37,229 bases of DNA. Source: Syntrophus gentianae. GTDB lineage: Bacteria; Desulfobacterota; Syntrophia; Syntrophales; Syntrophaceae. The notes beneath the pieces are model-generated. The model made no database searches, was not told where the DNA came from, and worked only from the letters and a program-made list of their open reading frames with translations. The DNA is taken from positions 1 to 37,229 of the forward strand of contig NZ_FOBS01000029.1 of assembly GCF_900109885.1 (NCBI RefSeq). The letters run 5' to 3'. Position numbers and translations under genes: made by a program. Below are positions 1 to 37,229 of the stretch, piece after piece (the first letter of the stretch is position 1; every line of letters begins with the position of its first letter).

Positions 1-117
1 GGCACGTACCAGGTACTCCCTGATCGTGCTGCGAGCAATTTTGCAGCTCTGTTCAATCTGTTTGTTGGAGAACTTTTTCTCCCATTTCAGTCGTAAAACT
101 TCTTTGATGGTGCGCAT
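1..117 (-). CDS. istA: IS21-family transposase (IstA), N-terminal fragment, runs off the left edge
   Basis: The minus strand encodes 39 residues starting MRTIKEVLRLKWEKKFSNKQ and continuing to ARSTIREYL. This is the typical start of the long IS21 transposase: a helix-turn-helix that binds the element's ends (RTIKEVLRL, SNKQIEQSCKIARSTI). The ATG is at 117. The rest, including the DDE catalytic core, lies outside the window, so I cannot tell whether the gene is intact. Its position just inside an array of tandem repeats that ends at about 338 fits the left end of an IS21 element. Identification rests on remembered family motifs. Confidence 0.8.
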   Translation of the reverse strand, partial: MRTIKEVLRLKWEKKFSNKQIEQSCKIARSTIREYLVRA

Positions 118-218
118 GGATAACCTTTCCGCCGCCACTTCAGCCTCCCAGTTTTTTTGAGAGGGCTCTATCGGCTTTTATTGGATTTATCCAGCGTTCT
201 CTAGAGATCCACCAGGGG

Positions 219-338
219 GTGGCGGAATGGCCCGGAATCAGGTGGCGGCTTCCACCGGATTTGGGTGGCGGAATGAAACGGAATCAGGTGGCGTTTTCAA
301 ACGGAATCGGGTGGCGGAATGGCCCGGAATACGCATCA
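219..338. repeat. IS21 element end: five tandem ~23-bp transposase-binding units
   Basis: Five near-identical units follow head to tail at about 219-240, 241-262, 264-286, 287-308 and 310-332. Each has the form GGTGGCG, 8-10 variable bases, then CGGAAT. The first and last units are almost identical, while the second and fourth have diverged in the middle. IS21-family ends are known to carry several such repeats as IstA binding sites. Read from outside inward, the end would begin TGATGCGT, placing the boundary at about 338, exactly where homology to the segment at 4148 begins. Confidence 0.75.
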
Positions 339-1519
339 GGAAGGAATTTTCAGAGTTGACCTACCGGAATGCTCCTAAAAAATGCCGAAAGGGTGCTTTT
401 TCTTCCGTCAAAAAGCTCTATTAAAAAAACCGGCTTTTCAATGGCTACCCAAATCGGCATGGGAGTGCGGCCTGCTTTCCTTCCAGATAAATTTAAGGAA
501 GATAGGCTGGTTCCTTCCCCTGATTTACCACACCAGACTCAGGTCTTCTTCGAGCTTCACGGCCGTGCCGAAGATCCTTCCTTCCCGGTTCAACATGCCT
601 TCAATCCAGCAAACATCTTTTCTTGCCGCCCTTTCCAGACGAAAACGTTTGCAGGTCATGACGACCAGGCGAAGGCCGGTAAGCCGACCCGTCAAGGAAT
701 CGATGGCCGGAAAGTAGAGGATGCCCAGGTCACTGCGAAACTCCTTGTATCCACCTATCCCTTCATAGTCGTTGATCAGATCACCACAGCCGTAGAGGAT
801 CAACTTGCCCCTGTATACGGCGATGCCAATCGCATGATGAGAAGAATGGCCATGAAGAATGTCCACGTTTGCTTCATCAATAAGATGGCGGGCAAAGCGG
901 ATGTGTTCTTCCGGAACCCTGTATCCCCAGTTGCCACCCCAATGGATGGAAACCACGGCAATATCCCCGCTCTGCTTTACCTTGCGTATCTCCTTTCCAA
1001 TTGCGTTCACGGTTTCGGCACAAAAATCCTGCAGTTCGGCAATACCTGGATGGCTCTCCGATGCCGACCAGCCGGGCATGACACCGCTCGATTCATCTCC
1101 GAAAGCAAAGACAAGCACCCGTCCCCTGCCGGGAAGATCCTGAATCGCCGGGAGCCGCGCCTCTTCCTCATTTCTGCCTGCCCCGGAAGTCTTCATCCCA
1201 GCCATTTTCAGGGTGGTAATGGTTTCCATAAGGCCCCCGTATCCCCAGTCGAGGACATGGTTATTTGCGAGGCAGCAGACATCTATTCGGGCAGCCTGGA
1301 GACAGGGGACGTTCCTGGGATTCATGCGATAGTTGATGCCCTTGCCCACCCAGTAATCGTCACTGGTCGTGATGCTGGTCTCCAGGTTGATGATCCGTGC
1401 ATCCGGTGCCTGTGCCGCAATCTCGGCCAGGGAATTCCCCCAGATATAGCCGAAATCGACGGGCTTGGGTATAAGACCACTCACCTCCTCGGCAAGATCA
1501 ACATAGCCCCGCGCATCTT
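338..1519. repeat. Direct repeat, left copy (~1.18 kb, capA segment)
   Basis: This stretch is nearly identical in sequence and orientation to 4148-5335. Left-hand homology starts exactly at the IS21 boundary (AGGAAG then AATTTTCAGAG) and right-hand homology stops at GCATCTT near 1519. Differences seen by eye are scattered substitutions plus one hexamer that is tandemly doubled in the right copy near 4354. The repeat contains the body of a capA-like gene and about 185 bases beyond its stop codon. Confidence 0.9.
525..1517 (-). pseudogene. CapA-family protein, 5'-truncated duplicate
   Basis: The frame encodes the same protein as the intact gene at 4335-5459, from DARGYVDLAEE to the C-terminus, but the first 42 residues are gone. 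A TAA stop lies directly upstream at 1518-1520, where homology ends. A GTG at 1484 behind a GAGGAG could start a 319-residue product. The lost part includes the CGDVMTG motif, whose Asp is expected to bind metal in CapA/metallophosphatase-like folds, so the fragment is probably inactive. Later motifs (INLETS, ANNH, GHSSHH) remain. It appears to be the left half of a segmental duplication with an unrelated cassette placed at the broken end. Confidence 0.85.
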
Positions 1520-1525
1520 AAAAAA

Positions 1526-1618
1526 TGTGGGGACATCTCCCATATTCTTTCTTTTGGAAATACGTGAAAATACGGGAAGCGTCCCTATATTTCTCTATAT
1601 TTCTATATTTCTCCCAGG
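1526..1618. repeat. REP-like short palindromic elements between duplicate and cassette
   Basis: The stretch holds GGGGACATCTCCC, then GGGAAGCGTCCCT followed by repeated TATATTTCT blocks. Both cores are imperfect palindromes with GGGA/TCCC arms. A relative, GGGAAGTGTCCCTGG, is on the minus strand near 19118-19132, and GGGGACA...TCTCCCAT recurs at 22382-22404. Such motifs resemble REP sequences spread by RAYT (Y1_Tnp) transposases. No such transposase is seen in this window. Confidence 0.4.
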
Positions 1619-1754
1619 GCAAGAACATCCTATCTTCTCCGTTGCAGCTTCACATGTCGTGACCTCCGGAAAATCCCGCCTTGTCCCTCTCCAAAGCGAG
1701 AGACAAGAACGAACCCGCTTCGACGCACCTCACTTGCTCAGGCAAGATCCGAAC

Positions 1755-2120
1755 TTATCCAAACAATGAAGCCACCGCCAGCTTAAGCCCTTCTACTGCC
1801 GCAGCCACTGCGCTCACTGACTTCACAGACTCGGCGATACCGTTCAACAAGGACTTCAGCGTCAAGTGGTTTGGTTTCTCCTTCGAAAGCTCTTCCTTTG
1901 CGGTATGTACCGACTGCACTACTTCGTCGCGATTCACGATCTCGTGCCCATGCTTCTCCAGCGCTTCCAGGACACTGGCCATCTGCTTTTGCACTTCGCG
2001 CAATGCAGCGGATTCCCCCGACTGTATCTGGTTGACAACAGCGTTCTGGCCTACCGCCATGTTGGTCACGGTCATGTTCCCACCTTTCTGTACCACGCCT
2101 TCGATTCGTGTGTACGCCAT
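1755..2120 (-). CDS. Small helical protein of unknown function, second gene of the cassette
   Basis: I do not recognise this 121-residue protein with certainty. The start at 2120 is chosen because GAGGAGGGG sits 4 bases before the ATG. Longer in-frame extensions would overlap the upstream gene. The N-terminal 35 residues have a polar, glycine-broken segment (KGGNMTVTNMAVGQNAVVNQ) likely to be beta-turn rich. The rest is heptad-like helix (LREVQKQMASVLEALEKHG, AKEELSKEKPNH), ending in a hydrophobic helix (LNGIAESVKSVSAVAAAVEG, then LKLAVASLFG). The start is 16 bases after the stop of the membrane-protein gene, so the two are probably co-transcribed. Similar short-Gly-motif plus coiled-coil proteins occur in bacterial conflict loci, but that link is inference. 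Confidence 0.7.
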   Translation of the reverse strand: MAYTRIEGVVQKGGNMTVTNMAVGQNAVVNQIQSGESAALREVQKQMASVLEALEKHGHEIVNRDEVVQSVHTAKEELSKEKPNHLTLKSLLNGIAESVKSVSAVAAAVEGLKLAVASLFG

Positions 2121-2136
2121 AGCACCCCTCCTCGTG

Positions 2137-3702
2137 TCAATTCGATTGTTTTCCAGCAGCCACCGCCTTGGCGGCAAACTGTGAAACCTTCTGCTTCACG
2201 GTCTCGACCTTAGCACCGGCTCCAACCGACAGGTTTTCAGCCGTCATGCTCCCTCCCGAGAGGATCAATCCGTTGTTCAAAATCATCGACTGCCGCTGCT
2301 TCAGCTCCGATACATCCACATTGTTCTCCTCCAGAAACGTCAGGATGGAATCCAGAATGTTCTTCTCCAGAACTTTGAAGTACATCTCTTTGTCCAGCCT
2401 TTGGAAGTACCGGCGATATTCGTGTGGACTCGCCCACTGCCGGAAGGAGAAGCTAGCCCCGTAGTCAAACGTCGGATTATCGAGAATTTGCTTCTTCTCC
2501 TGCCGATGCGCCGACCACCGTTGAATCCGCTCTTGAATGCGACCCAAAAGAACGAATGGGCTATACAAAGTGACGAATGGCGTCGCCACCGCTGTGAAAA
2601 CAAGCATTTTGAAAAACCGTCCAAAGCTAAAGTGCGGACTCATCGAGTCAACCTGCCGAAACCGCTCCCCAACCGGAGTCAATAGAAAGTAGCTGGCCTC
2701 GACGAACAAGTTATAGCTGAGCTTTGAGAATCGAAGAAAAATGGAGAGTACCATTTCGCCACTCCAGTCCACCACCCGCACGCACCGATAATGCCGAAGC
2801 TGCTTCTCGGATTGTTCCAGCATGGCACGCGTCACAGCCTGTTCATCCACCTGATTTAGCGGCCGCGCCAGTGGATCTTCGAGAAATCGTTTATCGTCTC
2901 GAATATCTTGCCCGTTGATGTAGAGCTTATCCTCGATCGTCACTCGATCAAGCTGCAAGCCATTGATGGCCCGCGCTACGCAAGCGTACAAGGCCTCAAG
3001 ACTTACCTCCTTCGGCGCGATTGCTTCTTTAGTAATCGGTACATCCGTGGTTAGCTCGGCCCCGGATAGCGAACTTTCCATGACACTGTCCGCCCGCTTG
3101 CTCAGATCCATAGCGAACGACCAACCACCCATGTTCTCACCCGACCCCACAAACGGAGTAAACCCGCTGTAGATCACGACATTTCCTGTTTCAGCCGCCC
3201 GCAGGTACCCCACTGGCGTGTCGTCTTCAGTCAACATCGTGTCGGGATCAAACCTTCCGCGTAGGAAATTGCTCGTCACAATCGTCCGGGCCCGCGACTT
3301 AAACCATAAGCAGATCGCAAAAGTGACCAGATAAAGAGCCAACAAGATCCCCCATGTCCGATATGTAAAAGCCTCGACCTGCAAGCTGTTGGCGACTACA
3401 ATCACAGCCACCATCGCTGGCAGCAACAACCAAAGTTCCCGGCTGTCCAGCTTCCGCTTTGCGTTTCGACAGTGCCGCACCACCGTCGCCATATCGACGC
3501 CGAAACTCGGACCAATCGCTCGATGCTTATCCTCCAGACAAAACTTTATGACTTGGTTGCGAAATTGCCGGTCAAGATAAGCGGCGGCACAAAGCAACCG
3601 ACTGGTTTCGGAATTTTTATATCTCTCGCCCCCTCCCGCCTTCGGGGCCGACATGATAGCATTGTCTGTGGAGATAGCATCTACCTGATGGGCCAATCTC
3701 AT
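2137..3702 (-). CDS. Large membrane protein of unknown function, first gene of the cassette
   Basis: The 521-residue protein has two adjacent membrane segments (about residues 91-112 and 118-135, LWLLLPAMVAVIVVANSLQV and WGILLALYLVTFAICLWF) and a third hydrophobic stretch near 360-385. A motif resembling GNVVIYSGFTPFVGSGENMG follows the first hairpin and should be cytosolic. The C-terminus carries the element LILSGGSMTAENLSVGAGAK, which matches one in the downstream partner. An N-terminal part (RLLCAAAYLDRQFRNQVI) resembles uncharacterised actinobacterial proteins I recall, but I cannot name a family. The ATG at 3702 follows GCGAGGTG at good spacing. An alternative Met lies 16 codons in. The gene lies between the capA repeats, next to AT-rich DNA, suggesting acquisition. 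Confidence 0.75.
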   Translation of the reverse strand: MRLAHQVDAISTDNAIMSAPKAGGGERYKNSETSRLLCAAAYLDRQFRNQVIKFCLEDKHRAIGPSFGVDMATVVRHCRNAKRKLDSRELWLLLPAMVAVIVVANSLQVEAFTYRTWGILLALYLVTFAICLWFKSRARTIVTSNFLRGRFDPDTMLTEDDTPVGYLRAAETGNVVIYSGFTPFVGSGENMGGWSFAMDLSKRADSVMESSLSGAELTTDVPITKEAIAPKEVSLEALYACVARAINGLQLDRVTIEDKLYINGQDIRDDKRFLEDPLARPLNQVDEQAVTRAMLEQSEKQLRHYRCVRVVDWSGEMVLSIFLRFSKLSYNLFVEASYFLLTPVGERFRQVDSMSPHFSFGRFFKMLVFTAVATPFVTLYSPFVLLGRIQERIQRWSAHRQEKKQILDNPTFDYGASFSFRQWASPHEYRRYFQRLDKEMYFKVLEKNILDSILTFLEENNVDVSELKQRQSMILNNGLILSGGSMTAENLSVGAGAKVETVKQKVSQFAAKAVAAGKQSN

Positions 3703-4147
3703 ATGACACCTCGCTTTAAAGCCATTTTTAGTTTTATGACAACATTATCTTTAGCCTTCACTACAAGCGGTCCTCTTCTGGGGAATAATCTTTTCGAATT
3801 ATTTTTCTCTGCACTTTTGAGTCTACAATTGTTGTTGAAATTCGTTTCACAGGATGACGGAGATAAGGTTGGCAGGCACAAAGCTATTGAATTTACATAT
3901 AAAAGCTTTAATAAAAATCTCCCAGTATGTGTATATTTTTTTCTTAGTTTGTAAAATTTTATCATTAAAAGTTGAATTATTCTATACTAGTAAAATAAAC
4001 AATATATCCCAGTGAAAAACTGTAAATACAATATAAGAACGTGATTGTGGCGAAATCAGCGGAATAGGCAGATTGTAACGATTGATATTTTGATTCGATT
4101 ATTTACGACAGAAATCTTGAATTATTCTGATGATCCAATTCTTATTG
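3703..4147. other. AT-rich non-coding stretch upstream of the cassette
   Basis: This stretch is far richer in A+T than its surroundings (long A and T runs, CAATATAT, TATAAGAA). An open frame on the minus strand (3699-3965, 88 codons) ends with its TGA overlapping the ATG of the membrane-protein gene. However, its composition is that of random AT-rich DNA (many Lys and Asn, no domain-like pattern), so I do not call it a gene. The cassette's promoter probably lies here, but no single pair of boxes stands out. The sharp composition change supports horizontal origin of the insert. Confidence 0.5.
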
Positions 4148-5335
4148 AGGAAGTAATTTTCAGAGGTGACCTACCGGAATGATCCTAAAAAAGTGCCGAA
4201 AGGGTGCTTTTTCTTCCGTCAAAAAGCTCTATTAAAAAACCGGCTTTTCAATGGCTACCCAAATCGGCATGGGAGTGCGGCCTGCTTCCCTTCCAGATAA
4301 ATTTAAGGAAGATAGGCTGGTTCCTTCCCCTGATTTACCACACCAGACTCAGGCTTAGGTCTTCTTCGAGCTTCACGGCCGTGCCGAAGATCCTTCCTTC
4401 CCGGTTCAACATGCCTTCAATCCAGCAAACATCTTTTCTTGCCGCCCTTTCCAGACGAAAACGTTTGCAGGTCATGACGACCAGGCGAAGGCCGGTAAGA
4501 CGGCCCATCAGGGGATCGATGATCGGAAAGTAGAGGATGCCCAGGTCACTGCGAAACTCCTTGTATCCGCCTATCCCTTCATAGTCGTTGATCAGATCAC
4601 CACAGCCGTAGAGGATCAGCTTGCCCCTGTATACGTCGATGCCGATCGCATGATGGGAAGAATGGCCATGAAGAATGTCCACGTTTGCTTCATCAATAAG
4701 ATGGTGGGCAAAGCGGATGTGTTCTTCCGGTACCCCGTATCCCCAGTTGCCACCCCAATGGATGGAAACCACGGCAATATCCCCGCTCTGCTTTACCTTG
4801 CGTATCTCCTTTCCAATTGCGTTCACGGTTTCGGCACAAAAATCCTGCAGTTCGGCAATACCTGGATGGCTCTCCGATGCCGACCAGCCGGGCATGACAC
4901 CGCTCGATTCATCTCCGAAAGCAAAGACAAGCACCCGTCCCCTGCCGGGAAGATCCTGAATCGCCGGGAGCCGCGCCTCTTCCGCATTTCTGCCTGCCCC
5001 GGAAGTCTTCATCCCGGCCATTTTAAGGGTGGTTATGGTTTCCAGAAGGCCCTGGTATCCCCAGTCGAGGACATGGTTATTTGCGAGGCAGCAGACATCT
5101 ATTCGGGCAGCCTGGAGACAGGGGACATTTCTGGGATTCATTCGGTAGTTGATGCCCTTGCCCACCCAGTAATCGTCACTCGTCGTGATGCTGGTCTCCA
5201 GGTTGATGATCCGTGCATCCGGTGCCTGTGCCGCAATCTCGGCCAGGGAATTCCCCCAGATATAGCCGAAATCAACGGGCTTGGGTATGACACCGTTCAC
5301 CTCCTCGGCAAGATCAACATAGCCTCTCGCATCTT
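4148..5335. repeat. Direct repeat, right copy (~1.19 kb, capA segment)
   Basis: This is the partner of 338-1519, in the same orientation. It lies inside, and extends just beyond the 3' end of, the intact capA gene. At the right boundary (5335) this copy continues into normal capA codons, whereas the left copy switches to REP-like sequence. This copy is therefore the parental one, and the left one is the broken duplicate. Confidence 0.9.
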
Positions 5336-5459
5336 TCACGTAAGATTCATAAAGGACAGGGTTACTCGGATAGGGAAGGATCTGATCGATCCCTCTGCCG
5401 GTCATGACATCCCCGCAGAGAAAAAGTTTGATAGCGCCTGAACGGCTGGCCATGGCCAT
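4335..5459 (-). CDS. CapA-family (poly-gamma-glutamate synthesis-like) metallophosphatase-fold protein
   Basis: The 374-residue protein shows the CapA/PGA_cap pattern: LFLCGDVMTGRGID near residue 12-25 (metal-binding Asp), INLETS at 85-90, LANNHVLDWG at 125-134, a later SIHWGGNWGY and GHSSHHAIGI. The family is named after capsule poly-gamma-glutamate synthesis, but many members act elsewhere in cell-surface metabolism, and the substrate here is unknown. The start at 5459 is preferred over a longer form beginning at 5528 because AAAAGGAG stands 8 bases upstream. No signal peptide is evident. It follows the tryptophanase-like gene by 128 bases on the same strand. The C-terminus has a doubled Leu-Ser pair compared with the duplicate. 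Confidence 0.85.
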   Translation of the reverse strand: MAMASRSGAIKLFLCGDVMTGRGIDQILPYPSNPVLYESYVKDARGYVDLAEEVNGVIPKPVDFGYIWGNSLAEIAAQAPDARIINLETSITTSDDYWVGKGINYRMNPRNVPCLQAARIDVCCLANNHVLDWGYQGLLETITTLKMAGMKTSGAGRNAEEARLPAIQDLPGRGRVLVFAFGDESSGVMPGWSASESHPGIAELQDFCAETVNAIGKEIRKVKQSGDIAVVSIHWGGNWGYGVPEEHIRFAHHLIDEANVDILHGHSSHHAIGIDVYRGKLILYGCGDLINDYEGIGGYKEFRSDLGILYFPIIDPLMGRLTGLRLVVMTCKRFRLERAARKDVCWIEGMLNREGRIFGTAVKLEEDLSLSLVW

Positions 5460-5587
5460 CCTTGAATCTCCTTTTCCCGACTTTGTCTGTTTTGCGTTCA
5501 GCTCAGTCGTTTTTAATGCGCCTGACAAGAACGGGACAAAGCGAAGATAGAGAAACCGTGCGATGGATGTTCATCGCTCCCGAAGAA

Positions 5588-7036
5588 TCAAAGTTCTTTC
5601 CCAAAATCAGCCTGGAAGGCATCGACAATCTTTTTCCCCCAATCCCCACCCAGGGGTTCCAGTCTGCCAAAGAAGAAGCGCATGACCGGCGGCTCCTCCA
5701 CGAACCGGAGCCCTCCGATGAGGTCTCTATGCTGGTAGAGCCAGGAGACGCGCTGGGCGACATATTCAATCTGGCCGAGGGTGAAGGCGCGGCGGGGGAT
5801 GGCGATCCGCACGAGTTCCATCCGGGCGACGATTTCATCGCCCTTTGCGTCCCGGTCTTCCGACATGGTCCCCCGTTCAACCCCCCGCGCCCCGGAGACG
5901 AGGTACATGGCGGCGTTGAGGGCCTCCGCCGGATACTGAAGCGGGGGAATGTGGGGCAGAAAGGCCTTCGCATCGACGTGGCAGGCCAGTCCGCCCGGCG
6001 GGGTCACGACGGGGACGCCGTATTCCTGGAGACGTTCGGCGAAGTACTCGATGAACTGGGGGCTGCTTCCCGCCACCTCGGTCTCGGTCATTTCCTCCAG
6101 GCCCACGGCCATGGCCTCGATTTCCTTCGTGGACATGCCGCCGTAGGTCGAGAATCCTTCATAGACGGGAAGCCAGTTCATCAGGTGCTGGAAGTACTCT
6201 TTATTGTTGGTGGCGATCAGTCCGCCGCGAGCCCCGCCGCTCTTGCGTCCCGACATGTAGAAGATGTCCACCATCCCCATCATTTCCAGCAGGATTTCCT
6301 GAATGGACTTGTCGGCATAACCGGCTTCCCGCTTTTTGATGAAATAGGCGTTCTCCCCGATCAGACTTCCGTCAAGGATCAGAAGGAGCCCGTTCTTAGT
6401 GGCGACTTCCCGGACTTCCCGGAGGTTCTGCATGGAGAAGGGCTGGCCTCCGATCAAATTGGTCGTGGCTTCCATGCGGATGAAGGCGACGTTTTCCGGG
6501 CCATGTTCTTCGATGGCCTGCCGGAGCTTGGCAATGTCGATGTTCCCCTTAAAGGGATTGCTTCCCGCCGGAATCAAGGCGTCGTCCCCCACCAGGTCCA
6601 GAATCCGGGAGCCGACGATTTCCACATGAACCCGTGTTGAAGGAAAATGATAATTGTTCAGGACAACCTGCGGCGCCTTGAGGAAAACCTTGACGAGGAG
6701 ATGCTCGGCGGCCCGTCCCTGATGAACCGGCAGGGTGTGCTCGAACCCGAAGATCTTCTTGACCACATTGGCCAGCTTCACGAAGCTCGCGGAGCCGGCA
6801 TAGGCGTCATCGGCAACCATCATGGCGGCAAGCTGGTTGTCGCTCATGGCATTCGTCCCACTGTCCGTCAGCATATCCAGGAAGACATCCTGTGACTGCA
6901 GGAGAAAGGTGTTATAGCCCACGGCCCGCAGACACTCCAGGCGCTGGTCAGCCGGGAGGAGATTAATCTTCTGTACGATCTTCACGCGATGCATTTCCAC
7001 GGGAATGCGCCTGCCGTCGGGCAATGAAATCATCAT
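5588..7036 (-). CDS. Tryptophanase-like beta-eliminating lyase (PLP enzyme)
   Basis: The 482-residue protein aligns by eye with tryptophanase and tyrosine phenol-lyase along its length: LLTDSGT-like DMLTDSGTNAMS, VHQGRAAE, IGGQPFSMQNL, ENAYFIKKREAGY, and the PLP lysine in MSGRKSGGARGG (Lys265). A carboxylate-binding arginine is kept in IAIPRRAFT. One notable change is that the position after the PLP-binding Asp (Asp222) where TnaA and TPL have an Arg (DSAR in TnaA) is Leu225 here (DGSL). A different substrate from tryptophan or tyrosine is possible. The ATG at 7036 follows AAAGGAG. A TTG at 7075 would add 13 residues. It is the last gene after menF-menD-menB, 84 bases behind menB. Confidence 0.8.
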   Translation of the reverse strand: MMISLPDGRRIPVEMHRVKIVQKINLLPADQRLECLRAVGYNTFLLQSQDVFLDMLTDSGTNAMSDNQLAAMMVADDAYAGSASFVKLANVVKKIFGFEHTLPVHQGRAAEHLLVKVFLKAPQVVLNNYHFPSTRVHVEIVGSRILDLVGDDALIPAGSNPFKGNIDIAKLRQAIEEHGPENVAFIRMEATTNLIGGQPFSMQNLREVREVATKNGLLLILDGSLIGENAYFIKKREAGYADKSIQEILLEMMGMVDIFYMSGRKSGGARGGLIATNNKEYFQHLMNWLPVYEGFSTYGGMSTKEIEAMAVGLEEMTETEVAGSSPQFIEYFAERLQEYGVPVVTPPGGLACHVDAKAFLPHIPPLQYPAEALNAAMYLVSGARGVERGTMSEDRDAKGDEIVARMELVRIAIPRRAFTLGQIEYVAQRVSWLYQHRDLIGGLRFVEEPPVMRFFFGRLEPLGGDWGKKIVDAFQADFGKEL

Positions 7037-7120
7037 CGGTTGTCCTTCTCCTTTGAATTGAGTTTTATTTTCCAATCCCGCAAAAAAGCGGAAATCGAGC
7101 GTCCATTATATTCTTCCCGA

Positions 7121-8014
7121 TCAGAAGTGCCAGGGGAATTTCGTGAAATCCTTGGGGCGTTTCTCCAGAAAGGCGTTTCGACCCTCTTCGCCTTCCGGAG
7201 TGCCGTAGGCCAGCCGGGTGGCCTCTCCGGCAAAGAGCTGCTGCCCCACCATGCCGTCGTCCATCAGGTTGAAGCCGTACTTCAGCATCCGCATGGCCGT
7301 GGGGGATTTGGCGTTCATGATTTTCGCCCATTCCAGGGCCACTGTTTCCAATTCCGCGTGAGGGACGACCTTGTTGACCATCCCCATCTCGAAGGCGTCT
7401 TGAGCGCTATAGTTGAATCCCAGAAAGAAAATCTCCCGGGCGCGTTTCTGGCCGATGTGTTTTGCCAGGTAGGCGGAGCCGTAGCCGCTGTCGAAGCTGG
7501 CCACATCGGGATCGGTCTGCCGGAAGATGGCATGTTCCTTCGAGGCAAGGGTGAGATCGCAGACCACATGGAGGCTGTGACCGCCGCCGACGGCCCATCC
7601 GGGGACAACGGCCACGACGATCTTGGGCATGAACCGGATCAGGCGCTGAACTTCCAGGATATGAAGCCGTCCCAGACGGCTGAGATCGACTGTTCCTTCC
7701 TCGCTGACGTATTTATAGCCGTCCTTGCCTCGGATCTGTTGGTCGCCGCCGGAGCAGAAGGCCCAGACCCCGTCCTTGGGCGAAGGGCCGTTGCCGGTGA
7801 GGAGCACCACGCCGACATCCGGGGTCATGCGGGCATGGTCCAGGGCGAGGTAGAGTTCGTCGACGGTCTTCGGCCGGAAGGCGTTGCGGAGCGCCGGCCG
7901 GTTGAAGGCAATGCGCACCGTGCCCTGATCTTTGGCGCGGTGATAGGTGATATCTTCAAAGTCAAACCCTGGCACTTTCAGCCAGAGTTCAGGATCGAAT
8001 ATTTCTGAAATCAT
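7121..8014 (-). CDS. menB: 1,4-dihydroxy-2-naphthoyl-CoA synthase (MenB)
   Basis: The 297-residue crotonase-fold enzyme closes the naphthoate ring of menaquinone from succinylbenzoyl-CoA. Visible motifs are FCSGGDQQIRG, VPGWAVGGGHSLHVVCDLTL, FRQTDPDVASFDSGYGSAYL and the family's C-terminal tail EGRNAFLEKRPKDFTKFPW. The QTD in place of the QTG of E. coli MenB is the type II form (own side-chain carboxylate rather than bicarbonate), as in Mycobacterium. The similarity to actinobacterial MenB is striking. Start ATG 8014 follows AAAGGAGAGAG. It lies 25 bases after menD in the same leftward operon. Confidence 0.95.
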   Translation of the reverse strand: MISEIFDPELWLKVPGFDFEDITYHRAKDQGTVRIAFNRPALRNAFRPKTVDELYLALDHARMTPDVGVVLLTGNGPSPKDGVWAFCSGGDQQIRGKDGYKYVSEEGTVDLSRLGRLHILEVQRLIRFMPKIVVAVVPGWAVGGGHSLHVVCDLTLASKEHAIFRQTDPDVASFDSGYGSAYLAKHIGQKRAREIFFLGFNYSAQDAFEMGMVNKVVPHAELETVALEWAKIMNAKSPTAMRMLKYGFNLMDDGMVGQQLFAGEATRLAYGTPEGEEGRNAFLEKRPKDFTKFPWHF

Positions 8015-8039
8015 GAGTCTCTCTCCTTTCAAAAAGGGT

Positions 8040-9776
8040 TTATGGCAGGCGGATCTTCTGCAGGTTCGTAAATGTCCGCAGATCCTCCTCCGGGGACAGG
8101 ATGACCTCCAGCAGGGCGGAACGCTCCCTTTGCAGGGCCTGGCCGTAAGCCCGGGTCAATTCGGCCGGTGTGCCGGCCTGAAAATAGGGCAGGTCGAACT
8201 GGGCCGCCAGTCGCTCGAAGGTCATTCCGTGGGGTGTTGTCATGTAGGGGTCTATAATCTCAGGGAAATCGCGGATTGGAAGCCGCTCGAAAATCCGGCC
8301 CCCCCCGTTGTTGATGACGATCAGGATGACGGGGGTGGCGCTTTGGGCAAGGAGCAGGAGCGAATTGAGATCATGGAGAAAGGAGATGTCGCCGACCACC
8401 GCCGTGACCCGCCGGCGGGAGGCCTCGGCAAAACCGACGCTGGTGGCGATGTTCCCCTCGATCCCGCTGACCCCGCGGTTGGAAATCACGGAAATTTTCC
8501 GGGGAAAGGGGAACCGGACCGTATCGAAGGCCCGGATGACCAGGGAATTCCCCAGAAACAGCTTCTCCTCGTCGGGAATCTCCGCCAGGATGTTCCTTGC
8601 GATTCTGGGAAAACTCAAGGTTTTTTCGGGAAGCGCGGCCTCCATGAGCGAGTAGAGGGTTTCCAGTGAATTGAGAAGACGCAGCCGGGCGACCGCATCC
8701 AGGGGATTGTTTCCCTGGAGATTCAAGCCATCGGCGAAGGCATGGGCGGGAGTCAGGATGCGGGTGTTCACCCGGTGGGCGGGATCGCGCAGCCCGCTCC
8801 GGGGGCAGATCTGGATCACCGTTGCTCCGCTCTGCGGAAGAAGGGAGGCGTAGTAATGCTTGGAGACGAGTCCCGAGCCGAACTGCAGGATCGTTTCGGG
8901 GGCGTATTGCCTGATCAGCCGGATGGCCTCGGGGTGATCGAGGCTGAAAATCTGCCGGTCCGCCGGAATAATTCCCTTCAGAGACGAGGCGATATCGCAG
9001 AAGACCGGCCAGCCGAGGGTCATTGCCAGCCCTTCGATGGCCTCGGCATCCTGTGGCCCGTCCAGGCGGCCGATCACGACCAACCCCCTGGACGTTCCGG
9101 CGATTTGTGCCGCGATGTCGTCAAGATCGCCGACCATCGGCTCCGGGACGGGATAGGTCGTGTAAGGCCCTTTCCGGTTGTAGAGACGTTCTGCCGTCGC
9201 GAGCAACTCCCCCGGAATCGGCTGAGGATCGGGAATGCCCGGCACGAGGGGGTCCCGGAAGGCGCAGTTGATATGCACCGGACCCGCCGGGTGGGCGATC
9301 AGGAAATCGATCTTGGCGAGCAGGGCCTCCAAGGGATAAGCGATGGAGGGGCAGGGAAGAAAAAGAGAATCCCGGCAATAGCGCCCGTAAAGATCCGGCT
9401 GGACAATCGTCTGGTTGGCGTCGCTCCCCACCAGATCCGGAGGGCGGTCGGCGCTGAGGATCACCAGGGGGATTTCATCCCGGAAGGCTTCGATGACCGC
9501 CGGGTAGTAGTTGGCCGGCGCCGTGCCGGAGGTGCAGACCAGAACGCCGGGACGGCCCGTGGCTTTCGCGTGGCCGAGAGCCCGGTATCCTGCCGCCCGC
9601 TCGTCGATGCAGATCTTTTTGACGGCGCGGTCCTCCCGGGCCAGGGCGGAAATCAAGGGGGCGTTGCGGTTGCCGGGAGAAATAAAAAACGTCTCCAGCC
9701 CGTTCTTGACCAGTTCGGCAACGATCAGCGAGGACCAAAGCAGATTCAGGTTATCGGCCAGGGGACGGGGGGGCAT
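8040..9776 (-). CDS. menD: 2-succinyl-5-enolpyruvyl-6-hydroxy-3-cyclohexene-1-carboxylate synthase (MenD)
   Basis: The 578-residue thiamine-diphosphate enzyme joins isochorismate and 2-oxoglutarate in menaquinone synthesis. The N-terminal domain has FISPGNRNAPLISAL and the catalytic Glu context DERAAGYRALGHAKATGRPG. CTSGTAPANYYPAVIEA follows. The ThDP/Mg motif is in the C-terminal domain (VVGDISFLHDLNSL ... VINNGGGRIFE, about residues 450-490). Length is normal for MenD. The ATG shares one base with the stop of menF (TGATG), so translation is coupled. Confidence 0.95.
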   Translation of the reverse strand: MPPRPLADNLNLLWSSLIVAELVKNGLETFFISPGNRNAPLISALAREDRAVKKICIDERAAGYRALGHAKATGRPGVLVCTSGTAPANYYPAVIEAFRDEIPLVILSADRPPDLVGSDANQTIVQPDLYGRYCRDSLFLPCPSIAYPLEALLAKIDFLIAHPAGPVHINCAFRDPLVPGIPDPQPIPGELLATAERLYNRKGPYTTYPVPEPMVGDLDDIAAQIAGTSRGLVVIGRLDGPQDAEAIEGLAMTLGWPVFCDIASSLKGIIPADRQIFSLDHPEAIRLIRQYAPETILQFGSGLVSKHYYASLLPQSGATVIQICPRSGLRDPAHRVNTRILTPAHAFADGLNLQGNNPLDAVARLRLLNSLETLYSLMEAALPEKTLSFPRIARNILAEIPDEEKLFLGNSLVIRAFDTVRFPFPRKISVISNRGVSGIEGNIATSVGFAEASRRRVTAVVGDISFLHDLNSLLLLAQSATPVILIVINNGGGRIFERLPIRDFPEIIDPYMTTPHGMTFERLAAQFDLPYFQAGTPAELTRAYGQALQRERSALLEVILSPEEDLRTFTNLQKIRLP

Positions 9777-11140
9777 CAGACTTCTCCCAGGATGGCGGCA
9801 AAGTTGTCCATCTTCTTTTCTGTTTCATTCCATTCGGCATGGGGATTCGATTGGGAGACGATACCGGCTCCGGCAAAAATATGCAACGTCTTCCCGCTGA
9901 CTAGGGCCGACCGGATGCCGACGGCAAAATCGGCGTTTCTTCGATTCATCCAACCGATGGGGGCCGCGTACCACCCCCGCCGGAAGGGTTCATAACGGCG
10001 AAGGCAGGAACGGATCTCCTCCTGGGGAAACCCGCCCACTGCCGGGGTGGGATGAAAGGCTTCGGCAATGGCCAGGGGAGAGAAATTCTTCTGCGAACGG
10101 CCGGAATAACGGGTGATGATGTGCTGAACATTTTTAAGCTTCAGGATTTCTTCCCGGGATTCCACCTTCACATCCGTGCAGAGCTGATGCATCCGGGCCT
10201 CGATGAATCCGGCGACAAAACGGTGCTCTTCCAGCTCCTTCGGGCTGTTCAGCAACTCCGCTTCGAGACGCTGATCGTCGAAAGGATTTTTCCCCCGGGG
10301 GCGTGTCCCGGCGATGGCATCGGCCAGAAGCGTTCCGTTGTGCATGCGGAAGAGCCGTTCCGGAGAGCGGCCCAGGAAGGCAACGCCGTCTTCAATCTGA
10401 TAATAGAATAGGCAGGACTTCTCCGAAATTCCCGCCAGAGCCGCAACAATCTGAACGGGGTCCCAGCGGTCCTTCTGGGTGAAGACCTTTTTCCGGGCCA
10501 GGACGATCTTTTTCAAATCCCCCTCCAGAATGGTCCGAAGCGCCTTTTTGATCATCCGGTTCCATTGCGGCTTTTCCGGAATCAGCGCTTTGTCCGCAAG
10601 GGCTGGCTGGCCCGCCGTCGGGGAAAGGCGGGGCAGGGCGTCCAGGGATTGCAGGCTGTCGGCTATTTCCCGAAGGACCTGTTCCCGGGGCAACCTTTTT
10701 TTGTTGATGTAATTGACACAGATCCTCGCGCCTTTCCGGGATCTGGAAATTTCGATGAGGGGTAGCGTAAACCGGTAGCGGCCGAAGGGTCCCCATTCGG
10801 GAGCGATCTCCTCCTCCGCATCAAAGGCGAAGCCGCCGAAGACGGGAATCGTTTCATCCCGATTCCACAGGCGGCGAAACCCCTCCAATACCTCGTCTCC
10901 TGAAGCGGCCTCGATCACCAAGGCGTTTCCCAATCCTCCGAGTTCAAAGAGATCATCCTTGGCGCTGTAATAGAATTTCCCCGGCGTTTGGCAGGAGAGG
11001 ATGAGATCGAGGATCGGATCGGTCAAAACCATCTCCTTCTCGATGCGCACCAGATATCGGGCTTCTTTCCTACCGGGATTCTGGACCAGCCGGTCGATCT
11101 CTTCCTGAAAGAGGGGATAAAAGAAGAACTCGGACTTCAT
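9776..11140 (-). CDS. menF: Isochorismate synthase (MenF)
   Basis: The 454-residue chorismate-binding enzyme converts chorismate to isochorismate, the first committed step. It shows the family core in order: KKIVLARKKVF, FLGRSPERLF, DAIAGTRPRG, ELLNSPKELEEH, VQHIITRYSG, HPTPAVGGFPQEE, GWYAAPIGW and IFAGAGIVSQSNPHAEW. The N-terminal third is the usual variable half. It heads the operon: menF overlaps menD by one base and menB follows. No clear Shine-Dalgarno lies right before the ATG at 11140 (the purine-rich AAAAAAGGAAG is about 20 bases up), so initiation may be weak. Other men genes (menA, C, E) are not in this window. Confidence 0.93.
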   Translation of the reverse strand: MKSEFFFYPLFQEEIDRLVQNPGRKEARYLVRIEKEMVLTDPILDLILSCQTPGKFYYSAKDDLFELGGLGNALVIEAASGDEVLEGFRRLWNRDETIPVFGGFAFDAEEEIAPEWGPFGRYRFTLPLIEISRSRKGARICVNYINKKRLPREQVLREIADSLQSLDALPRLSPTAGQPALADKALIPEKPQWNRMIKKALRTILEGDLKKIVLARKKVFTQKDRWDPVQIVAALAGISEKSCLFYYQIEDGVAFLGRSPERLFRMHNGTLLADAIAGTRPRGKNPFDDQRLEAELLNSPKELEEHRFVAGFIEARMHQLCTDVKVESREEILKLKNVQHIITRYSGRSQKNFSPLAIAEAFHPTPAVGGFPQEEIRSCLRRYEPFRRGWYAAPIGWMNRRNADFAVGIRSALVSGKTLHIFAGAGIVSQSNPHAEWNETEKKMDNFAAILGEV

Positions 11141-11216
11141 GGTTATAAATAAAGGTGTTACTTCCTTTTTTAATGTACAGGTTTCCGGAAGGAGACGTAT
11201 TACAAGAAAGGTGCGA

Positions 11217-11222
11217 TGTCAA
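11217..11222 (-). promoter_or_regulatory. Possible -35 box ahead of menF
   Basis: A minus-strand TTGACA lies 77 bases upstream of menF, just after the abiEii stop. The best -10 (TAATAC) is only 14 bases away and TACGTC is at 17, so the pair is imperfect. The placement is right for a men operon promoter, but support is weak. Confidence 0.3.
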
Positions 11223-11235
11223 TGAAAGATAGATG

Positions 11236-12099
11236 TTATAGCCTGGTGGCCACAGCAGTCACCAATTTGAAAGCAGATGCAAGATCGAATTCTGCGAAAT
11301 CCTTTTCCCGTAACACGGGCTTCAACTGCGGAGCGACTTGTTGCTGAAGTGTTTCAAGGCGGGTTTGAGACAGGTCAATGGGAGCATTCCCCGATATGGC
11401 AAGCTTTCGACGGACCAATTCTATGAACGCCGGCTCCAAAAGGTTCAAACCCATTTTTCGCTTAGCATAATCAATATCATAGAAATCTCGAATAGCGACT
11501 TCTCGGCGGGACAAGGCCGCTCTCAGCTTTTCAGCCATTGCTTCTTCTCTTGAGATACACGGTATTGATACGATCGGCGTGATGGGTTGTCCAGAAACAG
11601 GATTCAGCAGGAGCGTCCTTGCCATACCGTTGTAAACGTTTGTCAGGAGCGGTTCACGAAGCCCCACTTCGATTTTAATGATTTCGTCCTGACGAGTGAG
11701 CAGGGATGGATACCCGATACGTGCAACATACTGCGTCGAGTTGTTCGCTCCTGTGAGCGGTTCGATAATCCGGAATATCTTCAAATCATCTGTGATCCTG
11801 GCAGTCGTCTCTTTCACGCCTGCGGACAGGAAGCGCCTTTCGGTACGGGTCGCATTGATCGGTGTCGGAATGGCGAAATCCAGGTCTTCACTGAGACGGT
11901 AAAATTCAGCATGCACCTTGGCCAGACATGTCCCTCCCTTGAAAACCAGTGGACCCTCTGACGCTGTCAGATAGCTCAGCAGGACTGTGCAAAAATAATC
12001 TTTTTCGATCAGTCGGGGAAGAAATCGCGTCTGACTCGCAGTGAAGGTGATTGCCTCTCGAAATAGATCGGGATCTTCATGCGTATGAATGAATTCCAA
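11236..12099 (-). CDS. abiEii: AbiEii-type toxin, nucleotidyltransferase (type IV toxin-antitoxin)
   Basis: The 287-residue protein is of the DUF1814/AbiEii family. It has the nucleotidyltransferase signature FKGGTCLAK (about 53-61) followed by the Asp pair in LSEDLDFAIPT (about 68-78), and the later ISREEAMAEKLRAALSRREV and RDFYDIDYA motifs. Known members modify tRNA or other acceptors with nucleotides and are bacteriostatic when not opposed by AbiEi. It probably starts at TTG 12099, behind a GAGGAG lying within the last codons of abiEi, with only 4 bases between genes, so translation is coupled to the antitoxin. Confidence 0.9.
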   Translation of the reverse strand: MEFIHTHEDPDLFREAITFTASQTRFLPRLIEKDYFCTVLLSYLTASEGPLVFKGGTCLAKVHAEFYRLSEDLDFAIPTPINATRTERRFLSAGVKETTARITDDLKIFRIIEPLTGANNSTQYVARIGYPSLLTRQDEIIKIEVGLREPLLTNVYNGMARTLLLNPVSGQPITPIVSIPCISREEAMAEKLRAALSRREVAIRDFYDIDYAKRKMGLNLLEPAFIELVRRKLAISGNAPIDLSQTRLETLQQQVAPQLKPVLREKDFAEFDLASAFKLVTAVATRL

Positions 12100-12103
12100 A
12101 ATC

Positions 12104-12904
12104 TCAGTTCTCCTCGTTGCCTACAACCCCCCAACGGCGGCTGATTGGTCCCCGTTTCGGCTTGCGTGGGTTCCAGGGAATCAGACCTGAGGAGGGTTCC
12201 AGGGCCTCTTCGAGTGGTCTCCAAAGATCCGGTTCCACCTCTTGCCTTTCCAGCAGTAAACCGATCCGCCGGATGGTTCCTTTGTCGCCATAGTGTAAAG
12301 TGACTTTCACCAGCTCAGATGCGGAGATTCGAGATGCGGCGAGATCACTGCAAATCCATTCATAGGCCCGGGGGAGGCTGTTGAACCGTGACCAATCATA
12401 AACCGCATCCACGAGCGACCGCACACGCGAACAATAAAAGGCCGTCTGGCCTTCTGCCGTCTGTGCCGCCTCTGTATCACCCAGCCGATTGTCGGCCACC
12501 TTGATCAAGGTCAAGGCGACAACGCCGATGGACCGTTCTCCCGAAATCCGATTGTTGTAAGCATAGACCCGCGTTGGGATCTGTTCGTCAAAGCCGTACC
12601 GGTTGAAGGCATTAGGTCCGCAAATCTGGTAACGCCCCTGTCGGTCTTCCATCAGGGTGTTCAGTGCCAGGACTTCATCTGGAGACCAGGAGCCGCCCAA
12701 TGGGAGCTGGGGCGGGACAAGATAAAGGCCAGGACGAACACGGGCAATCAGGCCGCCTCTGGCCATCCGGCGGAATAGTTCCCGCTCCTGCTCACGGCTC
12801 AATTGGAGGGGACCGGTCAATTCTCCTGTCCTGACGGTCCGTTGCTTGCGCATCTGCAGATAGGCAAGCAACTGTATCTCCTGCTTTCCAAGGGTGGTTT
12901 TCAT
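12104..12904 (-). CDS. abiEi: AbiEi-type antitoxin and autorepressor
   Basis: The 266-residue protein fits the AbiEi antitoxin family. The N-terminal winged helix (QEIQLLAYLQMRKQRTVRTG, RRMARGGLIARVRPGLYLV) is the DNA-binding part, and the C-terminal half (NAFNRYGFDEQIPTRVYAYN, PRAYEWICSDLA) is the antitoxin domain. AbiEi proteins bind inverted repeats in their own promoter, and a matching pair is present upstream (12908-12962). The ATG at 12904 has no Shine-Dalgarno, and the -10 box sits only seven bases ahead. The message may therefore be leaderless. Confidence 0.88.
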   Translation of the reverse strand: MKTTLGKQEIQLLAYLQMRKQRTVRTGELTGPLQLSREQERELFRRMARGGLIARVRPGLYLVPPQLPLGGSWSPDEVLALNTLMEDRQGRYQICGPNAFNRYGFDEQIPTRVYAYNNRISGERSIGVVALTLIKVADNRLGDTEAAQTAEGQTAFYCSRVRSLVDAVYDWSRFNSLPRAYEWICSDLAASRISASELVKVTLHYGDKGTIRRIGLLLERQEVEPDLWRPLEEALEPSSGLIPWNPRKPKRGPISRRWGVVGNEEN

Positions 12905-12907
12905 GTG

Positions 12908-12962
12908 TGCATTGTATTTCTTATTTATGGTTTGTCAAGCCATCTATGAAAAATAGAATGCA
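12908..12962 (-). promoter_or_regulatory. abiE promoter inside an inverted-repeat operator
   Basis: On the minus strand, TTGACA (12938-12933) and TACAAT (12916-12911) are 16 bases apart, a near-ideal sigma-70 promoter. Two 16-base arms face each other around it: TGCATTGTATTTCTTA at 12908-12923 and TGAAAAATAGAATGCA at 12947-12962, matching at 13 of 16 positions as inverted repeats. AbiEi repressors are known to bind two inverted repeats over their promoter. Transcription would start at about 12904-12905, on or next to the A of the abiEi ATG. Confidence 0.7.
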
Positions 12963-12984
12963 ATATTACGTGCACAATAATTTG

Positions 12985-13149
12985 CTATGACAAGGTAATC
13001 CGGTAGTTTTGCAGGAACGCCATGGCGGCCTCTTCGCTCTCGTCAATTGCGATTTCGACGGCGCGTTTCGCTGTATCAAGGAGTTCTTTTGCTTGCCTTT
13101 TCGTAGTCAAGGCATCATCAATGTTCATTATGTTACTGTGCGTGCCCAT
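12985..13149 (-). CDS. Small hypothetical protein upstream of abiE
   Basis: A 54-residue frame (MGTHSNIMNIDDALTTKRQA, then KELLDTAKRAVEIAIDESEE to FLQNYRITLS) has the amphipathic helical pattern of a real protein: balanced charge, regular Leu/Ala spacing. It ends 22 bases before the abiE operator on the same strand. No strong ribosome site precedes ATG 13149, and an inner ATG seven codons on is an alternative. It may be the remainder of a longer gene or a small helical partner of the toxin locus. I do not recognise it. Confidence 0.4.
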   Translation of the reverse strand: MGTHSNIMNIDDALTTKRQAKELLDTAKRAVEIAIDESEEAAMAFLQNYRITLS

Positions 13150-13455
13150 GATCCACTGCCAACTCTTGGGTGGGGGGGCGTACAGACAGGACTCATTTTA
13201 TTCGACCCTCGACCGGTTAACCTATCATCTTTTTTTCAAGGTCAATGATGTTTTCTCTTTTTTGTTACTCATTCTTTTTTCTTGCTCCGTCTTGAGACAG
13301 GAAACAGGAGAAGAATTCATACTTTCCACCTTGACACTTTCGCCTGTGTCCTTTAATCTGATTCCATTGTCACTTCCATCCTTTTGATTCGTTTCCCGTT
13401 CAGAAGATCTTCTTTCGGACTATTACCGGATACTATGGGGTATGCGGGGTAGATT
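13150..13455. other. Intergenic region ahead of the PerR-type gene
   Basis: About 300 T-rich bases with no convincing gene. A TTGACA near 13355 with TAATCT 17 bases later could be the perR promoter. A run of seven G at 13170-13180 lies at the left. No palindrome comparable to the katA operator was found. Confidence 0.35.
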
Positions 13456-13914
13456 ATGGAATCCTTGCAGGAAAAAAGCGTGGCTTTTGAAGAGGCGTGC
13501 CGGAGGGCCGGACTCAAGGTAACCCGCCAGCGGCTGGAAATCTATTGCGAACTCCTGTCATCGACCGACCATCCCACGGCGGAGGCGTTACACCGGCGCC
13601 TGCGCCTGAAACTGCCCAATATTTCCCTGGACACGGTGTATCGAACCCTCGCCAGCTTTGCAAACCACGGATTGATCAACCGGGTCGAGACCGCGGAAAG
13701 CCTGGCCCGGTTCGAGGCAACTTTCACTCGACATCACCATCTCATCTGCCGCTGTTGTGGAGAGATCACCGATTTTACGTGGCCTCTCCTCGACGATATT
13801 TCCCTTCCTCATGATCTTGGCAACTGGGGGGAAATCGATTCTAAAAACCTTGTGATCTACGGTATCTGCAATAATTGCCTCAGCAAAACTCCTGGTGAAA
13901 AATATTTTAAATAA
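13456..13914 (+). CDS. perR: Fur-family peroxide-type repressor (PerR-like)
   Basis: The 152-residue protein has the Fur layout: winged helix (GLKVTRQRLEIYCELLSSTD, DTVYRTLASFANHGLINRV), then the metal domain with RHHHLICRCCGEITDF and the C-terminal zinc pair CNNC. The Asp in ITDF matches B. subtilis PerR Asp104, where iron-sensing Fur has Glu. That favours peroxide sensing by metal-catalysed oxidation. The first sensor-site Asp is replaced by Glu (ARFEAT). The gene is directly upstream of a catalase, and a perfect palindrome lies in the catalase promoter. The regulator's own Shine-Dalgarno is poor (GCGGGGTAG). Confidence 0.85.
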   Translation: MESLQEKSVAFEEACRRAGLKVTRQRLEIYCELLSSTDHPTAEALHRRLRLKLPNISLDTVYRTLASFANHGLINRVETAESLARFEATFTRHHHLICRCCGEITDFTWPLLDDISLPHDLGNWGEIDSKNLVIYGICNNCLSKTPGEKYFK

Positions 13915-13917
13915 AGG

Positions 13918-13946
13918 TTGACTTTCGTATCCTAAGTAGGATAAAT
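13918..13946 (+). promoter_or_regulatory. katA promoter with a perfect 7-2-7 palindromic operator
   Basis: TTGACT (13918-13923) and ATAAAT (13941-13946) are 17 bases apart. Between and into them lies TATCCTAAGTAGGATA (13928-13943), a perfect inverted repeat of seven bases about a two-base centre. It begins four bases after the perR stop. The place between -35 and -10, next to a PerR-type gene and upstream of catalase, is what a repressor operator would show. The sequence is not the classical PerR box (TTATAAT-type). Confidence 0.7.
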
Positions 13947-14041
13947 TCCTATTTAATGATATTTGCGGCCATTGTGGACTTTACAACCAACCTTTTCCGG
14001 ATTTCTGCCGGGACAAAACCATTTCAAGGGAGGAAAGAGCA

Positions 14042-15502
14042 ATGACTACAGAAAAGAAATTAACGACCCGGGCCGGCGCCCCCGTTGTCGACAACAACAA
14101 CATCCTTACTGCCGGGCCGCGTGGGCCACAGCTCCTTCAAGATGTCTGGTTTCTGGAAAAACTGGCCCACTTCGATCGGGAGGTGATTCCCGAACGGCGG
14201 ATGCACGCCAAGGGATCCGGCGCCTATGGAACCTTCACCGTCACCCACGACATCACGCAGTATACTCGGGCGAATATCTTCTCCGCGATCGGAAAGAAGA
14301 CGGAATGCTTCCTCCGCTTCTCCACCGTTGCCGGCGAGCGCGGGGCGGCGGACGCCGAGCGGGACATCCGGGGCTTCGCGATGAAGTTCTATACTGAGGA
14401 GGGCAACTGGGATCTCGTGGGAAACAATACGCCGGTCTTCTTCCTCCGCGATCCTCTCAAGTTTCCCGACCTCAACCATGCCGTCAAGCGGGACCCCCGA
14501 ACCAATCTTCGCAGCGCCCTGAACAACTGGGACTTCTGGTCTTCCCTGCCCGAGGCGCTCCATCAGGTGACCATCGTCATGAGCGATCGGGGCATTCCTG
14601 CATCCTACCGGCACATGCACGGCTTCGGCAGTCACACCTTCAGTTTCATCAACGCCAAAAACCAGCGTTTCTGGGTCAAGTTCCACCTCAAGACCCAGCA
14701 GGGGATCAAGAACCTGACGGATGCCGAGGCCGAGGCCGCCATCGGCAAGTGCCGTGAGACTCACCAGCGGGATCTTTATGAGAGCATCGAAAAGGGCGAT
14801 TTCCCCCGCTGGACCTTCTACGTGCAGATCATGCCGGAAGCGGATGCGGACACCTGTCCCTACCATCCCTTCGATCTGACCAAGGTCTGGTATCACGGGG
14901 ATTACCCCCTCATCGAGGTGGGCGTCCTCGAACTGAACAAGAATCCGGAGAACTACTTCGCCGAGGTCGAGCAGGCGGCCTTCAACCCTGCCCACGTCGT
15001 GCCCGGTATTGGCTTCTCCCCCGACAAGATGCTCCAGGGGCGTCTCTTTTCCTACGGTGACGCCCAGCGCTATCGCCTCGGCGTCAACCATCTCCAGATT
15101 CCCGTCAACGCCCCGCGCTGCCCGTACCACAGCTACCACCGCGACGGGGCGATGCGGGTAGACGGCAACTATGGCAGCACCCTCGGTTATGAGCCCAACA
15201 GCTATGGCGAATGGCAGGAGCAGCCGGACTTCTCCGAACCGCCGCTGAAGCTGAAGGGGGATGCCTATCATTGGAATGCCCGCGAGGACGACAGCGACTA
15301 CTACACCCAGCCCGGCAAACTCTTCCGCCTGATGAATCCCGAGCAGCAGGCGGCCCTCTTCGGCAACACCGCCCGTGCCATCGCCGATGCGCCGAGGAAT
15401 ATTCAGATCCGCCACATCGGCAACTGTCTGAAGGCCGACCCGGCCTACGGCAAAGGGGTGGCCGATGCCTTGGGCATCCCGCTGAGCGAAATCCCCGCCT
15501 GA
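14042..15502 (+). CDS. katA: Catalase, small-subunit heme type (clade 3)
   Basis: The 486-residue enzyme breaks down hydrogen peroxide. The active-site His is in [15 protein letters not shown], the Asn region is in FIRD-like [16 protein letters not shown], and the proximal heme Tyr is in [21 protein letters not shown]. The pattern and length match the short monofunctional catalases (about 480-505 residues), with NADPH-site residues in the barrel. AAGGGAGGAAAGAGCA gives a strong ribosome site before ATG 14042. Expression is probably controlled by the upstream PerR-like protein through the palindromic promoter. It ends with its own terminator. Confidence 0.95.
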
Positions 15503-15535
15503 TCCCCCTTTGTCTACCTTTCTACCGGCCTGATC

Positions 15536-15578
15536 AGGAGGTTGCCCGAAGGACTCACCGGACAACCTCCTTTTTTTT
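15536..15578 (+). terminator. Rho-independent terminator of katA
   Basis: Stem AGGAGGTTG (15536-15544) pairs perfectly with CAACCTCCT (15563-15571), followed by a run of eight T. It lies 34 bases past the katA stop. Confidence 0.9.
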
Positions 15579-15797
15579 GCAGTAGACAAATTCTTTTCCG
15601 GAAGCGTCTCTGTCCGGACTTACGATGATAAAGGATGTATAATTTTCAGGAAGTATGGTAGAAGCTCCTGCTTATTGATGGCTTTCCGACTCTCGATTTA
15701 TTTATGCCCTGGTGAAGAGGCCTTTTCCCGGAAGGTTTGCAGGGTGAAAATGCTTATCGTCCGGGCAAAGCTGTCGGGGTGCTTTGAGGTGATATAT

Positions 15798-16406
15798 ATG
15801 GTAAGCAGCATTGAAAAATATCGGATCCCGGTAACCTGGATCTTCGCGATTGCTCTCTCCGCTTTGCTGCTCTTTTCGGAGAGCCGTTTGGAAGAAGCGA
15901 ATCCGTTCCTCACGGTTCTGCTGTTTATGACGGGTTGTTTTTTAGTGGGAATCGCTTCCTTGGGGCGGCTGTGGTGTACGTTGTACATCTCCGGGTATAA
16001 GACAAAAAAGCTGGTGACGGAGGGACCCTATTCCATCTGTCGGAATCCTCTTTATTTCTTCAGTTTTCTCGGTGCGGTCGGTGTGGGCTGTGCGACGGAA
16101 ACCGTTACAATGCCCATCTTTGCCATCTTGATTTTCGCTTTGTATTACCCTTTCGTCATCAAAAGCGAAGAAAGGGACCTGCGAAAAAGACACGGGGAAG
16201 CCTTTGCGTCCTATTTGCGCTCTACTCCGGCGTTCTTCCCGAAATATTCGCTCCTCAAAGAACCGCAGCAATATCTTGTGGCACCAAAATTGTTTAAAAA
16301 GCATATCTTCGATGCCCTCTGGTTTATCTGGCTTTTGGGAATTCTGGAATTGTTGGAAGCGCTTCATGAATTGAATGTGCTTCCGGTATGGATCAAATTA
16401 TATTAA
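15798..16406 (+). CDS. Isoprenylcysteine carboxyl methyltransferase-like membrane methyltransferase
   Basis: The 202-residue protein has four or five predicted membrane segments (IPVTWIFAIALSALLLF, PFLTVLLFMTGCFLVGIASL, FFSFLGAVGVGC, MPIFAILIFALYYPF). It carries the ICMT/PEMT-type motif GPYSICRNPLYFFSF and the C-terminal EERDLRKRHGEAFASYLR with the Glu and Tyr seen in this fold. Such bacterial enzymes use SAM to methylate lipids or small membrane substrates, and the substrate here is unknown. The C-terminal hydrophobic segment (FIWLLGILELLEAL) is an addition. Start ATG 15798 is chosen for GAGGTGAT upstream. In-frame sequence upstream to 15675 lacks such a site. Confidence 0.75.
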   Translation: MVSSIEKYRIPVTWIFAIALSALLLFSESRLEEANPFLTVLLFMTGCFLVGIASLGRLWCTLYISGYKTKKLVTEGPYSICRNPLYFFSFLGAVGVGCATETVTMPIFAILIFALYYPFVIKSEERDLRKRHGEAFASYLRSTPAFFPKYSLLKEPQQYLVAPKLFKKHIFDALWFIWLLGILELLEALHELNVLPVWIKLY

Positions 16407-16418
16407 GAGTTCCTCGTC

Positions 16419-16899
16419 ATGAGAAAAACGCTTAAATTGCAGTTACCCATAGCCGCCCTGACGGTGGCCATATTGACCCTCATTGCCGTCGCCGTTCATT
16501 ATGATGACGAACCTTTGAAGCATTTCACCCGCTCTTTCGAAAAACAGAAAACCTTCTCATCCTGTCCGACCTTGAATATCAAGACGCCTTTATCGATGCC
16601 CTTTCTGGGCCCGTTGGGGATGCGATTCCATGTCAGTATCTCCTCATGCAGAGGAACCTTAAGCGCTTATTTCCCAAATCCCCTGTTGATCTTTTTTCTA
16701 CCGCTATTTCCCTATCGCGGACCGCCCACCGCTATCCCCTCCTGAATTCACGATTAAACCGCTTCAGCTTTCAGAATTTCCAGATTTATCAAGATTTTTC
16801 CGGAATGGGGTAACCCGTTCCCAATTTTATACTACGCTATCGCAGGAGGTTCTGCAGACGGGAGAAGATGCACCAGAACAAATCCCGATCAGAGTATAG
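16419..16899 (+). pseudogene. Frameshifted gene remnant with N-terminal membrane anchor
   Basis: Three frames each read as protein-like in turn. From ATG 16419 comes a signal-like start (KLQLPIAALTVAILTLIAVA), then the frame turns unlike protein. The next frame is open from 16508 to 16813 (LLILSDLEYQDAFIDALSGP, then YLLMQRNLKRLFPKSPVDLF). The third continues to a stop at 16899 (FYRYFPIADRPP, EFTIKPLQLSEFPDLSRFF, TTLSQEVLQTGEDAPEQIPI). Joined, these would give roughly 150 residues of one small anchored protein with at least two frameshifts. I do not recognise the family. Sequence errors are an alternative to true decay. Confidence 0.5.
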
Positions 16900-16952
16900 A
16901 TGCTTGAAACATTAGCCGAAAAATTAATGGAATTCGATCTTCGGGGAAGTTG

Positions 16953-17858
16953 ATGGATAGAACTGAAAGATTTGGCATGGCGGACCGCATCATCACCATC
17001 GGGTTCCTGATCAATGCGGTCCTGATGGTTATGAAACTTCTGGCCGGTTATTTCGGCAGTTCGGAAGCCGTTCTTGCAGACGGCATGGAAAGCGCTTGTG
17101 ATTTTGCGGCCATGCTTGTTACCATGATCGCGCTCAAAATCGGCCGTAAACCCTTTGACGAGGATCATCCCTATGGTCACGGCAAGGCGGAAAGTCTATC
17201 CGCGATGCTGGTTTCTCTCGGCATTTTTGCCACGGGCGGTGTGATCCTCTTTAATGCAGGCCGGACGATTTTAGCGGGGACCTGTCTGAAGCCGCACGGG
17301 ATCGCTGTTGTGGCGGCCCTGGTAACGATTCTTGCCAAAGAGACCCTGTTCCGTTATACACGACGGATAGCCCAAAAGCTGGAAAGTCCGGCGGTGGATT
17401 CCATTGCAAAAGATCACCGCAAGGATGCCCTTTCCTCCGTAGCAACGCTGATCGGTGTAGGAGGGGCCTACTGGGGACTGTCGGTTATGGACCCGCTGGC
17501 CGCAGGCCTTACGGCTTTCTTCATTTTTTATATCGGCTGGGAAACGTTCCATAACGCAGCCCACGACTTAATGGATGGCCAGCCTCCCCGGGAGATTATC
17601 GGTGACATCAAGGCCATTATAGATAAAATACCGCAAGTCGAATGCGTCCATGAGGTCCGTTGCCGCCGTTCCGGCCAGTACCTGATCGTCAACATCAAAC
17701 TGGAGATGGATCCTCAGATGACGGTGAAACAATCCCACGAGGTGACGGTGATTATCAAGAAATGCTTGTTTGAAGAGTTTCCCAACGTGGGGGATGTGAT
17801 GATTCACGTTAATCCTCATGAACCGGATGCGGAACACCACGACCTCATTAGGCTGTAG
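16953..17858 (+). CDS. Cation diffusion facilitator (CDF) metal exporter
   Basis: The 301-residue protein has six membrane segments and a C-terminal cytosolic ferredoxin-like domain (PQVECVHEVRCRRSG, VKQSHEVTVIIKK, GDVMIHVNPHEPD). CDF landmarks are GSSEAVLADGMESACDFAAM (segment 2), DEDHPYGHGKAESLSAM, and AKDHRKDALSSVATL (segment 5, metal His and Asp). In segment 2 the usual His or Asp at the first metal position is Glu (ADGMES). Members export Zn, Fe, Mn or Cd using the proton gradient; the metal here is unclear. Start is ATG 16953 with GGGGAAG ahead. It stands 31 bases before uppP and may share its transcript. Confidence 0.88.
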   Translation: MDRTERFGMADRIITIGFLINAVLMVMKLLAGYFGSSEAVLADGMESACDFAAMLVTMIALKIGRKPFDEDHPYGHGKAESLSAMLVSLGIFATGGVILFNAGRTILAGTCLKPHGIAVVAALVTILAKETLFRYTRRIAQKLESPAVDSIAKDHRKDALSSVATLIGVGGAYWGLSVMDPLAAGLTAFFIFYIGWETFHNAAHDLMDGQPPREIIGDIKAIIDKIPQVECVHEVRCRRSGQYLIVNIKLEMDPQMTVKQSHEVTVIIKKCLFEEFPNVGDVMIHVNPHEPDAEHHDLIRL

Positions 17859-17888
17859 ATCTGGAACAATAGACTGGAATTCAATACA

Positions 17889-18929
17889 ATGAAACTAAAC
17901 ATGATAAAACGCTTCGGAAGAATTGTCCTGCCTGTTATTTGTACCGTAATTTCTCTTGTGGTTGCGTCTGCCGTTTTAGCAACACCCTCGCCTGAATTCC
18001 CTTCATCGGAGCGAAAGATTGCCGTGTGGGAAGCCGCGGTTCTGGGGGTTGTCGAGGGCATCACGGAATATCTCCCCATCTCATCAACCGGTCACCTCAT
18101 CCTTGCCAACCACGCCCTGGGCATGACAGAGTTCAGCGAAACGCGCGGTCCTCTGGGGGCTCTCATGAAAAAAAACGACGCCCTGGATTCCTTCAACATT
18201 GTGATCCAGCTTGGGGCGATCCTGGCCGTTCTGGGTCTTTATCGCAAGCGCGTGGGACAGATGCTTGGGGGGCTGAGCGGGGCGGCGAAGGCCCTTGTGT
18301 CCCGTCAGCCTGTCGCGTCCCTGGCGGAAACCGAGCAACAGGGATTGAAGCTGCTAGGGTTGCTCTTGGTCGCCTTTCTTCCGGCGGCTGTCTTCGGAAA
18401 ACTGTTTCACGAACCTATTGAAGCGTATCTCTTCGGGCCGCTGCCCGTGGTGTATGCCCTGGTGGCAGGCGGAGTCCTGATGATCGGGGTGGAGTATTTC
18501 TTCTGGATTCGGGATCGCAACCGACCCCGCATCTCCGATATCAATGCGATGGTTTACCGGCAGGCCCTGTTCATCGGGATGATGCAGGTGGTGTCGATGT
18601 GGCCGGGCACAAGCCGGAGCATGATCACCATGATCGCCGGTCTCATGATCGGTCTCGACATGATTGCGGCCGCAGAATTCAGTTTTTTGCTGGCTCTCCC
18701 AACACTGGGAGCAGCGACATTGTATTCCTGGTACATGCACTGGCATGTCCTGGACGATTCCGCCGGCATGCTTGCCCTGGCGGTGGGGTTGGCCGTAAGC
18801 TGGCTGACCGCCGTTATCTCCGTCAAGGCGCTGGTCAAGTGGCTGACGCACCACGGACTCATCCCCTTCGGCGTCTTTCGGATCCTGCTGGCCGGCGTGC
18901 TGCTGGTGTATTTCTGGCAGTGGCGATGA
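17889..18929 (+). CDS. uppP: Undecaprenyl-diphosphatase (UppP/BacA) with N-terminal extension
   Basis: The 346-residue membrane enzyme recycles the lipid carrier of cell-wall synthesis by removing a phosphate from undecaprenyl diphosphate. Signature motifs are present: [19 protein letters not shown] near the start of the core and [19 protein letters not shown] in the second half, with the catalytic Glu and Arg/Ser intact. The core begins near residue 45. The preceding segment ([20 protein letters not shown]) looks like a signal peptide or an additional membrane span that is absent from the usual 265-290-residue form. Overexpression of such enzymes gives bacitracin resistance in other species. 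It lies downstream of the CDF gene. Confidence 0.92.
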
Positions 18930-18937
18930 GGGCTTTC

Positions 18938-19114
18938 CTAAGAATTGGGGATTCCCTCATCCTTCTTTTCAGCAGTGCTGAAATCTCCAGGAAAGATCGA
19001 TAAGCTTGCTGAGGCGACAACGACCAGCACACTGCCGACATTGTGGACGATGGCGGCCAGAATGGGGGACAGCCATCCCATGCCGCTGGCGATAACCACA
19101 GCGGGCAAAACCAG
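18938..19114 (-). pseudogene. C-terminal remnant of a heavy-metal P1B-type ATPase
   Basis: The minus strand encodes 58 residues without a start (LPAVVIASGMGWLSPILAAI, VHNVGSVLVVVASASLSIF) ending at TAG 18938. The pattern, a membrane segment then the HN-x-S-VLVV-x-S-x-x-L tail, is the last helix pair of ZntA/CadA-type exporters. Everything upstream is missing, and a REP-like motif sits exactly at the break. It faces uppP tail to tail. Together with the nearby CDF gene it suggests that a metal-resistance cluster was eroded here. Confidence 0.7.
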
Positions 19115-19140
19115 GGGCTAAAACCAGGGACACTTCCCGG
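19112..19140. repeat. REP-like motif at the broken end of the ATPase remnant
   Basis: On the minus strand, GGGAAGTGTCCCTGG is followed by GTTTTAGCCCC. The same core, GGGAAGCGTCCCT, is at 1577-1589 on the plus strand. The coincidence with the end of ATPase homology suggests these elements mark rearrangement sites. Confidence 0.4.
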
Positions 19141-19245
19141 ATTAAAAATACATGAATAATAAAGCTTGCATTTCCGGAAAGAATCCTCTAGGGTAGCGCT
19201 CAATAAGTGCAGTGCAGAATTGTAGTGAACAAATTACGAAAAAGT

Positions 19246-19289
19246 AAACCGCACAAGCCAGTCCAAGGGATGTGCGGTTTTTTGTTTTT
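19246..19289 (+). terminator. Hairpin with T-run upstream of the cold-shock gene (terminator or leader structure)
   Basis: AAACCGCAC (19246-19254) pairs with GTGCGGTTT (19272-19280), followed by TTTGTTTTT. No gene ends nearby on this strand except uppP, over 300 bases upstream. A possible promoter (TTGCAT near 19167, TAGGGT 17 bases on) would place it inside a ~165-base csp leader. Confidence 0.7.
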
Positions 19290-19367
19290 ACAAAACAGAC
19301 TGCAAGTCGAATAGTTCGACAATTTTATCGAGGATTCCTTGAAGGAACCCCAAAGGAGCAGTAAAAG

Positions 19368-19568
19368 ATGTCAGAAGGAACAGTAAAATGGTTTAACGAT
19401 TCAAAAGGTTTTGGCTTTATTGAACAAGACGGCGGCAAGGATGTTTTTGTGCATCATTCCGCGATTCAAGGAGAGGGCTATAAATCCCTGGCCGAGGGTG
19501 ATCGGGTGAGCTTTGATGTAGTCGCCGGCGCCAAAGGTCCCGCTGCGGAGAATGTTCGCAAGGGGTAA
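19368..19568 (+). CDS. Cold-shock protein (CspA family)
   Basis: The 66-residue single OB-fold protein binds single-stranded nucleic acid. It carries both RNA-binding motifs, KGFGFIEQ and VFVHHSAI, with the start [18 protein letters not shown] typical of the family. Length is normal. AAAGGAG lies 10 bases ahead of the ATG. The upstream region has a hairpin and a long unpaired-looking stretch, as in known csp leaders. The gene has its own terminator, so it is monocistronic. Confidence 0.96.
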
Positions 19569-19591
19569 GACCTGAGATACATTTTGCGTTT

Positions 19592-19623
19592 AAAAGCCTC
19601 CCCTCCCAGGGGGGCTTTTTTTA
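19592..19623 (+). terminator. Rho-independent terminator of the csp gene
   Basis: AAAAGCCTCCC pairs with GGGGGGCTTTT across a short CTCCCA loop, followed by a run of T, 24 bases beyond the csp stop. Confidence 0.9.
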
Positions 19624-19721
19624 TTGCCTTCACCGAATAGCTGGAAATTCCTCTTCGTCCGTTCTCTCAGGCAAGATGCAGAAACAAAAACGAACAACAC
19701 CGATACGACAAGGATCAAAAC

Positions 19722-21359
19722 ATGATAAATGCATCGAACATTGCCCTCTCTTACGGCAAGAGGGTTATCTTTAAAGACGTCAATATCAAATTCACCCCGG
19801 GGAATTGCTATGGATTAATCGGCGCCAACGGCGCAGGCAAGTCCACCTTCCTGAAAATCCTCGCGGGGGAGATTGAAGCGGATCAGGGAACTGTTTCTGT
19901 CGGTCCCGGAAAACGGATCGCCGTCCTGAGTCAGGACCAATATGCCTTTGAAGAAGAAACAGTCGCCAACACCGTCATCCGGGGGCACGAGCGCCTTTAC
20001 GAATTAATGGCCGAACGGGAAGCCATCTACGCCAAGACGACCTTCAGCGAGGAGGACGGTACCCGCTGTGCGGCCCTGGAATCCGAATTCGGCGAGCTGA
20101 ACGGTTATGAGGCCGAGTCCGAGGCAGCAACCCTCTTAAGCGGCCTCAGCATCCCCGAGGAACTGCGCCAGAAGAAGATGAAGGAACTCGACGGAAACGA
20201 TAAGGTCCGCGTGCTCCTGGCCAAGGCCCTCTTCGGCAACCCGGACATCCTCCTCCTGGATGAACCGACCAATCAGCTGGACCTCAAGTCCATCGCCTGG
20301 CTGGAGGATTTCCTCTCCCGCTTCGAAAACACCGTCATTATCGTTTCCCACGACCGGCATTTTCTCAACCAGGTCTGTACGCACGTGGCGGATATCGACT
20401 TCGGGCGAATCCAGATCTACGTGGGGAATTACGATTTCTGGTACCAGGCGAGTCAGCTGCACTTGAAGCAGAAACAGAACGAAAACAAAAAGGTCGCTGC
20501 CAAGGCCGCCGAACTTAAAGAATTCATCCAGCGTTTCAGCTCCAACGCGTCCAAGGCAAAACAGGCCACCTCCCGGAAAAAGCTTCTGGAAAAACTGACC
20601 ATCGAAGATATGCCGATCTCTTCGCGAAAATACCCGTACATCGTCTTTAAACCCGAACGTCCCTGTGGCGATATTATTTTAGAGATCAAGGGACTCTCCA
20701 AGGAGATCAACGGTATTCCCGTGCTGAACAATATCTCCCTTACGGTCAACAAGCGGGACAAAATCGCCTTTGTAGGGGGAGACAGCCTGGCCAAAACCAC
20801 CCTGTTTCAGATCCTGGCCGGGGAAATGGAACCGGACAGCGGCAGCTTCCGCTGGGGGGTGACCATCAGCCCGTCCTACTTTCCCAAAGACAACAGCAAC
20901 TACTTCGATAAAGATTTGAATCTGCTCGAATGGCTTGCCCAATTCTCCCCCGAAGCCGAGCGGGAGAGCTTTGCCCGGGGATTTCTCGGAAAGATGCTTT
21001 TCTCCGGGGAAGAAGCGATGAAGAAGATCTCCGTCCTGTCCGGCGGGGAGCGCGTCCGCTGCATGCTTGCCAAGACCATGCTCTCCGGGGCCAATGCGCT
21101 TATTCTCGACGAACCGACCAACCACCTGGACCTGGAATCCATCATTGCCCTGAACAACGGCCTGATCGCCTTCCCGGAGGTTCTTCTCTTTTCCTCCCGC
21201 GATCGTGAGTTTGTTTCCACAGTGGCGGACCGGATCATTGAGATCACCCCTTCTGGGGTCATAGACCGGATGATGGGATTCGAAGAGTACCTGGAGGATG
21301 AGGCTGTGGCCATGACAAGAGAGGAGTATAGCCTCTGTCAACAGGCACTCGTGCTGTAG
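19722..21359 (+). CDS. ABC-F family ATPase (YbiT-like)
   Basis: The 545-residue soluble protein has two ATP-binding domains and the ABC-F linker, and no membrane segments. ABC-F proteins act on the ribosome. Domain 1: GANGAGKST, degenerate signature LDGNDKVRVLLAKAL (as in YbiT), DILLLDEPTNQLD, SHDRHF. Domain 2: LSGGERVRCMLAKTM and LILDEPTNHLD are normal, but Walker A reads GGDSLAKTT instead of GxNGxGKTT, and the switch His is Arg (FSSRDREF in place of SHDREF). Domain 2 may bind ATP but hydrolyse it poorly. The C-terminus matches YbiT (IIEITPSGVIDR...YLEDEA). AAGGATC precedes ATG 19722. Confidence 0.9.
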   Translation: MINASNIALSYGKRVIFKDVNIKFTPGNCYGLIGANGAGKSTFLKILAGEIEADQGTVSVGPGKRIAVLSQDQYAFEEETVANTVIRGHERLYELMAEREAIYAKTTFSEEDGTRCAALESEFGELNGYEAESEAATLLSGLSIPEELRQKKMKELDGNDKVRVLLAKALFGNPDILLLDEPTNQLDLKSIAWLEDFLSRFENTVIIVSHDRHFLNQVCTHVADIDFGRIQIYVGNYDFWYQASQLHLKQKQNENKKVAAKAAELKEFIQRFSSNASKAKQATSRKKLLEKLTIEDMPISSRKYPYIVFKPERPCGDIILEIKGLSKEINGIPVLNNISLTVNKRDKIAFVGGDSLAKTTLFQILAGEMEPDSGSFRWGVTISPSYFPKDNSNYFDKDLNLLEWLAQFSPEAERESFARGFLGKMLFSGEEAMKKISVLSGGERVRCMLAKTMLSGANALILDEPTNHLDLESIIALNNGLIAFPEVLLFSSRDREFVSTVADRIIEITPSGVIDRMMGFEEYLEDEAVAMTREEYSLCQQALVL

Positions 21360-21487
21360 GACTCGATCGGGGCGGTGCAAAAGCCGATGGTAGTGCCCGA
21401 AGGAAGCGGAATCGATGGGATGAAATCGATTTATGAGCATCCCTATACAATATTTAAAAACACTGGAGTCTCAAGAAAGGAAGAAAA

Positions 21488-22048
21488 ATGAAAAGGGAAG
21501 ATATGGTTCTTTTCAGCGGAGGCGCAAATGGCGCTGAAGCCGAGTTTGGTGCAAATGCTGAGCGTTTCGGCATTGACGAAGTGAATTTTACCTTTGAGGG
21601 ACACAACAGAATCCGACAACGCGGCCTGCGCGTTCTGAACCACGAGGAATTAAGAAATGGCGATGTGAGCCTGGAATATGTGTCGAAATTGATGAATCGC
21701 CGTTACACGGATAACCCGACATTCCGCAAAGTCCTGCAGAGCATCTGGTATCAGATCAACAATGGACAGGAAGTGTATGTCATCGGAGAAATCCTGGAGG
21801 ATAAAACCGTCAAGGGCGGCACTGGATGGGGCGCTGAGTTCAGCAAGCTCTGCAACAAACCCCTGCATGTGTTCGATCAAAAGCGCGATGCCTGGTTCTT
21901 CTGGAATCACATCGATTGGGTTGAGCTGAAAAAAGGGGATGAACCGGTCATTACCCACGTCCATTTTGCCGGTACGGGAACGCGCTTTCTGGAAGAAAAC
22001 GGCATAAAAGCCATTCGGGAACTGTTCGAGAGGTCCTTCCTCTCCTGA
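21488..22048 (+). CDS. SLOG-like Rossmann-fold protein, function unknown
   Basis: The 186-residue protein begins with a beta strand followed by LFSGGANGAEAEFGANAERF, the Gly-Gly-x-x-Gly nucleotide loop of the SLOG superfamily (YpsA/DprA/LOG relatives). A second strand-loop, VYVIGEILEDKTVKGGTGWG, resembles the later ligand-binding loop. SLOG proteins bind or process nucleotide ligands, and some act as sensors in anti-phage systems; the ligand here is unknown. AAGAAAGGAAG is a good ribosome site. The gene is followed by a perfect hairpin and then a small helical-protein gene on the same strand. Confidence 0.55.
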   Translation: MKREDMVLFSGGANGAEAEFGANAERFGIDEVNFTFEGHNRIRQRGLRVLNHEELRNGDVSLEYVSKLMNRRYTDNPTFRKVLQSIWYQINNGQEVYVIGEILEDKTVKGGTGWGAEFSKLCNKPLHVFDQKRDAWFFWNHIDWVELKKGDEPVITHVHFAGTGTRFLEENGIKAIRELFERSFLS

Positions 22049-22053
22049 TTCCA

Positions 22054-22083
22054 AACCGAGGCTTTAAAAACGGAGCCTCGGTT
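22054..22083 (+). other. Perfect 10-bp hairpin between two genes
   Basis: AACCGAGGCT (22054-22063) pairs perfectly with AGCCTCGGTT (22074-22083) around a 10-base loop. No T-run follows on either strand. It may be an mRNA-stability hairpin or a weak terminator between the SLOG-like and small-protein genes. Confidence 0.6.
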
Positions 22084-22131
22084 CCGGCCATGTCTATCCG
22101 GATAATCTGAGCGAAGGCGACAGGTGTAAAC

Positions 22132-22371
22132 ATGCACAAAGAAGAGAAAATTATCGATTTGATTCTGACCATGATCGAACAGAGCAACGATCGGATGAAA
22201 CGGCTTAATCAAAAAGACCAGGATGGCTATGGTCCTGAAATAGAGTATATCAAGCTCGAACAGAAAGAATTCGAAATGCAGATCAAACTCTTGGAACGCG
22301 TGGTTAAAGACTTCAAGCGCGGCAAAGGCATTATTGAGATTGATCCTGAAAGCCTGAGGGTTGCGGAATAA
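22132..22371 (+). CDS. Small charged helical protein, unknown
   Basis: The 79-residue protein is mostly one or two amphipathic helices (KIIDLILTMIEQSNDRMKRL, YIKLEQKEFEMQIKLLERVV), with heptad-like Leu/Ile spacing suggesting a coiled coil. No known family is recognised. A weak GCGACAGG lies before ATG 22132. It is on the same strand as the SLOG-like gene, 83 bases away across a hairpin, and may form a unit with it. Confidence 0.65.
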   Translation: MHKEEKIIDLILTMIEQSNDRMKRLNQKDQDGYGPEIEYIKLEQKEFEMQIKLLERVVKDFKRGKGIIEIDPESLRVAE

Positions 22372-22381
22372 CGTTCGATTT

Positions 22382-22404
22382 GGGGACAGGGCGACCTCTC
22401 CCAT
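22382..22404. repeat. REP-like remnant downstream of the small-protein gene
   Basis: GGGGACA...CTCTCCCAT resembles the GGGGACATCTCCCAT at 1529-1543 with an insertion in the middle. It is the third site of this kind in the window. Confidence 0.3.
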
Positions 22405-22473
22405 CGGATCAAGGCGGATGAAAGTCCGCATTGAATCAACGGAAATGAATTTTCCGCCCCGGTTATTCTTCAG

Positions 22474-22502
22474 TTGATATTCGAAGCATTTTCCGTTAGG
22501 TA
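22474..22502 (+). promoter_or_regulatory. Promoter of the metE riboswitch transcript
   Basis: TTGATA (22474-22479) and TAGGTA (22497-22502) are separated by exactly 17 bases, just before the riboswitch aptamer begins. Confidence 0.5.
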
Positions 22503-22509
22503 ACATCGT

Positions 22510-22816
22510 CATATAAGTGTGAACAGGAAACGGAAGACGGTGAGAATCCGTCGCGGACGCGCCACTGTAACTGACAAATCAACCGGCTGAAACCACTGCC
22601 TTGTTTAAAGGTGGGAAGGTTAGGCGCCTGAGGGTCAGAAGCCAGGAGACGACCTGATCGCATGGGGCACGGCTGTCTCGCGAATAGGCAGTAATGCGAT
22701 AAGGCGTTTATCCTGCAAAGGTTTTTCCCTCTCAGGATAGGTGCTGTTCGTACGGCATATTTTTAAAGACAGGTCGTTGCTCCTTCAACAATAAAATTGC
22801 TGAAAGGAGTAGCACA
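22510..22816 (+). ncRNA. Cobalamin (B12) riboswitch controlling metE
   Basis: The leader contains core cobalamin-aptamer signatures in order: GGTGAGAATCCGTCGCGG, CGCCACTGTAACTG, and the B12 box GAAGCCAGGAGACGACCTG at 22638-22656. Further down, the expression platform shows TTGCTCCTTCA (22777-22787) able to pair with TGAAAGGAGTAGCA (22801-22814), which contains the metE ribosome site. B12 binding would thus hide the ribosome site and shut off the B12-independent methionine synthase. That is the known logic for metE, and the last step is inferred from base pairing. Confidence 0.93.
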
Positions 22817-25093
22817 ATGAAGACGCATGTTTTGGGTTTCCCGCGCATCGGAGCCCGCCGCGAACTGAAGAAGGCCCTGGAGGATTACTGGGCAGGGTCC
22901 TTATCTCCCCAAGATCTCATCTCGGTTTCCAATTCCCTTAAAGAGCGTCATTGGAAGATTCAAAAGGACAGCGGTCTTTCCTATGTCGCCACCGGCGATT
23001 TTTCCCTCTATGATCATGTCCTGGACACCTCCGTGATGCTTGGCGCCGTTCCGGAACGTTACGGCGCGAAGGCTTCGGGCATTGGGCCGGACACCTATTT
23101 CCAGATGGCCCGGGGCGATGTGGGCGGCAATATCGCTGCCATGGAGATGACCAAGTGGTTCAATACCAACTACCACTATCTTGTCCCGGAGATTTCGCCT
23201 GCTCAGCGTTTTTCTCTCTCTTCCCCGGCGATTGTGAAGGATACCCGCAGGGCCATCGAACTGGGATATCTTCCCAAACCGGTCCTTGTCGGGCCCATTA
23301 CCTACCTGTCTCTCGCAAAAGGTGAAGGATCTTTCAATGTTTGGGAGCGGATAGAGGACATCACGGATGTCTATGCCGAAGTGATCGCTGAACTCTCAAC
23401 CCTCTGTGACTGGATCCAGATAGACGAACCCGTCCTCTGCGGCGACCTGGCGCCTGAGGCCCCCTGGCGGTTTCTGGAAACCTATGTCAAGCTGAACCAG
23501 GCCGTCGGGAAGGCCGGCCTCCTGCTGACCACCTACTTTGATTCCCTGGATGAACATCTTGATCTCGCCTTGTCCTCCGGGTGTGCCGGATTGCATATCG
23601 ATCTGACCTGCGGCAGAAATGACCCGTATGACAGGATCGTGGAACGGCTTCCGGAAGATATGTCCCTCTCCGTCGGACTGGTCGATGGCCGCAACATCTG
23701 GAAGACGGATATGACAAAGGCCCTGTCGGTTCTTCGTGACATCGAGAAGCGCATCGGGCCGGATCGCCTTCTGATCGCCTCCAGCTGCTCCCCGATGCAT
23801 TCCCCTGTTGATCTGAATCTGGAAACGAAACTGAAACCGGAAATCCGGAGTTGGATGGCCTTTGCCGTGCAGAAATGCGAGGAGGTGTGCCTGCTGGGGG
23901 ATGCGCTCTCCGGCAAAAACCGGGACGAGACTCTCAGGGCGAACGCGGAGGTGCTGGAATCGCGCCTGAGTAGTCCCCTGGCAAAAAATGAAGCGATTCG
24001 AGAACGATGTGCCGGCATCAGCGAGGATATGCTGCATCGTAAAAGCCCTTATCGGGAACGTAAAAAAGCCCAGTCGTGGCTCGATCTTCCGATCTTTCCC
24101 ACGACGACGATCGGTTCCTTCCCCCAGACTCCGGAAATCCGCAAAAACCGCCTGCTTTTTAAAAGGGGGGAGCTGTCCCGCGATGGATACAAGTTCTTTA
24201 TCGAAAAGGAGATTCATAAGGTTGTGAAGATCCAGGAAGAACTTGGTCTTGACGTCCTCGTTCACGGGGAACCGGAACGAAACGACATGGTTGAGTACTT
24301 CGGGGAACGTATGGGAGGATTCTGTTTTACCGACAATGGCTGGGTCCAAAGCTACGGCAGCCGTTGTGTCAAACCCCCCGTCATTTACGGTGACGTCTTC
24401 CGTCGGGCGCCCATGACCGTTCGGGAGTTTTCCTTTGCCCAATCTCTGACGTCCAAGCCGATGAAAGGGATGTTGACCGGTCCGGTCACGGTGTTGTGCT
24501 GGAGCTTCGTCCGGGATGATCTTGACCGTTCCGAGGTATGCAGGCAGATCGCCTTTGCTCTGCGCGATGAGGTGCTGGATCTGGAAAGGTCCGGGGCGAA
24601 GATCATCCAGATCGACGAGCCGGCCCTGCGGGAAGGTCTCCCCTTGAAGGGGAGGGATGCCGAGGCCTATCTTCGCTGGGCGGTGGAAGCCTTCCGAATC
24701 ACGTCCTCAGGGGTTGACGATGAAACGCAGATCCACACCCATATGTGTTACAGTGAATTCAACGCCATCATTCAATCCATCGCCGAAATGGATGCCGATG
24801 TGATCAGCATCGAATCCAGCCGGAGCAGAATGGAGCTGCTGGATGTCTTCAGGGTTTTTGAGTATCCCAATGAAATCGGTCCAGGGGTGTATGATATTCA
24901 CAGCCCCAGGGTACCGACTGAGGCGGAAATCATGAAATTGATTCAACGGGCGGCCGAATACATACCCAAAGAACGACTCTGGATAAATCCGGACTGCGGC
25001 CTTAAGACGAGGGGATGGGAGGAGACCTTGAAATCACTGAAGAACATGGTTGCCGCGGCAAAAGCCATGAGGATAGGTCATCAGGACTTTTAA
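22817..25093 (+). CDS. metE: Cobalamin-independent methionine synthase (MetE)
   Basis: The 758-residue enzyme moves a methyl group from 5-methyltetrahydropteroyl-triglutamate to homocysteine. The start HVLGFPRIGARRELKKALEDYW is typical. The C-terminal catalytic barrel has TTTIGSFPQTPEIRKNR, LVHGEPERNDMVEYFGE, KPMKGMLTGPVTVLCWSFVR, IIQIDEPALREGLPLK and the zinc ligands in IHTHMCYSEFN and WINPDCGLKTRGWEE. Both halves of the duplicated barrel are present and length is normal. AAAGGAG before the ATG is part of the riboswitch switch helix. The cell therefore probably also has a B12-dependent enzyme (MetH) elsewhere. Confidence 0.97.
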   Translation: MKTHVLGFPRIGARRELKKALEDYWAGSLSPQDLISVSNSLKERHWKIQKDSGLSYVATGDFSLYDHVLDTSVMLGAVPERYGAKASGIGPDTYFQMARGDVGGNIAAMEMTKWFNTNYHYLVPEISPAQRFSLSSPAIVKDTRRAIELGYLPKPVLVGPITYLSLAKGEGSFNVWERIEDITDVYAEVIAELSTLCDWIQIDEPVLCGDLAPEAPWRFLETYVKLNQAVGKAGLLLTTYFDSLDEHLDLALSSGCAGLHIDLTCGRNDPYDRIVERLPEDMSLSVGLVDGRNIWKTDMTKALSVLRDIEKRIGPDRLLIASSCSPMHSPVDLNLETKLKPEIRSWMAFAVQKCEEVCLLGDALSGKNRDETLRANAEVLESRLSSPLAKNEAIRERCAGISEDMLHRKSPYRERKKAQSWLDLPIFPTTTIGSFPQTPEIRKNRLLFKRGELSRDGYKFFIEKEIHKVVKIQEELGLDVLVHGEPERNDMVEYFGERMGGFCFTDNGWVQSYGSRCVKPPVIYGDVFRRAPMTVREFSFAQSLTSKPMKGMLTGPVTVLCWSFVRDDLDRSEVCRQIAFALRDEVLDLERSGAKIIQIDEPALREGLPLKGRDAEAYLRWAVEAFRITSSGVDDETQIHTHMCYSEFNAIIQSIAEMDADVISIESSRSRMELLDVFRVFEYPNEIGPGVYDIHSPRVPTEAEIMKLIQRAAEYIPKERLWINPDCGLKTRGWEETLKSLKNMVAAAKAMRIGHQDF

Positions 25094-25102
25094 AAAACAA
25101 CT

Positions 25103-25148
25103 TGACAAAGATTTAGGTTTGGCCTAAAGATTTAGCCGAACCTAAATC
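25103..25148 (+). promoter_or_regulatory. feo promoter with double DtxR-type operator
   Basis: TTGACA (25103-25108) and TAAAGA (25126-25131) are 17 bases apart. Overlapping them is a 39-base inverted repeat (25110-25148) whose arms are GATTTAGGTT and AACCTAAATC. The inner parts also carry TTTAGG...CCTAAA dyads. TTAGGTTAG-CCTAA-type sequences are the known target of DtxR/IdeR regulators. It lies just upstream of the dtxR-feoA fusion gene, suggesting iron-dependent autorepression. Confidence 0.8.
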
Positions 25149-25171
25149 TTTTCTGCTTAAGAGGTGAAAAA

Positions 25172-25930
25172 ATGACGTTGACCGATACCCTGACTGCCAG
25201 TCTGGAAGATTATCTGGAAGCGATCTCACAAATCATCTCGGAGAAACAGGCGGTGCGGCCGAAGGACATCGCCAGGCGCCTCATGGTAAGCAATGCGTCG
25301 GTAACCGGCGCCCTTCGTTCCCTTGCCGATAAGGAACTGATCAATTACAGCCCCTATGACGTGATTACCCTTACTTCAGCCGGGAAGACCGTTGCCGAAG
25401 ATGTGATCCGCCGCCATGAAGTCCTCCGTGATTTTTTCGTCAAGGTCCTTGCGATTGAAGAGGGTAATGCCGACAAGGCGGCTTGCCAGATGGAACATTC
25501 CATTCCCAGGGACATCCTGGAGCGGTTCATCCAGTTTGCCGAGTTCATCGAGGTCTGTCCCAGAGGCGGTTCCAAGTGGATTGCAGGGTTCAGTTATCAC
25601 TGCGATCAAGGCGACACGGCGGAGAATTGCGAGAAATGCATCTCCGTGACCCTTGAGGAAACAAGGAAACGGAAACGAAAAGGAGTTCAGAAAACAATGA
25701 AGATGTTGAGCCTGAGGGATTTGAAGCCGGGTCAAAAGGGCAAGGTAAGGAAAATCAAGGCCCGGGGAGCAACGAGCATGCGGATGGTCGAGATGGGGGT
25801 TACTCCCGGGGCTGTTGTTGAAGTGGAGCGGATTGCCCCGCTGGGCGATCCGATTGATATCAAGGTGAAGGGCTATCATCTTTCCCTGCGGAAAGAGGAG
25901 GCCGGGGGGGTCGAGATTGAAACGCTGTAG
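25172..25930 (+). CDS. DtxR/MntR-type metalloregulator fused to a FeoA domain
   Basis: The 252-residue fusion has an N-terminal winged helix (LEDYLEAISQIISEKQAVRP, NASVTGALRSLADKELI), the DtxR metal/dimer domain with AACQMEHSIPRDILERFIQF and a cysteine group (CDQGDTAENCEKC), and then a FeoA-like SH3 domain (SLRDLKPGQKGKVRKI, RMVEMGVTPGAVVEVER, YHLSLRKEEAGGVEI). It should repress iron-uptake genes when metal is bound. The SH3 domain often present at the DtxR C-terminus appears here as a clear FeoA homologue. Good Shine-Dalgarno: AAGAGGTG. First gene of the feo operon. Confidence 0.9.
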   Translation: MTLTDTLTASLEDYLEAISQIISEKQAVRPKDIARRLMVSNASVTGALRSLADKELINYSPYDVITLTSAGKTVAEDVIRRHEVLRDFFVKVLAIEEGNADKAACQMEHSIPRDILERFIQFAEFIEVCPRGGSKWIAGFSYHCDQGDTAENCEKCISVTLEETRKRKRKGVQKTMKMLSLRDLKPGQKGKVRKIKARGATSMRMVEMGVTPGAVVEVERIAPLGDPIDIKVKGYHLSLRKEEAGGVEIETL

Positions 25931-25963
25931 TTCTAATTCAAGCTTCTTTGCGAGGTGTTGACG

Positions 25964-26179
25964 ATGCCGTTGACGATTGTACAGCCGGGAAGATGTGTGC
26001 GGCTCGTAGCCGTGGAGGCCGGTCAGGGACTTCAGGGCCAATTGACCGCCATGGGGCTGGTTCCGGGTGCGGAGATACAGATCCTCCAGAATTCCCCTCG
26101 GGGACCGTTTCTGATTGTGGTCAAGGGGAGCCGGATCATGCTGGGAAGGGACATGGCCGGGAAGATCGTCGTGGAGTAA
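25964..26179 (+). CDS. feoA: Ferrous-iron transport protein FeoA
   Basis: The 71-residue SH3-like protein has the FeoA pattern: MPLTIVQPGRCVRLVAVEAG, LTAMGLVPGAEIQIL, FLIVVKGSRIMLGRDMA. It supports FeoB in Fe(II) uptake, probably by binding its cytosolic part. ATG 25964 is chosen because GAGGTG stands 6 bases ahead. It is 33 bases after the regulator gene. A second operator and a likely promoter separate it from feoB. Confidence 0.92.
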   Translation: MPLTIVQPGRCVRLVAVEAGQGLQGQLTAMGLVPGAEIQILQNSPRGPFLIVVKGSRIMLGRDMAGKIVVE

Positions 26180-26185
26180 TTTTTT

Positions 26186-26214
26186 TTGTCCCATGATTTA
26201 GGCAAACCTAAATA
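26186..26214 (+). promoter_or_regulatory. Second DtxR-type operator/promoter, before feoB
   Basis: TTTAGGCAAACCTAAA (26197-26212) is a perfect 6-4-6 inverted repeat of the same TTTAGG/CCTAAA type as at 25110-25148. Possible boxes TTGTCC (26186-26191) and TAAATA (26209-26214) have 17-base spacing. Two similar operators in one operon indicate direct regulation by the encoded DtxR protein. Confidence 0.7.
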
Positions 26215-26256
26215 TATAAGGAGACGCAAAGATAAAGTGGAGGAAAAGCAATAACC

Positions 26257-28419
26257 ATGAAATCCAGGATAGTCGTTGCCCTTGCGGGCAACCCGAATTC
26301 CGGTAAGACAACCATCTTCAATGCGCTGACCGGTGCCCGCCAAAGTGTCGGGAATTACCCCGGTGTGACGGTGGAGCGCAAGGAAGGCCTTCGCCGTCAT
26401 GGCGATACTGAACTGAAGATTGTCGATCTGCCGGGAACATACAGTCTGACCGCTTATTCGGCAGAGGAACGAGTGGCCAGAAATTTCATTGTCGATGAAA
26501 TGCCTGATGTCGTCGTGGACATCCTCGATGCCTCAAATCTGGAGAGGAATCTCTACCTTGCCGTCCAGTTTATGGAACTCGGCGTGCCCCTTGTCCTGGC
26601 CTTCAACATGAGCGATATGGCCAAGGCGCAGGGATACGAATTCGATCTCGAGAAATTTTCCCGGTTCTTCGGCGCCCGGATCGTTTCGACCATGGGAAGC
26701 AAGGGGATGGGGATGAATGAGCTTCTGGACGCCGTTGTTCTGACTGCAGCCAATAGGGAGGCGGAGAATGAAGGAACGGAGAAAAGACGGACTCCGGCGA
26801 TCCATTACGGGAGGGAGATCGAGGAGGAGATCGCCAAAATTGAGCCCCTTGTCAGGAAGCATGTTTCTCTCAACGGGAAATACGACGCGCGCTGGCTGGC
26901 GCTGAAGCTTCTGGAAAATGACAGGGAAATCCAATCATCGGTCGTATCTCCCGAAGTTCATACCCAGGTCGAGAAAAGCACAGTGCAGATCGAAAAGATG
27001 CTCGGGGAACAGCCGGAGACGGCCATCGCCGGCCAAAGGTATGGATTTATCTCCGGGGTCTGCCAGGAAGCGGCGCGCTCCACCATCGAGATCCGTCATT
27101 CGCTGTCGGATCGAATCGACGCCGTCGTCACGAACCGCGTTCTCGGCATCCCGATTTTTCTGGGGTTGATGTATCTCGTTTTCCACCTCACCTTCACCCT
27201 GGGAGAGCCGCCCATGGGATGGATTGAATCCCTCTTCGACTGGCTGGGGGGGGCCGTTGCAAGTTGGTGGCCGGAAGGTTCGGAAAGTCTCTTGAAGTCC
27301 CTCCTGGTGGACGGCGTCATCGGTGGTGTCGGCGGGGTTGTCGTGTTCCTGCCGAATATTCTGCTGCTCTTTCTGGCCATCGCGATTATCGAGGATTCCG
27401 GCTACATGGCCCGGGCGGCCTTCATCATGGACCAGCTGATGCACAAGATCGGTCTGCACGGAAAGAGTTTTATCCCGATGCTCATCGGTTTCGGCTGCTC
27501 CGTACCGGCGATTCTGGCCACCCGTACTCTGGATAACCGGCGGGACAGACTGACGACGATGCTGGTCATCCCGCTCATGAGCTGCGGCGCCCGGCTGCCG
27601 ATCTACGCGCTCATCATTCCGGCTTTCTTTCCCTCGGCGTGGCACGGCCCCATGCTCTGGATCATCTACGTCATCGGTATTCTCCTTGCCGTCGCCGGTG
27701 CGAAGCTCCTGCGCGCCACAATCCTCAAGGGGGAGTCGGTTCCCTTTGTGATGGAGCTGCCGCCCTACCGGATGCCGACGTTCAAGAGCATCCTGATCCA
27801 CATGTGGGAACGGGGGTGGCTCTATCTGAAGAAGGCCGGAACGGTCATCCTGGGCATCTCCATTCTGTTATGGGCATTGACAACCTTCCCCGGCTTGTCC
27901 GATGACGAGTCCGCAAGGTTTCGGACTGCGCGTCAGGTCGTCCAAGGAGAAAATATCGGGGAAGAAGAAAAGGCGGAGAAACTCGCCGTTCTTAACAATG
28001 CCGAGAAGGAGGCGGCGCTTCGGGGCAGCGTTGCCGGACGCGTAGGGCATGCCCTGGAGCCTCTTCTGAAGCCCATGGGCTTCGACTGGAAAATCGGTAC
28101 GGCGCTCATCGGGGCATTTGCCGCGAAAGAGGTCTTCGTCGCCCAGATGGGCATTGTTTACGCCATCGGGGAAGCGGATGAAGAATCCGAAACACTGCGG
28201 GACAAACTCAAAAGCAACTATTCCCCGCTGGTCGGTTTCTGCATCATGCTCTTCTGTCTCGTCAGTGCGCCATGCATGGCGACCATCGCCATAACCAGGC
28301 GGGAAAGCAACTCCTGGCGGTGGGCGCTGCTCCAGCTCGGGGGACTTACGCTGCTGGCCTATGTACTGACGGCTCTCGTCTTTCAAATCGGCAGGCTCCT
28401 GGGCATCGGGATCGGGTAG
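26257..28419 (+). CDS. feoB: Ferrous-iron transporter FeoB
   Basis: The 720-residue inner-membrane Fe(II) importer has an N-terminal GTPase (GNPNSGKTTIFNALTG, SVGNYPGVTVERKEG, DLPGTYSLTAYS, NMSDMAKAQG), a helical regulatory region (to about 280), then membrane segments with two gate motifs containing conserved Cys (IGFGCSVPAILATRTL and SAPCMATIAITRRES). Length is typical for Gram-negative and delta-type FeoB. It is preceded by the operator at 26197 and AAGGAG-like sites, and followed 12 bases later by a Cys-rich small gene. Iron limitation should induce it. Confidence 0.97.
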   Translation: MKSRIVVALAGNPNSGKTTIFNALTGARQSVGNYPGVTVERKEGLRRHGDTELKIVDLPGTYSLTAYSAEERVARNFIVDEMPDVVVDILDASNLERNLYLAVQFMELGVPLVLAFNMSDMAKAQGYEFDLEKFSRFFGARIVSTMGSKGMGMNELLDAVVLTAANREAENEGTEKRRTPAIHYGREIEEEIAKIEPLVRKHVSLNGKYDARWLALKLLENDREIQSSVVSPEVHTQVEKSTVQIEKMLGEQPETAIAGQRYGFISGVCQEAARSTIEIRHSLSDRIDAVVTNRVLGIPIFLGLMYLVFHLTFTLGEPPMGWIESLFDWLGGAVASWWPEGSESLLKSLLVDGVIGGVGGVVVFLPNILLLFLAIAIIEDSGYMARAAFIMDQLMHKIGLHGKSFIPMLIGFGCSVPAILATRTLDNRRDRLTTMLVIPLMSCGARLPIYALIIPAFFPSAWHGPMLWIIYVIGILLAVAGAKLLRATILKGESVPFVMELPPYRMPTFKSILIHMWERGWLYLKKAGTVILGISILLWALTTFPGLSDDESARFRTARQVVQGENIGEEEKAEKLAVLNNAEKEAALRGSVAGRVGHALEPLLKPMGFDWKIGTALIGAFAAKEVFVAQMGIVYAIGEADEESETLRDKLKSNYSPLVGFCIMLFCLVSAPCMATIAITRRESNSWRWALLQLGGLTLLAYVLTALVFQIGRLLGIGIG

Positions 28420-28431
28420 GAGGATTGTGCA

Positions 28432-28605
28432 ATGGAGATGATTCTTGTAACTGGCTTAATCGCTGTTGCCGCTGTGTGGATCGGGATATCTTTTTATAAA
28501 AACGTAACGGGCAGAAATGACGGATGCGGCTGCACCGGCGGCTGTCAGGGCTGCGCATGCAAACCTTTTGCGGAACCGCATTCAAAACAGGATGGCGGAA
28601 AATGA
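28432..28605 (+). CDS. FeoB-associated Cys-rich membrane peptide
   Basis: The 57-residue protein has one N-terminal membrane helix (MILVTGLIAVAAVWIGISFY) and a cysteine cluster (GCGCTGGCQGCAC, five Cys), the pattern of the FeoB-associated Cys-rich family (Pfam PF12669). Location directly after feoB, behind GTAGGAGG, fits. It may help gate or deliver iron at FeoB; its role is not established. Its TGA overlaps the ATG of the next gene (ATGA). Confidence 0.85.
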   Translation: MEMILVTGLIAVAAVWIGISFYKNVTGRNDGCGCTGGCQGCACKPFAEPHSKQDGGK

Positions 28606-28871
28606 ACCCTTACGATCTCCTGGCAAGAAATCTCGAAGAGATCCAGGCGGCATTGAAGGATCAGGAGAGCCTTCTGGATTGTCTCAGGAAAGGGGGTGAC
28701 ATCCCGGTTTTATCTTCGTGCGTTTCAGGAAGCTGCCCTCACCGGCAGAAATTCAAGGAAACGCTCTTGGATGCCATTTCGGTTCTGGAGGAGAGCAGAA
28801 AATCCTTCCGTTCGAAGCAGCTTGAAGCGCTGCGAAAAAAGTTGACCAGAGTTCTGGTGGAGATCGCCTAG
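28602..28871 (+). CDS. Small unknown protein, last gene of the feo operon
   Basis: The 89-residue helical protein (MNPYDLLARNLEEIQAALKD, LLDAISVLEESRKSFRSKQL) has a central SSCVSGSCPHR motif with two Cys and a His that could hold a metal. Start ATG 28602 overlaps the previous stop, so translation is coupled to the Cys-rich peptide. I do not recognise a family. Context and the Cys/His motif suggest a part in Fe(II) uptake or sensing, which is inference. Confidence 0.75.
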   Translation: MNPYDLLARNLEEIQAALKDQESLLDCLRKGGDIPVLSSCVSGSCPHRQKFKETLLDAISVLEESRKSFRSKQLEALRKKLTRVLVEIA

Positions 28872-28924
28872 TTCCGAAAGGGACAGGAGAAGACCTACGG
28901 CCCGGCGCTGGGAGCCGGGAAGTG

Positions 28925-28977
28925 AGGGTGTAATGAGATCGGCACAAGATGCCGGATGCTCGTTGCACCCTTTTTTT
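28925..28977 (+). terminator. Long terminator at the end of the feo operon
   Basis: A long stem starts AGGGTG (28925-28930), closes with CACCCT (28966-28971), and continues inward through GAG/CTC and GGCA/TGCC. A run of seven T follows. A second small hairpin (CCCGGC/GCCGGG at 28901-28919) lies just upstream. The porin start is only about 30 bases further. Confidence 0.9.
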
Positions 28978-29008
28978 ATTTATATCCGTTGAAAGGAATA
29001 TTAGGAAT

Positions 29009-30238
29009 ATGAAACGCTTTGTAATATTGATGATTTCGGGATTTGTCCTCCTGCTGGCCGCAACAGCCGTCTTTGCTGAAGAATCCACGATTTCGCGGGA
29101 GGAGATCAATGCCCTGAGGGAAAAACTCGAACGTTTGGAGAAAGCTTTCGAGCAACAGGCGGCAACGGATTCAAAAAAGGAGGAAGAAAAGCGCTGGTAC
29201 GAAAAGATCGAGATCGCCGGAGGAGCGACGGCTGTGGTTCAGGGTTCCGCCGGGGCAAAGAAGCGACATAGTCGTAAAGGAAACGTAACCGATGGCACGA
29301 TATCCTTCGATCTGGAAGCGTCTCTACCGGTTGCCCAGTCCGGCAAGTTCTACTTCCTGACCGAGGCGGGAACGGGAAACGGCATCGATGGCGATCTCCC
29401 GACGCTGTCGGGTTTCAATGATACGGCAAATGAAGAGGACAACCTCAGTCTTTCGGAAGTATGGTATGAACATGCCTGGTACAAAGAACGTCTGCGCTTT
29501 CGCGCCGGCAAGATCGATCTGACAACGGACTTCGATACGAATGCCGCTGCCAACTGCGAGAAGACGCAGTTCCTATCCGGCGGATTCGTGAACAACCTGG
29601 CCGTGGAATTTCCCGATGACAACGGCATCGGGGCGATGGTCTGGTTCTCCCCCCGGGATGACCTGGGGTTCGGGTTGGGATTTGCCGATGCGGATGGCGA
29701 TGGGGACAGCATGTTCGATGATGTTTTTTCCATCGCAGAACTGGATTTCAAGCCGAAGATCGGCGGGCGTCAGGGTAATTACCGGCTCTATGGCTGGCTC
29801 AACAACAAGGATCATGCCGACCTGATGGACCCGGACAAGACCGGGGAGAAGAATTACGGGGTCGGTTTGTCCGTAGACCAGGAGATTACCGAACTGTTGA
29901 CTCTGTTTGCCCGGTATGGATGGCAGCGCGGCAGTGTCTCACAGATCGAACATGCCTGGAGCGCGGGGTTGCAGTGCTCAGGGAAATTCTATGGCCGGCA
30001 GGATGATGCCATGGGCCTGGCGTACGGCATGGCCATCATCGGTGACGACTGGGAAGAAACAGACCGGGACAACGGTATCCGCTCCGGGAACGAGCATCAC
30101 GTGGAACTCTATTACAATCTGAAGGTTCACGACCATCTCAGCATTTCCCCCGACATCCAGTGGGTGAAGAATGCAAACGGCGACGCGGACAACAAGGACC
30201 TTTGGGCCTTCGGCTTGCGGGCGCGCCTGGCTTTTTGA
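29009..30238 (+). CDS. OprB-type carbohydrate-selective outer-membrane porin
   Basis: The 409-residue protein has a signal peptide (MKRFVILMISGFVLLLAATA, cut after VFA), a short periplasmic coiled coil (SREEINALREKLERLEKAFE), and a beta-barrel with OprB landmarks: NLSLSEVWYEHAWYKERLRF, GKIDLTTDFDTNAAANCEKT, FLSGGFVNNLAVEFPDDNGI, and the terminal aromatic LRARLAF. The usual substrate of the family is sugars; here the neighbours suggest induction with iron genes. GAAAGGAATATTAGGA gives start 29009. The strong terminator just before it means either read-through or an unseen promoter. Confidence 0.85.
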   Translation: MKRFVILMISGFVLLLAATAVFAEESTISREEINALREKLERLEKAFEQQAATDSKKEEEKRWYEKIEIAGGATAVVQGSAGAKKRHSRKGNVTDGTISFDLEASLPVAQSGKFYFLTEAGTGNGIDGDLPTLSGFNDTANEEDNLSLSEVWYEHAWYKERLRFRAGKIDLTTDFDTNAAANCEKTQFLSGGFVNNLAVEFPDDNGIGAMVWFSPRDDLGFGLGFADADGDGDSMFDDVFSIAELDFKPKIGGRQGNYRLYGWLNNKDHADLMDPDKTGEKNYGVGLSVDQEITELLTLFARYGWQRGSVSQIEHAWSAGLQCSGKFYGRQDDAMGLAYGMAIIGDDWEETDRDNGIRSGNEHHVELYYNLKVHDHLSISPDIQWVKNANGDADNKDLWAFGLRARLAF

Positions 30239-30259
30239 GCAGTTTCGATGGATGGTTCT

Positions 30260-33200
30260 TTACGGCGCGTCGGCCTGTTCCGGGGGATTCAGCGCCGAGT
30301 GCACGATCCTGGAGAAGTCGGAAAAATTGTAGGGCTTCTGGATGAAGCCGATACATCCCATCTCCATGACCTCCTGCACTTCTCCCTGAAGGCCGTACCC
30401 GCTGGAGAGGAGGACCTTCACCTCGGGATTGATGGTCCTGAGCGCCTTCAGAACCTCGGAGCCGCTCGTTCCCCGGAGGATCATATCCAAAATGATCAAG
30501 TCGATCCGGTCCTGATTCTTGCGATAGATCGAAAGGGCGTCTTCTTTGTTCTCCGCCGTATAGACGGTATAACCCAGCATTGTAAGGAGTTCCGATCCCA
30601 GCTCCAGAATGACGGGCTCATCGTCGATCAGCAGGACCCCGCCGGTCCCTCGGAGAAGTCCCTTGTCCTGCAGGGAATCTTCCTCCTTTTCCACCTTTTT
30701 CCCCGATGAAGGAAGGTAGATGCTGAATGTGGCGCCATGTCCCGGTTCGCTGTAGGCTTTGATGATCCCGCCATGGTTCCTGATGATTCCATAAGACGAA
30801 GCAAGGCCTAGACCGCTTCCCCCCTGTTCCGACTTGGTCGTGAAAAACGGTTCGAAGATCTTTTCCAGGGTTTTTTCGTCCATTCCCGTTCCCGTATCGG
30901 AGACGGAAATCTTGACATAATCGCCGGGGTTGACCTGGAAGACGGCCACATCGGCTTCCTGCAGGGTTACATTGTCCGTTTGAATATACAGGCGTCCCCC
31001 CTTGGGCATGGCATGTCCGGCGTTGATAAAGAGATTCAGGAAGACCTGTTCCAGCTGTCCCGCATCCGCCTCTACCGGATAAAGGTTTTCCTGGAGCGAA
31101 AAGATGGCCTCGATCTCCTTGCGGGTCTCGATAAAAAACCGGGTGCTCTTCCGGAGAAGGTCGTTCAAGGACAGGGTCTTGAGTTCATATTTCCCCTCCC
31201 TGGCAAATCCCAGCAGCTGCCGCGTCAGATTCGCCCCCCGTTTGACATACTCTTCGATCCGGCTCATTCTCTGATACTGGGGGTGTCCGGGCTGGTATTC
31301 CATCATCGACATGGAGGCGTTTCCCTGGATTCCCATGAGGATATTGTTGAAGTCATGGGCGATGCCACCCGCAAGCTGGCCGATGGCATCCAGCTTCTGG
31401 GCCTGGTTCAACTGCTGCTCCAGTTGACGGCTTGCTCTTTCAAAGCGTTTCCTGTCGGTGATGTCGAGGATGGCGACAACCATTCCGGCTGACGGATTCT
31501 GCGGATCGAGATAGCTTCCACTCAAGTAGATGTCGAGCAAACGGCCGTTCTTATGCCGAAGACGCGTCTCCATCATTCCCAGGCCATCCTGTGCCATCAT
31601 GTCGTTCATCTTTCCGCTGATGCTTTCATATTCATCCTCATCCGCATAGAGCATCCGTGTGGTCCGGCCCAGCAGCTCATCGGCTGAATACCCAACCATT
31701 CTGCAGAGCATGGAATTTACTTTCTTGAATCTGCGGTCTTTCAACAGGGTGACGCCGCCCGGATAGGCTTCGAAAAGGCTCCGGAAATGCTCCTCGCTCT
31801 GTCGAATGGCCTCTTCCGCCTGTTTGCGCTCGGTGATGTCCTCGAAGATGACACAGACCTGCGCCGGTGAGTCCGTCGGGCGGTAGGCATTGCAGTGATA
31901 CCATCCCTGGGTTGGCGCATGATACATGTCGAAGGTATAAGGGCTGCCGGAAACGGCTACCTTTCCGTAAGCCTCGATCCAGCTTGGTTCGGTGCCGGGC
32001 CAGACTTCAAAAACATCCTTGCCCGTCACTTCTTCCCTGTCCAAAGCGAAGATACGGGTAAAGGCGTCGTTAAAAAAGCCGAAACGGAAACTGACATATC
32101 TCCCCTCCTCATCAAAGACGGATTCCCAGATGATAAAGCCGTTGAGCATGTTCTTGAAAAGCAAACTCAGTTCTGAAGCCGTTTTTTGCAGCGCATCCTC
32201 GGTCTGCTTGTGTCCGGTGATGTCCTGCATGACGAAGATGAGGTACGCCTCGCCTGCAATCTGGATGGAGCGGGCGGAATAGACGCCGTTGCGCACCGAA
32301 CCGTCCTTTCGCCGGAAGAGAAATTCACGGTTGAGGATCTCCCTTCCTGCCTTCAGGTCTTCCTCCATGAGTTCGCGCGCCGATGTTTCAACCCAGAAGC
32401 CGATATCATATGAGGTTTGCCCGACAGCCTCGTTTCGTTTCCATCCCGTAAGCTCCTCGAATCCCAGGTTGAGCTCCATGAGCCGCCCGTCTGCCAGCCG
32501 GGAAATGGCGATGCAGTCCGGCGTCGTCATAAAAACCTTGGAGAATTTTTCCTCGGAGAGCCTCGACTTCTCTTCCTGTTCCTTGTGCTCCGTGACATCC
32601 AACAGTATTCCGTCGAAAATCACGCAATCTTCATGGCGGGAAGGCGTGGAAAGGCCGTGGAACCAGATCGTCTCACCCGAAGGCTTTAAAAATCGCCCTT
32701 CAAAATCCCAGGGTGAACACGTCTCCGCTGCTTTTCTGATGGATGCCATGAACCTCTCCCGGTCTTCCTCATGCACATGGCTAAGGAAGATGGTAAATTT
32801 TTTTGCCATTTCGAAGGACAATCCGAAGATTTCCCTCAAGCGCTCGCTGACGTAGGTCGGTTCCCATTTCCCGTTGTCTCTGGCGCAGAACTGATAGACC
32901 ACACCCGGAAGATTGCCGGCAATAGCGCTCAGCCTCTGTTCCCTTTCCCTGAGCTCCGCTTCCGTGCTCTTTCGCTGGGTTACATCTTCCATCGTCCCTT
33001 CATAATAGAGGATGTCTCCCTCGTTGTTGCGGACAACCCGGGTACTCAGCGAGAACCACAGGATAGCCCCGTCCCTGCGCTTCATCTTGAGCAGATGATC
33101 CTTGACGAACCCTTCTTCGTTGATCATGCGGAGCACTTGTTTTCTTTCCTCGGGGTCTGCATAAAGCTGGTCGGTTTTAATGCCGCTGTCGAGCATCGCC

Positions 33201-34078
33201 TGAGGAGACTCATATCCGAAGATGCGGGCAAGGGCGGGGTTTACGCTGATTAAATGGCCCTCTGCCGAAGTCTGGAATATCCCCTCGATGGCATTTTCAA
33301 AGATGGACCGGTATTTTTCCTCTCCCTTTTTGAGGTCTTCCTCCGCTTTCTTGCGGGTCATGACCTCCGCCCGCAGTTGTCTGTTCCTGTGAAGAATGAC
33401 AAAAATCGAAGCGGAGATCGGGATGAGCAATACGAAAAGCAGCAGGATGGCCGCGTATTTCACCTTTGCCAGGGTCTCTCTTTGTTCCTGGATAGCCCGC
33501 TCCAAGTACATTCCGGTGCCGATATAACATTCGATTTCCGGCAGGCCGACGACATAGGTGAGTTTTTCCTCGATGTCCGTGGTGTGGGAAAAATGGGGAT
33601 AATGATACCGGACAAAGGATCCTTCCGGATTTGTCTTCGCCGCCTTGATCAGCTCTCGAAGAATATAGACCCCTTTGATGTCCCGGAGATTCAGCCGGTT
33701 CTTCATCTCCTGGGATGGTTCGTAAGGTTGGACCAGAGTCGTCCCGTCATAGGAGGTCATAAAAACGTAGTTCTTTCCGTCCCGATCTTCATAGGTCATG
33801 GCGCGGATCATCGGCCGGATCCGTTCAATCGCCTCCGCACGGCTGATCTCGCCGGAACGGACTTTTTTCAGGACGGGCTCCATCGAATGGCGGGCGACGG
33901 AAACGATATTGATGAGGTTCTGACGGTATTGTTTTTCGACACGTTCGAAGAGGGTGTTGACATAATGGTCCGAGACGACAAGAAAGGTCCCGATGGATAG
34001 CAAGGCCAGAATAATAATGGAAAGGAGAGGTTTAAACAGAGGGGCCTTGTCGGAAAGTTGTCTGTTCCAAATCTGCAT
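30260..34078 (-). CDS. Hybrid sensor histidine kinase with Cache, five PAS domains and receiver
   Basis: The 1272-residue protein has a membrane helix at about 18-36, an sCache-like periplasmic sensor ([20 protein letters not shown] to [20 protein letters not shown], about 40-195), and a second helix near 208-230. Five PAS domains follow (starts near 255, 383, 508, 640, 762), each ending in a D(I/V)T-type motif. The kinase core has His908 ([11 protein letters not shown]), the N box [13 protein letters not shown], and DTGTGMD and GGSGLGL boxes. The C-terminal receiver has Asp1198 ([10 protein letters not shown]) and Lys1248. No output domain follows, so a separate response regulator is expected. 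AAGGAG precedes ATG 34078. It is convergent with the porin gene. Confidence 0.95.
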
Positions 34079-34311
34079 GCGGTTCTCCTTAGTAGGATGG
34101 CCTGAAATCCCGCGGGAAATCTCTCCGGCTGGATATTTCTTTCAACAGTGTGCTGGACGGCAGCAATTTACAGATCAAGAGAAAAGCATAGAGATCATTT
34201 GGTTTAATAATAAAGGCGCACTTCGCAGAGTGAAATAAATAATAGGATAAATTCCATGAAGTAACAATAAGAAAAGCGTTTAATAGTTGATCAAAGTGGG
34301 AGGTCCTGCTT

Positions 34312-35364
34312 TCAGGAAAGGGGGCTTTCCGGTTCCTGCTGGCTGAGGCAGTGCCAGCTTCCCAGGCCCCAGATGATTTCCACGGAGTCGATGCCGATCA
34401 CCGGACGGTCGGGAAAGCATCGACTGAGCAGATCGATGGCCAGTTGATCCTTGGGGCACCGGAAGGTGGGGACCAGCAGGCCGGCATTGCAGATATAGAA
34501 ATTGGCATAGGAGGCCGGCAGGCGCTGACCGTCGTAAAAGACCGGGTCCGGCATGGGGATTTCAACGATATTCAAGGCCTTGCCGTTGAGAAGCCGCATC
34601 TTTTTGAGGGCTTTCAGATTGTCCCGCAGGGGAGCATGGTTGGCGTCCTGCCGGTCGGGCTCCACCATGGTGATCACCGTATCGGGAGACACGAACCGGG
34701 TCATGTCATCGATGTGGCCGTTGGTGTCATCCCCCTCGATCCCTTCGCCCAGCCAGAGCACCTGCTCCACCCCGTAAAAGTCCCGCAGGGCCTGTTCAAT
34801 CTGCCCCTGGTTCAAGGCGGGATTGCGGTTTTCGTGCAGCAGGCAGGCGGTTGTCGTGAGCACCGTCCCCGCGCCGTTGAAATCCACGGACCCCCCTTCC
34901 ATGACAATCCCGGGGCTGAACACCGGAAGATCGAGAAGCGAGGCAACTCGCTCGGGGATCCTATTGTCCAGATCGTGGGGATACTTGTTTCCCCAGGCGT
35001 TGTACTCCCAGTTGACGATGACCTTTGCCGGTTCCAGGTCCGGGAGTTCGGTGATCAGGAAGGCCGGGCCGTGATCCCGGCACCAGGCGTCATTGGTGGG
35101 GTGATTGTAAAGGGAAATCCGCGCAAGGTCGACACCGATCTTTTCCAGATCCTCCCGGACATGCCGGCCCATGGTTTCGCCGGTCACGTTGATGTTGACC
35201 CTTTCCCCCCGGCTGATTTCTTTGATGAACGAATGGTAAAAAGGAAAAATCGTCGCGATCTTTCCCGGCCAGGAAGCCTCGTTGTGAGGATAGCTCAACC
35301 AGGTGGCGGCGTGTCGATGCCATTCGGGCGGAAAAGTGTAGCCCAGGTCTTTCGGTGTTTTCAT
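34312..35364 (-). CDS. aguA: Agmatine deiminase (AguA)
   Basis: The 350-residue guanidino-group-modifying enzyme turns agmatine into N-carbamoylputrescine and ammonia. Motifs: HRHAATWLSYPHNEASWPG, NDAWCRDHGPAFLI, WEYNAWGNKYPHDLDN, VMEGGSVDFNGAGTVLTT, GIEGDDTNGHIDDMTRF and the catalytic Cys near the end (LGSWHCLSQQEP). Length is normal. It starts 15 bases after the aguB stop, without its own strong ribosome site, so translation is probably coupled. Together with AguB it makes putrescine from agmatine. Confidence 0.95.
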   Translation of the reverse strand: MKTPKDLGYTFPPEWHRHAATWLSYPHNEASWPGKIATIFPFYHSFIKEISRGERVNINVTGETMGRHVREDLEKIGVDLARISLYNHPTNDAWCRDHGPAFLITELPDLEPAKVIVNWEYNAWGNKYPHDLDNRIPERVASLLDLPVFSPGIVMEGGSVDFNGAGTVLTTTACLLHENRNPALNQGQIEQALRDFYGVEQVLWLGEGIEGDDTNGHIDDMTRFVSPDTVITMVEPDRQDANHAPLRDNLKALKKMRLLNGKALNIVEIPMPDPVFYDGQRLPASYANFYICNAGLLVPTFRCPKDQLAIDLLSRCFPDRPVIGIDSVEIIWGLGSWHCLSQQEPESPLS

Positions 35365-35379
35365 AGGGTAAGAGAAGAT

Positions 35380-36255
35380 TTAATCAAGGAAACGTTTTGA
35401 AAGGTCCCCGTAGGCATCGATCCGCCGATCGCGCAGGAACGGCCAGTGGGTCCGGTAAAAGCCGGTCAGGGAAAGATCGATTTCCTGGACATGCACGGCC
35501 TCTTCCGTATGGGGGGCCTGCCAGAGCACCGTACCGAATGGGTTGGAAACGAAGGAGCCTCCCCAAAACGCCATCTCTCCTTCCCGGCCCGTGCGGTTCA
35601 CGGCGACGACGTGCACCCCGTTGGCGATGGCATGCCCCCGCTGGATCGTCTGCCAGGCGTCGAACTGCTCCCGGTTGATTTCCTGGTCCTGGGATGTCGC
35701 CCAGCCGATCGCCGTGGGATAGAATAGAATTTCTGCGCCCATCAGGGCGGAAATCCGGGCTGCTTCGGGATACCACTGGTCCCAGCAGATGAGTGTTCCG
35801 ATCCGGGCATAGCGGGTCGAAAAGACGCGAAATCCCAGATCGCCCGGCGCAAAGTAGAATTTCTCATAGTAGCCGGGATCGTCAGGAATGTGCATCTTGC
35901 GGTATTTTCCCAGGTATTCTCCGCCCGCGTCGATGACGGCAACGGTATTGTGATAGAGGCCTTCGGCCCGCTTCTCGAAGAGGGAGGCGACAATGACCAC
36001 CTCCCGTTTCCGGGCCAGCTCCTGCAGGCGTTCGGTGGTCGGTCCGGGGACGGGTTCAGCCCATTGGAAACGGTCATAGCTTTCCTGATCACAGAAATAA
36101 AGGGACGTAAAAAGTTCCTGGAAACAGAGAACCTGTGCCCCTTGCCCGGCGGCGATTTCCGCTTTCTCCAGTGCGACGGCCAGGTTCTTCTCCCTGTCCG
36201 GTCCGCAGGCCGTCTGAATCAGTCCGACTGAGACCTTCCGCTCTTTTTCCTTCAT
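35380..36255 (-). CDS. aguB: N-carbamoylputrescine amidase (AguB)
   Basis: The 291-residue nitrilase-fold enzyme cleaves N-carbamoylputrescine to putrescine, CO2 and ammonia. The Glu-Lys-Cys triad is visible: ELFTSLYFC (Glu about 47), KYRKMHIPDDPGYYEKFYF (Lys about 119), and GTLICWDQWYPEAAR (Cys about 157). The QDQEINREQFDAWQTIQRGH and EEAVHVQEIDL pattern is specific to AguB. It is the first gene of the leftward aguB-aguA operon, with a promoter at 36306-36334. Confidence 0.95.
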   Translation of the reverse strand: MKEKERKVSVGLIQTACGPDREKNLAVALEKAEIAAGQGAQVLCFQELFTSLYFCDQESYDRFQWAEPVPGPTTERLQELARKREVVIVASLFEKRAEGLYHNTVAVIDAGGEYLGKYRKMHIPDDPGYYEKFYFAPGDLGFRVFSTRYARIGTLICWDQWYPEAARISALMGAEILFYPTAIGWATSQDQEINREQFDAWQTIQRGHAIANGVHVVAVNRTGREGEMAFWGGSFVSNPFGTVLWQAPHTEEAVHVQEIDLSLTGFYRTHWPFLRDRRIDAYGDLSKRFLD

Positions 36256-36305
36256 CTCTTGATCGTTATTCCTTGTCCGTTGAAAAACTTGTCAGAATCT
36301 CTACC

Positions 36306-36354
36306 GATATACATACCGGCTGCCTGCTTGTCAACTCCTGCCTGATCATCAGGC
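36306..36354 (-). promoter_or_regulatory. aguB promoter and adjacent 15-bp palindrome
   Basis: On the minus strand TTGACA (36334-36329) and TATATC (36311-36306) are 17 bases apart. Just upstream is a perfect palindrome GCCTGATCATCAGGC (36340-36354, 7-1-7), suited to a dimeric regulator next to the -35 box. Confidence 0.65.
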
Positions 36355-36408
36355 CAAAGGGTCGATTTTATATATGTAAAGTATCGTTTTTATGTGAGTA
36401 TTTATCTC

Positions 36409-36445
36409 TTGACAGGTCAAGAATCAGATAAGTATAATTCTTATC
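36409..36445 (+). promoter_or_regulatory. Strong promoter overlapped by a Fur-box-like palindrome
   Basis: TTGACA (36409-36414) and TATAAT (36433-36438) have 18-base spacing. Over the -10 lies GATAAGTATAATTCTTATC (36427-36445), matching 15 of 19 bases of the E. coli Fur consensus. Fur- or PerR-type repression is likely. It is divergent from the aguB promoter. Confidence 0.75.
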
Positions 36446-36534
36446 AATGGGAAAAGTCCCTTTTGCACAAGATTCCCAAGCCTATGATTATGCAGATTAT
36501 TTTTAAGGAAGGAAAAGGCCTGATCCTTTTTTTT
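36446..36534 (+). ncRNA. Candidate Fur-type-regulated small RNA
   Basis: From the expected start of the Fur-box promoter to a terminator-like AAAAGG (36513-36518) paired with CCTTTT (36525-36530) plus four more T is about 90 bases. No protein frame is evident. An inner helix, TGGGAA with TTCCCA (about 36448-36477), is possible. Size and control resemble iron-responsive small RNAs such as RyhB, but no sequence similarity is claimed. Alternatively this is the leader of the peroxidase gene at 36758. Confidence 0.45.
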
Positions 36535-36757
36535 ATTCCCCTTTTTTCGTTATTGGTCTTGCTCGGTTGAATGCAACTGCCCATGTTCCAATCGGAATTC
36601 CCCACAGCCGCTGAATGGATTCTTTCCTTCATGTTTTCAGGATGACAAAAGAGGCAACTCAGGCGCGCAAATTGTGAAAGGAGGTGAACAGGGGGGCGAT
36701 AACGGAATGTCCGTGACCAGAAGACACGGACCACAGCATTCATAAGGAGGGAAGACG
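36535..36757. other. Leader/intergenic region before the truncated peroxidase gene
   Basis: No gene is supported here. A perfect hairpin GTCCGTG/CACGGAC (36709-36715 with 36725-36731) sits shortly before the ribosome site. A very strong AAAGGAGGTGAAC at 36678-36690 has no good start codon at the right spacing except a 12-codon frame ending at the next ribosome site. Confidence 0.4.
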
Positions 36758-36904
36758 ATGCGTACGAGAATTCTATTTTATTTCGTGATTTTGCTTCTAT
36801 CCGTCGGGTTGGCTGGAGTGGCTGGTTCGCAATCACTCACCCCCAAGGAACAGTTAGGGAAATTAATTTTCAACGATATGAATCTTTCCCTAACTGAAGT
36901 TTAA
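36758..36904 (+). pseudogene. Cytochrome c peroxidase (MauG/CcpA type), truncated after 48 codons
   Basis: AAGGAGG and ATG 36758 start a signal peptide (ILFYFVILLLSVGLAGVAGS) followed by SLTPKEQLGKLIFNDMNLSL. This is the start of di-heme cytochrome c peroxidases (family: LGKxLFFDxxLS, then the first CxxCH). The frame ends at TAA 36902 before any heme motif. A transposase gene in the opposite direction begins its 3' end 95 bases later, so an insertion most likely cut the gene. The peroxidase identity rests on this short part. Confidence 0.65.
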
Positions 36905-36998
36905 CAGTTGCCAAAAAATAGTTTTGCCATATCAATGACATAGGTATCCTGAAAAAGTTCTTGGCACCACAGATTGCTCTTTGAAAATCGGATAATCA

Positions 36999-37229
36999 TC
37001 ATGACACTTCCCGAATGGTGAGAGGAAGGGCAACGCCGACAGCCTGAAAAACCTTGCCGCAAACCCCTTGGCATTCGCTCCGGATTGCGAGCTTCTTTCC
37101 GCTGTCTTCAAGAGTGACCTCCTGCAAGGCCTTCAGATCCTGTTTGATGTCAGACCATTCGAAGTCATGTCCGGCTTTTTCCAGTCTGCGGTCCAGTTCT
37201 TTTCGCAGTACCAGGGCAAGGAAGCTGCA
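36999..37229 (-). CDS. IS1634/IS4-like DDE transposase, C-terminal part, runs off the right edge
   Basis: The 76 residues (SFLALVLRKELDRRLEKAGH, SDIKQDLKALQEVTLEDSGK, SECQGVCGKVFQAVGVAL) match the tail that follows the catalytic domain in IS1634-family transposases. The TGA is at 36999. The element's end should lie between about 36890 and 36999. Its insertion accounts for the truncated peroxidase gene. The remainder of the element is outside the window. Confidence 0.7.
   Translation of the reverse strand, partial: CSFLALVLRKELDRRLEKAGHDFEWSDIKQDLKALQEVTLEDSGKKLAIRSECQGVCGKVFQAVGVALPLTIREVS

Follow-up and report, generated by a model that had tools for sequence, protein, structure and literature searches.

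A two-gene unit encoding a membrane protein and a small partner

The window, a stretch of 37,229 nucleotides from Syntrophus gentianae, carries on its minus strand a gene for a 521-residue membrane protein (P0002), followed at a distance of 16 bases by a gene for a 121-residue partner (P0001). The features of the locus are as follows:

2137..3702, minus strand: P0002, membrane protein of 521 aa, ATG start
3289..3450, minus strand: membrane hairpin of P0002, residues 85-138, from hydropathy and the AlphaFold model
2542..2616, minus strand: third hydrophobic segment of P0002, residues 363-387, within the long helix 360-408 (hydropathy, model)
2194..2271, minus strand: C-terminal matched motif of P0002, residues 478-503, GLILSGGSMTAENLSVGAGAKVETVK, of low confidence in the monomer model
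2121..2136, minus strand: gap of 16 bases between P0002 and P0001, with a Shine-Dalgarno-like GAGGAGG ahead of the P0001 ATG
1755..2120, minus strand: P0001, partner of 121 aa, ATG start
2022..2099, minus strand: N-terminal matched motif of P0001, residues 8-33, GVVQKGGNMTVTNMAVGQNAVVNQIQ
1764..2012, minus strand: helical-bundle body of P0001, residues 37-119, DUF5955-like (below the Pfam cut-off)

A preliminary description of this DNA had taken the two genes for a unit, and their spacing, the ribosome-binding site and the presence of homologues in three phyla bear this out. From its N-terminus, P0002 comprises a helical part, the transmembrane hairpin, an alpha/beta domain, the third hydrophobic segment, a helical region and the C-terminal motif. 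The hairpin, which had also been proposed, was recovered in two ways: residues 85-114 and 112-138 are covered by windows of at least 1.4 on the Kyte-Doolittle scale (19 residues), and the AlphaFold model contains long helices at 71-108 and 114-145. The core of this model is confident (mean pLDDT 84.5, pTM 0.82); values below 50 are confined to residues 1-23 and to almost the whole of 479-521, and the motif (pLDDT 36-46) lies next to the confident core. The small protein had been called helical and a coiled coil. The first is supported by the four-helix bundle that forms the partner domain in the AlphaFold model of L029, a homologue in which the two genes are naturally fused, the second is without support, and the bundle form predicted for the P0001 body is taken from that homologous domain.

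Neither protein reaches the cut-off of any Pfam or NCBIfam family, in agreement with the initial impression that no housekeeping family is involved, and Pfam detected no NTPase, CHAT or EAD1 domain in either. The P0002 sequence found no match in the PDB up to E 1. Foldseek searches with the P0002 model and the bundle model returned no match at E 0.001 or better, so that the sensor and executor roles proposed below are without structural support. In VIA comparisons, P0002 reached a best Z of 6.2; its residues 180-465 gave weak and tied rows with folds of the Bet v 1/StARkin and KA1 types, and the bundle scored Z 7.7 with UPF0147 and Z 6.7 with PisI; a fold assignment from these rows was dropped, the tool's own note being that they may merely reflect a common arrangement. 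Residues 393-495 of P0002 weakly matched retron RTs, which we put down to chance.

The cassette is bracketed by a directly duplicated PGA_cap (capsule-synthesis-like) gene, whose copies at 338-1519 and 4148-5335 are 96% identical, the left one truncated and lacking a start. G+C content is 31% in 3703-4150 versus 53-55% in the P0001 and P0002 genes. The repeats and AT-rich DNA initially claimed for the flanks are thus present. The claimed insertion sequence amounts to 39 codons (117-1), ended by the contig edge, which we take to be the start of an IS21-type transposase; a Pfam search of these codons did not confirm a transposase. We found no mobile element carrying the cassette, and beyond the duplicated flanks the suggested mobile context is without support. 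A 39-base repeat at 1522-1560 recurs five more times in the genome, on contigs C6 and C17, at 92-95% identity, and a 22-base exact repeat occurs in the left flank at 217-238 and 309-330. Phage and viral collections contained no P0002 relatives; the plasmid collection contained two records with P0002 relatives and none with relatives of P0001. Searches against PHROGs gave no match for P0002; those for P0001 were weak, the best at E 0.0079.

Distribution of the family

The best 80 of 117 P0002 relatives from a genome-collection scan belong to Actinomycetota, Cyanobacteriota and Chloroflexota. Among these 80, the cyanobacterial loci come from Brasilonema, Tolypothrix, Fischerella, Scytonema and Richelia, and those of Chloroflexota from Dictyobacter and one groundwater MAG. 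Together with two loci from the plasmid collection and the window itself, they form the set of 83 loci used below.

The family is rare and patchily distributed. In the window's own phylum, a single-sequence query detected it in one genome out of 395, the window itself. Other draws gave at least 1/292 genomes for the L004 phylum (this one being the centre), at least 2/251 for that of L007 (one the centre) and at least 16/396 for that of L032; the 16 include two already known and one chance-like case (G1068), and G1115 and G1136 from the same draw gave only the motif-less subfamily described below. All draws are lower bounds, few candidates having been scored per genome.

The closest P0002 relative among the loci compared is actinomycetal (L109, 42% identity). 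A tree built from 42 cores places the window together with Chloroflexota and Cyanobacteriota (97/90), beside actinomycetal branches. This pattern suggests that the family may have been transferred between phyla, which stays a suggestion because the tree has only a midpoint root and several of its rows, including the window's, have an unusual composition.

Pairing of the large and the small gene

The two genes do occur together, the point on which the preliminary description had made its reading depend: a model built from the small proteins identified a partner adjacent to the large gene in 76 of the 83 loci. The partner usually lies directly downstream; it is divergent and upstream in L004 and upstream in L082. 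Seven loci have no partner called by the model. One of them is L029, in which both genes are fused around one motif, in the order core, motif, four-helix bundle, with pLDDT below 50 confined to residues 1-31 and the region of the motif. An EAD1 gene lies downstream in L058 and a CHAT gene in L006, and the other four (L011, L025, with 317 bases of downstream DNA covered, L057 and L080) have no recognised partner. The genome of Actinokineospora iranica contains the large gene twice (L032 and L057), once with a partner and once without.

A second, actinomycetal set added 14 new loci outside the motif-less subfamily, 12 of them with a partner and two (L116, L118) with none; L126, which is cut by the contig end and has no recognised partner, was left out of this count. 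The motif-less subfamily itself (L122, L123, L128-L136) is divergent and actinomycetal, and its tails, inspected by eye, are devoid of the motif described in the next section. No partner was found in any of its 11 loci when flanks of about 1.5 kb were searched. In nine of the 11, the same genome gave another family member too.

A matched motif joins the two proteins

The initial architecture, a membrane protein with a small helical partner, was correct and missed the central feature of the pair: a motif of about 25 residues, rich in Gly, Asn, Ala and Val, that P0002 carries at its C-terminus and P0001 at its N-terminus (the alignment spans 26 residues). The motif diverges across loci and stays matched inside each locus, as illustrated by the tails and heads of L066 (INGNVGALATG/IDGNVGAIATG), L115 (SGDITGPANIG/HGDISGPSNFG) and L121 (NVQNQPGALGS/NVQNQPGAFNS).

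The main analysis of this correspondence used 22 representative pairs with core identity below 60%. The cognate tail-head scores summed to 1470, versus a maximum of 1149 over 100,000 shuffles, and cognate combinations outscored swapped ones in 223 of 231 comparisons. Broken down by core identity, the cognate was favoured in 53/53 comparisons below 30%, 152/153 at 30-40% and 18/25 at 40-60%, swapped combinations winning in the remaining seven of these closer relatives. For 12 pairs of the second set, the cognate head ranked first in 11, all 66 swaps favoured the cognate, and the cognate sum was 937 versus a maximum of 760 over 200,000 shuffles. Since the pairs are related, the permutation figures have limited force, and more weight falls on the swaps made at low core identity. 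The matching is specific to the motif-bearing stretch: tails reached a mean score of 67, versus 21 for the 75-residue stretch upstream. A model built from small proteins only (A4) matched four large-protein tails in nine genomes (E 5.8e-6 to 5.6e-4); lower E-values elsewhere came from an iterated model that already contained tails.

Similarity of this kind could be an artefact of low-complexity composition or of recent local duplication or gene conversion, as the abundance of Gly, Ala and Asn might suggest. Two pairs, L003 and L137, do show an excess of shared codons over expectation (20 of 22 and 12 of 13 identical residues, respectively). However, controls of shuffled composition gave z values of 4.9 to 18.7 in all 22 pairs, and both swap tests favour the cognate. 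Over all pairs, 288 of 494 identical residues share a codon, when 264 are expected from codon usage; this agreement is near expectation, so the match has overall been kept at the protein level, and recent duplication or gene conversion was ruled out as its general origin. We therefore regard an artefact as very improbable, and a motif-mediated link between cognate proteins as highly likely.

The window's tail scores higher with the heads of four other representatives than with its own (rank 5 of 23), and the window's pair is of a common, non-exclusive motif class. The motifs of L066, L115 and L137 are strongly diverged. Two motif types occur within single genomes, for example L120 and L137 in G1072 and L117 and L138 in G1277.

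The partner body is exchangeable

The bodies behind the motif are mostly helical. That of P0001 resembles DUF5955 (PF19380; 26.1 bits, E 1.2e-5), yet stays below the curated Pfam cut-off of 27.1, as do L030 (26.6 bits) and L066 (18.4 bits); the partners of L004, L018, L109 and L115, and the motif-bundle protein of L090, showed no DUF5955 match. P0001 also matches the PADLOC model PDC-M14B (E 3.9e-7), restricted to its C-terminal third (positions 158-256 of 267) and without the first 157 positions; nine of 30 partners match this model. The JukA profile gave E 8e-4 over positions 70-157 of 234, with a match in one of 30 partners.

In some relatives the body is a different domain. The partner in L098 is a CHAT protein (PF12770, E 6.9e-12) whose motif matches that of the large protein (z 9.2), and the partner in L008 is an EAD1 protein (PF19955, E 1.9e-14), again with a motif match (z 8.0). 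EAD1 denotes an effector-associated domain, a term that occurs in Kaur et al. 2020 (PMC7159879). For genes in the same position, the motif match was not significant in the EAD1 gene of L058 (z 2.5) or in the CHAT gene of L006 (z 1.6), the latter being frame-broken within the motif. At L006:7681-8383, the N-terminal motif and the protease part of CHAT are in different frames, near a run of A. EAD1 proteins lie downstream in two Frankia relatives; P0001 itself is not an EAD1 protein.

These partners bear on an alternative in which the motif serves stoichiometric docking, by beta-augmentation or as a short beta-solenoid and with no polymer, P0002 being a membrane toxin that P0001 inhibits or neutralises as an antitoxin, or else P0001 being a chaperone or assembly subunit. 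A small partner 16 bases downstream, overlaps of four bases between the two genes in several relatives, the L029 fusion and cognate matching, as expected of toxin-antitoxin specificity, would all suit such an arrangement. It accounts less well for the identity of the motifs, which heterotypic docking does not need and which would rather point to homotypic stacking; moreover, CHAT or EAD1 bodies are not antitoxin-like, and large genes occur without a recognised partner (L011, L057, L080, L116). On balance we consider docking unlikely, if worth keeping in mind, and assembly of the motif in a polymeric beta-arch or amyloid mode probable.

Neighbourhood and relation to immune-type proteins

A search with the partner alignment found the motif and bundle also elsewhere in the genomes of L004 and L007. 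At L089:2-2607, a CHAT-motif-bundle gene precedes a NACHT gene, and the motif is matched at the N-terminus of the NACHT protein (z 10.7). At L095:1420-3252, in the Brasilonema genome of L004, a ROCO-type COR protein ends in a GDN-type motif that matches the neighbouring DUF4926-motif-bundle protein (z 9.8). By contrast with these scores, the motif-bundle protein of L090 did not match the C-terminus of the neighbouring FGE-sulfatase-domain protein (z -1.1). The bundles of L089, L090 and L095 all match PDC-M14B models. By sequence, the P0001 architecture thus appears tied to known immune-type proteins, and the role in conflict that was initially suggested is indirectly supported, because CHAT and EAD1 occur as partner bodies and motif-bundle proteins are encoded beside CHAT/NACHT and ROCO genes. 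L095 represents another matched-end pair, with no NLR seen within the short stretch examined, and L093, in the same genome, resembles its arrangement by eye.

In the S. gentianae genome, no NACHT domain exceeded the cut-off (one weak match, E 4.4e-4) and NB-ARC had no match. A CHAT protein of this genome is a candidate for a partner in trans; the parts inspected by eye, which do not cover its start, show no such motif.

The surroundings of the family are heterogeneous, and the fixed metabolic context that would have spoken for another role was not seen: 72 ORFs scanned out of 123, from 25 loci, match 64 Pfam families, none of them in more than two ORFs, many of these ORFs perhaps not being genes. 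Of these 64 families the first 25 were inspected by name, and an NLR may lie near some P0002 relatives. PADLOC models assigned the 72 ORFs to 20 families with one ORF each, including PDC-M02B (E 6.7e-58), mads components and AriA, so no defence neighbour recurs and no enrichment typical of defence islands was seen around these 25 loci. In Nonomuraea gerenzanensis (L003:3679-10891), the pair lies between ORFs that resemble, by eye, ribosomal protein S12 and RNA polymerase beta'.

Part of this evidence would fit a signalling complex of the membrane in filamentous bacteria, devoted to development or envelope stress and not to immunity or death, with P0002 as a phospho-dependent sensor and P0001 as a scaffold. 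The loci lie mostly in genera that we presume to be filamentous and differentiating, an occurrence that counts equally for the signalling pair proposed below, and recurrent defence neighbours are absent from the ORFs scanned. The large protein has an N-terminal FHA domain in L003 and L098, an option that such a sensor could use, and downstream of the CHAT gene of L098 there is an ORF that looks, by eye, like a protein kinase. The patchy occurrence in the phyla of L004, L007 and L032 (counts above, centre genomes included), the diversification of the motif, the CHAT and EAD1 partners and the tree branch that mixes phyla all argue against it. We rate this explanation as improbable, marginally more so than docking. 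Immunity or regulated cell death, our preferred field of action for the pair, has in our estimate an even chance.

Proposed mechanism

Taken together, our results lead us to favour, by a small margin of confidence, the view that P0002 and P0001 together make up a signalling pair of the amyloid type, anchored in the membrane and lacking an NLR. The matched ends that vary together from locus to locus suggest a prion-like switch such as operates in immunity and cell suicide, here possibly without the usual receptor. The motif of P0002, unfolded in the monomer, would be clustered once the membrane or cytosolic part of the protein senses a cue. The clustered motifs would form a beta-arch or amyloid-like nucleus that templates the motif of the cognate P0001, and this templating would recruit many P0001 bundles (in relatives, CHAT proteases or EAD1 adaptors) to the membrane, where the assembled bodies would execute or relay a death or defence response. 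Once diverged, the motifs would prevent parallel pairs from setting each other off. What varies among relatives is the body of the partner (bundle, CHAT or EAD1), and for this reason we assign sensing to P0002 and the executing or recruiting role to the small protein, an orientation that we find somewhat better than evenly supported.

More tentatively, and with rather less than even confidence, the family could represent a bacterial class of NLR-independent transmembrane amyloid signalosomes. Each would carry a fast-diversifying C-terminal beta-arch 'key' and a matching N-terminal 'lock' on an adjacent executor, whose body is a pore-forming-like bundle, a CHAT protease or an EAD1 adaptor, and differing motifs would insulate parallel death pathways within one genome.

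The pair offers a tangible candidate answer to the published question of NLR-independent signalling amyloids and makes that question testable. More than 30 naturally diversified cognate motif pairs (22 and 12) are at hand for work on specificity and assembly, with the motif-less subfamily as a natural control. A possible function is also offered for an unnamed membrane family and for DUF5955-like bundles.

Comparison with known systems

We found no paper describing the P0002/P0001 pair in the open-access literature searched, nor any on DUF5955/DUF6232. The closest parallel is offered by the bacterial amyloid signalosomes called BASS, reportedly the subject of Dyrka et al. 2020. According to the literature on them (PMC7889193, PMC8086366, PMC9815663), a motif at the C-terminus of the BASS executor pairs with one at the N-terminus of an NLR; the motifs have 20-40 residues and fall into ten families, CHAT is among the associated domains, and the systems are widespread in multicellular Actinomycetes and Cyanobacteria. 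BASS3 and PUASM have been examined by a foci assay in Podospora (PMC9815663). Measured against this description, P0002 and P0001 are alike in carrying the same short motif at the C-terminus and N-terminus of adjacent products. They differ in that the protein with the C-terminal motif is a large, multi-segment membrane protein, apparently in place of the small Bell domain described for BASS, and the protein with the N-terminal motif consists of a small bundle of helices, or of CHAT or EAD1, in place of an NLR. As regards the Bell domain, P0002 has no Pfam domain over the cut-off and no significant Foldseek match. The proposed sensor would also sit at the opposite end from that described for BASS, with sensing on P0002 and its C-terminal motif and execution on the partner with the N-terminal motif. 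We therefore set the pair beside BASS as a putative variant and not as a member, because the NLR, a defining feature, is absent.

A broader comparison can be made with HET-S/NWD2 in fungi and RHIM-type motifs in mammals, in which, as described in PMC7889193, a short motif is templated homotypically from sensor to executor with cognate specificity. P0002/P0001, known from sequence, would differ from these systems in being bacterial, located at the membrane on the side of the C-terminal motif and NLR-independent, and would resemble them in the postulated templating of a motif from sensor to executor and in the specificity between parallel pairs.
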